From Gemmatimonadetes bacterium T265 (lineage in GTDB: Bacteria; Gemmatimonadota; Gemmatimonadetes; Gemmatimonadales; Gemmatimonadaceae), in assembly GCA_019973575.1 (NCBI GenBank), contig BPUI01000001.1, positions 2,306,342-2,370,341 of the forward strand: DNA of 64,000 bases. Direction: 5' to 3'. A program made the position numbers and the translations under genes. The stretch's first letter is position 1, and each line of letters begins with the position of its first letter. This document shows positions 1 to 64,000 of this stretch, one piece after another. The notes beneath the pieces were generated by a model. The model saw nothing but the letters and a program-made list of their open reading frames with translations, made no database searches and was not told the DNA's origin.

Positions 1-1
1 C

Positions 2-460
2 GAGTCGACGCGCTCGAGCGGCGTCGCGGTGCAGCCCGCCTCGTTCGCCGGCGGCGTGTTGCCCGGGATCTACCCGCGCACGGTCTACGGCGTGCGCCAC
101 AACCCGTACAACGGCAACCCGCAGGCGGTGGCCGAGGGGCGGCGGCTCTTCCTGCAGTACAACTGCGTCGGGTGCCACGGCGGGCGCGCGGGCGGCGGCA
201 TGGGCCCCAACCTGCGCGACAGCGTCTGGATCTACGGCGGGGACGACACGCACCTCTTCGCGGACCTCGTCGAGGGGCGCCCGGCGGGGATGCCCGCCTG
301 GGGCGGCAAGATCCCCGAGGACCAGATGTGGAAGATCATCGCGTACATCCACTCGCTCGCCACGCCGGCCGAGCCCGACCCACCGCCGCCGAACCCGACG
401 CCGACCAAGGCGGTGCCGGAGAACGGCGCGGCGCCCAGCGCGGGGAGCGCGTCGCGATGA
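2..460 (+). CDS. c-type cytochrome, 5'-truncated by window edge
   Basis: A monohaem cytochrome c that probably passes electrons within the oxidase operon that follows. The haem site CVGCH lies about 17 residues after the motif RHNPYNGNP, and the likely axial methionine is in GMPAWGG near the C terminus. A Pro-rich tail follows. The frame is open to the window edge. A GTG at 29 could be read as a start, but that protein would lack the signal peptide an exported cytochrome needs, so the true start is probably upstream. The TGA stop overlaps the ATG of the subunit II gene (ATGA), which indicates translational coupling. Family assignment is firm; the exact partner is inferred from the operon. Confidence 0.85.
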   Translation, partial: ESTRSSGVAVQPASFAGGVLPGIYPRTVYGVRHNPYNGNPQAVAEGRRLFLQYNCVGCHGGRAGGGMGPNLRDSVWIYGGDDTHLFADLVEGRPAGMPAWGGKIPEDQMWKIIAYIHSLATPAEPDPPPPNPTPTKAVPENGAAPSAGSASR

Positions 461-1485
461 CCGCGCGGCGACCGCGCGGCCGCGCCGCCGCGGGCGTCGT
501 GTTAGGCGCCCGCGCGTTGGGCGCCTGCCTGGCCGGGGCCTGCGCCGGCGCGCCGACGTACATGCACGGCTACGGCGAGGCCGCGCGCCGCGAGGCGTCG
601 CTCGGCTGGGGGCTGACGGCCGTCTCCCTCGTCGTCTCGGCGGTCGTCGCCGCGATCGTCCTCGCGGCGTGCCTGCGTCGGCGCCCGTCGGACGAGGCGA
701 TGCTCCGGAGCCGGGGGGGCGTGCGGTGGATCGTCGTCGGCGGGATCGTCGTGCCCACGGTGATCCTCGCCGTCGCGTTCGTGTTTACGTTAGGCACACT
801 CGCCGCGACCGCGGCGCCCGCCCGCCCGCCCGCGTTCACCGCCGCGGTGGTCGGGCACGAGTGGTGGTGGGAGGTGCGCTACCGCGGCGACTCGACGAGC
901 GACACTTTCTTGGACGCCGACGAGCTGCACGTCCCGGTCGGCCGCCCGGTGCGCCTCGAGCTCAGCACGGCCGACGTGATCCACAGCTTCTGGGTGCCGC
1001 AGCTCGCGGGGAAGACCGACCTCATCCCCGGGCAGCGCAACGCGGCCTGGATCGAGGCCGACACGCCGGGCGTGTACTGGGCGCACTGCGCCGAGTTCTG
1101 CGGGACGCAGCACGCGAACATGGCGCTGCGGGTCGTCGCGCACCCGGCCGCGGAGTTCGCCGCGTGGCGCGCGCGGGCGCGCGGCGACGCCGTCGCCCCG
1201 GCCACCGCGGACGCGACGGCCGGCTACAACGCGTTCATGGGGTCGGCCTGCACGCTCTGCCACGCGATCCGCGGCACGCCCGCGCAGGGGCGCAACGGCC
1301 CCGACCTCACGCACGTCGGCAGCCGGCTCCGGATCGCGGGCGGGATGCTCGCCAACACGCGCGGCAACCTGCAGGGGTGGATCGCCAACCCGCAGGCGCT
1401 CAAGCCGGGGAGCGCGATGCCCACGGTCGAGCTGAGCAGCGCGGACCTGCAGGCAATCACGACGTACCTCCAGAGCCTCAAGTAG
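457..1485 (+). CDS. coxB: cytochrome c oxidase subunit II with fused cytochrome c domain (caa3 type)
   Basis: Subunit II of a haem-copper oxidase, 342 aa. It receives electrons at the CuA centre and passes them to subunit I. An N-terminal signal-like segment is followed by two transmembrane helices (about 48-72 and 90-113). The aromatic motif HEWWWEVRY lies at 134-142. CuA ligands are visible as H176, C211, E213, C215, H219 and M222. A C-terminal cytochrome c domain has CTLCH at 265-269 and a methionine in GSAMP (321). The ATG is chosen because it makes a 4-bp overlap with the preceding cytochrome gene; the frame stays open far upstream without sensible protein. Two leucines here use the TTA-GGC word. 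Confidence 0.95.
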   Translation: MTARRPRGRAAAGVVLGARALGACLAGACAGAPTYMHGYGEAARREASLGWGLTAVSLVVSAVVAAIVLAACLRRRPSDEAMLRSRGGVRWIVVGGIVVPTVILAVAFVFTLGTLAATAAPARPPAFTAAVVGHEWWWEVRYRGDSTSDTFLDADELHVPVGRPVRLELSTADVIHSFWVPQLAGKTDLIPGQRNAAWIEADTPGVYWAHCAEFCGTQHANMALRVVAHPAAEFAAWRARARGDAVAPATADATAGYNAFMGSACTLCHAIRGTPAQGRNGPDLTHVGSRLRIAGGMLANTRGNLQGWIANPQALKPGSAMPTVELSSADLQAITTYLQSLK

Positions 1486-1521
1486 CCCCCGCAGGGCCCT
1501 CCCCTACACCCGAGGCGAGTC

Positions 1522-3498
1522 GTGGCCACCACCACCGCGCCCACGCCGGCGCCCGTCCCCGCACCGCTCGCCGCCCCGTCGCCCGGGCTCGCCGAGCGGC
1601 TCCAGCGCACGTGGGAGACCGCGCCCGGGTTGTTAGGCGCACTCGCGAGCGTCGACCACAAGGAGATCGGGGTCCGCTACCTCGTGACCGCGTTCGCCTT
1701 CCTGCTCGTCGGCGGGCTGGAGGCGTCGGTCATGCGGGCGCAGCTCGCCGCGTCCAACCTGCACCTGCTCTCGCCCGAGCTGTACAACGCGCTGTTCACG
1801 ATGCACGGCGTGACGATGATGTTCCTCTACGCCTCGCCGGTCCTCAGCGGGTTCAGCAACTACCTGTGGCCGCTCATGTTCGGCGCGCGCGACATGGCGT
1901 ACCCGCGGCTCAACGCGCTCTCCTACTGGGTGTTCCTCGGCGCCGGGATCTTCCTCTACACGAGCGTGCTCGTCGGGCAGATGCCCAACGCGGGGTGGTT
2001 CAACTACGTCCCGATCGCGAGCCAGCCGTACACGGCCGGCCTGAACATCGACTTCTACGCGCTCGGGCTGCTGCTCCTCACCGTGTCGACGACGGTCGGG
2101 GCGGTCAACTTCGTCACGACCTTCTTCAAGCTCCGCGCGCCCGGCATGTCGGTGAACCGCGTGCCGATCCTCGCGTGGGGCACGCTCACGACGTCGTTCT
2201 CCGCCCTGTTCGCGCTGCCCGCGCTCACGGCCGCGTGCGTGTTCCTCTTCCTCGACCGGCGGTTCCACACGCACTTCTACGACGCGGGGCAGGGCGGACA
2301 CCCGCTGCTCTGGCAGCACCTGTTCTGGATGTTCGGGCACCCGTGGGTGTACATCGTCATCCTCCCCGCGATCGGCCTCGTGTCAGACATGATCTCGACG
2401 TTCACGCGGCGCCGGCTCGTCGGCTACACGTGGGTCGCGCTCGGCACGATCTCGACCGCGCTGCTCGGTTTCGGCGTCTGGGTGCACCACATGTTCGCCA
2501 CCGGCGTGCCCTCGCTCGCGCTGTCGTTCTTCAGCTCGGGGAGCATGGTGATCACGATCCCGAGCGCGATCAGCGTCTTCGCGTGGATCGCGACCATCTG
2601 GTACGGCCGCCCGGTGTTCAAGACGCCGATGCTCTTCATCGCGGGCTTCATCGTCCTCTTCGTCCTCGGCGGCGTGAGCGGCGTGATGACGGCCGCGGTG
2701 CCGTTCGACTGGCAGCTGACGGACACGTACTTCGTCGTCGCGCACCTGCACTACGTGCTCGTCGGGATCAACGTCTTCCCCGTGATCGCCGCGTTCTACT
2801 ACTGGCTGCCCAAGATGACCGGGCGCATGCTGAACGAGACGCTCGGGAAGTGGAATTTCTGGACGATGTTCGTCGGCTTCAACCTCGGCTTCTTCCCGAT
2901 GCACGTCGCCGGGCTGCTCGGGATGCCCCGGCGCGTGTACACGTACGAGTCCGGGATCGGGCTCGACGCGGTCAACCTCGTGACGACGGTCGGCTCGTAC
3001 GTGTTCGCCGCCGGCGTGCTGCTCTTTGTCGTCAACTTCTTCTGGAGCCTGAAGAACGGCGAGCCGGCGGGGGACAACCCGTGGGACGCGCCGACGCTCG
3101 AGTGGGCGACGAGCTCGCCGCCGCCGCCGTACAACTTCGCCGTACTCCCCGAGGTCGGCAGCCGGTACCCGCTCTGGGAGGGGCGCCCGGGGCTCGAGGG
3201 CGGCAACGAGGACACGGCCGTGCGCAGCATCATCCACCGCGGCCCGCCGCTCGACCAGGGCCGCGAGACGCTCGGCACCACGCCGCTCGACGGCGAGCCG
3301 CAGACGGTGCTGCGCATGCCCGGCGACTCACTCTGGCCGTTTTTCCTCGCCGTCGCGCTCACGGCGCTCGCCTACGCGCTGCTCTTCGGCGCGTGGCGCA
3401 CGGCCGCCGTCTGCGCCCTGCTCGTGGGCGCGTCGATCATCGGCTGGCTGTGGCCCGAGGACGTCACCGAAGGGCTCGTGACCGCGGGGGAGGGCTGA
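1522..3498 (+). CDS. ctaD: cytochrome c oxidase subunit I with C-terminal membrane extension
   Basis: Catalytic subunit I, 658 aa, reducing O2 at a haem-CuB site. Haem and copper ligands are present: H95, H273, the H322-H323 pair, and H408/H410 in VAHLHYVLVG. The His-Tyr pair appears as HPWVY (273-277). D-channel entry residues N113, D124 and N131 are present. The glutamate of the usual HPEVY is Trp275, and the lysine of the usual TGIKIF is Ser351 (PSAISVF), so two standard proton-path residues are absent. A C-terminal extension of about 140 residues carries extra transmembrane helices (about 600-650). The start is GTG. It sits 36 bp after subunit II and 2 bp before subunit III. Confidence 0.95.
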   Translation: MATTTAPTPAPVPAPLAAPSPGLAERLQRTWETAPGLLGALASVDHKEIGVRYLVTAFAFLLVGGLEASVMRAQLAASNLHLLSPELYNALFTMHGVTMMFLYASPVLSGFSNYLWPLMFGARDMAYPRLNALSYWVFLGAGIFLYTSVLVGQMPNAGWFNYVPIASQPYTAGLNIDFYALGLLLLTVSTTVGAVNFVTTFFKLRAPGMSVNRVPILAWGTLTTSFSALFALPALTAACVFLFLDRRFHTHFYDAGQGGHPLLWQHLFWMFGHPWVYIVILPAIGLVSDMISTFTRRRLVGYTWVALGTISTALLGFGVWVHHMFATGVPSLALSFFSSGSMVITIPSAISVFAWIATIWYGRPVFKTPMLFIAGFIVLFVLGGVSGVMTAAVPFDWQLTDTYFVVAHLHYVLVGINVFPVIAAFYYWLPKMTGRMLNETLGKWNFWTMFVGFNLGFFPMHVAGLLGMPRRVYTYESGIGLDAVNLVTTVGSYVFAAGVLLFVVNFFWSLKNGEPAGDNPWDAPTLEWATSSPPPPYNFAVLPEVGSRYPLWEGRPGLEGGNEDTAVRSIIHRGPPLDQGRETLGTTPLDGEPQTVLRMPGDSLWPFFLAVALTALAYALLFGAWRTAAVCALLVGASIIGWLWPEDVTEGLVTAGEG

Positions 3499-3500
3499 GC

Positions 3501-4112
3501 GTGGCGACCGCCGTCCGCACCGACGTCGTCCACCCCGAGCGCCTCCCGGTCGACGCGACCGGGCACCGCTCGCTCGGCTGGTGGGGGATTGTCCTCCTCA
3601 TCTCGACCGAGGCCGCGCTCTTCGCGTACCTGCTGTTCAGCTACTTCTATCTCGGCTCGGTGTCGACGACGACGTGGCCGCCCGACGGCCCGCCCGACCT
3701 GAAGCTCGTGCTGCCCAACACGGCGGTCCTGCTCGCGAGCAGCGGCACGATGTGGTGGGCCGAGCGCGGGCTGCGCGAGGGGCGCCTCGGCCGGCTGCGC
3801 CTCGGGCTGCTGCTCACGTTGGTGTTAGGCGCGGTCTTTCTCGCGGTGCAGGGGGTCGAGTACTCGCAGCTCCCCTTCGGCCCGCAGAGCGGCGCCTACG
3901 GGTCGCTCTTCTACACGATCACCGGCTTCCACGGCGCGCACGTGTTCGTCGGGCTCGTCGTGATCGCGGTCTTGCTCGTGCGCGCGCTGCTCGGCCACTT
4001 CACGCGCGAGCGGCACCTCGCGGTCACGAACGCGTCGTGGTACTGGCACTTCGTCGACGTGGTGTGGCTGTTCGTGCTCACGTCGCTCTACCTCACCCCG
4101 CGCTTCACCTGA
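3501..4112 (+). CDS. coxC: cytochrome c oxidase subunit III
   Basis: A 203-aa integral membrane protein of the haem-copper oxidase subunit III family, which stabilises subunit I and O2 supply. Family signatures are visible: FHGAHVFVG, and YWHFVDVVWLFV near the C terminus. Several helices run through the protein, for example around 28-50, 98-115 and 138-160. The start is a GTG two bases after the subunit I stop, so it is co-translated. The open frame extends more than 2.8 kb upstream, but that part is antifamily noise inside ctaD. Length is normal for the short bacterial form. Confidence 0.95.
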   Translation: MATAVRTDVVHPERLPVDATGHRSLGWWGIVLLISTEAALFAYLLFSYFYLGSVSTTTWPPDGPPDLKLVLPNTAVLLASSGTMWWAERGLREGRLGRLRLGLLLTLVLGAVFLAVQGVEYSQLPFGPQSGAYGSLFYTITGFHGAHVFVGLVVIAVLLVRALLGHFTRERHLAVTNASWYWHFVDVVWLFVLTSLYLTPRFT

Positions 4113-4127
4113 CGGAGGACGGCCGCC

Positions 4128-4568
4128 GTGTCACCGACCCCGCCGCCGCGTCCCGCGGACGCGCACGCGGCGCCACACCGCGACCGGGTGCGGCTCCCGG
4201 CGCTCTGGGCCGGGCTGTTCGCGGGCCCTCTCCTCTGGGGCGCGCAGACGCTCGCCAACTACGCGGTCGTGGCGCACGGGTGCTACCCGACGTCGACGCC
4301 GCGCGCGACGCCGACGTTCGGCGTCTGGGGGCTCGCGGTCGCGGTGAGCGTCGTCGCCGCGCTCGGCACCGCCGCCGCCGGGGCGGTCGCGCTGCGGAGC
4401 TGGCGCGCGACGCGCGAGGAGACCGGCGGCCCGACCGAGTCGCTGCTCGACACGGCGGAGGGGCGCACGCGCTTCATGGCGATGACCGGGTTGGTGCTGA
4501 GCGGGCTCTTTCTCCTCGCCGTGCTCGCGACCGGCCTGCCGCTGTTCATGGTGCGGCCGTGCGCGTGA
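4128..4568 (+). CDS. small membrane protein of the oxidase operon
   Basis: A 146-aa protein with three to four hydrophobic segments (about 24-48, 62-86, 116-140) and a short His/Pro-rich N terminus. I do not recognise a catalytic motif. Position suggests an accessory or subunit IV-like component of the caa3 oxidase. The GTG start is preceded by a good Shine-Dalgarno (GGAGG at 4114-4118). Its TGA overlaps the next gene's GTG (GTGA), so the two are coupled. Function is inferred from context only. Confidence 0.75.
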   Translation: MSPTPPPRPADAHAAPHRDRVRLPALWAGLFAGPLLWGAQTLANYAVVAHGCYPTSTPRATPTFGVWGLAVAVSVVAALGTAAAGAVALRSWRATREETGGPTESLLDTAEGRTRFMAMTGLVLSGLFLLAVLATGLPLFMVRPCA

Positions 4569-4984
4569 AAGGACGCGTGAACGGACGCGTGAGCGGGCGG
4601 CGGCCGGCGCTCGTGGCCGCGTGCGCCGGACTCGCCGCCTGCGCGGGGCTCGCCGCGTGCGGCTCGGGCGCGGCGCGGCGCGCCGACGCGCGCGTCGCGA
4701 CCAACGGGCGCCCCGACGCCGGGCCGGCCGCGATCGCGCGCTACGGCTGCGGCTCGTGCCACACGATCCCCGGCGTGCGCGGCGCGGCCGGGGAGGCGGG
4801 GCCGCCGCTCACCAGGTTCGCGCGCCGCACGTACGTCGCGGGCGTGCTGCCCAACACGTCGGAGAACCTCGTGCGCTGGGTGCGCTACCCGCAGCAGGTC
4901 GTGCCCGGGAACGCGATGCCGGACCTCGGCGTGAGCGAGGCCGACGCGCGGAACATCGCGGCGTACCTCTACACGCTGCGTTAG
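4565..4984 (+). CDS. c-type cytochrome, predicted lipoprotein
   Basis: A cytochrome c of about 139 aa with a lipoprotein-type signal (lipobox LAAC followed by GSG). The haem site is CGSCH, and a C-terminal GNAMP supplies a methionine ligand. It resembles the cytochrome domain fused to subunit II (NTSENLVRWVRYPQ compares with NTRGNLQGWIANPQ), suggesting that domain was duplicated within the operon. Several GTG codons could start it (4559, 4565, 4577); 4565 is preferred for its 4-bp overlap with the upstream stop. The stop codon lies within a GTTAGGC word. It converges with the dehydrogenase small subunit 16 bp away. Confidence 0.85.
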   Translation: MKGRVNGRVSGRRPALVAACAGLAACAGLAACGSGAARRADARVATNGRPDAGPAAIARYGCGSCHTIPGVRGAAGEAGPPLTRFARRTYVAGVLPNTSENLVRWVRYPQQVVPGNAMPDLGVSEADARNIAAYLYTLR

Positions 4985-5000
4985 GCGCTCCGGCCCCGCC

Positions 5001-5633
5001 TCACGCCCAGGCGGGCTGCCCCGGCGCGAGCGGGACGCACCCCGCCCAGCGCCCGGGCTCGCGCACGTAGCGCAGCGCGCGCGTCGCGCCGACCTCGGAC
5101 GTGAAGTACGCACGCTCGGCTAATTCTCGAATGAGCCCGAAATAGTGGGCGTCGTCGCCGCGCGCGTCCCCGCCGTGCGTCCCGCCGGCGTGCAGCTGCT
5201 CGGCCCGCGCGCTTCCGGACCGCCGCGCCTCCGCGTCGACCTCGCGCAGCAGTGCCGCGCGCTCGCCCGGCGCCAGCGCGGCGAACGCCGCGCCGTGGCG
5301 CGCGAGGCACGCGGCCCGGAACGTCCGCAGCCCGTCGACCACGCGGCGCTGCTCGTCGGGCTCGTAGCAGCCCGTGAGCAGCAGGTTCGCTCCGGCGCCG
5401 ACGCCGGCCGCCTTGGCCCCCGGCGAGGCGGCCGTCGCCGGCAGCAGCGTGTCGGCGATCTCGTCGACGAGCGCCTGGTCGTCGGCGTCGAGCACCCGCG
5501 CGCCTTCGCCGGCAACGCCTTCGCCGCGCGCGGGCGCCCGCTCCCGGCCCGGGCCGCAGGCGGCGAGCGGGCCCGCCGCGGCGACCGCGGCGCCCAACAG
5601 GGCGGCGACCTTCAGCGCGTCGCGCCGGTTCAT
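5001..5633 (-). CDS. gluconate 2-dehydrogenase subunit 3-family protein
   Basis: About 210 aa, the small (gamma-like) subunit of a membrane-associated sugar or alcohol dehydrogenase. The N terminus reads NRRDALK then a hydrophobic stretch ending in LAAC, so it may be a Tat-exported lipoprotein that carries its folded FAD partner across the membrane. The C-terminal motif GATRALRYVREPGRWAG is typical of the family. Start ATG 5633 is preferred; ATG 5645 is an alternative. It follows the GMC flavoprotein by about 52 bp and is presumably co-transcribed. No dedicated cytochrome subunit is encoded in the pair. Confidence 0.85.
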   Translation of the reverse strand: MNRRDALKVAALLGAAVAAAGPLAACGPGRERAPARGEGVAGEGARVLDADDQALVDEIADTLLPATAASPGAKAAGVGAGANLLLTGCYEPDEQRRVVDGLRTFRAACLARHGAAFAALAPGERAALLREVDAEARRSGSARAEQLHAGGTHGGDARGDDAHYFGLIRELAERAYFTSEVGATRALRYVREPGRWAGCVPLAPGQPAWA

Positions 5634-5685
5634 CGGCTGGCCCATCGGCGGCGGCTCGTGCACGGGGCGTCGCGGTCGCAAGGCG

Positions 5686-7377
5686 TTAGAGGCTGCGGCG
5701 GGCCATCTCGCGGACGGCGTGGTCGGCCGCCCGCGCGGTGAGCGCCATGTACAGGATCGACGGGCTCTGGTTGCCGGTGGACGTCATGCACGCGCCGTCG
5801 GTGACGAAGACGTTAGGCACTGCGTGGAGCTGGTTGTGCGCGTTGAGCAGCGACGTCCGCGGGTCGCGCCCCATGCGGCAGCCGCCCATCTCGTGGATGT
5901 CGAGCCCCGGCGCCTGGTGGTTGTCGTGCGTCTCGACGTCGCGGCACCCGGCGACCTCCAGCATCGCCCGCGCCTCGGCGCGCCAGTCGCGGATCATCCG
6001 CTCGCTGTTCTCGTCGTACGCCACCGACGTGACGAGGAGCGGGATCCCCCACTGGTCGGTCCGGCTCTCGTGCAGGCGGACGTGGTTCGTCTCCCGCGGC
6101 ACCGTCTCGCCCTGCATGTACATGTAAAGGTGCCACGGCCCGGGGCGCGAGCGCGCGTCCTTGTACGCGCCGCCGACGCGCTCCTCGGTCGGCACGCCGC
6201 GCTCGCGGTACCCGCCGGTGAACGTCGTGTAGCCGCCGACGAAGTCGGTCTCCTGCCGGCCCACGTTCCGGAAGTTGACGAGGATGCACTCGGTCGGGTT
6301 GCGGACGTAGTAGTACTCGTCCGCAAAGGCGTCGAGCGTGCCGTTGGCCGCGGCGCGGTAATTGTGGTGGCAGACGTACTTGCCTAACAGCCCGCTGTCG
6401 TTGCCGAGCCCGTGCGGGAAGCGGCGCGACGTCGAGTTGAGCAGGACGAGGTTCGTGTTGAGCGCCGACGCGTTCACGAAGACCACGCGCGCGTGGAACT
6501 CGTGGACCGCGTGCGTGTGCGCGTCGATCACGCGCACGCCCGACGCGCGTCCGCGGCGCTCGTCGTAGACGATCGAGTGGACGACCGAGTCGGGACGCAC
6601 GGTGAGGTTTCCCGTCGCCGCCGCCCAGGGGAGCGTGCTCGAGTTGGAGCTGAAATAGGCGCCGTACGGGCACCCGCGCATGCACAGGTTGCGGGCCTGA
6701 CACGTCCCGCGCCCCTGTTGCAGGTGGATCGCGTTCGGCTTCGACAGGTGCGCCCAGCGGCCCTGCACGACGTGCCGGTCGCCGTAGTGCGCCCGCAGGG
6801 CGTCGCGCAGGTGCCGCTCGGCGCAGGTGAACTCGAACGGCGGCAGGTACTCGCCGTCGGGCATCGCCGCGAGCCCGTCGGCGTTGCCGCACACGCCGAT
6901 GAACCGCTCGACGTGCGAGTACCACGCGGCGACGTCGTCGTAGCCGATCGGCCAGTTCATGCCGTAGCCGTGGCGCTCGGGGGCGGTGAACTCGTACGGG
7001 CTCCACCGCTGGCAGGCGCGCCCCCAGATGAGCGACTTCCCGCCGACCTGGTAGCCGCGCACCCAGTCGAACGGCCGCTCCTGCACGTACGGGTGGTCGG
7101 CATCCTTCACGAAGAAGTGCGCCGTGTCCTCGCCGTAGCCAGCCGCCTTGCTGATGAGCGGGTTCTCGCGCACGAGCGCGCGCGGCATCGCGCCGCGGTG
7201 CGGGAGCTGCCACGGGGCGAGGTTCGCGGTCGGGTAGTCGCGGATGTGGCGGACGTCGCGGCCGCGCTCGAGCACGAGCGTCTTCAGCCCCTTCTCGCAC
7301 AGCTCCTTCGCGGCCCAGCCGCCGGAGATGCCCGAGCCGATGACGATCGCGTCGTACGTCGTGGGGAGGTCGGTCAT
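5686..7377 (-). CDS. GMC-family FAD-dependent oxidoreductase
   Basis: A 563-aa flavoprotein of the glucose-methanol-choline family, most like the large subunit of gluconate/fructose/sorbitol dehydrogenases. The FAD-binding GSGISG is at 14-19. The C-terminal domain has HEMGGCRMG, then VTDGACMTSTGNQSPS, the usual family signature. It probably oxidises a sugar or polyol in the periplasm and feeds electrons to the respiratory chain; the substrate cannot be read from sequence. It has no signal peptide of its own, which fits export with the small subunit encoded just downstream. The TTA-GGC word occurs as Leu-Gly, and once in another frame as Pro-Asn. Confidence 0.9.
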   Translation of the reverse strand: MTDLPTTYDAIVIGSGISGGWAAKELCEKGLKTLVLERGRDVRHIRDYPTANLAPWQLPHRGAMPRALVRENPLISKAAGYGEDTAHFFVKDADHPYVQERPFDWVRGYQVGGKSLIWGRACQRWSPYEFTAPERHGYGMNWPIGYDDVAAWYSHVERFIGVCGNADGLAAMPDGEYLPPFEFTCAERHLRDALRAHYGDRHVVQGRWAHLSKPNAIHLQQGRGTCQARNLCMRGCPYGAYFSSNSSTLPWAAATGNLTVRPDSVVHSIVYDERRGRASGVRVIDAHTHAVHEFHARVVFVNASALNTNLVLLNSTSRRFPHGLGNDSGLLGKYVCHHNYRAAANGTLDAFADEYYYVRNPTECILVNFRNVGRQETDFVGGYTTFTGGYRERGVPTEERVGGAYKDARSRPGPWHLYMYMQGETVPRETNHVRLHESRTDQWGIPLLVTSVAYDENSERMIRDWRAEARAMLEVAGCRDVETHDNHQAPGLDIHEMGGCRMGRDPRTSLLNAHNQLHAVPNVFVTDGACMTSTGNQSPSILYMALTARAADHAVREMARRSL

Positions 7378-7458
7378 GGCGGGCCGGGATCGTGCGAGCG
7401 CGGGACACCGGCAACGTTGCGCGCCGTCACGCGGGCTCGCAAGACGACCGCCCGATCC

Positions 7459-7494
7459 GGCGCGCGGCGGGGGGTGATTCGCGCGCCGCGCGCC
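7459..7494 (-). terminator. GC-rich hairpin after hlyD
   Basis: A perfect 11-bp stem (7459-7469 with 7484-7494) and 14-nt loop lie directly downstream of the hlyD stop on the minus strand. There is no T-tract, so it could be a weak intrinsic terminator or an RNA 3'-end stabiliser. Confidence 0.5.
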
Positions 7495-7500
7495 ACGAGT

Positions 7501-9615
7501 TCACGGCCGCCCCGACCCCGAGGGCTTGCCCGGTGCGCCGAGTCGCGCGATCGGCGCCTGCTGGCTTCCCCCCTGCGCGCCGCCGTTCCCGCCGCCCTGC
7601 TGACCCGCGCCCTGGCCCTGCTGCTGGCCACCGCCCTGCTGCCCGCTACCCTGTCCGCTGCCAGAGCCGGAGCCGCCTTGCTGCCCACTCTGCCCCGTGC
7701 CGCCGCCCGCGCTGCCGGCCCCCTGGCCGCCCTGCGGCTTCTGGCCCCCCTGGTTACCATCGCCGCCTTTGCCGCCCTTACCGCCCTGGCCGTTCTCGGC
7801 TTTGGGCGCTGGAGGATTGGCGGGCCGCCCGCCCGGCGTGTTGCCGCCCGGTGCGCCTTCGGCCGGCTGCGGGCGCGGCCGCACGCGTTGTCCGTTGCGG
7901 AGCTCGTCGGTCGGGTTGACGACGACGTTTTCCCCCGGCTTGAGCCCGGTCAGCACTTCCATCGCCGACCCGTAGTCGCGCCCGACGGAGATCGTGCGGA
8001 TCTGCAGCACCGAGTCCGACCCCACGACGGCCGCCTGCGCTCCCTGCTGCCGAACGAGCAGCGCCCCCGCGGGGATCGACGCCGGCGGCGACGCGCGCAC
8101 GACGTGGAAGTTCACCGTCGCGTACATGCCCGGCAGCAGCCGTCCGTCGAGGTTCGGGACGTCGACCTCGGTGAGCAGCGTGCGCGTCGCCGCGTCGAGT
8201 GCGCCCGCCGTGCGCACGACCTTGCCGCGGAACGTGCGCTGCGGCATGTCGGGCACGTGCACCGTGGCGGGGATCCCGACGCGCACGTCGCCCGCGTAGC
8301 TCTGCGGCACGCCGACGTAGAGGCGGACCGTGTCGGCCTGCGAGACGCGGAACAAGCTCCCGCTGCCCGCGACGCCCCCCGAGGCCGCGCCCCCGCCGCC
8401 CGCGCCGGCGCCCGAGGACCCGCCGCCGAGCGCGCCCCCGCTCCCGCCTAACGTGGATCCGGTGCCGCCGGCGCTCGTCGCCTGGCCGGCGCCGGAGGCC
8501 AGGATCGTGTTGCCGCCCAGTCCCGCCGCGGAGGTCGTCGTCGACCCGCCGCCGGAGCCGACGAGCACACCCTCGTCGACGTTGCGCGCCGTGACCACGC
8601 CGCGGAACGGCGCGGTGACCGAAGCGTAGCCGACGAGCTGGCCGAGCCGCCGCACGTTGGCCTGAGCCGCGGCGACGCTTGCCTGGTTCGCCTCGTACGT
8701 CGCCTGGCGCTGGTCGAGCTCCTCGCGCGTGACCACGCTGTCGCGGTAGAGGATGCGGAATCGCGCCAGCTCGACGCGCGCGAGGCGGAGCGCCGCCTCC
8801 GCCTGGGCCTCGTTGGCGCGCGCCTCCCGGAGCTGCTCCTCGACGTCGGGCGCGTCGAGCACGGCGAGTACCTGCCCCGCGCGCACGCGCTGTCCGATGT
8901 CGACGAGGAACCGCCGCACGTACCCCGTCGCCCGCGCGAACACGGCGGCCTCGCGCAGCCCCTGCACGTTGCCCGGCAGGGTGAACTCGGCCGCGCTGTC
9001 CCCCGACGCGACCTTGACCACCGTGACGGCCGGCACGCTGTCGTTGCGCGCGGACTGCTGCTCCTGCTGGCGCAGCTGCTTGTCGCGCGACCGGCGCGGC
9101 AGGATGCCCAGGAGTAGGAATCCCGCGAGCGCCGCGAGAACGACGAGCGCGCCGATGATAAGGCTCCGGCGCCGGACCGGCTTCGGGTTGTCGCGGTGCT
9201 GGTCCCGCGACTTCTTGTCGTCGGGCTTCGTTTTCTCGTCCGACTTCTTTCCGTCGCGCGACGTGTCATCGTGCGGCTTGCCGTCGCGTCCCGGGGCGCC
9301 GTTCGGGGGCGCGTCCGGCCGCGGGTCGGGCGGGCGCACCCGGCCCGGGGCGGGCGGCGCCGGCGCGGCCGGCAGCTGGACGTCGACCACGACGTGCGTG
9401 CCCCCGCCTGCCGTCCCGGACCCGTTGGCGCCGTTGGGCGCGGGGGCGCCGGGCGCGGGCGCGCTCTGCGGCGGCCCGTTAGTCCCGGGCGCCTGCGCCT
9501 GGGTCGACCCCTGCGGCGACGACACGTCCACGTGTACCTGGACGGGCGGCGGCCCGGGGGCGGCGTCGGTCGGGGCGGCGTCGGCCGGCCGGGTGGTGGT
9601 CCGATCGTCAGGCAT
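7501..9615 (-). CDS. RND efflux periplasmic adaptor (HlyD/AcrA family) with low-complexity extensions
   Basis: A 704-aa membrane-fusion protein linking the RND pump to the TolC-like channel. Residues 1-150 are a Pro/Ala then Lys/Asp-rich cytoplasmic segment, followed by one transmembrane helix (about 151-172). The lipoyl/hairpin core is at about 200-350 (DIGQRVRAGQVLAVLDAPD, then a coiled coil). A Gly/Ser-rich insert of about 65 residues (353-419) interrupts the core before the beta-barrel part. The Gly/Gln/Ser-rich tail covers about 581-704. Typical adaptors are about 350-400 aa with almost no cytoplasmic part. The start overlaps the pump stop (ATGCCTGA). An upstream extension in this frame is the shadow of the pump's repetitive tail. 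Confidence 0.9.
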   Translation of the reverse strand: MPDDRTTTRPADAAPTDAAPGPPPVQVHVDVSSPQGSTQAQAPGTNGPPQSAPAPGAPAPNGANGSGTAGGGTHVVVDVQLPAAPAPPAPGRVRPPDPRPDAPPNGAPGRDGKPHDDTSRDGKKSDEKTKPDDKKSRDQHRDNPKPVRRRSLIIGALVVLAALAGFLLLGILPRRSRDKQLRQQEQQSARNDSVPAVTVVKVASGDSAAEFTLPGNVQGLREAAVFARATGYVRRFLVDIGQRVRAGQVLAVLDAPDVEEQLREARANEAQAEAALRLARVELARFRILYRDSVVTREELDQRQATYEANQASVAAAQANVRRLGQLVGYASVTAPFRGVVTARNVDEGVLVGSGGGSTTTSAAGLGGNTILASGAGQATSAGGTGSTLGGSGGALGGGSSGAGAGGGGAASGGVAGSGSLFRVSQADTVRLYVGVPQSYAGDVRVGIPATVHVPDMPQRTFRGKVVRTAGALDAATRTLLTEVDVPNLDGRLLPGMYATVNFHVVRASPPASIPAGALLVRQQGAQAAVVGSDSVLQIRTISVGRDYGSAMEVLTGLKPGENVVVNPTDELRNGQRVRPRPQPAEGAPGGNTPGGRPANPPAPKAENGQGGKGGKGGDGNQGGQKPQGGQGAGSAGGGTGQSGQQGGSGSGSGQGSGQQGGGQQQGQGAGQQGGGNGGAQGGSQQAPIARLGAPGKPSGSGRP

Positions 9616-12600
9616 GAGCGGGAGTGGGAGTCGTGTCGGGGCGGCGGCGGTCGCCCGTGCGGCGGTCGCGGTCGGGCGCGCGCCACGGCGCGTCCCCGTC
9701 GCCGTGGTCGCCGTCCGCCCCGTCGCGGTCGCCGTCGCGGTCGCCGTCGTGACCGCCGTCGCCGTTCGTGCCGTCGCCGTTTCCATTATTGCCGCGGCCG
9801 TCGTCACCCGGCCGGCCGCCGCCCCGCTTCAGGTCGGCCGCTTGCTTCTCGCGCCCGGTCAGCTCGGGCTCGGGCAGCTCGGGGTCGGGCGCCGGCGCCT
9901 TCTTGCGCAGCAGCGCGTAGAGAGTCGGCAGCACGAAGAGGGTGTAGCAGCTCGCGACCAGCAGCCCGCCGATCACCGCACGGCCGAGCGGCGCGTTCTG
10001 CTCGCCCCCCTCGCCCATGCCTAACGCCATCGGCAGCATGCCGAGGATCATCGCGAGCGCGGTCATGATCACGGGGCGCAGGCGCGTCGTCCCGGCGCTC
10101 AGCGCCGCGTCGTGCGCGTCCTTGCCCTCGGCCCGCTCGTCTTCCGCGAACGTCAGCAGCAGCACCGAGTTGGACGTCGCTACCCCGAGCGCCATGATCG
10201 TGCCCATCAGCGACGGCACGCTCCACGTCGTGTGTGAGGCGAACAGTCCCCACATCGTCCCCGCGAGCGCGCCCGGCAGCGCGAGCACGATGAGCAGCGG
10301 GCCCATCCACGACTGAAAGTTGACGACGAGCAGCACGTAGACGAGCAGCATCGCGGCGAGGATGCCGAGCACGAGCCCCTTGAACGACGTGCGCATGCTG
10401 TCGACCTGCCCGCGCATGTGGAGCTCGGAGCCCTTGGGCAGCTTCTCCGCCTGCGCGATCCTCTCGACCTCCCCCGCGACCGCGCCGAGGTCGCGCCCCG
10501 TCGCGCTCGCGTAGACGTCGAACGACGGCTGCACGTTGTAGTGCGTGACGATCGCGGGGGCGAGGTCGCGCGACTCGGTGACGAGGTTGGAGAGGAGCTG
10601 CGGCTGCGGCGCGCCCCCCGGCGGCGCGACCGGCGTGCGCGCGAGCGCGTCGAGCGAGGAGAGCTGGTACGGCGGCACCTGCACGGCCACGTTGTACTGG
10701 ACGCCGTTCGTCGGGTCGAGCCAGAAGTTGGGCGCCGACTGGAACGAACCCGAGAGCGCGATCAGCATCGAGCTCGCCACGTCGCGCGTGCTCACCCCGG
10801 CCTGTTCGGCGCGCAGCCGGTCGACCGAGAAAAAGAACTCGGGCGCCGTCGTCACCTGCTGCACGCGGATGTCGCTCGCGCCGAGCACGCGCCGCGCCTT
10901 GTCGGCGACGCGCGTCGCCGCCGCGTAGTTCTCCTTCGCGTTCCGCCCCGTGATCTGCACGTCGATCGGCGACGGCAGCCCGAGGTTGAGGATCCGCGTG
11001 ACGATGTCGGCGGGCTGGAAGTAGAACTGCACGTCCGGGAACTCCGCGCGCAGCGAGTCGCGCAGCTGCGCCTGGTACTCGGCCACCGTGCCGTGGTGCT
11101 TCTCGGCGAGCGAGACGAGGATCTCGCCGTCGAAGCCGCCGATCGTCCCCTGGTCGCCGGTGGCGAGCGTGACGCCGCCGCCCGAGAGCCCGACGTCGTC
11201 GAGCATGAGCCCGATCTCGCTCGGCGGGATCACGCGGCGGATCGCCCGCTCGACGGAGCCGAAGACGAGCTCCGTCTCCTCGATCCGCGTCCCCGGGCGC
11301 GCCCGCAGGTGCAGCCGCAGCTGCCCCGCGTCGACCGTCGGGAAGAAGTCCTCGCCGATGTGCGGCAGGAGGAACATGCTCCCGCCCGCGAACAGCGCCG
11401 CGATGACGAGGGTCCACACCGGCGCGCCGACCGCCATCGCGAGCAGCCGGTGGTAGCCGCCCCGCATCCGCTCGAACTGGTGTTCGATGTGCGCGTTGAT
11501 CTGCCAGTTCCAACCGGCGTGCCGTTTCTTCTCTTCCTGCTCCTCCTCACTCCCGTGGTGCAGGTCCGTCTCCTTCTCGAGGAGGTAGTGGGCCATCGTC
11601 GGCACGAGCGTGCGCGACAGCACGTAGGACGCGAGCACCGCGAAGATCACCGCCATCGCGAGCGGGCGGAACAGCGACGCCGCCGGGCCGCTGAGGAAGA
11701 AGATCGGGACGAAGACGATCGAGATCGACAGCGATGATACGAACGCCGGCACGGCGATCTGCGCGGCTCCGTCGAGGATCGCCTGCAGCAGGTCTTTGCC
11801 CTGCGCCATGTTGCGGTGCATGTTCTCGATCTCGACCGTCGCGTCGTCGACCAGGATGCCGATCGCGAGCGCGAGCCCGCCGAGCGTCATGATGTTGAGC
11901 GACTGGCCGAGCGCCCACAGGCAGACGACCGACGTGAGGATCGAGAGCGGGATCGACGTAACGACGATGAGCGTCGAGCGCCAGCTGCCGAGGAAGAGCA
12001 GGATCATCGTCGCCGTGAGGCAGGCCGCGATGAGCCCCTCGCGGATGACGCCCTGGATCGAGGCCCGCACGTACGTCGACTGGTCCGAGATGACGCTCAG
12101 CTGGATCGCCCCCGGCACCGACGCCTGCGCCCGCTGCAGGAGCGCGCGCACCTGGTCGACGACGCTGAGCGTCGACGCGCGCCCCGTCTTGAGCACCTCG
12201 AGGTACGCCCCGCGCCGCCCGTTGACGCGCACGATGTTGGTCTGCACGCCGGCCCCCAGCCGCACCTGTGCGACGTCGCGGATGTAGACCATCTGCCCGT
12301 TCACCTGCTTGATCGGCAGGTCGTTGAGTCGGTCGGCGACCGTCGGGCTCGCGTCGAGGCGCACGCGGTACTCGCGGTCGCCGACGCGCGCCGTGCCGGT
12401 CGGCAGGATGACGTTCTGCGTGTTGATCGCCGACGACACGTCGGCCGGCGTGAGGCCGAGCGCGTACAGGCGCCCGAGGTCGATGTCGACGTTGACCTGC
12501 TTGGGCGCGCCGCCGAACACCGGCGGGATGTTGGTCCCCGGCGCGGTGACGAGCTGCGTGCGGACGAACTGGTTGCCCGCGTCGTTCAGCTCCTGCTCGC

Positions 12601-13045
12601 CGACGTCGCCCGAGATGCCGATCTGCATCACGGGCACGTCGGTGGCGTTGAAGCGCAGGATGTAGGGCGGCGTGATCCCCGGCGGCATCGTCCGCACCGC
12701 GCTCTGCGACGACGCCGTGATCTGCGCGACGGCGCTTTCGACGCTCGTCCCCGGCTGCAGGTAGACGCGGATCACGCAGAGCCCGTCGAGCGCCTCGCTC
12801 TCGATGTGCTCGATGTCCGTGACGCCGATGCTGTACGAGCGCTCGGCGACCGTCATCACGCGCCCCTCCATCTCCTTGGCCGGCAGGCCGTTGTAGACCC
12901 AGACCGCCGAGACCACCGGCAGGTTGATGGCCGGGAAGATGTCGGTCTGCATCCGGAGCGCCGCGTACGCGCCCACGAGGATCATCATGATCGCGAGGCA
13001 GGCCGTCGTGAACGGCCGCCGCAGCGAGAGTGTTACGATCCACAT
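9608..13045 (-). CDS. RND-family multidrug/solute efflux permease
   Basis: A 1145-aa inner-membrane proton antiporter of the AcrB/HAE1-like class. The N terminus MWIVTLSLRRPFTTACL begins TM1, followed by a large periplasmic domain, then TM2-6 with the proton-relay motif GILVDDATVEIEN. A second half repeats the pattern (GVATSNSVLLL in TM10, where AcrB has a lysine). The last 100 residues are an unusual hydrophilic tail ending in Asp/Gly/Arg repeats, predicted cytoplasmic. It starts 3 bp after the tolC stop and overlaps hlyD by 8 bp, so the three are one operon. Substrate is unknown. Confidence 0.93.
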   Translation of the reverse strand: MWIVTLSLRRPFTTACLAIMMILVGAYAALRMQTDIFPAINLPVVSAVWVYNGLPAKEMEGRVMTVAERSYSIGVTDIEHIESEALDGLCVIRVYLQPGTSVESAVAQITASSQSAVRTMPPGITPPYILRFNATDVPVMQIGISGDVGEQELNDAGNQFVRTQLVTAPGTNIPPVFGGAPKQVNVDIDLGRLYALGLTPADVSSAINTQNVILPTGTARVGDREYRVRLDASPTVADRLNDLPIKQVNGQMVYIRDVAQVRLGAGVQTNIVRVNGRRGAYLEVLKTGRASTLSVVDQVRALLQRAQASVPGAIQLSVISDQSTYVRASIQGVIREGLIAACLTATMILLFLGSWRSTLIVVTSIPLSILTSVVCLWALGQSLNIMTLGGLALAIGILVDDATVEIENMHRNMAQGKDLLQAILDGAAQIAVPAFVSSLSISIVFVPIFFLSGPAASLFRPLAMAVIFAVLASYVLSRTLVPTMAHYLLEKETDLHHGSEEEQEEKKRHAGWNWQINAHIEHQFERMRGGYHRLLAMAVGAPVWTLVIAALFAGGSMFLLPHIGEDFFPTVDAGQLRLHLRARPGTRIEETELVFGSVERAIRRVIPPSEIGLMLDDVGLSGGGVTLATGDQGTIGGFDGEILVSLAEKHHGTVAEYQAQLRDSLRAEFPDVQFYFQPADIVTRILNLGLPSPIDVQITGRNAKENYAAATRVADKARRVLGASDIRVQQVTTAPEFFFSVDRLRAEQAGVSTRDVASSMLIALSGSFQSAPNFWLDPTNGVQYNVAVQVPPYQLSSLDALARTPVAPPGGAPQPQLLSNLVTESRDLAPAIVTHYNVQPSFDVYASATGRDLGAVAGEVERIAQAEKLPKGSELHMRGQVDSMRTSFKGLVLGILAAMLLVYVLLVVNFQSWMGPLLIVLALPGALAGTMWGLFASHTTWSVPSLMGTIMALGVATSNSVLLLTFAEDERAEGKDAHDAALSAGTTRLRPVIMTALAMILGMLPMALGMGEGGEQNAPLGRAVIGGLLVASCYTLFVLPTLYALLRKKAPAPDPELPEPELTGREKQAADLKRGGGRPGDDGRGNNGNGDGTNGDGGHDGDRDGDRDGADGDHGDGDAPWRAPDRDRRTGDRRRPDTTPTPAHA

Positions 13046-13048
13046 CGG

Positions 13049-14851
13049 TCAGAGCTCCTGCCCGAGGAACGTGTTGAGGTTCGCCCGCGCGAGCGCGTAG
13101 TCGTACGTCGCGTTCACGAGCTGCTGCTCGGCCTGCGTGAGCTGTTGCTCGGCGTTGCTGAGGTCGAGCACGGTCGCGACGCCCGCGCCGTAGCGCACGT
13201 TCTGGACGCGGTAGCTCTCGCGCGCCACCTGGACCGCGGCCTCCGACAGCCGCACCTGCTGCGCGGTGAGCGCGATGTTGCCGAGCCGGCGTTCGACCTC
13301 CGCGCGCGCCTGGCGCTCGGCGTCGGTGGCCGAGACCTGCGCGACGTTCGACGCGGCGGCCGCGCGCTCGACCTGGTACTCGCGCACGTTGCCGTTGAGG
13401 ATCGGGTAGCTGGTCGTGAGCGCGACGGCCCAGCCCGGCCGCGCGCCGGCGAGCGCGAGCGCGCTCGGGGCCATCGTGTAGCTCGTGCCGAGGCGGACCG
13501 TCGGGAGGTACTGCGCGCGCGCCGCGCCGACGCCCGCCTGCGCCGCGCTCACCGAATCGCGCGCGGCGACGAGCGTCGGCGCGCTCCGGATCGCGAGCGC
13601 GACGATCGCCGTGTCGGAGAGCCGCAGCGGGCCCGGCACGATCGCCGTGTCGAGCCGCGCCTCGACCGCCCCGGGCACGCCGGCGAGCCGGCCTAACGCG
13701 TAGGCCGCGCTCTGCCGCTGGATCGCCGCCTGGGCGAAGGCCACGCGGGCGTTGTTCAGCAGGAGCTCGAACTGCAGCACGTCCGCGGGCGTCGCCGTGC
13801 CGACCTGCCGCCGGCGCCCGGCCTGGCGCGCGTCCTCGCCCGCGCGCCGCACCTGCGCGAGCGCGACCGCCTCGAGGTCCTCGGCCCGGCGCACGTCGTA
13901 GAACACCGTCTCGACCTGCTCGACGACGAGGAAGCGCTGCGACACCGAGACCGCCTCGGCCGCGCGCGTTTCGGCCCGCGCGCGGCGCGTGTCGGCCCCG
14001 CGGCGGCCGGCCGTGAATACGTCGTAGCCGGCGACGAAGCTCATGTACGCCGTGGTCCCGAGCGTCGTCGCAGGGGAACCGCTCGTGGTCTGACCGCCGG
14101 CGCCGGTCTGGGCGACGGGCGCGGCGGGGGCGGCCGCACGCGAGAGCGTCGGGCCCGTCCGCGCGCGGCTCGACGAGGTGCCGGAGCCGTACGTCCCGCC
14201 GAAGCCGCCGCCCCCGGTCGCCGAGCTGTCGCTGCCCGTCGTCCCCGCGGCGCCGGGCGCGCCGATCCCGGTCGGGCCGATGACGCCGGCGAGCGACGAG
14301 CCGGCGAGCGTGGGCGTGCCGCTCCGCAGAACGCTGGAGTTCACGCTGAGCGACGGCAGGTATTCGCCGTAGGCGACGCGTTCGGCCGAACGTGCGAGGC
14401 GGACGACCGCCCCGGCGCGCGCGATCGTCGGGCTCAGCCCGAGGGCGCGTGCGACGGCCTCCTGCCGCGTGAGCGTCGCCGCCACGCGCAGCGGCGCGAT
14501 GTTGAGGGCGACGGCCGCGGTGTCGACGGCGGGGCCGGGCGGCGGCGCAGGCAGCCCGACGCCGCCGGTCGCGCTCGCCGCTGCCCCGCCGGCCGCGCTG
14601 CCGGCGGGGCGTGCGCCTCCCGCGCCGCCGGCGGCTCCGCCCGCCGTACCGCTGCCCGAACCGGTGCCGGTGCCGGTGCCGGTTCCCCCTCCGGAACCAC
14701 CACCGCTGCCGCCGCCCGAGCCGCCTCCGGACCCACCGCCCGAGCCCCCGCCGCCCCCGCCGCCCTGCGCGCGCGCCGCGGTCGCCCACAGCGCGACGCA
14801 CGCCACGGCGGCAAGCACCCGCCGGATCGTTCCGGTCGCGTACCGTCGCAT
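13049..14851 (-). CDS. TolC-family outer membrane efflux protein with Gly-rich N terminus
   Basis: A 600-aa outer-membrane channel component. The signal peptide is residues 1-28 (cleavage at ARA-Q). The mature protein begins with a Gly/Ser/Thr-rich run of about 65 residues not found in typical TolC. Two outer-membrane efflux repeats of long helices follow, for example SNAEQQLTQAEQQLVNATYD near the C terminus. ATG 14851 is preferred because it gives a clean signal peptide; a frame extension to 14896 adds implausible residues. It is first in the tolC-RND-hlyD operon and divergent from ppc. Confidence 0.9.
   Translation of the reverse strand: MRRYATGTIRRVLAAVACVALWATAARAQGGGGGGGSGGGSGGGSGGGSGGGSGGGTGTGTGTGSGSGTAGGAAGGAGGARPAGSAAGGAAASATGGVGLPAPPPGPAVDTAAVALNIAPLRVAATLTRQEAVARALGLSPTIARAGAVVRLARSAERVAYGEYLPSLSVNSSVLRSGTPTLAGSSLAGVIGPTGIGAPGAAGTTGSDSSATGGGGFGGTYGSGTSSSRARTGPTLSRAAAPAAPVAQTGAGGQTTSGSPATTLGTTAYMSFVAGYDVFTAGRRGADTRRARAETRAAEAVSVSQRFLVVEQVETVFYDVRRAEDLEAVALAQVRRAGEDARQAGRRRQVGTATPADVLQFELLLNNARVAFAQAAIQRQSAAYALGRLAGVPGAVEARLDTAIVPGPLRLSDTAIVALAIRSAPTLVAARDSVSAAQAGVGAARAQYLPTVRLGTSYTMAPSALALAGARPGWAVALTTSYPILNGNVREYQVERAAAASNVAQVSATDAERQARAEVERRLGNIALTAQQVRLSEAAVQVARESYRVQNVRYGAGVATVLDLSNAEQQLTQAEQQLVNATYDYALARANLNTFLGQEL
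14661..14766. repeat. Gly-codon microsatellite inside tolC
   Basis: Low-complexity DNA made of GGN/TCN/ACN codons, including a (CCGGTG)n run at about 14661-14682 on the plus strand. It encodes the Gly-Ser-Thr run at the mature N terminus. Tandem units of 6 and 12 bases make length variation by slippage plausible. Confidence 0.75.
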
Positions 14852-15022
14852 TCCCCCTCGCTGCTCGTATGCCGCGTTCCGCCGCCCGGCGTGCACGCCT
14901 CGTGCACGTCCGATCGCCTCTTCAACCTATACGCACGATGGCGGCGCAACGCTCACGCGTGCGCGTCTCGTGTGGGCGTTTTACCCGAGGCCGCCGCACG
15001 GTAGCTTGCCGGGCGGGGCATT

Positions 15023-15046
15023 CCGCCGCGCCCGCGGCGGCCTAAC
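15023..15046. other. Hairpin plus GTTAGGC word in the tolC-ppc divergent region
   Basis: A perfect 8-bp stem with a 2-nt spacer (15023-15030 with 15033-15040) is followed at once by GCCTAAC (15040-15046). It lies in the 255-bp region between the tolC and ppc starts. It might be an operator, a leader hairpin or a word-associated structure; no promoter boxes are convincing nearby. Confidence 0.45.
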
Positions 15047-15106
15047 GTGCAGCCCGGCGCGCGGTCCGACGTCCGCGCCCCCACCACGCCGACCCGCCCG
15101 CGCCCG

Positions 15107-17965
15107 ATGACCGCGTCCACCGCCGCCCAACCCGCCGCCGGTCGCGGCGCCCCCGACGCGCCGCGCCCCGAAGACCTGCCGCTGCACGACGACGTGCGCT
15201 GGCTCGCCGGCGCGCTCGGCCGCGTCATCCAGCGGCTCGAAGGCGACGACGCGTTCGACACCGTCGAGTCGCTCCGCCGCGCCTGCCGCGCGCGGCGCCA
15301 CGGCGAGCCCGGCGCGCCCGACCTCGACACCCTCCTCGCGCAGGTCGCGGCGCTCACGCCCGAGGCGTCCGCCGTCGCGGCGCGCGCGTTCACGCTCTTC
15401 TTCCTGCTCATCAACACCGCCGAGCAGGTGCACCGCGTGCGGCGGCGGGCGGCCTACCTGGAAGGCGATGGCGACGAGCCGGCGCCCCAGCCCGCCTCCG
15501 CGCGCTGGACGATGCGCCGGCTGCGCGACGACGGCCGCACGGCGGCCGAGGTCGCCGACGCGATGCGCCGCCTCGCCGTCCGGCCCGTGCTCACCGCGCA
15601 CCCCACCGAGTCGACCCGCCGGACGTTGCTCGCCCTCCAGGCGCGCGTCGCCGACCTGCTGCTCCGGCGCGAGGCCGGCTCCGCGGCCGAACGCCGCGCC
15701 GTCGTCGAGGCGCTCGACGGCGAGATCGAGGTGCTCTGGCTCACGGCCGAGGTGCGGCACGACCGCCCGACCGTGATGGACGAGGTGAGCACCGTGCTCT
15801 GGTACCTCGAGACGCGGCTGCTCGACGCCGGCGCGCACGCGCACGACGCGCTCCTGCGCGCGTACGCGGCGGAGTTCGACGCGTCCGAGGACGACACCGA
15901 CGCGCTCCGCCTCGGGACCCCGCTCCGGCTCGGCAACTGGGTCGGCGGGGACCGCGACGGCAACCCGTACGTGACGCCCGAGACGACCGTCGCCGCCGCG
16001 CGCCGCGCGAGCCACGTCATCCTCGGCCGCTACGCCGCCGCGCTCGCCGGCCTCGTCGAGCGGCTCTCGCTCTCCGCGTCGCTCGCGGCGCCGCCCGCCG
16101 CGCTCGTCGCCTCGCTCGACGAGGACCGCCGGGTGCTGCCGGAGGTGTGGCAGGCCAACGCGCGCCGCAACGCCGACGAGCCCGTCCGGCTGAAGCTGTC
16201 GATGATGGCCGCGCGGCTCGACGCGGCGCGCCGCCTCGTCGCCTCGCGCGACGCGGGGCGCCCGGCGCACGAGCCCGCCGCCTACCGGGACGCCGCCGCG
16301 TTCGACCGCGACCTCGGGCTCGTGCGCGAGGCGCTCGTCGCGGCGGGCGCGCGCGCCGCCTGCCGCACGGCGCTCGACCCGCTGCTCGCGCTCGTCCGCG
16401 CGCACGGGCTGCACGGCTTCCGCCTCGACGTCCGCGACCACGCCGACGCGCACCGCGCCGCGCTCGACGACGTCGCGGCCCGGCTCGGCCTGCCGCCCTT
16501 CGACGGCGACGCGCTCCGCCGCGAGCTGACGGGGCGCCGCCCGCTCGTCGGCCCCGAGTTCTCTTGCGACGAGGCGACGGCGCGCGTGCTCGGCACCGCG
16601 CGCGCCGTCCGCACGGTGCAGGACGAGGCGGGCGAGGACGCCGCGAGCACCTATATCGTATCGATGACGACCGAAGCCGAGGACTTGCTGCGCGTGCTCG
16701 TCCTCGCGCGCGAGGCGGGACTCGTCGACCTCGCCGCCGACCCGCCGCGCTCGCGGCTCGACGTCGTGCCGCTGTTCGAGACGTTAAGCGACCTCGAGCG
16801 CGCGCCCGAGGTGCTCCGCACCCTGTTCGCCGACCCCGTCTACGCCCGCCAGCTCGCCGCGCGCGGCCGGCGGCAGGAGGTGATGATCGGCTACTCGGAC
16901 TCGGGCAAGGACGCGGGGATGCTCGCCTCGTCGTGGGCGCTGTATGAGGGGCAGCGCGCGCTCGCCGCCGTCTGCGACGAGGCGGGGGTGACGCTCCAGC
17001 TCTTCCACGGGCGCGGCGGGAGCGTCGGGCGGGGCGGGGGATCGCCCGTGTACCGCGCGCTCGCCGCGCTGCCGCCGCACACGGCGCGGGGGCGGATCAA
17101 GATCACCGAGCAGGGCGAGATCATCTCGCAGCAGTTCGGGCTCGCGCCGGTCGCCGAACGCACGCTCGAGGTGACGCTCGCGGGCACGCTGCTGCACGAG
17201 TTCACCGACTGGCGCGCCGGCGTCGACCCCGCGGAGGTGGCGCGCTTCCGGGCGACGATGGAGGCGCTCGCCGCGCGTTCGCTCGACGTCTACCGCGACC
17301 TCGTGCACGCGCCCGAGCACCGCGACGCGCTCTTCGGGCTGTTCCTGCGCGCGACGCCGGTCGCCGCGCTCGCCTCCGCGCGCTTCGGGTCGCGCCCCGC
17401 GTACCGCCCGGGCGCGACGGCCACGGTCGAGGGGATCCGCGCGATCCCGTGGCAGTTCGGGTGGACGCAGACGCGGCTTCTGCTCCCGGGCTGGCTCGGC
17501 GTCGGCACGGCGCTCGCCGCGGTCGGCGGGGACGCGGACGGCCTCGCGACGCTGCGCGCGATGGCGCGGGCGTGGCCGTTCTTCGACGACCTACTCGCGA
17601 AGATCGAGATGGTCTGCGCCAAGGCGGACCTGGAGGTGGCGCGGCTTTACGTCGACGAGTTAGGCGAGCCGGGCGACCGGGCGCTGTTCGACGCCCTCGC
17701 GGCCGAGTTCGCGCGGACGGTGGAGTGGGTGCTGCGCGTGCGCGAGGCCGACGCGCTGCTGGGCGACGCCCCGGTGCTGCGGAGCGCGATCGCGCTCCGC
17801 AACCCGTACGTCGACCCGCTCTCGCTCCTGCAGGTTGCCTTGTTAGGTCGCCGGCGCGCGCTCGGCGCGGACGGCGAGCAGCGTACGGAGGAGCGCGCGG
17901 CGGTGGACGAGGCGCTCGCCGTCACGCTCAGCGGGGTCGCGCAGGGGCTGCGGAACACGGGGTGA
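15107..17965 (+). CDS. ppc: phosphoenolpyruvate carboxylase
   Basis: A 952-aa anaplerotic enzyme converting PEP and bicarbonate to oxaloacetate. The catalytic His is in VLTAHPTESTRRT (H165). Further signatures are NWVGGDRDGNPYVTPE, IGYSDSGKDAGMLASSW and the phosphate loop FHGRGGSVGRGGG. The protein ends in the conserved QGLRNTG. ATG 15107 is preferred; a GTG at 15047 would add 20 residues of weak quality. It is a single-gene unit ending at a large inverted repeat. Length is normal for bacterial PEPC. Confidence 0.96.
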   Translation: MTASTAAQPAAGRGAPDAPRPEDLPLHDDVRWLAGALGRVIQRLEGDDAFDTVESLRRACRARRHGEPGAPDLDTLLAQVAALTPEASAVAARAFTLFFLLINTAEQVHRVRRRAAYLEGDGDEPAPQPASARWTMRRLRDDGRTAAEVADAMRRLAVRPVLTAHPTESTRRTLLALQARVADLLLRREAGSAAERRAVVEALDGEIEVLWLTAEVRHDRPTVMDEVSTVLWYLETRLLDAGAHAHDALLRAYAAEFDASEDDTDALRLGTPLRLGNWVGGDRDGNPYVTPETTVAAARRASHVILGRYAAALAGLVERLSLSASLAAPPAALVASLDEDRRVLPEVWQANARRNADEPVRLKLSMMAARLDAARRLVASRDAGRPAHEPAAYRDAAAFDRDLGLVREALVAAGARAACRTALDPLLALVRAHGLHGFRLDVRDHADAHRAALDDVAARLGLPPFDGDALRRELTGRRPLVGPEFSCDEATARVLGTARAVRTVQDEAGEDAASTYIVSMTTEAEDLLRVLVLAREAGLVDLAADPPRSRLDVVPLFETLSDLERAPEVLRTLFADPVYARQLAARGRRQEVMIGYSDSGKDAGMLASSWALYEGQRALAAVCDEAGVTLQLFHGRGGSVGRGGGSPVYRALAALPPHTARGRIKITEQGEIISQQFGLAPVAERTLEVTLAGTLLHEFTDWRAGVDPAEVARFRATMEALAARSLDVYRDLVHAPEHRDALFGLFLRATPVAALASARFGSRPAYRPGATATVEGIRAIPWQFGWTQTRLLLPGWLGVGTALAAVGGDADGLATLRAMARAWPFFDDLLAKIEMVCAKADLEVARLYVDELGEPGDRALFDALAAEFARTVEWVLRVREADALLGDAPVLRSAIALRNPYVDPLSLLQVALLGRRRALGADGEQRTEERAAVDEALAVTLSGVAQGLRNTG

Positions 17966-17997
17966 GAAGGCAGCGCGGACGCCCGGGCAACGTCGGC

Positions 17998-18114
17998 CCG
18001 TGTCATCCTGAGCGCAGCGAAGGATCGCTGCCGCTGGGACGATCCCTCGCGGAACCGATGCCGCGGGGTGGTCGCCTCGGACGGCGATCCTTCGCTGCGC
18101 TCAGGATGACACGG
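17998..18114. repeat. Perfect 31-bp inverted repeat, dispersed REP-like sequence
   Basis: Arms 17998-18028 and 18084-18114 are exact reverse complements around a 55-bp spacer. It sits between the convergent ppc and Mn catalase genes. The arm core (GTCATCCTGAGCG... through ...GAAGGATC) is one I recognise from intergenic repeats of many unrelated bacteria; translated by mistake it gives HPERSEGS and SFAALRMT. It can form a strong hairpin in either transcript and so may also terminate both genes. Confidence 0.85.
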
Positions 18115-18140
18115 TGTTTACGCCGGCCTGACGTCTGCGA

Positions 18141-19052
18141 TCAGTGCCCCACCTTGATCCCGAACAGCTTCTTCGCCGTGTCCGCGAACATCTGCGGGTC
18201 GATGTCCGGCCCGGCCGGCGCGACGAGCTGCGGCTCGATGTCGAGGTCCGGCGGGTCGTAGCCCTCGGGCGGCCCCTGCTCGACGACGAGCGTCTTGCCG
18301 TCCTCCGGGTGCGCGCCGTTCCAGATCTCGTCGATGCGCGTGTAGTCGTTCGGGCTGTTCCGGTACAGCTTGAGGTGCAGCCCCTCGTCCTCGAGCTTCT
18401 TCGCCTCGTCGAACTTCTTGTTGCTGAGGTCCGGGATCGGCAGGAGCTTGCCGACCTCGACGCCGGTCAGCTTCTCGAGCGCCTTCGCGTACGCGACCAC
18501 GTGCACCCCGCCGCGCACGAGCAGGTAGCCGACCGCCGCGCGCGCGCACGGGTCGTCGACCATCTCGTAGACGCGCATCTTGTTCGCGCGCGCGCCGCAC
18601 TCGAGGAAGAAGTTGTGCAGCAGGTCGAGCTTCAGGTTGCCGCTCGAGAAAACGTTCTGTCCCGTCCAGAAGTTCCCCTGCGAGTCGAGCGGCAGGGCCT
18701 GCTGCCCGCTCGCGAGGAAGTGGTAGCTGTTGCGCGCGTCGACCTGGCCGGCGAGCGGGGCCGCGTCGGGGTCGGTGCCGCGCGTCGAAGTGCCCGTGAG
18801 CAGGAGGTTGATCGCGTACGAGATCACCTCGACGTGCCCGAACTCCTCGGCCGCGATGCTCGCGATGACGTCGTAGAACGGCCGGAACTCCTTGCGCCCG
18901 CGGAAGTTGAAGCTCTGGAACGTGTAGTTCATGATCGTCGACATCTCCCCGAACTTGCCGCCCAGCAACTCTTGGAGCGCGGCGGCCCCGTTGGCGGACG
19001 GGTGCTTGGGACGGGGGAGGTCGGCGGCGATCTTGTCGAAGCGTTGGATCAC
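18141..19052 (-). CDS. manganese (non-haem) catalase
   Basis: A 303-aa ferritin-like dimanganese catalase that breaks H2O2 into water and oxygen. Helical-bundle metal motifs are visible: EEFGHVEVISYAINLLL and a second ECGARANKMRVYEM followed by GGVHVVAYAKALEKLTGV. The C-terminal arm (PPEGYDPPDLDIEPQL) is also typical. Start GTG 19052 (VIQRFDKIAADLP) is preceded by GAGG about 10 nt upstream; the longer open frame to 19130 is not protein-like. It is the last gene of a three-gene peroxide-defence group on the minus strand. Confidence 0.93.
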   Translation of the reverse strand: MIQRFDKIAADLPRPKHPSANGAAALQELLGGKFGEMSTIMNYTFQSFNFRGRKEFRPFYDVIASIAAEEFGHVEVISYAINLLLTGTSTRGTDPDAAPLAGQVDARNSYHFLASGQQALPLDSQGNFWTGQNVFSSGNLKLDLLHNFFLECGARANKMRVYEMVDDPCARAAVGYLLVRGGVHVVAYAKALEKLTGVEVGKLLPIPDLSNKKFDEAKKLEDEGLHLKLYRNSPNDYTRIDEIWNGAHPEDGKTLVVEQGPPEGYDPPDLDIEPQLVAPAGPDIDPQMFADTAKKLFGIKVGH

Positions 19053-19131
19053 GACGGGTGTCCTCGGGAGAAGGCTCGCGTATCGAACCGGGACCGCCGT
19101 CGCTGGCAGGCGGCGTACCACCGGACGCACG

Positions 19132-19169
19132 ACGGGTCGGGACCCGGCGGCTCCCGGATCCCGACCCGT
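19132..19169 (-). terminator. Distal hairpin after osmC with adjacent GTTAGGC word
   Basis: A perfect 11-bp stem (19132-19142 with 19159-19169) lies between osmC and the Mn catalase. The word GTTAGGC begins at 19168, touching the stem. It may end osmC transcription or attenuate read-through into the catalase gene. Confidence 0.55.
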
Positions 19170-19182
19170 TAGGCGTGCCAGC

Positions 19183-19200
19183 CCCGGCCGTTGGGCCGGG
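19183..19200 (-). terminator. Proximal hairpin after osmC
   Basis: A 7-bp GC stem with a 4-nt loop (19183-19189 with 19194-19200), 8 bp downstream of the osmC stop. It has no T-run. Together with the distal hairpin it forms a tandem terminator-like pair. Confidence 0.5.
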
Positions 19201-19208
19201 CCGCCGCG

Positions 19209-19655
19209 TCAGACCGCCGCGCCCTGCTCCAGCTTGGCGTCAAGCGTGATCGTCGCGTTGAGCACCTTCGAGACCGGGCAGTTCGCCTTCGCCTCGTTGG
19301 CGAGCTGCTGGAACTTCGCCTCGTCGATCCCCGGCACGCGCGCTTCAAGGTCGAGGCGGATCGCCGTGATCGCGAAGCCGCCGCCCTGCGGCTCCATCGT
19401 CAGGTTGGCCTTCGTGCGCAGCTCGTCGGGCGTGTAGCCGGCCGTCTGCAGCTGGAAGGCGAGCGCCATCGAGAAGCACCCCGCGTGCGCCGCAGCGATG
19501 AGCTCCTCGGGGTTGGTGCCCGCGCGCCCGTCCTCACTCTCGAAGCGCGTCTTGAACGAGTACGGCGTGTCACTCAGCACGCCGCTCGGCGACGTGAGGT
19601 GTCCGGTGCCATCCTTGCCCGTGCCGTTCCAAACCGCGTTGGCGGTGCGAAGCAT
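19209..19655 (-). CDS. OsmC-family peroxiredoxin
   Basis: A 148-aa thiol peroxidase that reduces organic hydroperoxides. The two active cysteines are visible, in AHAGCFSMAL and ANCPVSKVLN, with the spacing of the OsmC branch. It starts at ATG 19655 with GGAGA about 8 nt upstream. It lies between the haem catalase (40 bp upstream) and the Mn catalase, and fits a peroxide-stress group. Confidence 0.93.
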   Translation of the reverse strand: MLRTANAVWNGTGKDGTGHLTSPSGVLSDTPYSFKTRFESEDGRAGTNPEELIAAAHAGCFSMALAFQLQTAGYTPDELRTKANLTMEPQGGGFAITAIRLDLEARVPGIDEAKFQQLANEAKANCPVSKVLNATITLDAKLEQGAAV

Positions 19656-19695
19656 GAGAGTTCTCCGTGGTGTGGTGGTGAGGTGACGCCGCGGT

Positions 19696-21342
19696 TCAGT
19701 CGCCGTGGGCGCCGGCGAGGCCCGCGTCCGCGAGGCGCGAGGCCGCGTCGTCGCCCTCGCCCGCCGAGCTGATCGCGTCGGCGGCGTCGGCCGCCCGCGC
19801 GGCCGCGAGCGCGCTCGGGATCGCAACCCCGAGGCCCGCGGCGACGCGCCCGCCGTATTCCTCGTCGCACTGCACGAGATGGCCGACCATCCGCTCCTGG
19901 ATGTCGCGGTCGCACTGCCCGAGGTTCGTCACGAGGTTGCTCACGAGCTCGTCGCGCTCCCACGGCGCGAAGGCGCGGTAGCGCTCCCCCGCCTGCAGGT
20001 AGTTGGCCTCGCGGCCGATCGTCTGCCGGATGACCGGGCCCGCGACGGCCGGCGTGTGCGGCTTGCCCGCGGGCTCCGCGGTGCGGAGGCCCCGGCGCCC
20101 GCTCGGCTCGTAGTTGACGTGGGGGTTCTCACCCGCCTCGACCCCGTCGACGTGGTAGGTCATCTGCCCATCGCGCTGATTCGTCGCGACGTGCGTTTTG
20201 GGCGCGTTGATCGGCAGCTGCAGGTAGTTGGGGCCGACGCGGTAGCGCTGCGTGTCGCTGTACGAGAACGTCCGCCCCTGCAGCAGCTTGTCGTCCGAGA
20301 AGTCGAGCCCGTCGACGAGCACGCCCGTGCCGAACGCGACCTGCTCCACCTCGGCGAAGTAGTTCACCGGGTTGCGGTCGAGCACCATGCGCCCGACCGG
20401 GCGCAGCGGGAACTGCTCCGGCGGCCACACCTTCGTCGCGTCGAGCGGGTCGAAGGCGAGCTCCGGGTGCTCGTCGTCGGAGATGAGCTGCACCTGCAGC
20501 TCCCACTCCGGGAAGTCGCCGCGCGCGATCGCGTCGTAGAGGTCCTGCGTCGCGTGGTTGAAGTTCGTCGCCTGGATCTCGTTCGCCTGCTGCTGCGTGA
20601 GGTTCCGCTCCCCTCCTTTCGGGATCCAGTGGTACTTCACGAGCGTGCCCTTCCCCTCGGCGTCGACCCACTTGTAGGCGTGCACGCCCGAGCCGCGCAT
20701 CTCGCGGTATCCGGCCGGGATGCCCCACGGGCTGAAGAGGAAGGTGATCATGTGCATCGACTCCGGCGTGTGGCCGATGAAGTCGAAAATGCGGTTCGGG
20801 TCCTGCCGGTTGGTCACCGGGTCCGGCTTGAACGCGTGCACGACGTCCGGGAACTTCATCGCGTCCCGGATGAAGAAGACCTGGAGGTTATTACCGACCA
20901 GATCCCAATTCCCGTCCTCGGTGTAGAACTTGACCGAGAACCCGCGCGGGTCGCGCAGCGTCTCGGGCGAGTGGCCCCCGTGGATCACGCTCGAGAAGCG
21001 GACGAACACCGGCGTGCGCTTCCCCGCGCCGGCGAACACCTTGGCGCGCGTGTACGTCTCGACGGGCTCGTCGCCCACCCGCCCGTACGTCTCGAAGTAC
21101 CCGTGCGCCCCCGCGCCGCGCGCGTGCACGACGCGCTCCGGGATCCGCTCGCGGTCGAAGTGCGAGATCTTCTCGAGGAAGTGGTAGTTCTCGAGCACCG
21201 TGGGGCCGCGGTCGCCCACCGTGCGGTTGTTCTTGTTGTCGATGACCGGGTGCCCCTGGCGCGTCGTGAGCACGGGCGAAGTGCCCTGCGCCCCCGCCCC
21301 GCCGGTGGTCCCGGTGCCGTTGCTGCCGTTCGCGTCCTGCAT
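19696..21342 (-). CDS. haem catalase (monofunctional)
   Basis: A 548-aa haem catalase. The active-site His is in [12 protein letters not shown] (H73), the distal Asn in [12 protein letters not shown], and the proximal Tyr region reads [16 protein letters not shown]. The N terminus has a short Gly/Thr-rich lead and the C terminus about 45 Ala-rich residues beyond the small-subunit core. ATG 21342 is chosen for its GGAGGG Shine-Dalgarno; a frame extension to 21531 crosses the divergent promoter. It is divergent from the broken oxyR and heads the peroxide-defence group. No GTTAGGC word was seen in this gene. Confidence 0.95.
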
Positions 21343-21429
21343 GCTCCCTCCGTCGTTCGGCGTGCGTCTGCGGTCGGGCGCCGAGCGGCGCACCGAGGCG
21401 TGAGGGATCGTAACCGCGAGCGCGTGATA

Positions 21430-21455
21430 GCGGAAATCGCATTCTTCGATTCCGC
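21430..21455. promoter_or_regulatory. Dyad in the catalase-oxyR divergent promoter
   Basis: An imperfect palindrome (arms at 21430-21439 and 21447-21455, one extra A in the left arm) lies in the 139-bp gap between the catalase and oxyR starts. It is flanked by ATAG at 21427-21430 and again at 21457-21460. OxyR sites in enterobacteria contain ATAG half-sites, so it is a candidate OxyR operator, but spacing does not match the canonical site exactly. Confidence 0.4.
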
Positions 21456-21481
21456 GATAGACGACGATTATCGTTCCGGGC

Positions 21482-22444
21482 ATGCCCGCCTCGCCCGACT
21501 TCCCCGCCGCCCGGCTGCTCGCACAGGTCACCCTGACCCAACTTGGCTACGCGGTCGCGCTCGACACGCACTGCCACTTCGGGGCCGCGGCGGCCGCGTG
21601 CCACGTGACGCAGCCCACGCTGTCCATGCAGCTCCGCAAGCTGGAGCGCGCGCTCGGCTTCGCCCTCTTCGACCGCGCCCGCACGCCCGTCGTCCCGACC
21701 GAGGGCGGGCGGCTCGTCGTCGAGTAGGCGCGGGCGGTGCTGCGCGAGGCGGCGCGGCTCGGCGCGATCCACGACACGCTCGCCGGCGTCGTCGCGGGGG
21801 AGCTGCGCGTCGGCGTCATTCCCACGCTCGCGCCCTACGTGCTCCCGCAGCTCGTCCCCGCGCTCCGCGCGCGGCACCCGGCGCTCGAGCTCGTCGTCGA
21901 GGAGCGCGTCACCGACGACGTCGTCGCCGGCGTCCGCGCGGGCCGGCTCGACGCGGGCCTCGTCGCCTCCGCCGCCCGCGGGCCCGACCTCGCCGAGCGC
22001 GTGCTGTTCACCGAGCCGTTCGTCGGCTACGTGAGCGCGGGGCACCGGCTCGCGCCCCGCGCCACGCTCGTGCCCGACGACCTCTCGCTCGACGACCTGT
22101 GGCTGTTGGCCGAGGGACACTGCCTGCGCGTGCAGGCGGTGCAACTGTGCCGGCACCGTGTGCGGGGCAGGGTGACGTCGGCACCGAGCGCGCGGTTCGA
22201 GAGCGGCAACCTCGAAACGCTGACCCGCCTCGTCGAGGGCGGGGAGGGGATGACGCTGCTCCCCACGCTCGCCGCCGCGGGGCTCCGGACCGCGGCGCAG
22301 CGGCGCCTGCTGCGCCCGTTCCGCGCCCCCGCCCCCTCGCGCGAGGTGCGGCTCGTGCAGCCGCGGCGCCAGCGCCGCGCCGCGCTCGTCGCGGCCGCCG
22401 TCGACGTGCTGCTCGCGGTGGTCGCCCCGGTGCTCGCGGCGTAA
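21482..22444 (+). pseudogene. oxyR: oxyR-type LysR regulator interrupted by one in-frame TAG
   Basis: The frame encodes a peroxide sensor of the LysR family. The helix-turn-helix region has VTQPTLSMQLRKLE at about 42-55. TAG at codon 82 (21725-21727) stops translation, after which the same frame continues to 22444 with a complete effector domain. Both redox cysteines are kept: GHCLRVQAVQLC compares with E. coli GHCLRDQAMGFC (C199/C208), with the same nine-residue spacing. Reading TAG as CAG gives VVEQARAVLRE, a natural LysR linker, so a single C-to-T change explains it. No other damage is visible. It could be a recent nonsense mutation, suppression, or a sequence error. Confidence 0.85.
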
Positions 22445-22491
22445 GTTCGCCCGACATCCCGCCCGCACCGCCGTCCCGCCGGTCCTGTCCG

Positions 22492-23322
22492 ATGCCTAAC
22501 GAACCCCGCCCCGCCCCGCCCCCCGCCGACCCCGCGTTCGAGGGGCGCGTCGCGCTCGTGACCGGGGCGGGCTCGGGGATCGGGCGCGCGGCCGCGCTCG
22601 CCCTCGCCCGGCGCGGCGCGCGCCTCGTGCTGGGCGACGTGAGCGATGAGGGACTGGCGGGGACGCGCGCCGCGCTGGACGGCGCCGGTGTCGACGCGTC
22701 GCGCGTCCGCGCGGCGCGCACCGACGTGCGCCGGGACGCCGACCTCGCCGCACTCGTCGCGCTCGCCGCCGGCGCCCCGGCCGACGGCTTCGGCCGCCTC
22801 GACTTCGCGCTCAACTCGGCGGGCGTCGGCGGCGTCGAGGCCCGCGCGGCCGACTACCCCGAAGACGACTGGGTGCGCACGATCGACGTCAACCTCACCG
22901 GCGTCTGGCGCTCGATGCGGCACGAGATCCCCGCGATGCTCGCGACGGTCCGCGCGCACGGCGGGACCACGAGCGTCGTGAACGTCGCCTCGGTCGCGGG
23001 CCTGAACGGCTTCCCCCGGCACGCCGCCTACGCCGCCAGCAAGCACGGCGTGATCGGCCTCACGCGCTCGGCCGCGCTCGAGTACGCGGCGTCGGGGGTG
23101 CGGGTCAACGCGCTCTGCCCGGGCTTCACCGCGACGCCGATGGTCGAGCGGATCACGCGGGGCGACGCGGCGCGCGAGGCGCGGCTCACGGCGCGCGTCC
23201 CGTTAGGCCGGCTCGGGACGGTCGACGAGGTCGCGGCGGCGGTGGTGTACCTGTGCTCCGACGCCGCCGCGTTCATGGTGGGGCATGCGATGGTGGTGGA
23301 CGGGGGGATTACGGCGGGGTAG
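22492..23322 (+). CDS. short-chain dehydrogenase/reductase
   Basis: A 276-aa NAD(P)-dependent oxidoreductase of the classical SDR family. The cofactor motif TGAGSGIG is near residue 24, the NSAG motif and catalytic Ser (NVASVAG) follow, and the YAASK active site (Tyr and Lys) is in HAAYAASKHG. The C-terminal GHAMVVDGGITAG is typical. Substrate cannot be assigned. It starts at ATG 22492, which carries the GTTAGGC word in reverse (Met-Pro-Asn), 47 bp after the oxyR frame. It ends before a large imperfect palindrome. Confidence 0.9.
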   Translation: MPNEPRPAPPPADPAFEGRVALVTGAGSGIGRAAALALARRGARLVLGDVSDEGLAGTRAALDGAGVDASRVRAARTDVRRDADLAALVALAAGAPADGFGRLDFALNSAGVGGVEARAADYPEDDWVRTIDVNLTGVWRSMRHEIPAMLATVRAHGGTTSVVNVASVAGLNGFPRHAAYAASKHGVIGLTRSAALEYAASGVRVNALCPGFTATPMVERITRGDAAREARLTARVPLGRLGTVDEVAAAVVYLCSDAAAFMVGHAMVVDGGITAG

Positions 23323-23334
23323 GGGACGGTTGGA

Positions 23335-23667
23335 CCGTTCGCGGTCGTACCGCTGACGGTGGGGCGGCACCCGGGGTGGTCCGTCGCCCGTGTCCGTGAC
23401 CGGCCGGGGTCGGCGGGGCCGCGGGGGTGCTGCAGGGGATGGTGAACCCGGGGTCGGTGCACCCGGGGCAGGGGACGGCCTCGGCCCGCCGGGGCCCGCG
23501 TCGCCAATCGTGAGTCCCGCCGGATCTGGCGTGCTGCCCTCGCCTCCGCCCCGGCCGCATCATCCCCTGCACGATCCCAGCAGCGTCACCGACCCCGGCC
23601 GGTTACGGATCGGCGGGACGGCCCACCCCGGGTGCCGCCCCACCGCCGACGGGACCACCGCCGGCGG
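23335..23667. repeat. Approximately 330-bp imperfect palindrome between convergent genes
   Basis: Three matched blocks share one symmetry centre at about 23501. 23357-23385 pairs with 23617-23645 (28 of 29), 23394-23413 with 23589-23608 (19 of 20), and 23431-23444 with 23558-23571 (13 of 14). Weaker pairing extends outward to about 23335/23667. Because spacing is symmetrical without indels, this is one folded or palindromic element, not scattered repeats. It fills the 423-bp gap between the SDR and S9 peptidase genes; no protein-coding frame there is convincing. It could be a bidirectional terminator, a structured RNA or a decayed inverted duplication. Confidence 0.75.
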
Positions 23668-23745
23668 GACCGCCGTACCCGGCCGTTCACGGACCCGCGG
23701 AACGGAACCAGCGCGGACTTCGCGCCAGCGCCGACGGTACGGCCG

Positions 23746-26025
23746 CTACCGCTTCACCGCGCCGGCCGCGTTCGGCACCGGCGTCACCGGCGGCGCCGCG
23801 TGCAGCCGGTACTCCCGCGGCGGCTCCGCGCCTAACAGGTACCGCACGAAGTAGTCCCACCGCCGCCGGATCATGTACGGCTCCCCGCCGAACCCGTGCC
23901 GCCGGTTGGGGAGCGGGAGCACGTCGACGTCCTTGTTGGCCGCGACCAGCGCGTCGACGAGCGCGAGCGAGTTGTCGGGCGGCACGTTGTCGTCCGCCGT
24001 CCCGTACGCCAGGAGCAGGTGCCCCTTGAGCGCCCCCGCGCGCAGCTGGTTCGCCTGTGCGTCGTAGTTCGTCGTCCCGTCGGCGTTCCGGACCTCGAGG
24101 CCCGTCCACTTCTCCCCCCAGTCGTCCTCGTAGAGGCGGTTGTCGTGGTTCCCCGCCTCGCTCACCCCGGCCTTGAAGAAGTCGGGGAAGCGGAGCATCG
24201 CCGCGGCCGTCGCGTAGCCGCCGCCCGAGTGGCCCCAGACGCCGACGCGCGTCGAGTCGACCCACGGGTACCGCGCCGCGAGCTGGCGCACCGCGGCCAC
24301 CTGGTCGGGGATCCCGTTGTCGCCCATGTCGGCCGCGTACGCCGCGTGGAAGGTCTTGGAGCGGAGCGGCGTGCCTAACGCGTCGAGCTGGACGACGACG
24401 AAGCCGAGCTCGGCCATCGCGCGCGCGTCGCCGCGCACCGGCGAGAAGCTCCGGCTCCCGACCGAGCCGACCTGCGGCCCGGGGTACACGTTCACGACGA
24501 CTGGGTAGCGCCGCGTCGAGTCGAACGCGGTCGGGCGGTAGAGGAGTCCGTACAAATCGGTGCGCCCGTCGCGCGCCTTCGTCGTGAACGGGACCGGCGG
24601 CGTCCACCCCGCGGCCGCGAGGCGCGAGACGTCGCCCCGCGCGAGCGTCTGCGTCACGCGCCCGCTCGCCGCGTCGCGCACGACGAGCGTCGGCGGAACG
24701 TCGGGGCGCGAGTAGCTATCGACGACGTGCCGCCCGTCGGGGGCGAGCGCGACCTCGTGGTCCGCATCCTCCGGACTCAGGAGCCGGACGGCGGGCCGGT
24801 CGAGCGAGGCGCGGTAGAGGTGGCGGAAGTACGGGTCGCGCCCCGGCTCGCGGCCGACCGCCGTAAAGAGCACCGAGCGCGCCCGCTCATCGACCGCGAG
24901 CACCTGCGCGACGTCGCCCGGCCCGGTCGTGACCTGCCGCTTCACGCGCCCGGTCGCGAGGTCGTATAGGTAGAGCTGCCCCCAGTCGTCGCGCTCCGAG
25001 AACCAGAGCACCTCGTTCGTGCCCCAGAGCACGCGCCAGTTCGGCCGGTCGGTCACGACGTCGTAGCCCGACTCGTAGAACGTCGGCGTCGTCTCCGTGA
25101 ACACGTCGCGCACCGCGCCGGTCGCCGCGTCGGCCACGCGCAGCGTCGCGCGCTTGTGGTCGCGCGACGTCGACACGAACGCGAGGCGCGACGCGTCGGG
25201 GCTCCACTCGACGTCGGCCCAGCGGCCGCCGCAGACGATGTGGTCGCAGAGCGTCGAGCGGTGCGCGTCGGGCGCGAGCTGCAGCGGGATCACGCGCGGC
25301 GTCGCGCCCGAGAGGTCGATCACGACGCGGCGGATCGTGCTGACGGCCGAGTCGCCGACGAAGGGGTACTTCCACGCCTCGAGCTGCGGGTGGCCGACGC
25401 GGCCGCCCGTCGTCGTGCGGACGAGGTAGAAGTCGCCGACGGCGCGGTCGTCCTGCTGAAACGTCACGATCTTCTTCGAGTCGGCAGACCAGAGCACGAC
25501 CGCGCGGCCGCTCCGCACCCAGCCGGCGTTGTCGGTCGCGTAGCCGTCGTCCTTGACGCCGTCGGTCGTCAGCTGCACCTCGTTGCCGCCGGCGGAGTCG
25601 CGCACCCACAGGTTGTAGTCGCGGACGAAGGCGACCCGCCGTCCGTCGGGCGAGCGCGCCATGTCGCGGCGCTCGGGGAGCGCCCCCGCTGCGCGCGCGA
25701 CCGCCTGCTGCGCGGCCGGATCGGCGATCGTGTCGGCCGTGCCGCGCGCGGGGTCGACGACGACGAGCCGGGCGTTCGCGCCCGGCGCGTTGGCCGCCGC
25801 AGCCGCGCGGTAGGCGAGCCGGCCATCCGCCAGCCACGACGGCCGGCCCGGCAGCGAGACGAGCGGGACGACGTTCCACGCCATGAACCGTTCGGCGCGC
25901 GCGTAGTCGCTGTCGGCGAGGGCGCGGGGCGCGGGTTGGGCGCCTGCGCGCCCGAGTGGGCCGAGCGCGAGGACGCCCGCGACGGCGGCGCCGCGCGGAC
26001 CGTGAGAAAGCCGGCGACCGGACAT
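23746..26025 (-). CDS. dipeptidyl peptidase IV-like S9 family serine peptidase
   Basis: A 759-aa secreted prolyl-oligopeptidase-family enzyme. An N-terminal signal (SGRRLSHGPRGAAVAGVLAL, cleavage near AGAQ) is followed by a DPPIV beta-propeller region (about 60-500) and an alpha/beta-hydrolase domain. The catalytic triad is read as S600 in GHSGGG, D678 in TADDN and H710 in RRHGFGG. It probably cleaves X-Pro or similar dipeptides from exogenous peptides. ATG 26025 is chosen for the signal peptide; the longer frame to 26286 is not sensible. It converges with the SDR gene across the palindrome. Confidence 0.93.
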   Translation of the reverse strand: MSGRRLSHGPRGAAVAGVLALGPLGRAGAQPAPRALADSDYARAERFMAWNVVPLVSLPGRPSWLADGRLAYRAAAAANAPGANARLVVVDPARGTADTIADPAAQQAVARAAGALPERRDMARSPDGRRVAFVRDYNLWVRDSAGGNEVQLTTDGVKDDGYATDNAGWVRSGRAVVLWSADSKKIVTFQQDDRAVGDFYLVRTTTGGRVGHPQLEAWKYPFVGDSAVSTIRRVVIDLSGATPRVIPLQLAPDAHRSTLCDHIVCGGRWADVEWSPDASRLAFVSTSRDHKRATLRVADAATGAVRDVFTETTPTFYESGYDVVTDRPNWRVLWGTNEVLWFSERDDWGQLYLYDLATGRVKRQVTTGPGDVAQVLAVDERARSVLFTAVGREPGRDPYFRHLYRASLDRPAVRLLSPEDADHEVALAPDGRHVVDSYSRPDVPPTLVVRDAASGRVTQTLARGDVSRLAAAGWTPPVPFTTKARDGRTDLYGLLYRPTAFDSTRRYPVVVNVYPGPQVGSVGSRSFSPVRGDARAMAELGFVVVQLDALGTPLRSKTFHAAYAADMGDNGIPDQVAAVRQLAARYPWVDSTRVGVWGHSGGGYATAAAMLRFPDFFKAGVSEAGNHDNRLYEDDWGEKWTGLEVRNADGTTNYDAQANQLRAGALKGHLLLAYGTADDNVPPDNSLALVDALVAANKDVDVLPLPNRRHGFGGEPYMIRRRWDYFVRYLLGAEPPREYRLHAAPPVTPVPNAAGAVKR

Positions 26026-26084
26026 GAGACGGGGAAGCACGAGGAGGAGTGGGCGCGCGAAGCCGCGCCCCGCGGCCGCGCCGA

Positions 26085-26837
26085 TCAGGCCGGCGTTGCG
26101 CGGGCGAACAGCTGCCGCTTCTTCATCAGGACGGACGTCAGCCGGGCGCCGAGGTGAAACAGCCCGGGGCTCGCGCGCCAGAGCCGTTCCGCGACGCGCG
26201 GCGGCCACGCGTGGTCGATCACGCGAACCTCGCGCGGCGCGAAGCCCGCCGCGACGAGCAGGTTCCCGAGCGTCAGCGGCGTCCACGCGTAGAGGTGCAT
26301 GTCGAAGTCACCGGGGCGGAACCGGCGCTGGCCGCCTTCGCGCCAGTCGTCCAGCGGCAGCAGGAGCAGCAGTTCCCCGTCGGCGCGCAGCACGCGACGG
26401 AGCTCGCGCAGCACCGCGGCCGGCGAGTCGACGTGCTCCAGCGCGTGGCTCGACACCGCGCGCGAGAACGCGGCGCTCGGCAGGGTCGTTAGGCTCTCGT
26501 GCACGTCGAGGCCGCGCGCGCGCGCGCGGGCGACCGCCGCCGGGTTGATCTCGACGCCGGCCTTCCGCGCGCCCGGGAGCACGGCCAGCAGGTCCCCGGC
26601 GCCGCATCCGAATTCGACGACCGCGTCCGACGGCCCGACGTACGGCGCCCAGACGAACATGTTCATGCTCGCCGCCCGGGTGCCGGCGGCCGCCTGTCGG
26701 GCGAAGTAGTCCTCGCCGCGTGCGCCGCGGTACAGGTCGCCGGGCGTCGACACGTCGGCCGCGTCGGTCGTTCGCGTGTCGGAGCTGGTCACGTCGGGGG
26801 TGCGGGAAGCGGAGGCGGCGCGCCCCGCGGCCGGCAT
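26085..26837 (-). CDS. class I SAM-dependent methyltransferase
   Basis: About 250 aa. SAM-binding motif I is VEFGCGAGDLLAVL, followed by VEINPAAVARAR (acidic ribose-binding position) and SSHALEHVDSPAAVLRELRR, the pattern of UbiE/COQ5-like methyltransferases. The substrate is unknown. The first 50 residues are Ser/Thr-rich and poorly conserved in style, so the true start may be a downstream GTG or ATG. It is 59 bp upstream of the S9 peptidase and could share its transcript. One GTTAGGC word is read here in the reverse frame as Leu-Thr. Confidence 0.85.
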   Translation of the reverse strand: MPAAGRAASASRTPDVTSSDTRTTDAADVSTPGDLYRGARGEDYFARQAAAGTRAASMNMFVWAPYVGPSDAVVEFGCGAGDLLAVLPGARKAGVEINPAAVARARARGLDVHESLTTLPSAAFSRAVSSHALEHVDSPAAVLRELRRVLRADGELLLLLPLDDWREGGQRRFRPGDFDMHLYAWTPLTLGNLLVAAGFAPREVRVIDHAWPPRVAERLWRASPGLFHLGARLTSVLMKKRQLFARATPA

Positions 26838-26968
26838 CGGACGTCGCGCCCGCCGCGCCCGGAGCGCCCGGCCGAATCGTAGCCGTCCGAAATCCCGCCC
26901 GCCAGCAGATCGGAACGCGGTGCGCACCCCACGCGTCGGCGCGCGCTGTGCGGCGGCGTGCGGTAGTT

Positions 26969-26986
26969 GCGCCCGGTCCCGGGCGC
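26969..26986. other. Short perfect hairpin upstream of acetamidase
   Basis: An 8-bp GC stem with a 2-nt centre (26969-26976 with 26979-26986) in the divergent gap between the methyltransferase and acetamidase. It may be an operator or RNA hairpin; in such G+C-rich DNA it could also be chance. Confidence 0.3.
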
Positions 26987-27031
26987 CGTAGCATGCGACA
27001 CGCCCTTCGTCGCCCTCGCCTCCCGTCTCCG

Positions 27032-28171
27032 ATGCACGTCCGTCGCCCCACCGCGTCCGTCGCCTGCGCGGCCTTGTCGCTATTCGCCGCGTTCCTCGCC
27101 GTCGCGTGCCCGCCGATCGCCCACGCGCAGCCGGCCGCGACCGCGGCGTCCACGACCTCGCACGACGTGCCGGCGCACACGCCGACGCTGCCGTCCGCGA
27201 CGCCGCCCCGCCTCTACCGCCTCATGCCGTCCCCGACGACCGTGGCGTGGGGGCACTACGACGCCCGGTCCGCGCCGGTCCTCCGCGTGCGTTCGGGCGA
27301 CACGGTGGTCGTCGGCACGCTCATCACGTCCACGCCCGATCGGCTCGAGCGCGCCGGCGTCGCCCCGGCCGACGTCGAGCCGGCCCTCCGCGCGATCGTC
27401 TCGACCGTGACCGACAAGGGCCCGGGCGGCCACATCCTCACCGGCCCGATCTACGTCGAGGGGGCCGAGCCGGGCGACGTGCTGGAGGTGCACATCGAGC
27501 GCATCGCGCTCGCGATCCCGTACGCGTACAACGCGTTCGGCCCGACGAGCGGCTTCCTGCCCGAGGACTTCGGCTACGCGCGGATGAAGATCATCCCGCT
27601 CGACGCGAGCGCCGGCGTCGCGCACTTCGCGCCGGGCATCGACGTCCCGCTCCGCCCGTTCTTCGGCTCGATCGGCGTCGCGCCCCCGCCGAGCGCGGGG
27701 CGCCTCAACTCGGCGCCGCCGGGGATCCACGCGGGTAACCTCGACAACAAGTACTTCGTCGCCGGCACGGTCCTCTCGATCCCCGTCCACGCCCCCGGCG
27801 CGCTGCTCGAAATCGGCGACGGCCACGCCGGGCAGGGCAACGGCGAGGTCGACATCACCGCGCTCGAGACGTCACTCGTGGGCACCTTCCGCCTCGTCCT
27901 GCGCAAGGACCGGCACCTCACGTGGCCGCGCGGCGAGACGCCGACGCACTGGATCACGATGGGGATGGACACGAGCCTCGTCCGCGCGACCAAGACGGCG
28001 GTGCGCGAGGCGATCGACTTCCTCGTCGCGGAGCACGGGCTGTCGCGCGACGAGGCGTACATGCTCGTGAGCGTCGCGGGCGACGTGGAGGTGACGCAGC
28101 TCGTGGACGGCAACGTCGGGGCGCACGTGCTCATCCCCAAGTCCGTCTTCGTCGGAAAGGGGACGCGTTAG
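27032..28171 (+). CDS. acetamidase/formamidase family protein with signal peptide
   Basis: A 379-aa FmdA/AmdA-family hydrolase that releases ammonia from short amides. Family motifs include GPIYVEGAEPGDVLEV, DNKYFVAGT and GDGHAGQGNGEVDITALE with His and Asp residues. Unlike classic cytosolic members it begins with a Sec-type signal (VACAALSLFAAFLAVA, cleavage near AHAQ), so it is predicted periplasmic. ATG 27032 is preferred; an ATG at 26993 would add 13 residues. Its stop is inside a GTTAGGC-containing hairpin shared with the convergent dehydratase gene. Confidence 0.88.
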   Translation: MHVRRPTASVACAALSLFAAFLAVACPPIAHAQPAATAASTTSHDVPAHTPTLPSATPPRLYRLMPSPTTVAWGHYDARSAPVLRVRSGDTVVVGTLITSTPDRLERAGVAPADVEPALRAIVSTVTDKGPGGHILTGPIYVEGAEPGDVLEVHIERIALAIPYAYNAFGPTSGFLPEDFGYARMKIIPLDASAGVAHFAPGIDVPLRPFFGSIGVAPPPSAGRLNSAPPGIHAGNLDNKYFVAGTVLSIPVHAPGALLEIGDGHAGQGNGEVDITALETSLVGTFRLVLRKDRHLTWPRGETPTHWITMGMDTSLVRATKTAVREAIDFLVAEHGLSRDEAYMLVSVAGDVEVTQLVDGNVGAHVLIPKSVFVGKGTR

Positions 28172-28179
28172 GCGCGTCC
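28161..28179. terminator. Hairpin with the GTTAGGC word across loop and stop codon
   Basis: A 7-bp stem (28161-28167 with 28173-28179) closes a 5-nt TTAGG loop. It spans the acetamidase stop codon and faces the threonine dehydratase stop seven bases away. It is symmetrical enough to act on both convergent transcripts, though no T-tract follows. Confidence 0.5.
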
Positions 28180-28185
28180 GACGCG

Positions 28186-29214
28186 TCAGCTCCCCGCGAG
28201 CACCCGCGCGAACACCTCCGCGTCCACGTTCCCGCCGCAGAGCACGACCGCGACCCGCCGCCCGCGCACCAGCTCCGGCGCGCGCTCGCGCTCCTGCAGC
28301 AGCGCCGCGAGTGCCGCCGCCCCCGCCCCCTCGGCCGCGTTGTGCGTGTCCGCGAACAGCGCCCGCATCGCCCCGGCGACCTCGGCGTCGCTCACCTCGA
28401 CGACGCGCGCGAGCCCCGGGCCGCCCGCGTCGCCGCGCAGCGCGGCGAGCGCCTCGGGCACGGGCGTGCGGCACGCCATCCCGTCCGCGAGCACCGTGGT
28501 CGCCGGATGCGACTCCGCACGCCCGCTCGCGAGCGACCGCGCGTACGCGGGCGCGTGCGCGCTCACCACGCCGACGACGTCGGCGCGCGCGCCGAGCGCC
28601 GCCTTCGCCGCGAGTACCCCACACGCGCCGGAGCCGAGCCCGATCGGGACGTAGACGGTGTCCAGCTCCGCGCCCGCGGCCGCGGTGGCGCGAAAGAGCT
28701 CCAGCGCGTACGTCCCGACGCCCGCCACGAGGTCCGGGTGGAAGCTCGGCAGGCGGTACCACCCGCGCGCCGCCGCGAGCCCGTCCGCCGCCTCGACCGC
28801 GGCCTGGAAGTCGTCGCCCGCCTCGACCAGCTCGACGCCTAACGCGCGCATCGCGGCGTTCTTCTCGCGCGCGTTGCCGCGCGGCACGACGACGAGCGCG
28901 GGGATCCCGGCGCGGCGCGCGGCGAAGCCGACGCTCTGCCCGTGGTTGCCGCGCGTCGCGGTGACCACCCCGAGGACGCGCGGGACGGCGCGCGCGAGGC
29001 GGTCGAGGTGAACGAGGCCGCCGCGGATCTTGAAGGCGCCCACGGGCGTGTGATTCTCGTGCTTGACCCACGTCTCGACGCCGGTGCGCGCCTCGAGCAG
29101 CGGCCACCGGTACTGCGGCGTCGGCGGCATCGCGCGGTGGACCGTGGCGGCCGCGGCCTCGAGCGCGGCGAGGGATGGAAGCGCGGGCGAAGCCGGCGCG
29201 GCGGCGGTCGTCAT
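28186..29214 (-). CDS. threonine dehydratase-like PLP enzyme
   Basis: A 342-aa fold-type II PLP enzyme of the serine/threonine dehydratase family. The PLP lysine is K62 in VGAFKIRGG. The phosphate-binding loop is GLGSGACG, and ATRGNHGQSV is the conserved Asn motif. There is no ACT domain, so it is the short catabolic-like form without isoleucine feedback. It might deaminate threonine or a related hydroxy-amino acid. It is divergent from the phosphoesterase fusion gene. Confidence 0.9.
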   Translation of the reverse strand: MTTAAAPASPALPSLAALEAAAATVHRAMPPTPQYRWPLLEARTGVETWVKHENHTPVGAFKIRGGLVHLDRLARAVPRVLGVVTATRGNHGQSVGFAARRAGIPALVVVPRGNAREKNAAMRALGVELVEAGDDFQAAVEAADGLAAARGWYRLPSFHPDLVAGVGTYALELFRATAAAGAELDTVYVPIGLGSGACGVLAAKAALGARADVVGVVSAHAPAYARSLASGRAESHPATTVLADGMACRTPVPEALAALRGDAGGPGLARVVEVSDAEVAGAMRALFADTHNAAEGAGAAALAALLQERERAPELVRGRRVAVVLCGGNVDAEVFARVLAGS

Positions 29215-29301
29215 CTCCGCAAGCTACCCGGGCCCGACCGTTACGCAGCCGACGAACGCGGACGGGCGCGCGCCACACGCGGACGGGCTACGTTCGCCAC
29301 C

Positions 29302-31920
29302 ATGCGCCTCTTCCCGCCCGCGCGCGCCGCCGGCGCCGCGCTCCTCGCCGGCGGCGTCGTCGCCGTCTTCCCTGCGTGCACCACCTCCCGCCGCCCAGAC
29401 GCGGCCACGACGGCCGTCCCGCTCGACACCGGCGCGCGCCGCCTCCCCACCGGCCGCCACCTCGACCCCGCCGGCCGACAGGTCGACGTACTGCCGATGC
29501 CGCTCGCCCTGCTGCCCTCGCCCGAGGGCGACGCGCTCGTCCTGCTCGGCTCCGGCTGGGCGACGGAGGGCGTGCAGGTGCTCGACCGCGCGACCGGGCG
29601 CGTGCGCCAGACCGTCGAGCAGGCGAGCGCGTTCGTCGGCCTCGCCTGGGCGCCCGCGCCCGCCGCCGACGGCGCGCGCACCCTGTACGCGTCGGGCGGC
29701 AACGGCGACGTCGTGTACCGCTACCGTTGGGCCGGCGGGCGGCTCGCGCGCACCGACTCGCTCGTGCTCGCGGCCAAGCGTACGCCGCGCGCGGACGGTA
29801 CGCGCTACCCGGCGGGCCTCGCCCTCTCGCCCGACGGCCGGCGGCTCTACGTGGCGGAGAACCTCGGCGACGCGCTCGCCGTCGTCGACGTCGCGAGCGG
29901 GCGCGTCGTCCAGCGGCTCGGCACCGAGCGCTACCCGTACGGCGTGGCCGTCGGGCCGAGCGGGCGCGTGTTCGTGAGCGCGTGGGGCGGGGAGACGGTG
30001 AGCGTCTTCGACCCGGGCGGGGCACGCGGCGCGCCGTCCGACACGTTGGTCCGCGTCCGCGACGTCGGCGGGATCCGCCACCCCGGCACGCTGCTGCTCA
30101 GCCGCGACGGAGGCCGCCTCTTCATCGCCTCGCCGAGCACGGACCGCGTCGTCGTGCTCGACACGCGCACGCTCGCGCCGGACCGCGCGATCGGTGTGCT
30201 CACCGACCCGGGGCCCGCGCGCGCCGGCGACGGCCCGCCGCGCGAGGGGAGCACGCCCGCCGCGCTCGCCCTCTCGCCTAACGAGGACCGATTGTACGTC
30301 GCGGAGAGCGACAACAACGCGGTCGCCGTGTTCTCGCTCGCGGCGCCGTCCGCCGGCGGTCCGCCGGCCCCGCGCGGGCGCGTGCCGGTGGGCTGGTACC
30401 CGACGGCCGTCGCCGTGCTCGGCGATTCGCTGTACGTGGCGGACGGCAAGGGCCGCGGCACCGCGGCGAACCCCGACGGCCCGCAGCCGCGGCAGTCGCT
30501 CGAAAAGCAGGGCTCGCGCGGGGCGACGACGACGCTGAGCCAGATCCGCGGCACCGTGACGGCGCTCCCGCTCGCCGCCCTCGCCGACGGCGCGCGGCTC
30601 GCGGCGCTCGACACGCGCGTCGCGCGCGCGAACGCGTGGGGCGCGTCCGCGCCGCGCTCCGGCGGGCTGCCGCCGTTCGAGCACGTCGTCTACGTCATCA
30701 AGGAGAACCGCACCTACGACCAACTCCTCGGCGACCTGCCGCAGGCCGACGGCGATTCGTCGCTGACCTTCTTCCCGCGCGCCAACACGCCCAACCACCA
30801 CGCGCTCGCCGAGCGGTTCGGCATCTTCGACCGGTTCTTTGTGAACGCGGAGGTGAGCGGCGACGGGCACAACTGGAGCACCGCGGCCTACGCCACCGAC
30901 TACGTGCAGAAGACCGTGCCGATGAACTACTCCGGGCGCGGGCGCAGCTACGACTTCGAGGGCACCAACCGCGGGTCCGGCGTCGCCGACATCCCGACCG
31001 ACGACGTCGCCGAGCCGGCGAACGGCTACCTGTGGGACCTCGCCCGGCGCGCCGGTGCGTCGTTCCGCAACTACGGCGAGTTCGTCGTGCCGGAGGGGGC
31101 GCTGACGGACGAGGGCACGGCGCGGCCGCGCGGCCCCGGCGCGCCGCCCGCGACGTACCGCGGGACGAAGGCGTTCCTCCGCACGCACACCGACACGCTG
31201 TCGCCGGGGTTCGACCTCGACGTCCCCGACCAGTTCCGCGCCGACCGCTGGATCGCGGAGCTGCAGGAGTTCGCGCGGCAGGGGCGCATGCCCGCGCTCG
31301 AACTCGTGCGCCTCTCGAACGACCACACCGCCGGCGCGCGCATCGGCAGCCACACGCCGCGCGCGTACCTCGCCGACAACGACCTCGCGTTAGGCCGGAT
31401 GGTCGAGGCCCTCTCGCGCTCGCCCTTCTGGCGCACGACGGTGATGTTCGTCGTCGAAGACGACGCGCAGAACGGGCCCGACCACGTCGACTCGCACCGC
31501 TCGCCGTTCCTCGCCGTCTCCGTGTGGAGCCGCCCTGGCGCGGTCCACCGCTGGACCAACACCACCGACGTGCTCGCGACGATCGAGGCGGCGCTCGGCC
31601 TCGGGCACATGAGCCAGTTCGACACCTACGCGCGCCCGCTCACCGACGTCTGGGCGAGGTCGCCCGACCTGCGCCCGTACGCCGCGCTCACGCCGTCGGT
31701 CCCGCTCGTCGAGCGCAACACGGCGTCGAACACCACGCCGGCCGACGCGCGGCTCAGCGCGCGTCTCGCCTTCGACGCCGAAGACAAGGTCGACGACATG
31801 ACCCTCAACCGAATCCTCTGGCGGACGGTCAAGGGGCCGGGGGTGCCGTACCCGGCCGTGCCCGCCGCGGCGCGCCCCTCCGGCCACGCCCTCGCGCTGG
31901 CGGCCGCGTCCGGTCGCTAA
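29302..31920 (+). CDS. beta-propeller / phosphoesterase fusion protein, exported
   Basis: An 872-aa exported protein. The N terminus is a lipoprotein-like signal (VVAVFPACTT). Residues about 60-430 form YVTN-type propeller blades (LALSPDGRRLYVAENLGDAL, then LALSPNEDRLYVAESDNNAV). The C-terminal half (about 450-800) is an alkaline-phosphatase-superfamily phosphoesterase, PF04185-like: VYVIKENRTYDQLLGDL with the metal and nucleophile region, and FVVEDDAQNGPDHVDSHRSP with metal ligands. It probably hydrolyses an extracellular phosphodiester or phosphomonoester. ATG 29302 is chosen for the signal. It is followed 11 bp later by a membrane protein gene. Confidence 0.88.
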   Translation: MRLFPPARAAGAALLAGGVVAVFPACTTSRRPDAATTAVPLDTGARRLPTGRHLDPAGRQVDVLPMPLALLPSPEGDALVLLGSGWATEGVQVLDRATGRVRQTVEQASAFVGLAWAPAPAADGARTLYASGGNGDVVYRYRWAGGRLARTDSLVLAAKRTPRADGTRYPAGLALSPDGRRLYVAENLGDALAVVDVASGRVVQRLGTERYPYGVAVGPSGRVFVSAWGGETVSVFDPGGARGAPSDTLVRVRDVGGIRHPGTLLLSRDGGRLFIASPSTDRVVVLDTRTLAPDRAIGVLTDPGPARAGDGPPREGSTPAALALSPNEDRLYVAESDNNAVAVFSLAAPSAGGPPAPRGRVPVGWYPTAVAVLGDSLYVADGKGRGTAANPDGPQPRQSLEKQGSRGATTTLSQIRGTVTALPLAALADGARLAALDTRVARANAWGASAPRSGGLPPFEHVVYVIKENRTYDQLLGDLPQADGDSSLTFFPRANTPNHHALAERFGIFDRFFVNAEVSGDGHNWSTAAYATDYVQKTVPMNYSGRGRSYDFEGTNRGSGVADIPTDDVAEPANGYLWDLARRAGASFRNYGEFVVPEGALTDEGTARPRGPGAPPATYRGTKAFLRTHTDTLSPGFDLDVPDQFRADRWIAELQEFARQGRMPALELVRLSNDHTAGARIGSHTPRAYLADNDLALGRMVEALSRSPFWRTTVMFVVEDDAQNGPDHVDSHRSPFLAVSVWSRPGAVHRWTNTTDVLATIEAALGLGHMSQFDTYARPLTDVWARSPDLRPYAALTPSVPLVERNTASNTTPADARLSARLAFDAEDKVDDMTLNRILWRTVKGPGVPYPAVPAAARPSGHALALAAASGR

Positions 31921-31931
31921 GTTCTGCCCGG

Positions 31932-33011
31932 GTGTCCCCCGGCCGCTGGATCCTCGTCGCACTTTCGTTCGCCGCCGCCATCGCGGCCTCGGGCTACGTC
32001 GTCTGGTCGACGTGGCCCGCGGAGGGCGGCACGGTCGCCCTCCCGCTGCTCGCGCACGCCTTCGGACTCGGCGCATTCCTGCTCGAGCTCTTCTCGCGCG
32101 CCTGGAAGATCCAGCTCTCCGCCCGCGCGCTCCGCATCCCGCTCGGCTTCGGCACGGCGCTCCGCACCTGCCTCGGCGGGGACTTCGGCGCCGCCGTGAC
32201 GCCCGCGCGGTCGGGCGCGGAGCCGGCGCGCTACCTCGTGCTCACCGAGGCGCGCGTCGCGCCGACCGCGCGCCTGCTGATCCTCTTCACCGAGCTGTTC
32301 CTCGAGATGCTCTCGCTGGCGACGGTCGCCGTGCTGCTCGCGGTCGGCTTCCGCGGCACGGGCGGCGCGCTCGCCGGACTCGAGGGGCTCGTCGGCGGCT
32401 ACGCGGTGTTTGTGTTAGGCGTCGGCGGCGGGGGGCTGCTGCTCGCGCGGCGGAACGCGGGCGGGCCGCCGCCGCGTTGGGCGGCCTGGATCGGGGCCGG
32501 CCGCTGGCGCGCCGTGCAGCGCTCCGTGCGCCAGCTCCGCGCCAGCGTCGACGCGGTCCGCGCCGCGCGGCTCGGGACGATGGCGATCGCGCTGCTCGCC
32601 TCGATCGTCCATATCGTCGCGCGCGTGCTCGTCCTCCCCGGGCTCGTCTACGGGACGGTGCTCGCCGGCGGCCCCGCCGTGCCGTTCGTGCGCGACGCGA
32701 TCGCGCCGCTCGTGCTCTGGCCGCTCGCGCTCTCGTACGGCGCGGCCGTCGCGCCGGCGCCGGGCGGCGGCGGCGTGGTCGAGGCCGCGTTCGCCGCGAC
32801 GCTCGCCGGCACGATCCCGGCGGCGATCTTCGGCGCCTCGCTCATCTGGTGGCGCGTCTACACGTTCTACGCCTACGTGCTGCTCGGCGGCGTCGCGACG
32901 GGGCGCACGGCGCTCCGCGCGCTCCGGCGGCGCGGTCGACGGCGCGCCGCGGTGGAGGCGGCGAGCCCGGGGACCGCCCGCGAGTACGCGCCGCGAACGT
33001 CGGAGGCGTGA
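31932..33011 (+). CDS. flippase-like membrane protein (LPG synthase TM domain family)
   Basis: A 359-aa polytopic protein with about eight hydrophobic segments. It resembles the lysylphosphatidylglycerol synthase/UPF0104 transmembrane domain; the motif GGDFGAAVTPARSGAEPARY matches the family's conserved loop. No catalytic C-terminal synthase domain is present, so it may be a lipid or glycolipid flippase. The start is GTG, 11 bp after the phosphoesterase gene, so they are probably co-transcribed. It converges with the small zinc protein gene. Confidence 0.8.
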   Translation: MSPGRWILVALSFAAAIAASGYVVWSTWPAEGGTVALPLLAHAFGLGAFLLELFSRAWKIQLSARALRIPLGFGTALRTCLGGDFGAAVTPARSGAEPARYLVLTEARVAPTARLLILFTELFLEMLSLATVAVLLAVGFRGTGGALAGLEGLVGGYAVFVLGVGGGGLLLARRNAGGPPPRWAAWIGAGRWRAVQRSVRQLRASVDAVRAARLGTMAIALLASIVHIVARVLVLPGLVYGTVLAGGPAVPFVRDAIAPLVLWPLALSYGAAVAPAPGGGGVVEAAFAATLAGTIPAAIFGASLIWWRVYTFYAYVLLGGVATGRTALRALRRRGRRRAAVEAASPGTAREYAPRTSEA

Positions 33012-33019
33012 CGCCGGGT

Positions 33020-33223
33020 TCAGCGATTCCGGCAGTCGACGCAGGTGACCGGGCGCCGGAACTCGTGCACCATCCGCATGAGCCACGAGCCGTGCAGGTG
33101 TCGCGCGCAGAGGATGCGGTCGCACCGCTCGCACGTGCCGCCGGTCATCAGGTCGAACGCGGTGCCACACGCGTCGCAATCGAGGCGCAGGTCGGTCGCG
33201 CGCAGAACCTTGATCTTTTCCAT
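33020..33223 (-). CDS. small zinc-binding protein
   Basis: A 67-aa protein rich in metal ligands: CDACG, then CERCDRILCARHLHG, then CVDCRNR. The pattern of paired CxxC motifs with His suggests two interleaved zinc sites like a B-box or AN1-type finger. Role unknown. It lies immediately upstream of, and on the same strand as, the DUF1003 gene stop with 25 bp between. The regular cysteine pattern supports real coding despite its size. Confidence 0.75.
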   Translation of the reverse strand: MEKIKVLRATDLRLDCDACGTAFDLMTGGTCERCDRILCARHLHGSWLMRMVHEFRRPVTCVDCRNR

Positions 33224-33248
33224 CGGTCGTCGTACCCCGGTCCGCTTG

Positions 33249-33824
33249 TCAGCGGTCGCGGAATCGCCCCTCCGCCGCCTCTATGCGCGACAGGACGGTC
33301 TCAGGCTTCACGTCTTCCGCCAGCTCGTCGATTTCAGGATTCGCGGCTTCCCCAACGCCCATCTTGCCCGCCATGTCGCGCACGAGCCTGATCAGCTCGG
33401 TAATCTCGTGCTCCGCGAGCAACGAGACCTGCAGGTCGAGGTCCGCCCGCTTGTCGGAGAGGGCCTGCATGCGGTTCTGCGAGATGAGGACGAACGTACT
33501 GAGGAAGATCGCCTCGACGCTCGCCTCCATCGCGAGCACGGTGAAGCCCTTGTCGAAGTCTTTCAGGTGCGCGAACCCCGGCACCCAGCCGAGGTTCGCG
33601 AAGATCCATGCGCCGTAGATGACGAGGTGGATGTAAACGAACGTCATGCTGCCGGTAAAGCGCGTGATCGCGTCGGCGACCCGGTCCTGCGCGCGGCGGC
33701 GCTTGTCCTCCTCCTTCCGTCGTTGGAGGAGGGCGGTGATGTTGCGCTCGACCACGCGCGCGAACGGGCCGGGGTCGGGGCGCGGCGTCTGGCGGCGGTC
33801 GCTGGCGTCGGGTGTCATGGGCAT
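33249..33824 (-). CDS. DUF1003 membrane protein
   Basis: A 191-aa protein of the DUF1003 family. Two transmembrane helices appear around 60-80 (MTFVYIHLVIYGAWIFANLG) and 95-115 (AMEASVEAIFLSTFVLI), followed by a helical cytoplasmic tail with the family motif SQNRMQALSDKRADLDLQVS. Function is not established. Start is ATG 33824 or the ATG two codons later. Only 20 bp separate it from the divergent transporter start, so one of the two starts may be misplaced. Confidence 0.88.
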   Translation of the reverse strand: MPMTPDASDRRQTPRPDPGPFARVVERNITALLQRRKEEDKRRRAQDRVADAITRFTGSMTFVYIHLVIYGAWIFANLGWVPGFAHLKDFDKGFTVLAMEASVEAIFLSTFVLISQNRMQALSDKRADLDLQVSLLAEHEITELIRLVRDMAGKMGVGEAANPEIDELAEDVKPETVLSRIEAAEGRFRDR

Positions 33825-33844
33825 GGAGACGGGACGGGACGTCG

Positions 33845-35128
33845 ATGCAAGCTAGCCACGCGGTGCGCCGGCTCCGCTCCATCCTCGGCGGCTCGGCCGG
33901 CAATCTCGTCGAGTGGTACGACTGGTACGCGTACTCGGCGTGCTCGCTCTACTTCGCGCCGGTGGTCTTCCCGCCGGCTAGCCAGACCGCGCACCTGCTC
34001 GACGCGGCGGCGGTGTTCGCGGTGGGTTTCTTCATGCGCCCGGTCGGCGGGTGGCTGTTCGGGCGCTACGCCGACCGGCACGGGCGGCGCGCGGCGCTTA
34101 CCCGCTCGGTGCTGCTCATGGGCGCCGGGTCGCTCCTCGTCGCGCTCACGCCGGAATACGCGCGGGTCGGACTCGCCGCGCCGGCGCTGCTCGTCGCCGC
34201 ACGGCTGCTCCAGGGCCTCAGCGTGGGCGGCGAGTACGGCGCGAGCGCGACCTACCTGACCGAGATGGCCGGCGAGCGCCGCCGCGGCTTCTGGTCGAGC
34301 TTTCAGTACGTGACGCTCATCGCGGGGCAGTTGCTCGCGCTCGGCGTGCTGCTCGTGCTGCAGCGGGTGCTGACCGCGGCGCAGCTCGCGGCGTGGGGGT
34401 GGCGCGTGCCGTTCGGGCTCGGCGCCGTCGCCGCGCTCGCGGTGCGGGCGTTCCGCCGCGGCCTCGACGAGACGCCCGCGTTCGTCGGCGTCGGCGGAAC
34501 GCCAGCGCGGCGCTCGTCGGTCCGCGCGCTCGCCGCGCACCCGCGCGCGGTCGCGACGGTCGTCGGCCTCACGGCGGGCGGCACGGTCGCGTTCTACACG
34601 TTCACGACCTACGCGCAGAAGTTCCTCGTCAACAGCGCGGGGTGGACCTCGGCCGCGGCGACGCGCGTCTCGGCGGCGTCGCTCGCCGTCTTCGCGCTCG
34701 CCCAGCCGCTCGTCGGGCTCCTCTCCGACCGCGTCGGGCGGCGGCCGGTGCTCCTCGCGTTCGGAGTCCTCGGCGCCGTCGCGACGGTCCCGCTCCTCTC
34801 TGCGTTAGGCACGCCCGGCGTCGGCGCGGGGCGCGCGTTCGCGTTGCTCGTGCTCGCGCTCCTCGTCGTGAGCGGCTACACGGCGGTCAACGCGGTGGTC
34901 AAGGCGGAGCTGTTCCCCGTCGAGGTGCGCGCGCTCGGCGTCGGGTTCCCCTACGCCGTCGCGGTGTCCGTGTTCGGCGGGACCGCCGAGTACCTCGCAC
35001 TCTGGGCGCGGCACGCGGGGCACGAGCGGTGGTACTTCTGGTACGTGGCCGCGTGCGTCGCGGCGTCGCTCGCCGTCTACGCGCGCATGCCCGAGACGCG
35101 CGACGCGGGCGCGATGCGCGCGGGCTGA
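33845..35128 (+). CDS. MFS transporter, metabolite:H+ symporter (MHS) type
   Basis: A 427-aa, 12-helix transporter resembling alpha-ketoglutarate and proline/betaine permeases. The N-terminal GNLVEWYDWYAYS is the MHS signature, and GRYADRHGRRAALT and LLSDRVGRRPVLLA are the A-type MFS loops. LQGLSVGGEYGASATYLTE is also family-typical. It probably imports an organic acid or osmolyte with protons. ATG 33845 (MQASHAVRR) is preferred over one at 33812, which would overlap the divergent gene's start. It converges with the LLM oxidoreductase. Confidence 0.9.
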   Translation: MQASHAVRRLRSILGGSAGNLVEWYDWYAYSACSLYFAPVVFPPASQTAHLLDAAAVFAVGFFMRPVGGWLFGRYADRHGRRAALTRSVLLMGAGSLLVALTPEYARVGLAAPALLVAARLLQGLSVGGEYGASATYLTEMAGERRRGFWSSFQYVTLIAGQLLALGVLLVLQRVLTAAQLAAWGWRVPFGLGAVAALAVRAFRRGLDETPAFVGVGGTPARRSSVRALAAHPRAVATVVGLTAGGTVAFYTFTTYAQKFLVNSAGWTSAAATRVSAASLAVFALAQPLVGLLSDRVGRRPVLLAFGVLGAVATVPLLSALGTPGVGAGRAFALLVLALLVVSGYTAVNAVVKAELFPVEVRALGVGFPYAVAVSVFGGTAEYLALWARHAGHERWYFWYVAACVAASLAVYARMPETRDAGAMRAG

Positions 35129-35148
35129 GGCGTGCGCACGCCGGCACG

Positions 35149-36222
35149 TTACGCCCCGGCGGACACGGCCGCGACGCCTAACGCGTCCTCCCGCGGCCCG
35201 CCGGCGGCGAGCCCGAACGCGTCGGCGAGCAGCGCGTACGACCGGCGCCGCGCCTCGACGTCGTGCGCGATCGTGACGACGAGCACCTCGGCGGCGGCGT
35301 ACGCCCGCGCGACGTCTTCGATTCCCGCGCGCACCGTTTCGGGGCTGCCGACGACGGTCCGCCGCCCGACCGGGAGCGCGCTCCGCGCCCGTTCGGCGGC
35401 GAGGTACCGCTCGGCTCGTTCGACGGTCGGCACGGGGATTAGCTCCCCGCGCCGGAGCAGGGTAAACATCATCCGCCCGCTCAACGCGAGTCGCTCCGCC
35501 TCGGCGTCGGTCTCCGCACAGAGTGCCCAGACGCACACGGCCACGTGCGGCCGCTCGCGCCCGGGGGCCGGCGTGAACGTGTCGCGGTAGCGCCGGGCGA
35601 TCTCGGCGCCGTGCGGGTTGATGAAATCAGCGAACGCATACGGTAAGCCGAGCTCGGCCGCCCAGATCCCGCTCTGCGGCGACGAGCCGAGGAGCCACGG
35701 TACCGGCACTTCGGGCAGCCCGGGAAGGGTCGCGGCGAGGTGCGAGAAGCCGTGCTCGGCGGGCAGCGTTCCGTCGAGGTAGCCGAGTAGCTCGACAAGC
35801 TGCTGGGGGAAGTCGTCGGGGGAGGAAGCGCGCCGGTCGCGTTGGAGCGCGTACGCCGTACCGGGATCGGTCCCCGCCGCTCGGCCGAGTCCGAGGTCGA
35901 TGCGCCCGGGAAAGAGTCCAGCGAGTGCGCTAAACGTTTCGGCGACCTTAAGCGGGCTGTAATGGGGCAGCATGACGCCACCGCTTCCCACCCGGATGCG
36001 TGACGTCGCGCTCGCGATCGCCGCGATCAGGATTTCCGGACTCGCCCCGGCGAGCCCCGGCGTGCCGTGGTGTTCGGCGACCCAGAACCGGTGATAGCCG
36101 AGCGCGTCCGCGTCGCGCGCGAGGGCGACGGACGCGTGTAGCGCCTCCGACGGCGTAGTCCCCTCGGGGATGGGTGATTGGTCGAGGACGCTGACGACGA
36201 GCGGAAACGACGTGTCGGACAT
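35149..36222 (-). CDS. LLM-class flavin-dependent oxidoreductase
   Basis: A 357-aa luciferase-like monooxygenase of the MsnO8/alkanal-monooxygenase-like branch. Signatures include VSVLDQSPIPEG at the N terminus, YHRFWVAEHHG, and SSPQSGIWAAELGLPYAFA. It uses FMNH2 or F420H2; which one cannot be told here. The substrate is unknown. It is divergent from the MFS exporter at 36361 and could be functionally paired with it. Confidence 0.9.
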   Translation of the reverse strand: MSDTSFPLVVSVLDQSPIPEGTTPSEALHASVALARDADALGYHRFWVAEHHGTPGLAGASPEILIAAIASATSRIRVGSGGVMLPHYSPLKVAETFSALAGLFPGRIDLGLGRAAGTDPGTAYALQRDRRASSPDDFPQQLVELLGYLDGTLPAEHGFSHLAATLPGLPEVPVPWLLGSSPQSGIWAAELGLPYAFADFINPHGAEIARRYRDTFTPAPGRERPHVAVCVWALCAETDAEAERLALSGRMMFTLLRRGELIPVPTVERAERYLAAERARSALPVGRRTVVGSPETVRAGIEDVARAYAAAEVLVVTIAHDVEARRRSYALLADAFGLAAGGPREDALGVAAVSAGA

Positions 36223-36360
36223 GGCGACCGGGAACGGGTGACGTGGTCATACTCTGCGTTGCGGTTCGCGTGCCGCGAGGAGCCCGCGCGGCGGGAAGTC
36301 GGCGCGGCACGAAGCCGGCGCACCGGGCGCGCCTCAGCTGTCCGGTTTCGGGGCCGGCGT

Positions 36361-37725
36361 ATGTTGGACGGGATGGCCTGCCGCGCCGGCGGGCGTCTTG
36401 GCGCGGCGACTCCGGAATGCGCTCCGGGCCTCGCGCTCACCCGGTCACCGCCCGTGCCGTCGCTCGCTTCCTCACCCCCGTCGTCGCCGTCCGCGGCGCC
36501 CCCGTCGCTGAACCCGTTCCGGACGCTCGTCCGGCACCGGAATTTCCGGCTGTTCTGGTTCGGACAGACGGTGTCGCTCGTCGGCACGTGGATGCAGGTG
36601 ATGGCGCAGGGCTGGCTCGCACTGGAGCTGACGAACAACGCGTTCCTCGTCGGCCTCGTCGCCTCGGTGGGCGCGTTCCCGGTGCTCCTGCTCTCCTTCC
36701 CCGCGGGGGTGCTGGTCGACCGCGTGGACCGCCTGCGGCTCGTCACTGCGATGCAGGCCGTCTTGCTCGTCGAGGCGGCCGCGCTCTGGGCGCTCACGCT
36801 GACCGGCCGGGTGACGGTCGGCTGGTTGCTCGCGCTCGCCTGTCTGAACGGGACGTGCACGGCGTTCGAGGTCCCGGCGCGGCAGTCGCTCATCATCGAC
36901 CTGGTCGGTCGCGACGACCTGCCGGAGGCGATCGCGCTCAACTCAAGCGGCTTCAACCTCGCGCGCATCGTCGGCCCTGCGCTCGGCGCGGCCGCGATCG
37001 CGTCGCTCGGCATCGCGTGGTGCTTCGCGCTCAACGCGCTCTCGTACCTCGCGGTGCTCGCCGGTCTCCTGCTGATCCGGCTGCCGCGCCGCGCCGCGAG
37101 CGCGCCGGCGCACCACAGCTCGCCCTGGGCGGGGCTCGCGGAGGGCTTTCGATACGCGTGGCACGCACCGGCCGTGCGCGCGATCCTCGGCCTCACGCTC
37201 GTCTTCTCGGTGTGCGGCACGCCCTACATGACGCTCATGCCGGTGTTCGCGCGCGACGTCCTCGGCCTCGGCGCCGGCGGCTATGGGGCGCTGCTCGCGG
37301 CGCTCGGCGTCGGCGGCCTCGCCGGCGCGCTCGGGCTCGCGGCGCTCGGCCGCCGCGTGCGGAGGGGCCCGTGGCTCATGTGGTCGACGGCGGCGTACCC
37401 CGCGCTGCTCGTCGTGCTCGCCTGCGTGCGACGACCGGCCGCGGCGGAGGCGGTGCTGCTCGCCGCGGGCGTCGCGATGATCGTCTGCGGCGCGTTAGGC
37501 AACGCGGTCCTGCAGCGCGCCGTGCCGGACGCGCTGCGCGGGCGGCTGATGGCCGCGTACTCGTTCCTCGTCGTCGGGATGGCGCAGGGGGTCGGGGCGC
37601 TCGCGGGCGGGGCGCTCGCGCGGGCGGTCGGCGTGGCGGAGGTGATCGCGGCGGGCGGGGTGGTGATGCTCGGGTATGCGGGGTGGGTGTACGCGACTGT
37701 CCCCGAACTGAAGCGGGTGAAGTAG
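36361..37725 (+). CDS. MFS exporter, enterobactin-exporter-like (MFS_3)
   Basis: About 454 aa with 10-12 helices. Typical motifs are RNFRLFWFGQTVSLVGTWMQ near the start of TM1, PARQSLIIDLVGRDDLPEA and GFNLARIVGPALGAA. Such proteins export siderophores or drugs. The first 50 residues are Pro/Ser-rich, and GTG 36454 is an equally possible start. It converges with a second exporter of the same family whose 3' end carries an inverted copy of the same 28 bp. Confidence 0.88.
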   Translation: MLDGMACRAGGRLGAATPECAPGLALTRSPPVPSLASSPPSSPSAAPPSLNPFRTLVRHRNFRLFWFGQTVSLVGTWMQVMAQGWLALELTNNAFLVGLVASVGAFPVLLLSFPAGVLVDRVDRLRLVTAMQAVLLVEAAALWALTLTGRVTVGWLLALACLNGTCTAFEVPARQSLIIDLVGRDDLPEAIALNSSGFNLARIVGPALGAAAIASLGIAWCFALNALSYLAVLAGLLLIRLPRRAASAPAHHSSPWAGLAEGFRYAWHAPAVRAILGLTLVFSVCGTPYMTLMPVFARDVLGLGAGGYGALLAALGVGGLAGALGLAALGRRVRRGPWLMWSTAAYPALLVVLACVRRPAAAEAVLLAAGVAMIVCGALGNAVLQRAVPDALRGRLMAAYSFLVVGMAQGVGALAGGALARAVGVAEVIAAGGVVMLGYAGWVYATVPELKRVK

Positions 37726-37728
37726 GAA

Positions 37729-38001
37729 GGGCGCGTTAGGCCGACGTGAACGGGGAGGGCGCGGCGGCGGGCGCGGGGCAAGAGCACGGGGCAGCAGCGG
37801 CGGCCGGTCGGGCATTGCTCGGGGGACGTGCCCCGCCCCTTTCGTCCGGTCAGCCGCCGTCCCGTCCCCTGGGCTCGCTCCGTGCTCTGCCCCGCCCGGT
37901 CCGGAACCGCCCCAAAACCTATCCGCGAGCGCCCACCTGGCACGCCCGCCCACCCACGCCCCACCCGTCGCCGTCCCCGTTCACGTCGGCCTAACGCGCC
38001 C
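37729..38001. repeat. Perfect 28-bp inverted repeat flanking the gap between two MFS genes
   Basis: Arms 37729-37756 and 37974-38001 are exact reverse complements. Each contains one GTTAGGC word (37735, 37989). The left arm begins just after the first MFS stop; the right arm covers the last codons of the convergent MFS gene. The 217-bp interior holds a second imperfect inverted pair (about 37775-37795 with 37873-37897) and no credible gene. It probably folds as a long hairpin ending both transcripts. Confidence 0.8.
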
Positions 38002-39228
38002 TCCGCGTACCACGGCCACCGCGGCGACGAGGACTGCGCCCGCGAAGACGAGCGTCGTCCCGCGCGGCCCGATCAGATTCGCCAGCCCCCCATCGGCGAG
38101 ACTCGCCACCGGCCTCGTCCCGAGAAACGCGACGCTCCAGAGCGCCATGACCCGCCCGCGCTCGTCGTCCGCGACGCCGAGCTGCACCGCCGTCGTCGCG
38201 CGCGTCTGCGCCAGCAGGTACCCGAACCCCGCGACCGGCAGCGCGGCGAGCGCGACCCCGAGCCGCGGCGCGAGCGCGAAGTCGGCGAGCCCCGCGCCGA
38301 ACAGCAGCAACGCGACCGGCAGCACCCGCGACGGCGCGCCGGCGTCCTCGTCGGCCGGTGCGTTCGCGGGGAGCAGCGAGGCGATTACCGCCCCCACGCC
38401 GAACGCCCCGATCAGCACGCCCGCGAACGTATCGGCCCGCCCGAACACGCGCGTCGCGAACGCCGGCGTGAGCGTGTTCACCGGGTCGAGCGAGACCGAC
38501 ACCGCCGCGACGACCGCGAGAAGCAGCACGAGCTGCGGCTCGCGCCGCACGCGACGGATGCTGTCGAGCAGCGTCGGGCGGGCGCCTCCGCGCGCCGGGG
38601 CCGGCGTGTCCGCCCGCAGCGCGACCACCGCGCCCGCGAGCGCGACGTACGACAGCGCGTTGAGCCCGATCGCCCAGGGGATTCCTAACCGCGCGACGAC
38701 CACCGCCCCCGCGACCGGGCCGACCGCGCGCGCGAGGTTGAACGTCACCGAGTTCATCGCGACCGCCGCGCCGAGGTCCGAACGCGGCACCAGCGCGGGC
38801 ACGACCGCCTGCAACGCCGGCGTCGCGAACGCGGTCGTGAGGCCGAGCAGGAGGGCGAGGCCGAGCACGACCACGAGCGACCGGTGCCCGCTCGCGACCG
38901 CGGCCGCGAGCGCGGCGCTCGCCGCGGCCGCGACGAGCTGGGTCGTGAGGATCAGCCGGCGCCGGTTGAAGCGGTCCGCCGCCGCGCCCGCCCACGGCGC
39001 GAGCAGGAGTACGCCCGCGAACTGCGCGAAGTTGACCGCGCCGACCCAGAAATTCGAGCGCGTGAGCCGGAAGACGAGCAGGGCGAGCGCGATGTTCTGG
39101 AACCACGTCCCGCAGTTCGACAGCAGGTTGCCGCCGAAAAAGAGCCCGAAGTCGCGGTGCCGGAGCGCGCGAAGGGCCGAGCCGCGCGCGCCCGCGGCTC
39201 GGCCCGCGCGCCGGGACGTCGTCGTCAG
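37981..39228 (-). CDS. MFS exporter (MFS_3), probable CTG start
   Basis: About 415 aa. The reading frame is open well upstream of the first ATG/GTG/TTG codon (GTG 38874), and the upstream part is clearly protein: LRHRDFGLFFGGNLLSNCG then WFQNIALALLVFRLTRSNF and AGAAADRFNRRRLIL match the N-terminal helices and loop of MFS_3 exporters. The only neat start is CTG at 39228, overlapping the metalloprotease TGA as CTGA, like the ATGA/GTGA overlaps elsewhere here. Starting at GTG 38874 would remove about 118 residues and three helices. Later motifs include VTFNLARAVGPVAGAVV. A frameshift in the upstream part is a possible alternative. Confidence 0.8.
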   Translation of the reverse strand: MTTTSRRAGRAAGARGSALRALRHRDFGLFFGGNLLSNCGTWFQNIALALLVFRLTRSNFWVGAVNFAQFAGVLLLAPWAGAAADRFNRRRLILTTQLVAAAASAALAAAVASGHRSLVVVLGLALLLGLTTAFATPALQAVVPALVPRSDLGAAVAMNSVTFNLARAVGPVAGAVVVARLGIPWAIGLNALSYVALAGAVVALRADTPAPARGGARPTLLDSIRRVRREPQLVLLLAVVAAVSVSLDPVNTLTPAFATRVFGRADTFAGVLIGAFGVGAVIASLLPANAPADEDAGAPSRVLPVALLLFGAGLADFALAPRLGVALAALPVAGFGYLLAQTRATTAVQLGVADDERGRVMALWSVAFLGTRPVASLADGGLANLIGPRGTTLVFAGAVLVAAVAVVRGGRVRPT

Positions 39229-41882
39229 TTGGCCCGCCGCCCCGCGCCGTCCGGGTGCAGAATGCGGTCGATCTGGTCGCGCGCGCCCTGCAGGTGCAGG
39301 CGCGTGGTACGGTCGCGGGTACGGCCCACCGCGGCCGCGATCTCGCGGTCGAGGTCGACGAGTTCGCCGCGGAGCAGGGCGCGCGCGTCGATCGCGTTGA
39401 CCGGGGCGAGCAGGCGGGCGACGTCGGGCGGGAGGCCGACCGGGAACGCCGGCGCCGGCGCCGGGTTGAGCTTCGACCCGATCACCTCGAGGTAGGCGAG
39501 CTGCAGCCGGCGCCGGAACGGGTCGGTCGCGGCGCCGCGCGCGAGCTCCGTCCAGACACCCCGCCGGACGTCGCCCAACATCTCGCCCATCGAGTACGTG
39601 TCGCGGTCCGCGCCGAGCCCCTCCTGCTCGACCATGCGCTGCAGGCGCGCGTTGTCGAGCAGCGTGTTGAGGATGCGCCGCTGCGCCGCGCCCACGCGGT
39701 CGATCGAGCCCGAGGCCTCGATCTTCCGCAGCACGCCCGGGTCGAGCAGGTAGTCGGGCGTCTGAAACGCGTTCGCGTTGAGGAACGCGACGGCCGCCTT
39801 CTGCCGCGCCCGCGGCACGCGCGCGTAGACGTCGCCCTTCTGCCCGACGTACTTCTCCTGCTTGTAGTCACCGCCCGGGATGCGCGCGACGTGGCCGAGC
39901 TCGAGCGTCCACTGGCCGACGAGGCGTTCGTAGATCTCCTGCAGGTCGTCGTACGGCTCGCCCGGGCGCGTCTCGGTCGCCGCCTCCAGCAGCCGCGCGA
40001 CGCGGCGGATGTTCTTCAGGCCTAACGCCGTCGCCCGCACCGCGTCCTGGTCGCCGACGGCCTCGTTCGCCTCGCCCGGGTCGGGGCCGAGGATCCCCTC
40101 GTCGCCGCCGAAGCGGTACCAGGGCACGCTGTCCTGCATGCGCGACCACCGGTCGGTCGTCGGCTTCTCCGCCTCGGCCGTCGCCGCGCCCGGGATCGGG
40201 GTGTAGCCCCACATGACCGCGTACGTGTCGTACGGCCCGACGCGCGGCACGAGGTCCTCGAGCGCGATGTGGTCCTCGGGCTGCGCGACGTAGTTGAAAC
40301 GCGAGTAGTCCATGATGCTCGGGCTGTGCCCCATGCGGTGCACCCACGACGCCGAGCGCACCGAGTCCATCGGGTACATCGACGAGCCCTTCATGTCGTG
40401 GCGCAGCCCGAGCGTGTGCCCGACCTCGTGGGCGACGACGAACTGCATCAGCCGCCCCATGAGCGAGTCGGGGAAGGGGAGCCGCTGCGCGCGCGGGTCG
40501 AGGTGGCCGACCTGCGTGAAGTACCAGTCGCGGTTGAGGTTCGTGACGTTGTGAAAAATCTGCACGTCCGCGTCGAGGATCTCGCCGCTCCGCGGGTCGA
40601 CGGTGCTCGGCCCGACCGCGTTCTCCGTCGCGGAGGGGACCCAGCGGACCATCGACACGTTCGCGTTCTCGCCGCGCAGGATGCCCACCGAGTCGCGCGG
40701 CACCTCGCGCGCGACGATCCCCCGTTTGAAGCCCGCCGCCTCGAAGGCGCCCTGCCACTCCTCGATCCCCTTCTTCACCCACGGCACGTAGACCGTCGGC
40801 GTGGCCGGGTCGACGTAGTAGGTGATCGGCCGCTTGGGGTAGCAGAGGTTCCCCTCGCGGCGGTCGGAGCACTCGAGGCGCCAGCGGTTGATGAAGCTGA
40901 CGCGCCGCACGCGCTGCTCGCGCGAGCCGAAGTCGGCCTGGCGCGTGTTGAAGTAGCCGACGCGCTCGTCGTAGAGGCGCGGCTTCATCGGGACGTCGGG
41001 CAGCCGGACGAGCGAGTAGTGGTAGAGTTCCGTCCCGGTCGGGGGCTGGCCGAACAGCGCGCCGAGCGGACTCGTCGTGCCGCCTAACGGCGACCCGCCC
41101 GCGAACGTCTGCGACGCCTCGACCTCGACGTTCTGCGGGTACGCCGCGACGCTCTCGACGAACGAGCGCGACGGGTCCGCGGCCCCGCGCGCGGCGGACG
41201 GCAGGAGGTCGCTCACGCCGCCCGTGAAGAGGCGCGAGACCTCGACGACGACGCTCGAATCGGGCCCGTACGCTTCGACGTTGAAGGCCGCGACGATCGG
41301 CGCGTAGGTCACGATCTCGACGGCGCGCGCGACCGGGTTGGTCGTGTCGCCGACGACGTTGCGGTACTCGATGCCGCGCAGCAGGACGCGGTTCTCGCGG
41401 CGCTCCCAGCGCACGAGCCGGTCGCCGGCGAGCGTCGTGAACGGCAGCCCGCCGACCTGCGCCTGCGTGCCGCGCAGCGTGCGGACGATGAGCATGTCGC
41501 GGTTGAGTTGCGCGCGCGGGATCTCGAAGTACAGCCGCCCGCGCGCGAGGTGCGTCGTGACGAGGCCGCGCTGCGTCCGCGCGAACGGCGTGACGACCAT
41601 GCCGTACGGGCGGGGGCTCGGGTCGCCCCCCGAACCCCCGCCCATGCTCGCCATTATCGCGGCCATTGCCGACGGGGCGCCGGCCGGCGTCGTCGGGCCG
41701 CCGGGCGTCCCCGGGCTGGGCGCGCCCGGGCTGGCCGGCGAGGCCGCGGTCGGCGTCGGACCGGTCGAGGGTGCGGGCGTGGGCGCGTTTTCGGGCGAGC
41801 GCCACTGGCACGCGGAGGCGAGGACGAGCGCGGCGAGCGCGAGGGACGCGCGACGTCCGCGAAGAAGCGGGAAGCGATGCAT
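39225..41882 (-). CDS. zinc metalloprotease lipoprotein (DUF5117/DUF4953 family)
   Basis: An 885-aa exported metalloprotease. The lipoprotein signal has LASAC (C25), followed by a Pro/Gly/Ala linker to about residue 85. The zinc site is HEVGHTLGLRH (485-495), with the Met-turn region SIMDYSRFNY downstream. The domain order (DUF5117, then metzincin-like core with DUF4953) matches a family common in Gemmatimonadota and Bacteroidetes; substrates are unknown. ATG 41882 is chosen for the signal peptide. Its stop overlaps the probable CTG start of the MFS gene. Confidence 0.9.
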   Translation of the reverse strand: MHRFPLLRGRRASLALAALVLASACQWRSPENAPTPAPSTGPTPTAASPASPGAPSPGTPGGPTTPAGAPSAMAAIMASMGGGSGGDPSPRPYGMVVTPFARTQRGLVTTHLARGRLYFEIPRAQLNRDMLIVRTLRGTQAQVGGLPFTTLAGDRLVRWERRENRVLLRGIEYRNVVGDTTNPVARAVEIVTYAPIVAAFNVEAYGPDSSVVVEVSRLFTGGVSDLLPSAARGAADPSRSFVESVAAYPQNVEVEASQTFAGGSPLGGTTSPLGALFGQPPTGTELYHYSLVRLPDVPMKPRLYDERVGYFNTRQADFGSREQRVRRVSFINRWRLECSDRREGNLCYPKRPITYYVDPATPTVYVPWVKKGIEEWQGAFEAAGFKRGIVAREVPRDSVGILRGENANVSMVRWVPSATENAVGPSTVDPRSGEILDADVQIFHNVTNLNRDWYFTQVGHLDPRAQRLPFPDSLMGRLMQFVVAHEVGHTLGLRHDMKGSSMYPMDSVRSASWVHRMGHSPSIMDYSRFNYVAQPEDHIALEDLVPRVGPYDTYAVMWGYTPIPGAATAEAEKPTTDRWSRMQDSVPWYRFGGDEGILGPDPGEANEAVGDQDAVRATALGLKNIRRVARLLEAATETRPGEPYDDLQEIYERLVGQWTLELGHVARIPGGDYKQEKYVGQKGDVYARVPRARQKAAVAFLNANAFQTPDYLLDPGVLRKIEASGSIDRVGAAQRRILNTLLDNARLQRMVEQEGLGADRDTYSMGEMLGDVRRGVWTELARGAATDPFRRRLQLAYLEVIGSKLNPAPAPAFPVGLPPDVARLLAPVNAIDARALLRGELVDLDREIAAAVGRTRDRTTRLHLQGARDQIDRILHPDGAGRRAN

Positions 41883-42061
41883 CAAGGAGGCGGAAGGACG
41901 GGAACGCGACGGCCGTCCGGGGGTGGCAACGCCGGACCGCGCGCACCGCGGCGCCGCGCCGCAACCACGCGGCCGTTCCTCATGGTACGCCCCGGCCCCG
42001 GGCGACGTTGGGCGCGTCGCGCCGCGCGCCGCGCGCTGCAGACCGTTACGCTTCCCCCGCC

Positions 42062-43945
42062 ATGTCCAACGCGCCACCGCCGACGCTGCCCGACGGGCCG
42101 CCGCCCGCGCACGTCCTCACGCCCGACCCCGCCGCCCACGCCTACCCGCGCCCGCAGCTCGTGCGCGCGGAGTGGACCTCGCTCAACGGCACGTGGGAGT
42201 TCGCCCTCGACCGCGCCGCCGCCTTCGGGCGCGCCGACGAGGTCGTCTGGGACCGCACGATCGTCGTCCCGTTCGCCCCCGAGACCGCGGCGAGCGGCGT
42301 CGACGACCCCGGGTTCTACCGCCGCTGCTGGTACCGCCGCACCTTCGACGCGCCCGCCCTCGCAGCCGGCGAGCGACTCCTGCTCCACTTCGGCGCCGTC
42401 GACTACGAGGCGGCGGTCTGGGTGAACGGCGTCCAGGTCACCCGGCACGAAGGGGGCTACACGCCGTTCTCGGCCGACATCACCGACGCGCTCCGGGCCG
42501 ACGGACCGCAGCACGTCGTCGTCTGCGCCGACGACGACGCGCAGGACCTCGCGAAGCCGCGCGGGAAGCAGGACTGGCTGCTGCACCCGCACTCGATCTG
42601 GTACCCGCGCACGACGGGCATCTGGCAGACCGTGTGGCTGGAGCGCGTGCCGGCGACGCGCATGGCGGGCTTCCGCTGGTCGTCCAGCCTCGAACGGTGG
42701 GAGGTCGGCATCGCGGCGCGCATCGAGGGCCCGCGCGCCGCCGACGGCCTGCGCGTCGCGGTCCGCCTTACCGCGCGGGGCGAGACGCTCGCCGACGACA
42801 CCTACCTCGTTACCGCGGGCGAGATCCACCGCCGCATCGCGCTCTCCGACCCCGGGATCGACGACTACCGCAACGCCCTCCTCTGGCGCCCCGAGCACCC
42901 GACGCTGATCGACGCCGAGCTGACGCTGCTCGCGCCCGACGGTACGGTGCTCGACCGCGCGACGAGCTACTGCGCGCTGCGGCAGGCGGGCGTGCAGGGC
43001 GACCGCTTCATGCTGAACGGCCGCCCGTACCACCTGCGCCTCGCCCTCGACCAGGGGTACTGGGGCGCGACGGGCCTCACCGCGCCGACCGACGACGCGC
43101 TCCGGCACGACGTGGAGCTCGCCAAGGCAATGGGCTTCAACGGCGTCCGCAAGCACCAGAAGATCGAGGACCCGCGCTACCTCTACTGGGCCGACCGGCT
43201 CGGGCTCCTCGTGTGGGAGGAGATGCCGAGCACCTACCGGTTCACCCGCCGCTCGGTCGAGCGGCTGACGAAGCAGTGGTTCGACGTGATCACGCGCGAC
43301 GCGAGCCACCCGTGCATCGTCGCCTGGGTGCCGTTCAACGAGAGTTGGGGCGTCCCCGACCTGCCGACGACGCCCGCGCAGCGCCACTGGGTGTCGGCGC
43401 TCTACCACCTGACGCGCACGATGGACCACTCGCGTCCGGTCGTCGGCAACGACGGGTGGGAGAGCGTGGCCACCGACATCATCGGCATCCACGACTACGA
43501 CGCCGACCCCGAGCGCCTTCGGCGCCGCTACCGCTCCGACGTCGAGCTGCCGCAGATCTTCGAGCGCGAACGGCCCGGCGGGCGACTGCTCGTGCTCGAA
43601 GGGGTGAACGGCGCGGCGAAGCTGCCCGTCGTGCTCTCCGAGTTCGGCGGCATCGCGCTCTCGCACGACGAGGCGCGGACGTGGGGCTACTCCCGCAGCC
43701 GCAGCATGGAAGAGTTCGAGCGCCGCTACACGGCGCTGCTCGCGGTGGTGAACGGGATCGGGCTGTTTGCCGGGTTCTGCTATACGCAGTTCGCGGACAC
43801 GTACCAGGAGGCGAACGGGCTGGTGACGATGGACCGGGTGCCGAAGTTCGCCCTCGCGGAGATTCGTCGGGCGACGACGGGGGCGCCGGCGGCCGCCGCG
43901 GTCGCCGCGACGGCGCCGGACGCCGGGGTTGCGCCGGGGCCGTAG
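42062..43945 (+). CDS. glycoside hydrolase family 2 protein
   Basis: A 627-aa beta-galactosidase/beta-glucuronidase-like enzyme. An N-terminal jelly-roll sugar-binding domain (SLNGTWEFALD; WYRRTFDAP; WVNGVQVTRHEGGYTPF) precedes the immunoglobulin-like domain and a TIM barrel. The acid/base Glu is E427 in VPFNESWG and the nucleophile is E527 in LSEFGG. No signal peptide is seen, so it may be cytoplasmic. Substrate specificity is not readable. It is divergent from the metalloprotease and followed by an inverted-repeat array. Confidence 0.92.
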   Translation: MSNAPPPTLPDGPPPAHVLTPDPAAHAYPRPQLVRAEWTSLNGTWEFALDRAAAFGRADEVVWDRTIVVPFAPETAASGVDDPGFYRRCWYRRTFDAPALAAGERLLLHFGAVDYEAAVWVNGVQVTRHEGGYTPFSADITDALRADGPQHVVVCADDDAQDLAKPRGKQDWLLHPHSIWYPRTTGIWQTVWLERVPATRMAGFRWSSSLERWEVGIAARIEGPRAADGLRVAVRLTARGETLADDTYLVTAGEIHRRIALSDPGIDDYRNALLWRPEHPTLIDAELTLLAPDGTVLDRATSYCALRQAGVQGDRFMLNGRPYHLRLALDQGYWGATGLTAPTDDALRHDVELAKAMGFNGVRKHQKIEDPRYLYWADRLGLLVWEEMPSTYRFTRRSVERLTKQWFDVITRDASHPCIVAWVPFNESWGVPDLPTTPAQRHWVSALYHLTRTMDHSRPVVGNDGWESVATDIIGIHDYDADPERLRRRYRSDVELPQIFERERPGGRLLVLEGVNGAAKLPVVLSEFGGIALSHDEARTWGYSRSRSMEEFERRYTALLAVVNGIGLFAGFCYTQFADTYQEANGLVTMDRVPKFALAEIRRATTGAPAAAAVAATAPDAGVAPGP

Positions 43946-43992
43946 GGTGGGGTAGGGCAGGGGCCGCGCAGCTGGCGCGGCGGGTGGCACCG

Positions 43993-44155
43993 CGCTGTTG
44001 ATGGGCTGCTGTTGATCGGGCGCTGTTGGTGGGGCGCGGTTGACAAAACGCTGTTGGTCGGGCGGGTCGCTGCCCCGGCCGCTTCGCGGCGGATCGTGGC
44101 CACGACACCGCGTCATCAACAGCGCCCCGTCAACAGCGCCGCATCAACAGCAGCC
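43993..44155. repeat. Array of CTGTTGAT-like units with facing inverted copies
   Basis: Left array: several units of roughly GCTGTTGRTSGGGC (from 43993 to about 44060). Right array: three inverted units (44113-44150). Aligned as arms, 44004-44041 and 44118-44155 match at about 33 of 38 positions. The spacer holds a small hairpin with a TTC loop near 44080-44095. It fills most of the 316-bp gap between the GH2 gene and the hydrolase; no gene is visible. It may be a long terminator hairpin, a protein-binding iteron array or a recombination remnant. Confidence 0.7.
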
Positions 44156-44261
44156 GGTCCACCGCGCCGGATTAACCACGCGGTCCCGCCGCCTCACTCT
44201 CCAGCGCCCCTGCCCCGTCCGCTCCGTCTCCCAGCGCGCGCTTCTTGCCCCACCGTCCCGC

Positions 44262-45050
44262 ATGCCGACCCGCCTAACGCACGACCTCCTCGACGAGCAC
44301 CCGCTCCCCGGCGGCGGGCGCCGGATCGCGCTCCGCTTCGGGCGCGACGGGGACGACGAGCGCGTCCCGGGCCTCCTCCTGTTCCCGGAGGGCGCCGGCG
44401 CCGCCCGCCCCGCGCCCGGCGCGGTGCTCCTCCACGGCTACTCGTCGCGGAAGGAGGACATGGCCGAGCTGGTCGGGCGTGGGCTGCTCCGGCACGGGAT
44501 CGCCTCGCTCGCGATCGACCTGCCGCTGCACGGCGAGCGGCGCGGCGACGTCGACTTTCGCTCCGTGCGCAACCCACTCGCGCTCACCGGCGCCTGGCGG
44601 CGCGCGCTCGCCGACGGCAAGCTCGCCCTCGGCTACCTCGGCGCGCGCCCGGAAATCGACGCCGGCCGCCTCGCGATCACCGGCTACTCGATGGGCAGCT
44701 TCCTCGGCGTGCAGGTCGCAGCGGACTCGCCTGCGGTGCGCGCGCTCGTGCTTGCGGCGGGCGGCGACCTGCCGGCGGGGACGCCGTTCGACCGGCTGAT
44801 CCGGGCCGTCGCCGACCCGCTCAAGGCGGTGCGGCGCTTCGCGCGCCCGCTGCTCATGGTGCACGGCCGGCGCGACGGCACGGTCCGCCCCGAGCAGGCG
44901 CAGCGCCTGTTCGACGCGGCCGGCGAGCCGAAGGAGCTCCGCTGGTACGACGCCGGCCACTACCTGCCCGCGTCGGTGATCGACGACGCGGCGACGTGGC
45001 TCGCCGCGCGGCTGCAGGGCGCGGCGGGCCAGCAGGCGCGGAGTGCATGA
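44262..45050 (+). CDS. alpha/beta hydrolase (dienelactone-hydrolase-like)
   Basis: A 262-aa serine hydrolase. The oxyanion region is LLHGYSSRKED, the nucleophile is in GYSMG, and the acid and His are in HGRRDGTV and DAGHYLP. No signal peptide is seen. The substrate is unknown. ATG 44262 starts just before a CTA-ACG copy of the GTTAGGC word in reverse. Its stop overlaps the amidase ATG (ATGA), so they are translated together and may act in one ester/amide degradation step. Confidence 0.88.
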   Translation: MPTRLTHDLLDEHPLPGGGRRIALRFGRDGDDERVPGLLLFPEGAGAARPAPGAVLLHGYSSRKEDMAELVGRGLLRHGIASLAIDLPLHGERRGDVDFRSVRNPLALTGAWRRALADGKLALGYLGARPEIDAGRLAITGYSMGSFLGVQVAADSPAVRALVLAAGGDLPAGTPFDRLIRAVADPLKAVRRFARPLLMVHGRRDGTVRPEQAQRLFDAAGEPKELRWYDAGHYLPASVIDDAATWLAARLQGAAGQQARSA

Positions 45051-46435
45051 GGGACGTCGGGACCGCAGGCGCCACCGCAACCGAAATCGCGGCCGGCGTC
45101 CGCGCCGGGACGCACGACCCGCGCGACGTTGTACGCGACGCGCTCGCCCGCATCGCCGCGGTCGATGCCGCCGTCGGCGCGTTCGAACGTGTGCGGGTCG
45201 CAGAGGCGACCGCGGAGGCGGCCGCGCTCGCACAGCGCGCGGATCTCGGCACCCTGCCGCTCGCGGGCGTGCCGGTCGCGGTCAAAAACAACCTTCCCGT
45301 GGCGGGCGAGGTCACGGGGAACGGGACGCTCGCCGCCGCGCCGGCCCCGGCCGAGCGCGACCACCCGACCGTCGCGCGGCTGCGGGCGGCGGGGGCCGTC
45401 GTCGTCGGGGTGACGCGCGTGCCGGAGCTCTGCCTGTGGCCGTTCACGGACGGCCCGCGCGGCACGGCCCGCAACCCGTGGGACCGGGCGCGCACGCCGG
45501 GCGGCTCGAGTGGCGGAAGCGCGGCGGCGGTCGCGGCGGGGGCGGTCCCGGTCGCGTTAGGCAACGACGGGCTCGGCTCGATCCGCATCCCGGCCGCGTG
45601 CTGCGGGCTGTTCGGCCTCAAGCCCGGCCGCGGCGTGGTGCCGGCCGAGGTCGGCGCGCACGCCTGGTTCGGCTGGTCGGAGAACGGCCCGCTCGCGACC
45701 ACCGTCGACGACGCCGCGCTCGTCCTCGGCGTGCTCGCCGGGCGCGACGCGCCGTGGCCGGCCGACCCCGCGCCGGGCGGCCCGGGCGCGACGCCGCTCC
45801 GCGTCGCCGTCGCGCTCGGCGCGCCGACCCCTGGCGTGCGCGTCGACCCCGCGTGGCGCGCGGCCGCCGAGCGCGCGGCTGGGGTGCTCGCCGACGCGGG
45901 GCACCGCGTGCGCGCGGCCGCCCCGCCCGCGCCGCTGCGCTTCGCGGCCCGCATCCTCGCCGGGTGGATGGCCGGCGCGGCGGACGACGCGGACGCGCTC
46001 GCGGCGGCGGGGGGCGACCCCGGCCGGCTCGAGGCGCGCACGCGCCGGCACGCCGCGTCCGGGCGCCGGCTGCGCGCGTTAGGTTTCGTGCGCGAGCGCG
46101 ACTACGACGCCTGGCGCGCGCTGCAGCTCCGCTTTTTCGCCGACCACGACCTGCTCGTCACCGCGACGCTCGCGCACGCGCCGCTCCCGGCCGACGGGTG
46201 GGCGGGGCGCGGGTGGCTCGCGACGCTCAAGGCGTCCGTCGACTTCGCGCCGTTCACCGGCGGGTGGAACGTCGCGGGGTTCCCGGCGGCGAGCGTGCCG
46301 TTAGGCGTCGACGCCGCGGGGCTCCCGGTCGCGGCGCAGCTCGTCGCGCCGCCGGGCGGCGAGGGGCGGCTGCTCGCGGCGGCGCGCACGATCGAGCAGG
46401 TCGCGCCGTGGGCACGCACGGCGCCGTCCGCGTGA
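45047..46435 (+). CDS. amidase signature family protein
   Basis: A 462-aa amide hydrolase. The catalytic Ser-cisSer-Lys set is visible: K80 in VAVKNN, the cis-Ser in TPGGSSGGSAAAVAAG (about 155), and the nucleophile S178 in GNDGLGSIRIPAACCG. The substrate could be an aryl or alkyl amide; it is not a clear GatA because no GatB/GatC genes are near. Three TTA-GGY Leu-Gly words occur. It is translationally coupled to the upstream hydrolase and followed by the antitoxin operator. Confidence 0.9.
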   Translation: MRDVGTAGATATEIAAGVRAGTHDPRDVVRDALARIAAVDAAVGAFERVRVAEATAEAAALAQRADLGTLPLAGVPVAVKNNLPVAGEVTGNGTLAAAPAPAERDHPTVARLRAAGAVVVGVTRVPELCLWPFTDGPRGTARNPWDRARTPGGSSGGSAAAVAAGAVPVALGNDGLGSIRIPAACCGLFGLKPGRGVVPAEVGAHAWFGWSENGPLATTVDDAALVLGVLAGRDAPWPADPAPGGPGATPLRVAVALGAPTPGVRVDPAWRAAAERAAGVLADAGHRVRAAAPPAPLRFAARILAGWMAGAADDADALAAAGGDPGRLEARTRRHAASGRRLRALGFVRERDYDAWRALQLRFFADHDLLVTATLAHAPLPADGWAGRGWLATLKASVDFAPFTGGWNVAGFPAASVPLGVDAAGLPVAAQLVAPPGGEGRLLAAARTIEQVAPWARTAPSA

Positions 46436-46438
46436 GAG

Positions 46439-46455
46439 TTGGTCAATTTGACCAA
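46439..46455. promoter_or_regulatory. 17-bp palindromic operator upstream of the toxin-antitoxin genes
   Basis: TTGGTCAA-T-TTGACCAA, a perfect 8+8 dyad, begins 3 bp after the amidase stop and about 50 bp before the antitoxin ATG. It is strikingly AT-rich for this DNA. Antitoxins of this class normally repress their own operon through such a dyad; the right half also resembles a -35 box (TTGACC). Confidence 0.65.
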
Positions 46456-46503
46456 GTCGGACGCGGCGGTTAGCTTCGGCGTTCCGTTCACGCCGGAGTC
46501 ACG

Positions 46504-46863
46504 ATGCCCAAGCACGAGTACCGCCCCAAGAGGCCGTCGCCGCGCTCGCCGCGGGTGAGCGAGCCGACGACGCTCAACCTGTACGAAGCGAAGACGCACC
46601 TCTCGGACCTCGTCGATCGCGCGGCGGCGGGCGAGGAGATCGTGATCGCCAAGGCGGGGACGCCGATGGCGCGGCTGGTCCCGCTGCCCGCGCCCGACAA
46701 GCCGCCACTTCGCAAGCCGGGGCTGCTGAAGGGGAAAATCTGGGTCGCGGACGACTTCGACGACCCACTCCCGCCGGACATCCAGGACGCGCTGGAGGAC
46801 CCGAAGATCTTCCCCGAAGAGTGGGAGCCCTGGCGCCGCCGTGAAGGGGGTGCGGAGGAATGA
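46504..46863 (+). CDS. Phd/YefM-type antitoxin
   Basis: A 119-aa antitoxin. The DNA-binding Phd core is LNLYEAKTHLSDLVDRAAAGEEIVIAKAGTPMARLVP-like (about 24-60), quoted here only by its ends: LNLYEAKTHLSDL and GTPMARLVPL. The acidic, proline-rich C terminus (WVADDFDDPLPPDIQ) should wrap the toxin. It probably represses its operon through the upstream palindrome. Its stop overlaps the toxin ATG. Confidence 0.85.
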   Translation: MPKHEYRPKRPSPRSPRVSEPTTLNLYEAKTHLSDLVDRAAAGEEIVIAKAGTPMARLVPLPAPDKPPLRKPGLLKGKIWVADDFDDPLPPDIQDALEDPKIFPEEWEPWRRREGGAEE

Positions 46864-47267
46864 GCGCCGCACCGCGCCGCGTTCCCCACGACGCGCTGCT
46901 CCTCGACACCCACGTGTTCCTGTGGTGGGCCGACGGCGAGCTGCCGCGCATCTCGCGCGAGGCGCGCGACGCGATCGTGGCCGCGCCGTCGATCTACGTG
47001 AGCCTCGCCTCCGCGTGGGAGCTGACCATCAAGAGTGCGCTCCGGAAGATGCGGCTGAGCGTGTCGTTTTCGTACGCCCTCGACGTCAACAACTTTGGCG
47101 CGCTCCCGATCTCGCTCGCACACATCGAGCGCGTGGCCTCGCTGCCGGCGCACCACCGCGACCCGTTCGACCGCCTGCTGATCGCGCAGGCCGCGCACGA
47201 GGGCCTCACGCTCGTCACGCACGACGACGCGTTCCGCGCGTACCCCGTGCCGGTGCTCTGGACGTGA
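46860..47267 (+). CDS. PIN-domain toxin (VapC-like)
   Basis: A 135-aa predicted ribonuclease toxin. The four acidic residues of PIN domains are seen: D16 in LLLDTHVFLW, E54 in SAWELTIK, D101/D104 in HHRDPFDRLLIAQA and D122/D123 in THDDAF. It is of the type paired with Phd-like antitoxins, and its likely target is a tRNA or rRNA. Overlaps of 4 bp on both sides couple it to the antitoxin upstream and the TonB receptor downstream. Confidence 0.9.
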   Translation: MSAAPRRVPHDALLLDTHVFLWWADGELPRISREARDAIVAAPSIYVSLASAWELTIKSALRKMRLSVSFSYALDVNNFGALPISLAHIERVASLPAHHRDPFDRLLIAQAAHEGLTLVTHDDAFRAYPVPVLWT

Positions 47268-49453
47268 GCGCGCGGGCGGCCGCCGGCCGGTGCCTAACGG
47301 CGACCGCGCTCGCCGCGGGCGCGGCGGGCGCCCAGCCCGCGCGCCCCGACACCGCCCGGCGGGACGTCAGCCGTGACACCGCGCGCCTCGCGCCCGTCAC
47401 GGTCACCGTCACGCGCACGCCGACCGCGCGCGACCGCGCCCCGTGGGCCGTCGACGCGCTCGACGCGCGCGCGGTCCGCGGGGCGCGCCTCACGAACGGC
47501 GTCGCCGACGCGCTCGCGAACGTGCCCGGCGTCTACGCCGCCGACCGCGGCAACTACTCCGTCGACCAGCGCGTCTCGATCCGCGGCTTCGGCGCGCGCG
47601 CCAACTTCGGCCTGCGCGGTGTCAAGGTGCTGCTCGACGGCGTCCCGCAGACGCTGCCCGACGGGCAATCGCAGCTCACGAACGTCGACCTGGCCGACGT
47701 CGGCCGCGTCGAGGTCCTGCGCGGTGCCGCGGCGTCGCTCTACGGCAACGCCTCGGGCGGCGTGCTCGCCTTCACCACCGACCTTACCGCGCCCGCGGCG
47801 GGCGTCGGACTCGGCGGGCGGTTCGAGGACGGCGCGTACGACCGGCGCAAGCTGCAACTCCGCGGCGCGACGCGGGTCGGCGACGGCACGGTGGCCGCGC
47901 TCTCCGTCTCTCGCCTAACGGACGGTAGCTTCCGCCAGCACGCCGACGCCGAGCAGCGGCGGCTCGCGCTCGCGGCGGACCACGCCTTCTCGCCCGCGAC
48001 GACCGGCACCGTCCGCCTCTACCTCGCCGACGACCCGCGCGCGGAGAACCCCGGCGCGCTCACCCCCGCCGAGTACGCCGCGCGCGCCGACTCGGCGGCG
48101 GCGGTCAACATCCTGCGCGGCGCCAACAAGCGCGTCAGTCAACAGCAGCTCGCGCTCGGCCTGCGCCACGTGGGGGACGACGGGGCGCGCGCCGACGTGA
48201 CCGCGTACGGCGTGCTGCGCGACCTCTGGAACCCGCTCGCGACGCCCCCGCCGGGCGCGCCGTCGGGGGCCGCGGGCGCACGCGTCGGCACGCTCACGAC
48301 CATCTACCGCCACGCCGGCGGCGCGCGCGCGTCGGCCGCGAAGCGCCTGCCACTCGCGGCCGATCCCGCCCGCGCGCCGCTGCTCGCCGCCGGCCTGGAG
48401 TGGCAGCAGATGCGCGACCTGCGCCGCAACGCGCGCGCGACCGGCGGCGCGCAAACGACGCCGGCCGACACGCTCCTCCTCGACCAACTCGAGCTCGTCA
48501 GCAACGTCGCGCCCTTCGCCCAACTCACGTGGGCGCCGACCGCACGGCTGCTCGTCGACGCGGGTGCCCGCTACGACCGCGTGCGCTTCGCCGTGCGCGA
48601 CTATTTCCTGCGCGACGGCGTCGACAACAGCGGCGCGCGTACCATGGCCGCGGCCAGCGGGCACGTGGGCGTGAGCGCGGCCGTCGCGACCGCGTTCACG
48701 CCGTACGCCAACGTCTCGACCGACTTCGAGACCCCAACGACCACCGAGCTCCAGGCGCAGCCCAACAACGCCGGCGGCTTCTCCCCCGACCTCGGCCCGC
48801 AGCGCTCGCGCGGGGCCGAGGTCGGCGCGCGCGGCACCGCGCCCGGCGGGTTCCTGCGCTACTCGGCCGCGGTGTTCGGGCTTCACACGCGCGACGCGAT
48901 CGTCCAGTGGCAGGAGGTGAACGGGCGCGCGTACTTCCGCAACGCGGGCCGCACGCGCACGACCGGGGCCGAGTTCGGGCTCGGCGCGCGGGCGCCGCTC
49001 CACGACGTCGCCGACGCGCTCGGGCTCGATGTCGCGTACACGCTTACGCGCGTGCGCTTCGTCGACTACCGGGTGCAGACCGGCAGCGCGACCGCCACGC
49101 TCGACGGGCGCACGCTCCCGGGCGTCCCCGAGCGGTTCGCGCGCGTCGGCCTGCGCGCGCGCCCGTTCGCGGGCACGCTCGCCCCGCTCGCGTTCGAGGC
49201 CGACCACACCTGGGCGTCCGCGCTCTACGGCGACGACCGCAACACGATCCGCGTCGCGGGCTACGGGCGCGGCGTGCTCGACGCGCGCACGCTGTGGGAC
49301 GGCGGACGCCTGCGGCCGTTCGTCGCCGTCCAGAATGCGTTCGACCAGCACTACGTCGGCTCGGTGACCGTGAACGGCGTCGGCGGCCGCGTCCTCGAGC
49401 CCGCGCCGGGGCGCACGGCCTACGTCGGGCTCGCGCTCGACCCCGGCCGCTAG
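47264..49453 (+). CDS. TonB-dependent outer membrane receptor
   Basis: A 729-aa beta-barrel importer of the FecA/siderophore-receptor type. A short signal (LTATALAAGAAGAQ) is followed by a TonB-box-like segment (PVTVTVTRTP) and the plug domain (VDQRVSIRGFGARANFGLRG; VEVLRGAASLYGNASGGV, with one residue of the repeated Ala omitted). The barrel ends in a conserved aromatic-rich last strand (TAYVGLALDPGR). The GTG start overlaps the toxin stop (GTGA), an unexpected arrangement. It probably takes up an iron chelate or other large nutrient; the ligand is unknown. Confidence 0.9.
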   Translation: MSARAAAGRCLTATALAAGAAGAQPARPDTARRDVSRDTARLAPVTVTVTRTPTARDRAPWAVDALDARAVRGARLTNGVADALANVPGVYAADRGNYSVDQRVSIRGFGARANFGLRGVKVLLDGVPQTLPDGQSQLTNVDLADVGRVEVLRGAAASLYGNASGGVLAFTTDLTAPAAGVGLGGRFEDGAYDRRKLQLRGATRVGDGTVAALSVSRLTDGSFRQHADAEQRRLALAADHAFSPATTGTVRLYLADDPRAENPGALTPAEYAARADSAAAVNILRGANKRVSQQQLALGLRHVGDDGARADVTAYGVLRDLWNPLATPPPGAPSGAAGARVGTLTTIYRHAGGARASAAKRLPLAADPARAPLLAAGLEWQQMRDLRRNARATGGAQTTPADTLLLDQLELVSNVAPFAQLTWAPTARLLVDAGARYDRVRFAVRDYFLRDGVDNSGARTMAAASGHVGVSAAVATAFTPYANVSTDFETPTTTELQAQPNNAGGFSPDLGPQRSRGAEVGARGTAPGGFLRYSAAVFGLHTRDAIVQWQEVNGRAYFRNAGRTRTTGAEFGLGARAPLHDVADALGLDVAYTLTRVRFVDYRVQTGSATATLDGRTLPGVPERFARVGLRARPFAGTLAPLAFEADHTWASALYGDDRNTIRVAGYGRGVLDARTLWDGGRLRPFVAVQNAFDQHYVGSVTVNGVGGRVLEPAPGRTAYVGLALDPGR

Positions 49454-49465
49454 CTTCGACGCCCC

Positions 49466-50233
49466 GTGCCCCACGACCTGCTCCTCCTGCTCGCCCATCC
49501 GGACGACGAGAGCTTCTTCATCGCCGGAACGGCGGCGCGCCTCGCAGCAGCCGGCCGGCCCGCGGGGCTCGTCTGCGCCACGCGCGGCCAGGCGGGCGCG
49601 CTCGGGCCGGCGGACGCATCGCCGCTCGCGACCCGCGAGACGATCGGCGCGGTACGCGAGCAGGAGCTGCGCGACGCGTGCGCGGCCGTGCACTTGGACC
49701 TCGTCGCCCTGCTCGACTACGAGGACAGGCAGTTGGGCGAAGCGCACCCGGACGAGATCCGGGCGACGCTCGTCCGCTTGATCCGGGCCGAACGGCCGCG
49801 GGTGGTCGCGACGTTCGACCCGAACGGCGTCACGCGGCACCCGGACCACGTCGCCATCAGCCGGTTCACGGCAGACGCCGTGCCCGCCGCCGCGGACCCG
49901 CGCTGGGCGCCCGAACTCGGCGCCGCGCACCGCGTGCGGCGTGTCGTCTGGCCGTCCCCGGCCGAGCCGTGGACGGAGTGGCGACCCGAGCGCCTCGTCG
50001 CGTTAGGCGGCGTCGATTACGTGGTCGACACCACGGCGCACGCCGCGCAGAAAGAGGCCGCGCTCGCCGCGCACCGCACGCAGCAGGGGAGCGTTCGCCC
50101 GCTCTGGTACGACAAGGCCAACCGGGCGGGCGCCGCGCGCCGGGTATTCGACGTCGAGACGTTCCGCCACGCTTGGGGTGAGCCGCCCCCGCGCGTGCCG
50201 GCGGCGGACGTGTTCGAGGGACTGGACGGCTGA
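49466..50233 (+). CDS. PIG-L family deacetylase (LmbE-like)
   Basis: A 255-aa zinc-dependent N-acetylglucosamine-type deacetylase. The metal site AHPDDE is at about 10-15, and HPDHVAISR gives the third ligand. Such enzymes deacetylate N-acetylglucosaminyl conjugates, as in bacillithiol or mycothiol synthesis, but partner genes are not present here. The start is GTG 49466, 12 bp after the TonB receptor stop, so it belongs to the same transcript. A hairpin follows. Confidence 0.9.
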   Translation: MPHDLLLLLAHPDDESFFIAGTAARLAAAGRPAGLVCATRGQAGALGPADASPLATRETIGAVREQELRDACAAVHLDLVALLDYEDRQLGEAHPDEIRATLVRLIRAERPRVVATFDPNGVTRHPDHVAISRFTADAVPAAADPRWAPELGAAHRVRRVVWPSPAEPWTEWRPERLVALGGVDYVVDTTAHAAQKEAALAAHRTQQGSVRPLWYDKANRAGAARRVFDVETFRHAWGEPPPRVPAADVFEGLDG

Positions 50234-50242
50234 GAAACGGAA

Positions 50243-50269
50243 GCGCCGCGAGTCGTCGACTCGCGGCGC
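50243..50269. terminator. Strong hairpin between convergent genes
   Basis: A 27-nt near-perfect palindrome (11-bp stem, 5-nt loop, 50243-50269) lies 9 bp after the PIG-L stop and 21 bp before the end of the convergent small gene. It is positioned to end both transcripts. Confidence 0.65.
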
Positions 50270-50290
50270 CCCCGGCGGTCGGCGGACGGG

Positions 50291-50608
50291 TTACGCGACG
50301 AGCAGCGTCGCGCCGAAGGTCGGCATCGGCGGCGCGTGCAGCGTGCGCTGCAGGATCGCGCGCGCGGCCTCGTCGCAGCGAGCGCGGACCGCGCCCGCGA
50401 TCTGCAGCGTGCCGTTCCGGCGGGCCGCGAAGTAGTCGACTGCTTCGCGCCGAACCGTCGCCGCGCGCGCGGCCGGCGTGTCGGCGGACAGGCCGTTCGC
50501 GGCAGCCGCTAGGCGCTGCGCAAGAGTGCGGGCGATCGCGTCGGGGAGGGGCCGGTCGTCGGTCGGAAGCGGCAGACCGAAGAGCGTCTGAACAGGTGTG
50601 GCGTACAT
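50291..50608 (-). CDS. small hypothetical protein
   Basis: About 105 aa from ATG 50608. I recognise no family. The protein has the balanced composition of a real gene (helical, with LPDAIARTLAQRLAAAANGLS and REAVDYFAARRNGTLQIAG), unlike the Arg-rich frame extending upstream to 51217. No signal peptide or transmembrane segment is visible. It is flanked by the terminator hairpin on one side and 279 bp of non-coding DNA on the other, in which I see nothing. Confidence 0.5.
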   Translation of the reverse strand: MYATPVQTLFGLPLPTDDRPLPDAIARTLAQRLAAAANGLSADTPAARAATVRREAVDYFAARRNGTLQIAGAVRARCDEAARAILQRTLHAPPMPTFGATLLVA

Positions 50609-50887
50609 CGCAGGTCGGGCAGGGGTGGGCCGAGCGCGCCGTTCTGCTCGGTGAGGCTGCCCTCCCGTAATGCCAGCGCGGTGCCCGCCACGTCTGCCAT
50701 GCGAGCAGCGCGCGGCTGCGCTGCGGAACCGTTCGCCTGTCGAGTCGGCCGGCGGCCCGCCGTTCTGGCGACCGTTTCGAGCGTCGCGGTCCGCGGGTGG
50801 ACCAGAGGCAGGGCGCAGCGGTAAGCTGAGGCGGCGCGCCGCGCGCCGGATCCGCTCAGCCGCGGTCCACCTTCCGACCCGACCGTC

Positions 50888-51412
50888 GTGAACCGTCGCT
50901 ATACGCACGTCTTCCGCGCATCGCCGGCCGTGGCGGCCGTGATCGGCGCTCTGATCCTTGCGGTCGGCCCGGCGGGCGCGCAAGACAGAGCACTTCCCAG
51001 CGTCTCCGCCCCGCGCGTCGCGGCGCAGCTCGGCACCGGGCTCCTCCTCGGTCCGGTCGGCTACGTCGGCGGCGGGCTCGCGACGCGGTACGTCGCGCGC
51101 AGACTCGGCGCGTCGCCGGGCACGGCGTCGACGGCTGCGGAGCGCGCCGGGTACGTCGGAATCGCGACAGCCACGGCGGTCGGGCCCACGCTGATCGGCG
51201 CGCGCGCGGCCGGCCACGGGAACTACTTCGCCTCGCTCGGCGGTGCGACGGCGGGGATGTTCGGCAGCGCGCTCGTCGCGCGCCTGAACCGTCCGCCGGC
51301 CGACGCGCCCGACCCGCCGTGCCGGCTCGTCTGCCGGCTCTCGGCGGTCGCGGCCTTTGCGCTGCCGAGCATCGGCGCCACTGTGGGCTACAACCTGTCG
51401 CGGCGACGGTGA
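50888..51412 (+). CDS. exported glycine-rich hypothetical protein
   Basis: A 174-aa protein with a Sec signal (AVAAVIGALILAVGPAGAQ). The mature part alternates small hydrophobic stretches (LGTGLLLGPVGYVGGGLATRY, shortened here to its core LGPVGYVGGGLATRY; VGIATATAVGPTLIGARAAG) like glycine-zipper proteins. Two cysteines lie near the C terminus (CRLVC). Probably envelope-associated; function unknown. The GTG start lacks a clear Shine-Dalgarno. Confidence 0.6.
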   Translation: MNRRYTHVFRASPAVAAVIGALILAVGPAGAQDRALPSVSAPRVAAQLGTGLLLGPVGYVGGGLATRYVARRLGASPGTASTAAERAGYVGIATATAVGPTLIGARAAGHGNYFASLGGATAGMFGSALVARLNRPPADAPDPPCRLVCRLSAVAAFALPSIGATVGYNLSRRR

Positions 51413-51856
51413 GGGTGCGAGCGCGGGTACGTCGTGTGCAGCGATTTTCGCCGTACCCTCTCATCCTCCAGCTCAGTGCCCCGGCCCCGCGGCGGTCGGC
51501 CGCGATACCGTTGCAACTGTAGCGGTCATCGTCCGGTACGCCACCGTCCCGATCGGAACCCGCCTCGACGTCTGCGCGGACCAGGCGACGCCCGCGGGGT
51601 GGAGCTGGGACGCCGACGAAGCGCCTGGCGATCCCGGTGCGTGTGCCCAGGCGGCACCCCCGGGTCAGCCGACCGCGCGGCGCATCGAGCGGACGTACTG
51701 AAGGTCGCTGGCGCGGCAGACCGTGCCCCGCGTTCGCGGGGCGCGACGACGGGTGTGTGTGGGCGACTGACGATCGTGTGGCGCACAGACGGGCCCCCGC
51801 GCAACCGGGGGTCCACGGCCGCAAGACGTACGTCGCCGCCGTCGGCGCGAGTTGCG
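51413..51856. other. 444-bp intergenic region without a credible gene
   Basis: This gap lies between the convergent exported protein and diiron enzyme genes. Frames across it are Arg/Pro-rich or out of phase and I support none. It holds one perfect 18-nt hairpin (51725-51742), a second imperfect one at about 51788-51815, and ends in a GTTAGGC word over the diiron gene's stop (51856). It may contain a decayed gene. Confidence 0.55.
51725..51742. terminator. Perfect 8-bp hairpin
   Basis: GCCCCGCG-TT-CGCGGGGC, an exact inverted repeat in the middle of a convergent gap. It has no T-tract, and its direction cannot be assigned. Confidence 0.45.
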
Positions 51857-53344
51857 TTAGGCGCGCAGCAGCCCCGACGCGTAGTCGAAGTAGTCGAGGC
51901 TCGCGTCGGCGCGCGCCATCAGCCCCTCCGCGATCCCGACGCGCGCTGCCGGCAGCTCCGCCACCTGTGGGCGGATGACGTGGTCGAGCCACCCCTCCGC
52001 GTGTCCGACGTCGATGATCGCGTGCGCGGCGTAGTACGCCATGGCCTTCTTCGGAATGCCAACGCGCTGGGCGCCCGTGACGAGCCGCGTGCAGCGCTGC
52101 GGCGCCAGGAGTTCGACCGCGCCGAGCGTGCCCTGCGCCCGGAACGCGTTCCGGCGCGGGATGCAGCTCCAGAGCATCACGTTGACGCCGCCGAGCACCT
52201 GCCAGGGGAGCTCGTGCGCCTCCGGCGCGGTGATCTCGAGCGTTTCCGTCAGGTGGTGGAAGAGGTGCGTGTGCACCGCGTGGCTCTTGCCGTTGCCTAA
52301 CTCGTCCCAGTAGTTCCGCCCCATCTCGATCTTGACCTCGCCGCGCGTCCCCAGTTGGCCGAGCGCGACGAGGTCGTCGAACGCGGCCTCGCCGGCGGAT
52401 TCGAGGCGGAGGAAGTGCTCGAGCTGTTCGCGCGTCGCCTCGCCGGAGAGGAAGCCGTGGAGCGGGTGTTCGTACAGCGGGTGGGTGAACGCGGCGCGCT
52501 TGAACCATTCGCAGAACGCCTCCGGGTCGGCCGGGAGCTCCGCCTCGGTCAGCGCGTCGCCCAACGCGCGCTGCGCCGACCGCCGCGCGCGGGCGAGCAG
52601 GTCGCGTTCCCACGCGCCCTCGAGTACGCGCAGCAGCCGCACCGCGAACGGGTGGAACTGGTTCTCGCTCGTGCCGTGGTGCGGCAGGCGGACGTGCGGC
52701 TGATAGCACGCGAGGAGCGCGCGGTGGAACTCGTCGCGCGCCGCGTGGTCGACCCATCGGTCGGTCGAACGATCGCTGACCCGCTCGGCCGGGTACGCGC
52801 GAGCCGCCAGCCGCCGCGCCTCGTCGAGCACCTCGCCCTCGAGCGACGGGCGCTCGGCGAGCACTTCGTCGAGCGGCGCGACGAAGAGCAGCCCCGCGAC
52901 GCGATTGGCGAACGTCGCGAGGCGGTCGGCAGGCGCGTCGGTCGTGATCGCGCGCGCGAGGGCGACGTCGGCACGCGCCGTGCGCCCCGGCGCGGTACCG
53001 AAGGCATCCGGTGCCGGGGCGAGATCCTCCCGCCGGCTCGTGACCGCCGCAAGCAGACCCATCGACGGCCGCACGACCGGCAACTCGACGTGTGCGGCCG
53101 ACCCGCGCGCGCGCGCGTCGGCGGCGAGCGCGCGGCGCCGCTGGATGCCCGATTGCACGATGCGCCGGGGGAGCGGAGCGCCCGCGGTGGGCGTCTCTGC
53201 CGCGGGCGCGTCCGCGGGTTGGGCGGCGCGTGCGAGCGGAACTTCCGCGTCGCCGTGGGTGGAGGTGGAAAGGCGCGTCGGCGCATCCGGCGAGCTGCCG
53301 CGCGACGGATCGGACGAATCAAAGGGAGCCGATGCAGCAGACAT
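51857..53344 (-). CDS. iron-containing haem-oxygenase-like diiron enzyme
   Basis: A 495-aa protein whose C-terminal half fits the haem-oxygenase-like diiron oxidase group (Haem_oxygenas_2 type). Candidate metal ligands are the Glu in LRLESAGEAAF, and the Glu/His residues in EMGRNYWDELGNGKSHAVH and THLFHHLTET, with a later AAHAIIDVGHAEGW. The N-terminal half (about 1-190) is low-complexity, then a helical region of unknown role. Such enzymes perform oxidative C-C or C-N chemistry in natural product or cofactor pathways. ATG 53344 is preferred; the frame extension to 54271 is the shadow of the methyltransferase. The stop is TAA inside a GTTAGGC word. Confidence 0.8.
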   Translation of the reverse strand: MSAASAPFDSSDPSRGSSPDAPTRLSTSTHGDAEVPLARAAQPADAPAAETPTAGAPLPRRIVQSGIQRRRALAADARARGSAAHVELPVVRPSMGLLAAVTSRREDLAPAPDAFGTAPGRTARADVALARAITTDAPADRLATFANRVAGLLFVAPLDEVLAERPSLEGEVLDEARRLAARAYPAERVSDRSTDRWVDHAARDEFHRALLACYQPHVRLPHHGTSENQFHPFAVRLLRVLEGAWERDLLARARRSAQRALGDALTEAELPADPEAFCEWFKRAAFTHPLYEHPLHGFLSGEATREQLEHFLRLESAGEAAFDDLVALGQLGTRGEVKIEMGRNYWDELGNGKSHAVHTHLFHHLTETLEITAPEAHELPWQVLGGVNVMLWSCIPRRNAFRAQGTLGAVELLAPQRCTRLVTGAQRVGIPKKAMAYYAAHAIIDVGHAEGWLDHVIRPQVAELPAARVGIAEGLMARADASLDYFDYASGLLRA

Positions 53345-53558
53345 CACAACACCACGGATGGCGGCGAACGGCGCGGGCAGCTGGAATCCGGGGTGCATCG
53401 TGCCGCGCCGGCCACACGGCCGCCGCCTTCGCGTCTCCCCACCACCCCCCACGCCGGCCGGCCGGCCGCGGCGCGCCGAGGCGCACGTCGCGAACGTCGG
53501 CGGCGTGGGCCAGTGCAAGACGTACACCCGACACAATCCCGAAGCGTGGGGGCCACGC

Positions 53559-54566
53559 GTGACGGTGACGCTCCGCACGGCCCCTGGCGTACTCGGCCTC
53601 GCCTCGCTCGCCGACGCCGCACCGTGGCTGGCGCGGTTCACCCCGCCGTACGCGTTCGGCGACTTCTTTGCGCCCGAAGACACGGTGCTCTGCGTGCTCG
53701 CGACGCGCGCCGCCCTCGCGCGCCCGCCCGGCGGCACCCGTCTGGCGGAGCTGACGGCCGGTGGTGCGCTCGTGCTCGCCGACGCTTTACTCGACGATCC
53801 AGCCCGCCGCGGCGCCGCGGCCGAGCTCGACCCGGCGGCCGTGCGACGCGCGCGGGCCAACCTCGCCGGGCTCGGCCTCGGCGGTCGGAGCGTCGTCCAG
53901 CGCTCCGGGTTGTTCAGCCGGGGGCTGTCGCGGCGGCTGCGCCGCTTCCGGCCGGACGTCGTCGCCTGTAACCCGCCATACATCCCCGAACCGCCGGGCA
54001 ACCGGCTCGCGCTCGTCGCCGGCGCGGGCGCGGACGGCGCGCGGCACCCCCGACGCGCCATCCACACGGCCGCGCGGGCGGGCGTTCCCCGGCTCGTACT
54101 CTCGTGGTGCAGCGTCGGCGACCCGGTGGGCGTCGTCGACACCGCCGCCCACGCGGGATACCAGCTCACCGCGCTCTGGTGCGCGCTGATCGCGGACGGC
54201 GAGTACACGGGCGCGGTGCACGGGTACCTGCGCACGCTCCCGACCGCATTCCTCACCGAGGACGGCGCCACGCTCGACGCGCTCGCCCCGGACGGCGCGG
54301 CCCACTTCGCCTACTTGCTCCTCGCCGGCGAGTTCCAACGCACCGCTGGCCCGACGCAGCGGCGACGGCGCGCGGGTGAGCGGGCCGCCGGCGTGGTGGA
54401 CGGCTTGGTCCACGATTTCGCACGCGACGGCGCGGCCGCGCTCGCGGCGCGGGCCGGCGGGGCGCCCGCGTCCGTGCTCGACGGGGTCGCCTGCCAGTGG
54501 TTCGCGGCGGACCGCTGGGACGAACTCCGCATGCGGGCCCTCGCGCACGGCCCGGTGACGGCCTGA
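53559..54566 (+). CDS. methyltransferase-like protein with NPPY motif
   Basis: About 335 aa. The motif VVACNPPYIPEPPGN is that of N- or O-methyltransferases acting on polar amides or bases (HemK/RsmC-like). The SAM-binding motif I region (LAELTAGGALVLADALL) lacks the usual DxGxG pattern, although ELDPAAVRRARANLAGLGL follows where the acidic loop is expected. Cofactor binding may be weakened or unusual. GTG 53559 is the preferred start; GTG 53565 is an alternative. It is divergent from the diiron enzyme gene across 214 bp, so they may be co-regulated. It contains one of the few TTA codons not followed by GG. Confidence 0.7.
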   Translation: MTVTLRTAPGVLGLASLADAAPWLARFTPPYAFGDFFAPEDTVLCVLATRAALARPPGGTRLAELTAGGALVLADALLDDPARRGAAAELDPAAVRRARANLAGLGLGGRSVVQRSGLFSRGLSRRLRRFRPDVVACNPPYIPEPPGNRLALVAGAGADGARHPRRAIHTAARAGVPRLVLSWCSVGDPVGVVDTAAHAGYQLTALWCALIADGEYTGAVHGYLRTLPTAFLTEDGATLDALAPDGAAHFAYLLLAGEFQRTAGPTQRRRRAGERAAGVVDGLVHDFARDGAAALAARAGGAPASVLDGVACQWFAADRWDELRMRALAHGPVTA

Positions 54567-54579
54567 CGCCCGCGTCTCC

Positions 54580-55929
54580 TTAGCGACCCAGCGAATCGGC
54601 CGGCGGGCCGCTGTCGATCGGTCCGTCCGGAAGGTCCGCGTCGAGGTGTAGGCAGAGCAGCCGGCGCGCCCCGTCCGGATCGGCGAACGCGGTTGACACG
54701 GTCACGCAGATCGTCTCGTTGGGCAGCGGGACGTACGGCGTCGTCTCGTACGTGGCGCCGGCGGCGTCGGGGAGGAGGTAGACGTACTCCTTGAGCGTGT
54801 GGTCCGCGCCGACGTCCGGCGCGCGGAAGATCAGGGCGCGTTCGGGCGCGTCGTACCCGCGCTGGCGGACTGTCGGGGTGAGTTGGCGCCCGGCGTCGTC
54901 GAGTACTACCGCGGACGCCGCATTGGGGTCGCCGGGCGCGTCCGCGAGCGCGATGCAGAGGGCCTGCTCCCACGACGCGGCGTCGAGGCGCGCGAGCCGC
55001 GCCGACACGCCCCGCGCGAACTCCGCCCGGCGCGCCCGCGAGCCGCGAGCCTGTAACACCCGCTCGCGCGTGGCGGCGCGGTGCCGTCCGGCGAGCGCGA
55101 CGACACGTCGGCGCGGCTCGTCGAGTCCGGCCGTCGTCGGGATCGCCGCCGGACGCGCGATGTGGTAGCCCTGCACGAGGTCGGCGCCGAGGTCGAGCAC
55201 GGTGAGCGCATCGGCCTCGTCCTCGACGCCTTCGACGACGAGCCACCCGCCGAGTTCCTCGGTGAGGCCGACCAGTGCCCGGAGCACCGCGCGCTTGACC
55301 CGGTCGTGCGCGCACCCGCGCACGAGCGAGCGATCGGCCTTCAGCATGTCGGGGTGGACGGCTGCGATCCGGTCGAGATTCGAGTGCCCGGCGCCGACGT
55401 CGTCGATCACGACCAGAAATCCGTCGGCGCGGTAGCGTGCCGTCGCCGCCGCGAGCGCGCCGAGGTCGGCGGCCTCCGACTCGAGCACCTCCAGCGCGAG
55501 CGCGCGGCGGTCCACGTCCGACGCGGCGGCGAGCGCCGTCCACGCGTGCGGGCCGTCGACGTCGGCGAGGAACGTGGCGACGTGACAGTTGACGAAGCAG
55601 ACGAGCGTCCGGTCGGCCTCGTGCAGCGGCGCGAACCGGCGGAGCGCGACGCGGCGGCACTCGCGGTCGAGGTCCATCGACCGCCCTGCCCGTGCGGCGG
55701 CCGTGAACAGCGCCGCCGGCGTGACCAGTTCACCGTCCGCCCGCCGCCCACGGGTCAGCGCCTCGACGCCGACGACGTCGCCGCGACGTACGGCCGCGAT
55801 CGGCTGGAAGTGCGTGTCGAGGGCGAGCTCGGCCGCGGTGCCTACGCTGCCTAACTCGTCGGCGGCCGACGTGCGATCCGCGGCGCCCGACCGCGACGTG
55901 GACGCGAGTGAGAGGGAGTCGACGCTCAC
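54580..55929 (-). CDS. EAL-domain protein, probable cyclic-di-GMP phosphodiesterase
   Basis: About 449 aa from GTG 55929. The EAL motif is in GVEALTRGRR. Other catalytic landmarks are FVNCHVATFLAD (Asn), LEVLES (Glu), DDVGAGHSN (Asp pair), DMLKADRSLV (Lys), VVEGVED (Glu) and GADLVQGYH. All catalytic positions seem present, so it should degrade c-di-GMP. The C-terminal 200 residues resemble a sensory GAF-like region. A start at ATG 56085 is possible, but its extra 52 residues are Arg-rich and cover a palindrome. Confidence 0.88.
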   Translation of the reverse strand: MSVDSLSLASTSRSGAADRTSAADELGSVGTAAELALDTHFQPIAAVRRGDVVGVEALTRGRRADGELVTPAALFTAAARAGRSMDLDRECRRVALRRFAPLHEADRTLVCFVNCHVATFLADVDGPHAWTALAAASDVDRRALALEVLESEAADLGALAAATARYRADGFLVVIDDVGAGHSNLDRIAAVHPDMLKADRSLVRGCAHDRVKRAVLRALVGLTEELGGWLVVEGVEDEADALTVLDLGADLVQGYHIARPAAIPTTAGLDEPRRRVVALAGRHRAATRERVLQARGSRARRAEFARGVSARLARLDAASWEQALCIALADAPGDPNAASAVVLDDAGRQLTPTVRQRGYDAPERALIFRAPDVGADHTLKEYVYLLPDAAGATYETTPYVPLPNETICVTVSTAFADPDGARRLLCLHLDADLPDGPIDSGPPADSLGR

Positions 55930-56060
55930 GTCGTCGCGCAGCGCATGGTTTGGGCCACACACGTACGCGCAACTGCTCTCCAGCGCTGGGGGCAGATACC
56001 CGCCGCGCGCCGCCCCGCGCAGGTTCCGGCGCCGCCAAGCGCGGCGCTCCGAGGCGCGGG

Positions 56061-56077
56061 CGGACCGTTTCGGTCCG
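56061..56077. promoter_or_regulatory. Perfect 7+7 dyad in the EAL-helicase divergent region
   Basis: CGGACCG-TTT-CGGTCCG, followed by an unusually AT-rich patch (56083-56092) that could serve as a -10 region for the helicase transcript. This would give the helicase a leader of about 165 nt. It may be an operator or leader hairpin; the assignment is tentative. Confidence 0.45.
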
Positions 56078-56263
56078 ACCAGCATATATTATGTCAAGGA
56101 CGGTTGCCGCCCTCGACAGCGCTCAGCCCTCCGCAGCGCCCGCGGCCCCGGCGTCCGACGCCCTGGGGCCGTGGGCGTTTCCGGGGCGTACCGGCCGGTC
56201 GCGCCCGACGCGCACACGGCCGCGACCACAGGGCCTCGACGGCGCCCTACCGAGATCTCTCGT

Positions 56264-58711
56264 ATGACTGCTGATATTCCCGCGCCCGACGCGGCGCCTA
56301 CCGACCTGATGCGCGCCGACACGGCGCTCGCCGACTCCACAACGTCCGACGACCGCGCGGACCATCCGCACGCGACCGAGGAGGAGTCGCCCGCCGCCGC
56401 GTTCGCGGCCCTCGGCCTCCGCCCCGAGCTCTGCGACGCCCTCGCGGCTCTCGGCTACGAGGAGCCCACCCCGATCCAGCGCGAGGCCATCCCCGTCCTG
56501 CTGAGCGGCCGCGACGTGCTCGGCCTTGCGGCGACCGGCACCGGCAAGACCGCCGCGTTCGCGCTCCCGCTCCTGCAGCGCATCGCCGAGGAGCCGCGGG
56601 CCGAGGCGGCGCGGGGGGCCGCCCCGCGCGCGCTCATCCTCGTGCCGACGCGCGAGCTGTGCATGCAGGTCGCCGAGGCCGTCCACAAGTACGGCCGCGG
56701 CTTCCGCACGCGCGTGCTCGCCGTCTACGGCGGCGCGGGCATGGCGCAGCAGCTCCGCGCGTTGGAGCGCGGCGTCGACGTCGTCGTCGGCACGCCGGGG
56801 CGGGCGCTCGACCACGTCACGCGCAAGGCGCTCGACCTGAGTCAAGTCCGCGTGCTCGTGCTCGACGAAGCCGACGAGATGCTCGACATGGGGTTCGAGG
56901 AAGACCTCACCGCGCTGGTCGGCGCGACCCCGGCCGAGGGGCGCCAGACGGCGATGTTCTCGGCGACGATGGCGCCCCGCGTCGCGCGCGCGGCCGACAG
57001 CTACCTGCGCGACCCCGCGCGCGTCGAGGTCGCCCGCCGGGCGCTCGCCGCCGGCGAGATGCCGAAGGTGCGGCAGACCGCGTACCTCGTCCCGCGCGCG
57101 CACAAGGTCGCCGCGTTAGGCCGCGTGCTCGACATGGAGCAGCCGACGAGCGCGATCGTCTTCTGCCGCACCCGCACCGAGGCCGACGCGCTCACCGAGA
57201 CCCTCGCCGCGCGCGGCTTCGGCGCCGAAGCGCTGCACGGCGGGATGGGGCAGGAGGCGCGCGACCGTGTGATGCGGCGCTTCCGCGGCGGGCAGCTCGA
57301 GCTCCTCGTCGCGACCGACGTGGCGGCCCGCGGGCTCGACGTCGAGCACGTGTCGCACGTCGTCAACTACGACGTGCCGAGCGCGCCCGACGCCTACGTG
57401 CACCGGATCGGCCGGACGGGTCGGGCCGGGCGCGAAGGCGCGGCGATCACGATCGCGGAGCCGCGCGAGCGCGGCCTGCTGCGCAACATCGAGCGCGTCA
57501 CCAAGCAGCGGCTCGACCTCGCGCCGGTGCCGACCTCGGCCGAGATCAAGGCGCGCCGATTCGAACGGACCGCGACGACGCTCCGCGACGCGCTCACCGC
57601 GGCGCAGGGCGACCGCCGCACCGCGGGCGACGGACAGTCGAGCGACGACGGCGACGACGCGCTCGCGCCGTACCGCGCCGTCGCCGAGATGCTCGCCGGC
57701 GAATTCGACCTCGCCGACGTCGCGGCCGCCGCGGTGCGCCTCGCGCACGACGCGGCCGGCAACGCGCCCGGCGCGGAGGACGAGGTCGAGATCCCCTCGC
57801 TCCACGAGCCCTCGCCTCGCCCGCGCGAGCACGACCGTGAGCGTGAGCGGGACGCCCGCGGGCGCGGCGAGTCGACGCGCGGCGACTTCGGTCGCGCGAA
57901 TCGCTACGAAGGCGGACGCGAGGCCGCACGGAGCGAACGGCCCCGGCGCGAGGGCGCGCGCGCCTCGGGCGGGAGCACGAAGATCTACGTCGGCGTCGGC
58001 CGCCGCTCCGGCGTGCGCCCCGGCGACCTCGTCGGCGCGATCGCGAACGAGGCGGGCATCGACGCGTCGCAGATCGGCGCGATCAACATCGCCGAGCGGT
58101 TCGCGATCGTTGAAGTGCCCTCGGGCGATGCCGACGCCGTGATCGCGGCGCTCCGGGACACGACCATCCGCGGCGAGCGTCCGGTCGTGCGCCTCGACGA
58201 CGGAACGAGCAGCTACCCGTCGCGGACCGACACCCGCACCTACGACCGGCAGATGGACCGCGGCGTCGCGCCGTTCGACCGCGGGCCCGACCGCGGGCCC
58301 GACCGCGGGCCCGACCGCGGGCCCGACCGCGGGCCCGACCGCGGCGGGCAGGGTGGGGGCGGGCGGTACTTCGAGCGGGGCGAGCGACCGCAACGCTCCT
58401 TCGCCGACCGACCGGCGCCGCGCGACGAGAGCGAGGGCTACCCGCGCTCCCGCGGGCGGGACGACGCCGCCCCGCCCCGCGGCCGGTTCGAGGAGCGCGG
58501 CCGCGAGTTCGAGCGTCCGCGTCACTTCGAGAGCGGCGACCGCCCGTACCGCGGCGGCCCGGCCGGCGGGCGCGCGGAGGGGGGGCGTGCGGACCGCGAA
58601 CGCTTCGACCGCGGTCCGCGTCGCGGCCCGCCGGGTCGGGAAGGCGCGCGGGACGGCGGCCCGCGCGGCGAGCGGTTCGGGCCGCCGCGTCGTGGGCGCG
58701 ATCGGGGCTGA
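56264..58711 (+). CDS. DEAD-box RNA helicase with DbpA-like RNA-binding domain and RGG tail
   Basis: An 815-aa ATP-dependent RNA helicase of the DeaD/CsdA type. The Q motif (PTPIQREAIP) is at about 68-77, Walker A ATGTGKT at 90-96, then DEAD (LVLDEADEML), SAT (MFSATM) and HRIGRTGRAGR. A DbpA/CsdA RNA-binding domain (KIYVGVGRRSGVRPGDLVG) lies at about 570-645. The last 160 residues are an Arg/Gly/Asp-rich disordered tail including five GPDR repeats. Likely roles are ribosome assembly and cold-stress RNA remodelling. ATG 56264 is chosen by homology. A long leader is consistent with post-transcriptional control. Confidence 0.94.
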   Translation: MTADIPAPDAAPTDLMRADTALADSTTSDDRADHPHATEEESPAAAFAALGLRPELCDALAALGYEEPTPIQREAIPVLLSGRDVLGLAATGTGKTAAFALPLLQRIAEEPRAEAARGAAPRALILVPTRELCMQVAEAVHKYGRGFRTRVLAVYGGAGMAQQLRALERGVDVVVGTPGRALDHVTRKALDLSQVRVLVLDEADEMLDMGFEEDLTALVGATPAEGRQTAMFSATMAPRVARAADSYLRDPARVEVARRALAAGEMPKVRQTAYLVPRAHKVAALGRVLDMEQPTSAIVFCRTRTEADALTETLAARGFGAEALHGGMGQEARDRVMRRFRGGQLELLVATDVAARGLDVEHVSHVVNYDVPSAPDAYVHRIGRTGRAGREGAAITIAEPRERGLLRNIERVTKQRLDLAPVPTSAEIKARRFERTATTLRDALTAAQGDRRTAGDGQSSDDGDDALAPYRAVAEMLAGEFDLADVAAAAVRLAHDAAGNAPGAEDEVEIPSLHEPSPRPREHDRERERDARGRGESTRGDFGRANRYEGGREAARSERPRREGARASGGSTKIYVGVGRRSGVRPGDLVGAIANEAGIDASQIGAINIAERFAIVEVPSGDADAVIAALRDTTIRGERPVVRLDDGTSSYPSRTDTRTYDRQMDRGVAPFDRGPDRGPDRGPDRGPDRGPDRGGQGGGGRYFERGERPQRSFADRPAPRDESEGYPRSRGRDDAAPPRGRFEERGREFERPRHFESGDRPYRGGPAGGRAEGGRADRERFDRGPRRGPPGREGARDGGPRGERFGPPRRGRDRG
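58277..58336 (+). repeat. Five exact tandem copies of a 12-bp unit in the helicase tail
   Basis: Unit GACCGCGGGCCC repeated five times (plus a partial sixth to about 58344). It encodes Asp-Arg-Gly-Pro. Because units are identical at DNA level, copy number is probably recently expanded and may vary between strains. Confidence 0.9.
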
Positions 58712-58759
58712 GCCCGGCGCGTCGCACCCGCACGCGCGGCGCTGACCGAGCGGGCGCGC

Positions 58760-59323
58760 GTGCCGGGTGCGAACGGCGTCTTCGTACTCGCCCCGTTAGG
58801 CGGGGCGGCGGGCGAGCGGATCGCCGCGATCCAGCGGGAGTACGACCCGAAGCTCGCGGCGGAGTCGGCGCCGCACGTCACCCTGGTCGGCTCGTCGGGG
58901 ACCGGCCCGATCGACCCGAGCGCCTCGCCGGCGGCCGTGCGCGACGCGCTCGCGCCCGTGTTGGCCGCCGCGCGGCCGCTCGCGCTGCCGTTCGGCGTGC
59001 CGGAGCGGTTTCCCGGCACGAACGTGATCGCGCTCCCGCTCTCGCCGCACGGGCCGGTGCGCGAGCTGCACGACCGCATCGTCGAGGCACTCGCGCGAAG
59101 CCGGATCCCGACCGCGCCCGGCCGCTTCACGTTCACGCCGCACGCGACGCTCAGCTTCTATCCCACGCTCGCCCCCGGCCGGGCGCGCGAGCTGCTCGCG
59201 TTGCGCTTCGCGGAGCCGGCGCTCGTCGACCGCGTCGAGGTCAGCCACACGCGGGCGCCGCAGCGGCCGGTGACGTGGTTCGCCGTTCCGTTAGGCGCCG
59301 CGGCGGCCGGCGGCGCGCCGTGA
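58760..59323 (+). CDS. 2'-5' RNA ligase superfamily protein (2H phosphoesterase)
   Basis: A 187-aa protein with two HxT motifs, PHVTLVG and PHATLSFY, that form the active site of 2H phosphoesterases. It may act as an RNA 2',3'-cyclic phosphodiesterase. It begins at GTG 58760, 48 bp after the RNA helicase stop and on the same strand, so the two may form an RNA-processing unit. Two TTA-GGC words are read as Leu-Gly. Confidence 0.85.
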   Translation: MPGANGVFVLAPLGGAAGERIAAIQREYDPKLAAESAPHVTLVGSSGTGPIDPSASPAAVRDALAPVLAAARPLALPFGVPERFPGTNVIALPLSPHGPVRELHDRIVEALARSRIPTAPGRFTFTPHATLSFYPTLAPGRARELLALRFAEPALVDRVEVSHTRAPQRPVTWFAVPLGAAAAGGAP

Positions 59324-59346
59324 CCGCCGCGCGGGCGGCGGCGCGC

Positions 59347-60981
59347 TCAGCGGAGGCCGGGCACCCGCCGCAGGACGCCTAACAGCTTCGCGATGGCCGC
59401 CGCGGACTTCTCCGGGTCCGACCCGGGCCCCCCGCTCACCGGCGACGCGCGCTGCGCGGCGATCGTCTGGACCTCCGTGTACTTGAGCAGCCCCTCCGCC
59501 CCGTGCCGGCGCCCGCCGAGCCCGGACACGCCCGCGCCGCCGATCGGCGCGTCGACCGACGCCCAGGTGGCGGCGTAGGTCTCGTTCACGTTGACGCTCC
59601 CCGAGCGGACCCGCGCGGCGAGCGCGACCGCGCGCCGCGCGTCGCGCGACCAGACGCTCGCGTTGAGGCCGTAGGGCGTGTCGTTCGCGCGCGCGACCGC
59701 CTCGTCCTCGCCGTCCACGGGGTAAAGCGCGACGACCGGCCCGAACGTCTCCTCGGCGTACAGCAGCATCCCCGGCGCGGCGCCGGCGACGAGCGTGGGT
59801 TCGTAGCAGTAGGGTCCCAAATCGGGGCGGGCGCGGCCGCCGCACAGGATCGTCGCGCCCCGCGCCCGCGCGTCCTCGACGTGCCGCACGACCGTCTCGA
59901 GCTGGCGGGGGCCGGATAGCGAGCCGACGTCAACGTCCCAGCCGAGCGACGCGCCGAGCCGTAGCGCGCGCGTCCGCTCGACGGCGAGCCGGGTGAACGC
60001 GTCGTAGACGGGGCGCATCACGAAGCACCGCTCGATCGACACGCAGACCTGCCCCGCGCCGACGAACGCGCCGCGCGCGAGCCCCTCGGCCGCGGCCGCG
60101 AGGTCGGCGTCAGCGAGGACGAGCATCGGGTTCTTCCCGCCGAGCTCGAGCGACGCGTTGACGAGGCGCTCGCCCGCCTGCCGCGCGACGACCCGGCCGG
60201 TGCGCGTGCTGCCCGTGTACATCACGAAGTCGACCGCGTCGATCAGCGGCGGCCCGACGACTGGCCCCTCGCCCGTGAGCACGGGCATGAGGTCGCGCGG
60301 GATCCCCGCCTCGTACAACAGCTCGACCGCCCACAGCGCGGTGAACGACGTCGCGTGGTCGGGCTTGAGCACGACCGCGTTTCCGGCCGCGAGCGCGGGG
60401 AGCGAGTCGGTGATCGGCAGATTGAGCGGGTAGTTCCAGGGCGTGAGCACGCCCACCACGCCGACCGGGTGCCGCAGCTCCCACACGCGTGTGAGGCCCG
60501 GGTACGCCCCGCGCCGCCGCCGCGGCCTGAGCAGCCCGGGGGCACGCACACCGTAGTACCGGGCCACGTTCGCGACGTCGAGCACCTCCTGAAACGCGTC
60601 GCGGCGCGCCTTGCCCGTTTCGAGCTGCGCGAGGTCGAGGCCGAGCTCCCGTTCGCGGAGAAGCAGGTCGTGGAAGCGGAGGAGCACCGCGGCGCGCTCG
60701 GCGGCAGGGCGCGCGGCCCAGGCACGCTGGGCCGACCGCGCGCGCGCTACGGCGGCGTGCACGTCGTCCGTCGTCGCGCGAGGAACGGCGCCGAGCAGTT
60801 CGCCGGTGAACGGCGCGTGCACGGGAACCGACGGGCGGTCGACGGCCGCGGGCGCGAGCCGAGCCTGAAGCGCGGCGATCGCCGCGCGGGCGCGGGCGGT
60901 CGCGAGCGGCGAGGACGTCCGCCCGCCGGCGGCGGGCGCGGCCGATTCGGACGGACGGTCGAGCGTGGCGGACACGGGCAC
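59347..60981 (-). CDS. NAD(P)-dependent aldehyde dehydrogenase, succinate-semialdehyde-dehydrogenase-like
   Basis: A 544-aa ALDH-family enzyme. The motifs are TPWNYPLNLPITDSL, VLKPDHATSFTAL, LELGGKNPMLVL (catalytic Glu) and GAFVGAGQVCVSIER (catalytic Cys). The sequence style resembles GabD2-type succinate-semialdehyde dehydrogenases. It has about 50 extra residues at the N terminus and 40 at the C terminus. The start is GTG 60981 with GTG 60975 as an alternative. It converges with the RNA-ligase-like gene 23 bp away. Confidence 0.9.
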   Translation of the reverse strand: MPVSATLDRPSESAAPAAGGRTSSPLATARARAAIAALQARLAPAAVDRPSVPVHAPFTGELLGAVPRATTDDVHAAVARARSAQRAWAARPAAERAAVLLRFHDLLLRERELGLDLAQLETGKARRDAFQEVLDVANVARYYGVRAPGLLRPRRRRGAYPGLTRVWELRHPVGVVGVLTPWNYPLNLPITDSLPALAAGNAVVLKPDHATSFTALWAVELLYEAGIPRDLMPVLTGEGPVVGPPLIDAVDFVMYTGSTRTGRVVARQAGERLVNASLELGGKNPMLVLADADLAAAAEGLARGAFVGAGQVCVSIERCFVMRPVYDAFTRLAVERTRALRLGASLGWDVDVGSLSGPRQLETVVRHVEDARARGATILCGGRARPDLGPYCYEPTLVAGAAPGMLLYAEETFGPVVALYPVDGEDEAVARANDTPYGLNASVWSRDARRAVALAARVRSGSVNVNETYAATWASVDAPIGGAGVSGLGGRRHGAEGLLKYTEVQTIAAQRASPVSGGPGSDPEKSAAAIAKLLGVLRRVPGLR

Positions 60982-61016
60982 CTCGCGATTGCGCGGCGCG
61001 CCGCGCCGCGGCCGGG

Positions 61017-61568
61017 TCAGGCGGCGTTCGGACGCGCCTTACGGTACGTCTCAATCCCCTGCTTCAATAACAGCAGGGCGGATGCCTCGAGGTCGTAATC
61101 GAGCGCCAGCTCGGCCAGCCGCGCGCTCGAGCGGTCGCCGTGCTCGCCGATGCCGGTCGCGGCCCGCGCGCTCGTGCGGTGGCGGCGTGTGAGCTCGCGC
61201 GCGGCGAGCCAGAGGCCGTTCGCGGCGTGCCAGCAGGCGTCGCCCGCGGCATCTCCGCGGGCAGGGCGCGCTTTCGTCGCGGCGCGCTCGTAGCCGGCGG
61301 CGAGTTCGTCGAGCGCGTCGTCGCATAGCGCCGCGAGGGCCCGCGCAGCGCGCTGCTCCGGGTTGAGCGCGCCGCGACGGGCGAGCTCCGCGACGCGCTC
61401 GTGCTGGCGGCAGCACTCGACCGCGCAGCGGTACAGCGCGTCCGCCCGCTCGTAGAAGGCCCGAACGGGGTCGAGCGACGCCGCGTCCGGCGTGATGCCG
61501 GCCGGCACGTCGAGGGTCGCCGCGGCGGCGCCGTTGCTGGGGGAGGCGGAGGATGCGCGGCTCGACAT
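61017..61568 (-). CDS. hypothetical helical protein
   Basis: About 183 aa, predicted mostly alpha-helical (FYERADALYRCAVECCRQHE; LDYDLEASALLLLKQGIETY). I do not recognise a family. Cys and His are present, but no clear metal motif. ATG 61568 is preferred because the longer frame to 61670 adds Arg/Pro-rich sequence over the divergent promoter. It lies 35 bp upstream of the aldehyde dehydrogenase on the same strand and may be co-transcribed. Confidence 0.65.
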   Translation of the reverse strand: MSSRASSASPSNGAAAATLDVPAGITPDAASLDPVRAFYERADALYRCAVECCRQHERVAELARRGALNPEQRAARALAALCDDALDELAAGYERAATKARPARGDAAGDACWHAANGLWLAARELTRRHRTSARAATGIGEHGDRSSARLAELALDYDLEASALLLLKQGIETYRKARPNAA

Positions 61569-61693
61569 GGGCGGGCGGGACGGCGGGGGGAGCGCACGCG
61601 CGCGACCGGCGAAACGCACCGCCGCGGCGCGGAACGGGCGTAGTATATCGGCGTGCGTGACGCCACACACTCCGGCCCCCCCCGATCCGTCAA

Positions 61694-62497
61694 ATGCCGT
61701 TCACGACGCTGCTCGTCGCCACGACCGCGGAGGGCGTGCGGACGATCACCCTCAACCGCCCCGAGCGGCTGAACGCGGCGAATCCCGCACTCGCCGACGA
61801 GCTCCCCGCCGCGGTCGACGAGGCCGCCGCGGACGACTCGGTGCGCGCGGTCGTGCTCACGGGCGCCGGCCGCGGCTTCTGCGCCGGTCTCGACCTCGGC
61901 GAGCCCGCGGGCGCGTCCCTCCTCACCGGCGGGGGGACGCGCGCCGAACGGCTCGACCCGTACGCCTGGGTCGGGCGCTGGGTGCAGGCGGTCGTCGGCT
62001 GCGAGAAGCCGGTGATCGCCGCGGTCAACGGCCCGGCCGCCGGCGCGGGCTTCGGGCTCGCGCTCGCCTGCGACGTCCGCCTCGTTGCGGCCGACGCGAC
62101 GATGACCGCGGGCTACGTCCGGCGCGGGCTGAGCCCGGACGCGGGCGTGACGTACTTCCTGCCGCGACTCGTGGGGCTCTCGCGGGCGATGGACATCGCC
62201 CTCAGCGGCCGCGACGTCGACGCGGGCGAAGCCGAGCGGATCGGGCTGGCGAGCGCGGCGCTCCCGCGCGAGGGGTTCGCGGACACCGTCGCCGCCTACG
62301 CTGCGCGCCTCGCGGCGGGACCGCCGGTCGCGCTCGCGCTCACCAAGCGGCTGCTCGCCGCGAGCTACGACCGCACACTCGACGCCCAGCTCCGCGACGA
62401 GCTCGCGCACATCAAGACCGCGTTCGCCACGGCCGACGTGCGCGAGGCGCTGACGGCGTTCAAGGAGAAACGCGCGCCGACGTTCCGGGGCGCCTGA
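61694..62497 (+). CDS. enoyl-CoA hydratase/isomerase family protein
   Basis: A 267-aa crotonase-fold enzyme. The oxyanion loops are GAGRGFCAGLDLGE and NGPAAGAGFGLALACDVRL; the catalytic region SPDAGVTYFLPRLVG has Asp where PaaG-like members place it. It hydrates or isomerises an acyl-CoA double bond, perhaps in phenylacetate or fatty acid breakdown. The 3' end overlaps the convergent guanylyltransferase gene by 38 bp. Confidence 0.9.
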   Translation: MPFTTLLVATTAEGVRTITLNRPERLNAANPALADELPAAVDEAAADDSVRAVVLTGAGRGFCAGLDLGEPAGASLLTGGGTRAERLDPYAWVGRWVQAVVGCEKPVIAAVNGPAAGAGFGLALACDVRLVAADATMTAGYVRRGLSPDAGVTYFLPRLVGLSRAMDIALSGRDVDAGEAERIGLASAALPREGFADTVAAYAARLAAGPPVALALTKRLLAASYDRTLDAQLRDELAHIKTAFATADVREALTAFKEKRAPTFRGA

Positions 62498-63797
62498 CGT
62501 CGTCGGGAAGCTGGTCGAGAAGCGGGCGCAGCTCGGTGGCCCGGTCGAGCGTCGTCACGAACGTGAGCCCGGGCCGGGTGACGACGAGCACGCCCGACAC
62601 GCCGTAGACGACCACCGTCCCGCCGTCCGCGTGCACCACGCACCCCGACGCGTCCACGAGGTGCGCGCGGCCCCAGACGCCGTTCCCGGTGTCGTCGAGC
62701 TCGCGCACGCGGCGGAGCGCGGCCCACGTGCCGACGTCGTCCCACCCGCACGCCGCCGGCAACACGACCAGGTCGCCCAGCCGCTCGAGCAGCCCGCGTT
62801 CGAGCGAGATGCTCTGGATCATCCCCGCGAAGCGGTCGAATTTGCCCGCTTCGAGCGCCGCCAGTCCCGGCTGCAACTCCGGGGTCAGCTCCGCGGCTGC
62901 TTCGAGCACGGCCCCCGCCCGCGCGACGAGGATCCCCGTGTGCCAGAGCGCGCCCTGCCCGATCAGGTCCTCGGCGAGCAGCGGCCCCGGCTTCTCGACG
63001 AAGCGCGACACCCGCCGCGGCGCGTCCGGCCCGGTCACGTCCGCGTCCAGCGGCGCCGCCGGCAGCACGTAGCCGAACCCGGTTTCCGGGCGCGTCGGGT
63101 CGGCGCCGAGTACCACGAACGGCGGTCCGGCGGCGGTGACGCGCGCGGCGCGGGCGAGGAGCTGGCGTAGCGCGGCCGGGTACGCGACCGCGAGGTCGGC
63201 GTGGATTGCGACGAACGTCGTGCGCGGCCCCGCGCGCCGCCCGACTTCCTGCGCGCCCCAGGCGAGCGCCGCCGCGGTGCCTAATGGACGCGGCTCGACC
63301 AGAAAATTTGCCGCCGGCACCTCGGGGATCGCGGCCCGCAACGCGTCCGCGATGTCGGCACTCGTCACGACGAGGACCTGACTCGCCGGCACGGTCGGCG
63401 CGAGCCGCGCGACGGTGTCGGCGATCAGCGGCCGCTCGCCGACGAGTGCGAGGAGCTGCTTGGGCCGTTCGGGCGAGCTGAGCGGCCAGAACCGCGAGCC
63501 GATGCCGCCGGCGAAGACCACCGCCCAGAGCGACAGCTCGGTCTCGAGCCCGGCCTCCTCGTCGAGCTGTTCGGCCGGGAGCGCGCCGACCGGCTCGAGC
63601 ACGTCGGCCGTCGCCTCGACGTCCTCGGCGGCGTCGGTCCCGATCGTCGTCCCGACGCCCGGGGTTTCGGGTTCGGCGGGGTCGAACGGGAGCGTCGCCC
63701 GCGCCGAGCCCGCCCGCACCGCGCCGGCTCGCGCCGGTTGGCGCACGTTGGACGGGGGAACGGAACCCGGAGACGACGAGTTGGGCGTACGAGCCAT
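62460..63797 (-). CDS. mannose-1-phosphate guanylyltransferase
   Basis: A 445-aa enzyme making GDP-mannose from mannose-1-phosphate and GTP for surface polysaccharides. The nucleotide-binding motif is FAGGIGSRFWPLSSPERPKQLL, shortened here to GGIGSRFWPLS and PKQLL; the sugar-site motif FVEKPG and GWDDVGTWAAL follow. An N-terminal extension of about 85 residues is low-complexity and acidic, unusual for this family; ATG 63797 is kept because no better start is seen. The last residue context includes a TTA-GGC word variant at 63281. Confidence 0.9.
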   Translation of the reverse strand: MARTPNSSSPGSVPPSNVRQPARAGAVRAGSARATLPFDPAEPETPGVGTTIGTDAAEDVEATADVLEPVGALPAEQLDEEAGLETELSLWAVVFAGGIGSRFWPLSSPERPKQLLALVGERPLIADTVARLAPTVPASQVLVVTSADIADALRAAIPEVPAANFLVEPRPLGTAAALAWGAQEVGRRAGPRTTFVAIHADLAVAYPAALRQLLARAARVTAAGPPFVVLGADPTRPETGFGYVLPAAPLDADVTGPDAPRRVSRFVEKPGPLLAEDLIGQGALWHTGILVARAGAVLEAAAELTPELQPGLAALEAGKFDRFAGMIQSISLERGLLERLGDLVVLPAACGWDDVGTWAALRRVRELDDTGNGVWGRAHLVDASGCVVHADGGTVVVYGVSGVLVVTRPGLTFVTTLDRATELRPLLDQLPDDVRRPGTSARVSP

Positions 63798-63990
63798 GAC
63801 GCGGAGGATCGGGGACGGGAACGCACCCGCGGCGCCGGCGTCGGCCGTGGCGGGCGACGAACGTTACCTGCGACGCCCTCTGGCGGGGAGGCGAGCGCAC
63901 CCGCAGCATACGGACGGGGTAAAGAATCATTCGCGCGCCGAACGATCCGGTGTGATTCGGCCGCTTCCGCTGTTGTCGAGGAGGTCCGTT

Positions 63991-64000
63991 ATGACGTTCT
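63991..64000 (+). CDS. Start of a gene cut by the window end
   Basis: ATG 63991 is preceded by a perfect Shine-Dalgarno (AGGAGG, 63979-63984) at 6-nt spacing, the strongest in the window. Only three codons (Met-Thr-Phe) are visible. The 193 bp between the guanylyltransferase start and this ATG form its likely divergent promoter region. Confidence 0.7.

Follow-up and report, generated by a model that had tools for sequence, protein, structure and literature searches.

A dispersed family of long palindromes at gene 3′ ends in Gemmatimonadetes bacterium T265

The window analysed in this study is a 64,000-nucleotide stretch of the genome of Gemmatimonadetes bacterium T265 (hereafter G000; 5.63 Mb in 6 contigs, assembly 97.6% complete). 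It contains a long palindrome between two convergent genes, and genes were called throughout by a simple codon-usage caller of our own, not by a standard program. The upstream gene, ending at 23322, is one that we take from its sequence to be a short-chain dehydrogenase/reductase (SDR)-like gene. The downstream gene, which lies on the opposite strand and ends at 23746, presumably encodes an S9/DPP4-like peptidase, and homologues of this gene are present in 43 of the 58 relatives from the same bacterial family. The features of the locus are as follows.

22492..23322, plus strand: SDR-like gene (codon-usage gene caller, ORF list), the stop codon of which abuts the element
23323..23680, no strand: palindromic element of family A, long form, about 358 nt, centred at 23501 (arm complementarity, genome copies)
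23322..23453, plus strand: left arm, 132 nt, 76% complementary to the right arm with no gaps
23328..23372, plus strand: three degenerate 15-nt units at the outer end of the left arm (23328-23342, 23343-23357 and 23358-23372; periodicity and motif matches)
23454..23548, no strand: central core, weakly palindromic, with 80-98% identity among the five long copies compared
23549..23680, minus strand: right arm, complementary to the left arm without gaps
23634..23660, minus strand: outer 15-nt-unit motif of the right arm (motif match at C1:2329975-2330001, minus strand)
23746..26025, minus strand: convergent S9/DPP4-like peptidase gene (gene caller, ORF list), the stop codon of which lies 65 nt beyond the element

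A scan of all centres of the 64-kb window, with 170 positions per arm, ranked the centre at 23501.0 at the top, with 110 of the 170 symmetric positions paired, compared with 87 of 170 at the next-best centre and a mean of 52.9 (s.d. 7.8) over all centres. Three blocks pair in register around this centre: 28 of 29 positions at 115-143 nt, approximately 19 of 20 at 87-107 nt and 13 of 14 at 56-69 nt. In the innermost 50 nt or so on each side, pairing is barely above chance. The symmetrical palindrome that a sequence-only reading of this DNA had described, with three blocks sharing one centre and no gene inside, is therefore real; its extent, given there as 330 bp, is somewhat greater (about 23323-23680), and the convergent orientation of the gap had gone unmentioned. 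Folding, which that reading had proposed as a check, yielded a very stable predicted RNA structure for 23323-23745 (−309.6 kcal/mol, z −9.2; none of 100 shuffles equalled it). No U-tract terminator-like site was present between positions 22800 and 24300 of the window, and a search of a plasmid collection with the element returned no match. The strongest lag in the outer left arm is 15 nt (37 of 500 shuffles were as high), as it is in the outer right arm (30 of 500). The same lag leads in four of five other copies tested, exceeding all shuffles in L127 only, and L126 shows none.

A DNA search of G000 with the element identified five other long copies, which are 79-82% identical to it on the better strand; one of them, on contig C2, is without part of the left arm. 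The outer motif recurs at 15-nt spacing, and pattern searches with it revealed shorter members of the family, yielding 75 matches at two or fewer mismatches (control, 12) and, in a second search, 65 matches at three or fewer mismatches (control, 24). From these matches, many of which fall several to an element, 20 loci were kept by eye as palindromic or arm-like; the remainder, mostly with two or three mismatches, were judged to be chance, most without individual inspection. All 20 loci are counted below, including two half or degraded ones (L137 and L140) and a diverged one (L141). This search for further copies, also proposed in the sequence-only reading, resolved the question of what the palindrome is, adding five long and about fourteen shorter or remnant copies. 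The two readings offered there, a long hairpin RNA or cruciform maintained by pairing and an inverted duplication decaying by point mutation, had both missed the main fact, namely that the palindrome is one member of a repeat family scattered through the genome at gene 3′ ends.

Members of family A range from about 40 to 370 nt and have the same ends throughout. The 20 loci comprise six long copies, one of ∼141 nt, three of ∼100 nt and ten of ∼40-60 nt or remnants, and one-arm remnants occur among them. The smallest members are simple hairpins directly after a stop codon, such as that at C1:924580 with its four-base loop, and resemble two-way terminator stems in this position. At least four intermediate copies (L127-L130) retain the inner sequence of one arm only, and long-to-short decay by partial loss of the centre is therefore likely for those copies. 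The shortest members may be either remnants or ancestors of the long forms. At two loci (L125:3558-3632 and L123:3669-3746), the upstream reading frame enters the element, and the similar C-terminal tails, corresponding to the last 25 or so codons, are made of the repeat.

Convergent gaps account for sixteen of the 20 loci. Another three come just after the 3′ end of a single gene, and the diverged copy C1:401990-402030 is the only one in a divergent gap. In a 464-kb sample of G000 that includes the window, only 48 of 387 neighbouring gene pairs are convergent; the bias is thus pronounced (binomial p = 9e-12). For 19 of the 20 loci, at least one called gene has its 3′ end at or beside the element, the position of the G+C-rich stem-loop in an intrinsic terminator. 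The location of family A is well supported; its function we infer.

Strong hairpins, defined by z below −5, were also counted irrespective of family in gaps of at least 60 nt. In the G000 sample, they are present in 6 of 20 convergent, 10 of 96 co-directional and none of 47 divergent gaps; this census includes the window, and the element studied here accounts for one of the six convergent gaps. In 100 kb taken from each of four relatives (G016, G022, G071 and G023, in this order), strong hairpins were found in 6/7, 0/6, 4/5 and 2/3 convergent gaps, in 6/22, 1/23, 2/12 and 4/22 co-directional gaps, and in 1/13, 0/9, 0/9 and 1/10 divergent gaps, which sum to 12/21, 13/79 and 2/41, respectively. 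With the five genomes pooled (convergent 18/41, co-directional 23/175, divergent 2/88; convergent versus divergent, p = 6e-9), the frequency of strong hairpins tracks the number of gene 3′ ends that face the gap (two, one or none). The absence of strong hairpins from the six convergent gaps of G022 (L197-L201) differs from their presence in four of five in G071, which belongs to the same genus (g23). One of the two exceptions among the 41 divergent gaps of the relatives is a tandem-unit palindrome of G016 (L192:8881-8975, z −14.9), in a gap called divergent. The palindromes shown for the relatives are unlike family A in sequence, and several consist of short tandem units of 7-20 nt.

Other convergent gaps of G000 also contain palindromes unrelated to family A. 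A second long family, D, of about 330 nt, gave 47 matched rows in G000, which we read as approximately 26 places; among ten long copies examined, six are in convergent, four in co-directional and none in divergent gaps. Part of family D lies in the window at 37787-37979, and the family shows mirrored double changes. Two further families are represented in the window. The palindrome at 17990-18112 lies between convergent genes and belongs to family B, which carries the string CCTGAGCGCAGCGAAGGATC; this family has many copies in the sampled stretches, co-directional gaps included. The family E palindrome at 43946-44261 has a 14/28-nt periodicity and is related to L150:15698-15912, which itself matches L146:3213-3260.

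Searches beyond G000 returned no second genome with family A. The 358-nt element had no real match by DNA in the 58 relatives; in 11 of these, there were short matches only (about 24-53 nt, E 2e-4 to 1e-3), the surroundings of which had no palindrome by eye. The outer motif had no real match in 118 relatives, two of which contained a single match each with one mismatch. In 84,980 GTDB species, the motif was found in 24 stretches scattered across phyla, with one match each except in L106, and these were judged to be chance or convergence. BLAST searches of the long elements against the GTDB species gave short matches only, in a collection that may omit near records. L106:6657-6771, from a Chloroflexi MAG, is a near-perfect 15-nt tandem array of 7.7 copies that is possibly in frame in a gene; its self-complementary unit is almost the same as that of family A, a likeness that is probably due to convergence.

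One family A member lies between genes that, named from their sequences, we assume to be a glycosyltransferase gene and maf, and this junction could be compared across the maf loci of 29 relatives. Nineteen of these loci contain the glycosyltransferase gene and ten gave no hit; the two genes are adjacent and convergent in 13 of the 19 loci and at least 500 nt apart in the other six. Among the 13 junctions, that of G016 has a 171-nt gap with an unrelated palindrome built from 9-nt units, that of G019 has a 131-nt gap with another unrelated palindrome, and a third has a gap of 24 nt with a small hairpin. At the remaining ten, the genes overlap or touch, or no palindrome is present (the gap is 84 nt in L177, and a stop was not found cleanly in L172). 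The two long palindromes are located as follows.

L173:1320-1492 and L189:1360-1492: long palindromes unrelated to family A at the glycosyltransferase/maf junction of two relatives

Most of the other relatives thus leave hardly any gap at this conserved pair. The family A element found there is therefore best read as a lineage-specific gain, the junction having been filled independently in relatives. At the window locus, an SDR homologue was found beside the DPP4-like gene in none of 29 relatives' loci, and therefore this locus offers no empty-site comparison.

Whether pairing is kept was assessed in five long copies of family A, excluding L006 on account of its incomplete left arm. Ninety-one per cent of the arm pairs are standard. 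Paired double changes occur at 13 pairs, against a shuffle mean of 8.0 (13 of 1000 shuffles were as high), and further pair types number 37 against 30.1 (0 of 1000). Relative to the consensus, 11 cells are changed on both sides, 9 of which are still paired, and independence predicts approximately 3.5; among 68 one-sided changes, 20 keep the pair and 48 break it. In ten copies of family D, 12 both-sided changes were observed against 3.9 expected, and 9 double-change pairs against 3.0 (0 of 500 shuffles); further pair types are unremarkable (42 against 40.5, 109 of 500 shuffles), and of 99 one-sided changes, 46 keep and 53 break the pair. With pair-breaking changes outnumbering pair-keeping ones among the one-sided changes of both families, nothing indicates RNA selection on G-U intermediates. 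The excess of double changes fits selection, shared ancestry of the copies, or a process that copies one arm onto the other. These results bear on both earlier readings. A structure maintained by pairing is supported in part, by the pairable arms and by double changes in excess of shuffles in both families. Decay by point mutation is evident too, from the 48 pair-breaking changes, and internal deletions are present in at least four copies.

On balance, we read family A as a lineage-specific interspersed palindrome at gene 3′ ends that probably serves as a two-way terminator or end-cap, one that lacks the usual U-tract. Transcription of either flanking gene would yield an RNA that folds into a highly stable hairpin, ending or capping transcripts that arrive from both sides, so that the two genes would be kept from running into each other. 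Termination could occur by hairpin-induced release or with the assistance of Rho; alternatively, the hairpin could protect the 3′ end after trimming. Because no U-tract follows the stem, these routes are favoured over a textbook intrinsic terminator. The copies would have spread by some copying process, the arms would sometimes have been re-matched by copying one onto the other, and long copies would lose part of the centre to become short terminator-like hairpins. In favour of this explanation are the multiple copies, the 3′-end bias, the terminator-like small members, the excess of double changes and the gain at the glycosyltransferase/maf junction. Against it count the lack of a U-tract, the one divergent locus, the one-sided changes, among which pair-keeping ones are not favoured, the 360-nt stem, which is far beyond the needs of termination, and the fact that at the glycosyltransferase/maf junction most relatives do without a hairpin, their genes overlapping or touching.

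The chief rival, less probable but a serious possibility, is a selfish or inert MITE-like palindrome of no benefit to the host, which would land anywhere, survive only after stop codons, where it does the least harm, and then decay. In its favour are the dispersal of copies that have matching inverted ends, the occurrence of one-arm remnants and of derivatives with internal deletions, the lack of a family match in relatives and the absence of the element from their glycosyltransferase/maf junctions. However, no target duplication was seen by eye in the flanks of the 20 loci, the edges of which are not sharply defined; end motifs pair only within one element, and no larger element with the same ends, 1-4 kb apart, was noticed in the 97.6% complete assembly; and RAYT-type Y1 transposase (PF01797) had no match in G000, whereas 6 of 14 control genomes were positive. 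Simple purging might also leave some strong hairpins in divergent gaps, yet G000 has none in 47, although purging there could be strong because divergent gaps hold promoters. As an explanation, matching of the arms at the DNA level, in which quasi-palindrome correction during replication uses one arm as the template for correcting or extending the other and the symmetry needs no RNA function, appears unlikely. Double changes at about three times expectation in two families (11 versus 3.5 and 12 versus 3.9), no excess of G-U intermediates and the unrelated palindromes with short-period tandem arms in relatives all point to arm matching, but this process leaves the ∼80% identical copies at many loci and the 3′-end bias unexplained, and shared ancestry of the copies could also raise the double-change count. 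We regard a long structured regulatory RNA or a member of a known non-coding RNA family as very improbable: the predicted fold is indeed very stable, but Rfam had no match at the gathering score in the window and none at E 1 or better over the element, no promoter-like site was found near the element (by a test that is weak outside E. coli-like promoters), and placement after stop codons extends across the whole family.

A bolder proposal, which we advance tentatively and hold to be rather doubtful, is that palindromes arise again and again at the convergent gene junctions of this bacterial family. There, short units would be amplified and mirrored in place by transposase-free hairpin-templated copying, and each lineage would thereby acquire its own unrelated families, which would then reach other 3′ ends and work there as interchangeable two-way barriers to transcripts. 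This predicts three unrelated palindromes in three genera at one glycosyltransferase/maf junction, as observed.

MITEs such as ERIC are dispersed, non-coding inverted-repeat elements that fold into hairpins. Family A is likewise dispersed, with terminal inverted repeats and no coding capacity, but differs in that neither a target duplication nor an autonomous partner was seen and in its wide size series with shared ends. ERIC is mentioned in PMC2267715, in which 92 repeat families were reported. Intergenic stem-loop repeat families (PMC1590033, PMC2267715) are similarly species-specific repeats that fold as hairpins, are intergenic and lie at gene 3′ ends, more often in convergent than in divergent gaps, a preference described for stem-loops in all bacteria examined (PMC1590033). 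Family A has the same properties, being repeated, intergenic and convergent-biased with a shared fold; the difference is that several unrelated long families share one genome here. The stable intergenic stem-loops of low-GC Firmicutes are 30-50 nt long (PMC1590033, PMC2267715), whereas family A reaches about 370 nt, a distinction drawn from published descriptions.

The uptake-signal terminators of Neisseria and Pasteurellaceae (PMC1852404) are also built of a lineage-specific motif in inverted pairs, enriched between tail-to-tail genes and presumed to terminate transcription; the uptake-signal motif, however, generally has 1,000 or more copies per genome, whereas family A occupies about 20 loci, lacks a U-tract and has stems that are far longer. 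REP/BIME elements mobilized by RAYT (PMC2817692), with which REPINs (PMC3116915) are grouped as palindromic extragenic repeats, are likewise inverted extragenic units, mostly without a gene of their own, but usually exceed 100 copies per genome, while family A has far longer arms and G000 has no PF01797 match. Bidirectional intrinsic terminators (PMC1852404, PMC1590033) also place a hairpin between convergent genes near both stop codons, and an E. coli study ties inverted repeats after stops to terminators (PMC6060812); family A differs in having no A-tract/T-tract flanks, its small members ending in only about 2-3 T by eye, and in long forms that are several times larger. In a 2026 survey of perfect inverted repeats (PMC13155455), the word stem gemmatimonad is absent from the main text, and searches of the open-licence PMC literature yielded no publication that describes these families or deals with palindromes in this group of bacteria, which is weak evidence of absence. 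The kind of element is already known; as far as the literature searched extends, what is new is the length, the number of unrelated families in one genome and the turnover at one junction.

These results reveal one genome with several unrelated families of giant palindromes and one conserved convergent junction that carries different palindromes in different genera. The birth and copying of palindromes without a visible transposase are a testable question. If the elements are two-way terminators, they would provide a natural series of about 40 to 370 nt for studying how G+C-rich bacteria without U-tracts stop convergent transcription.
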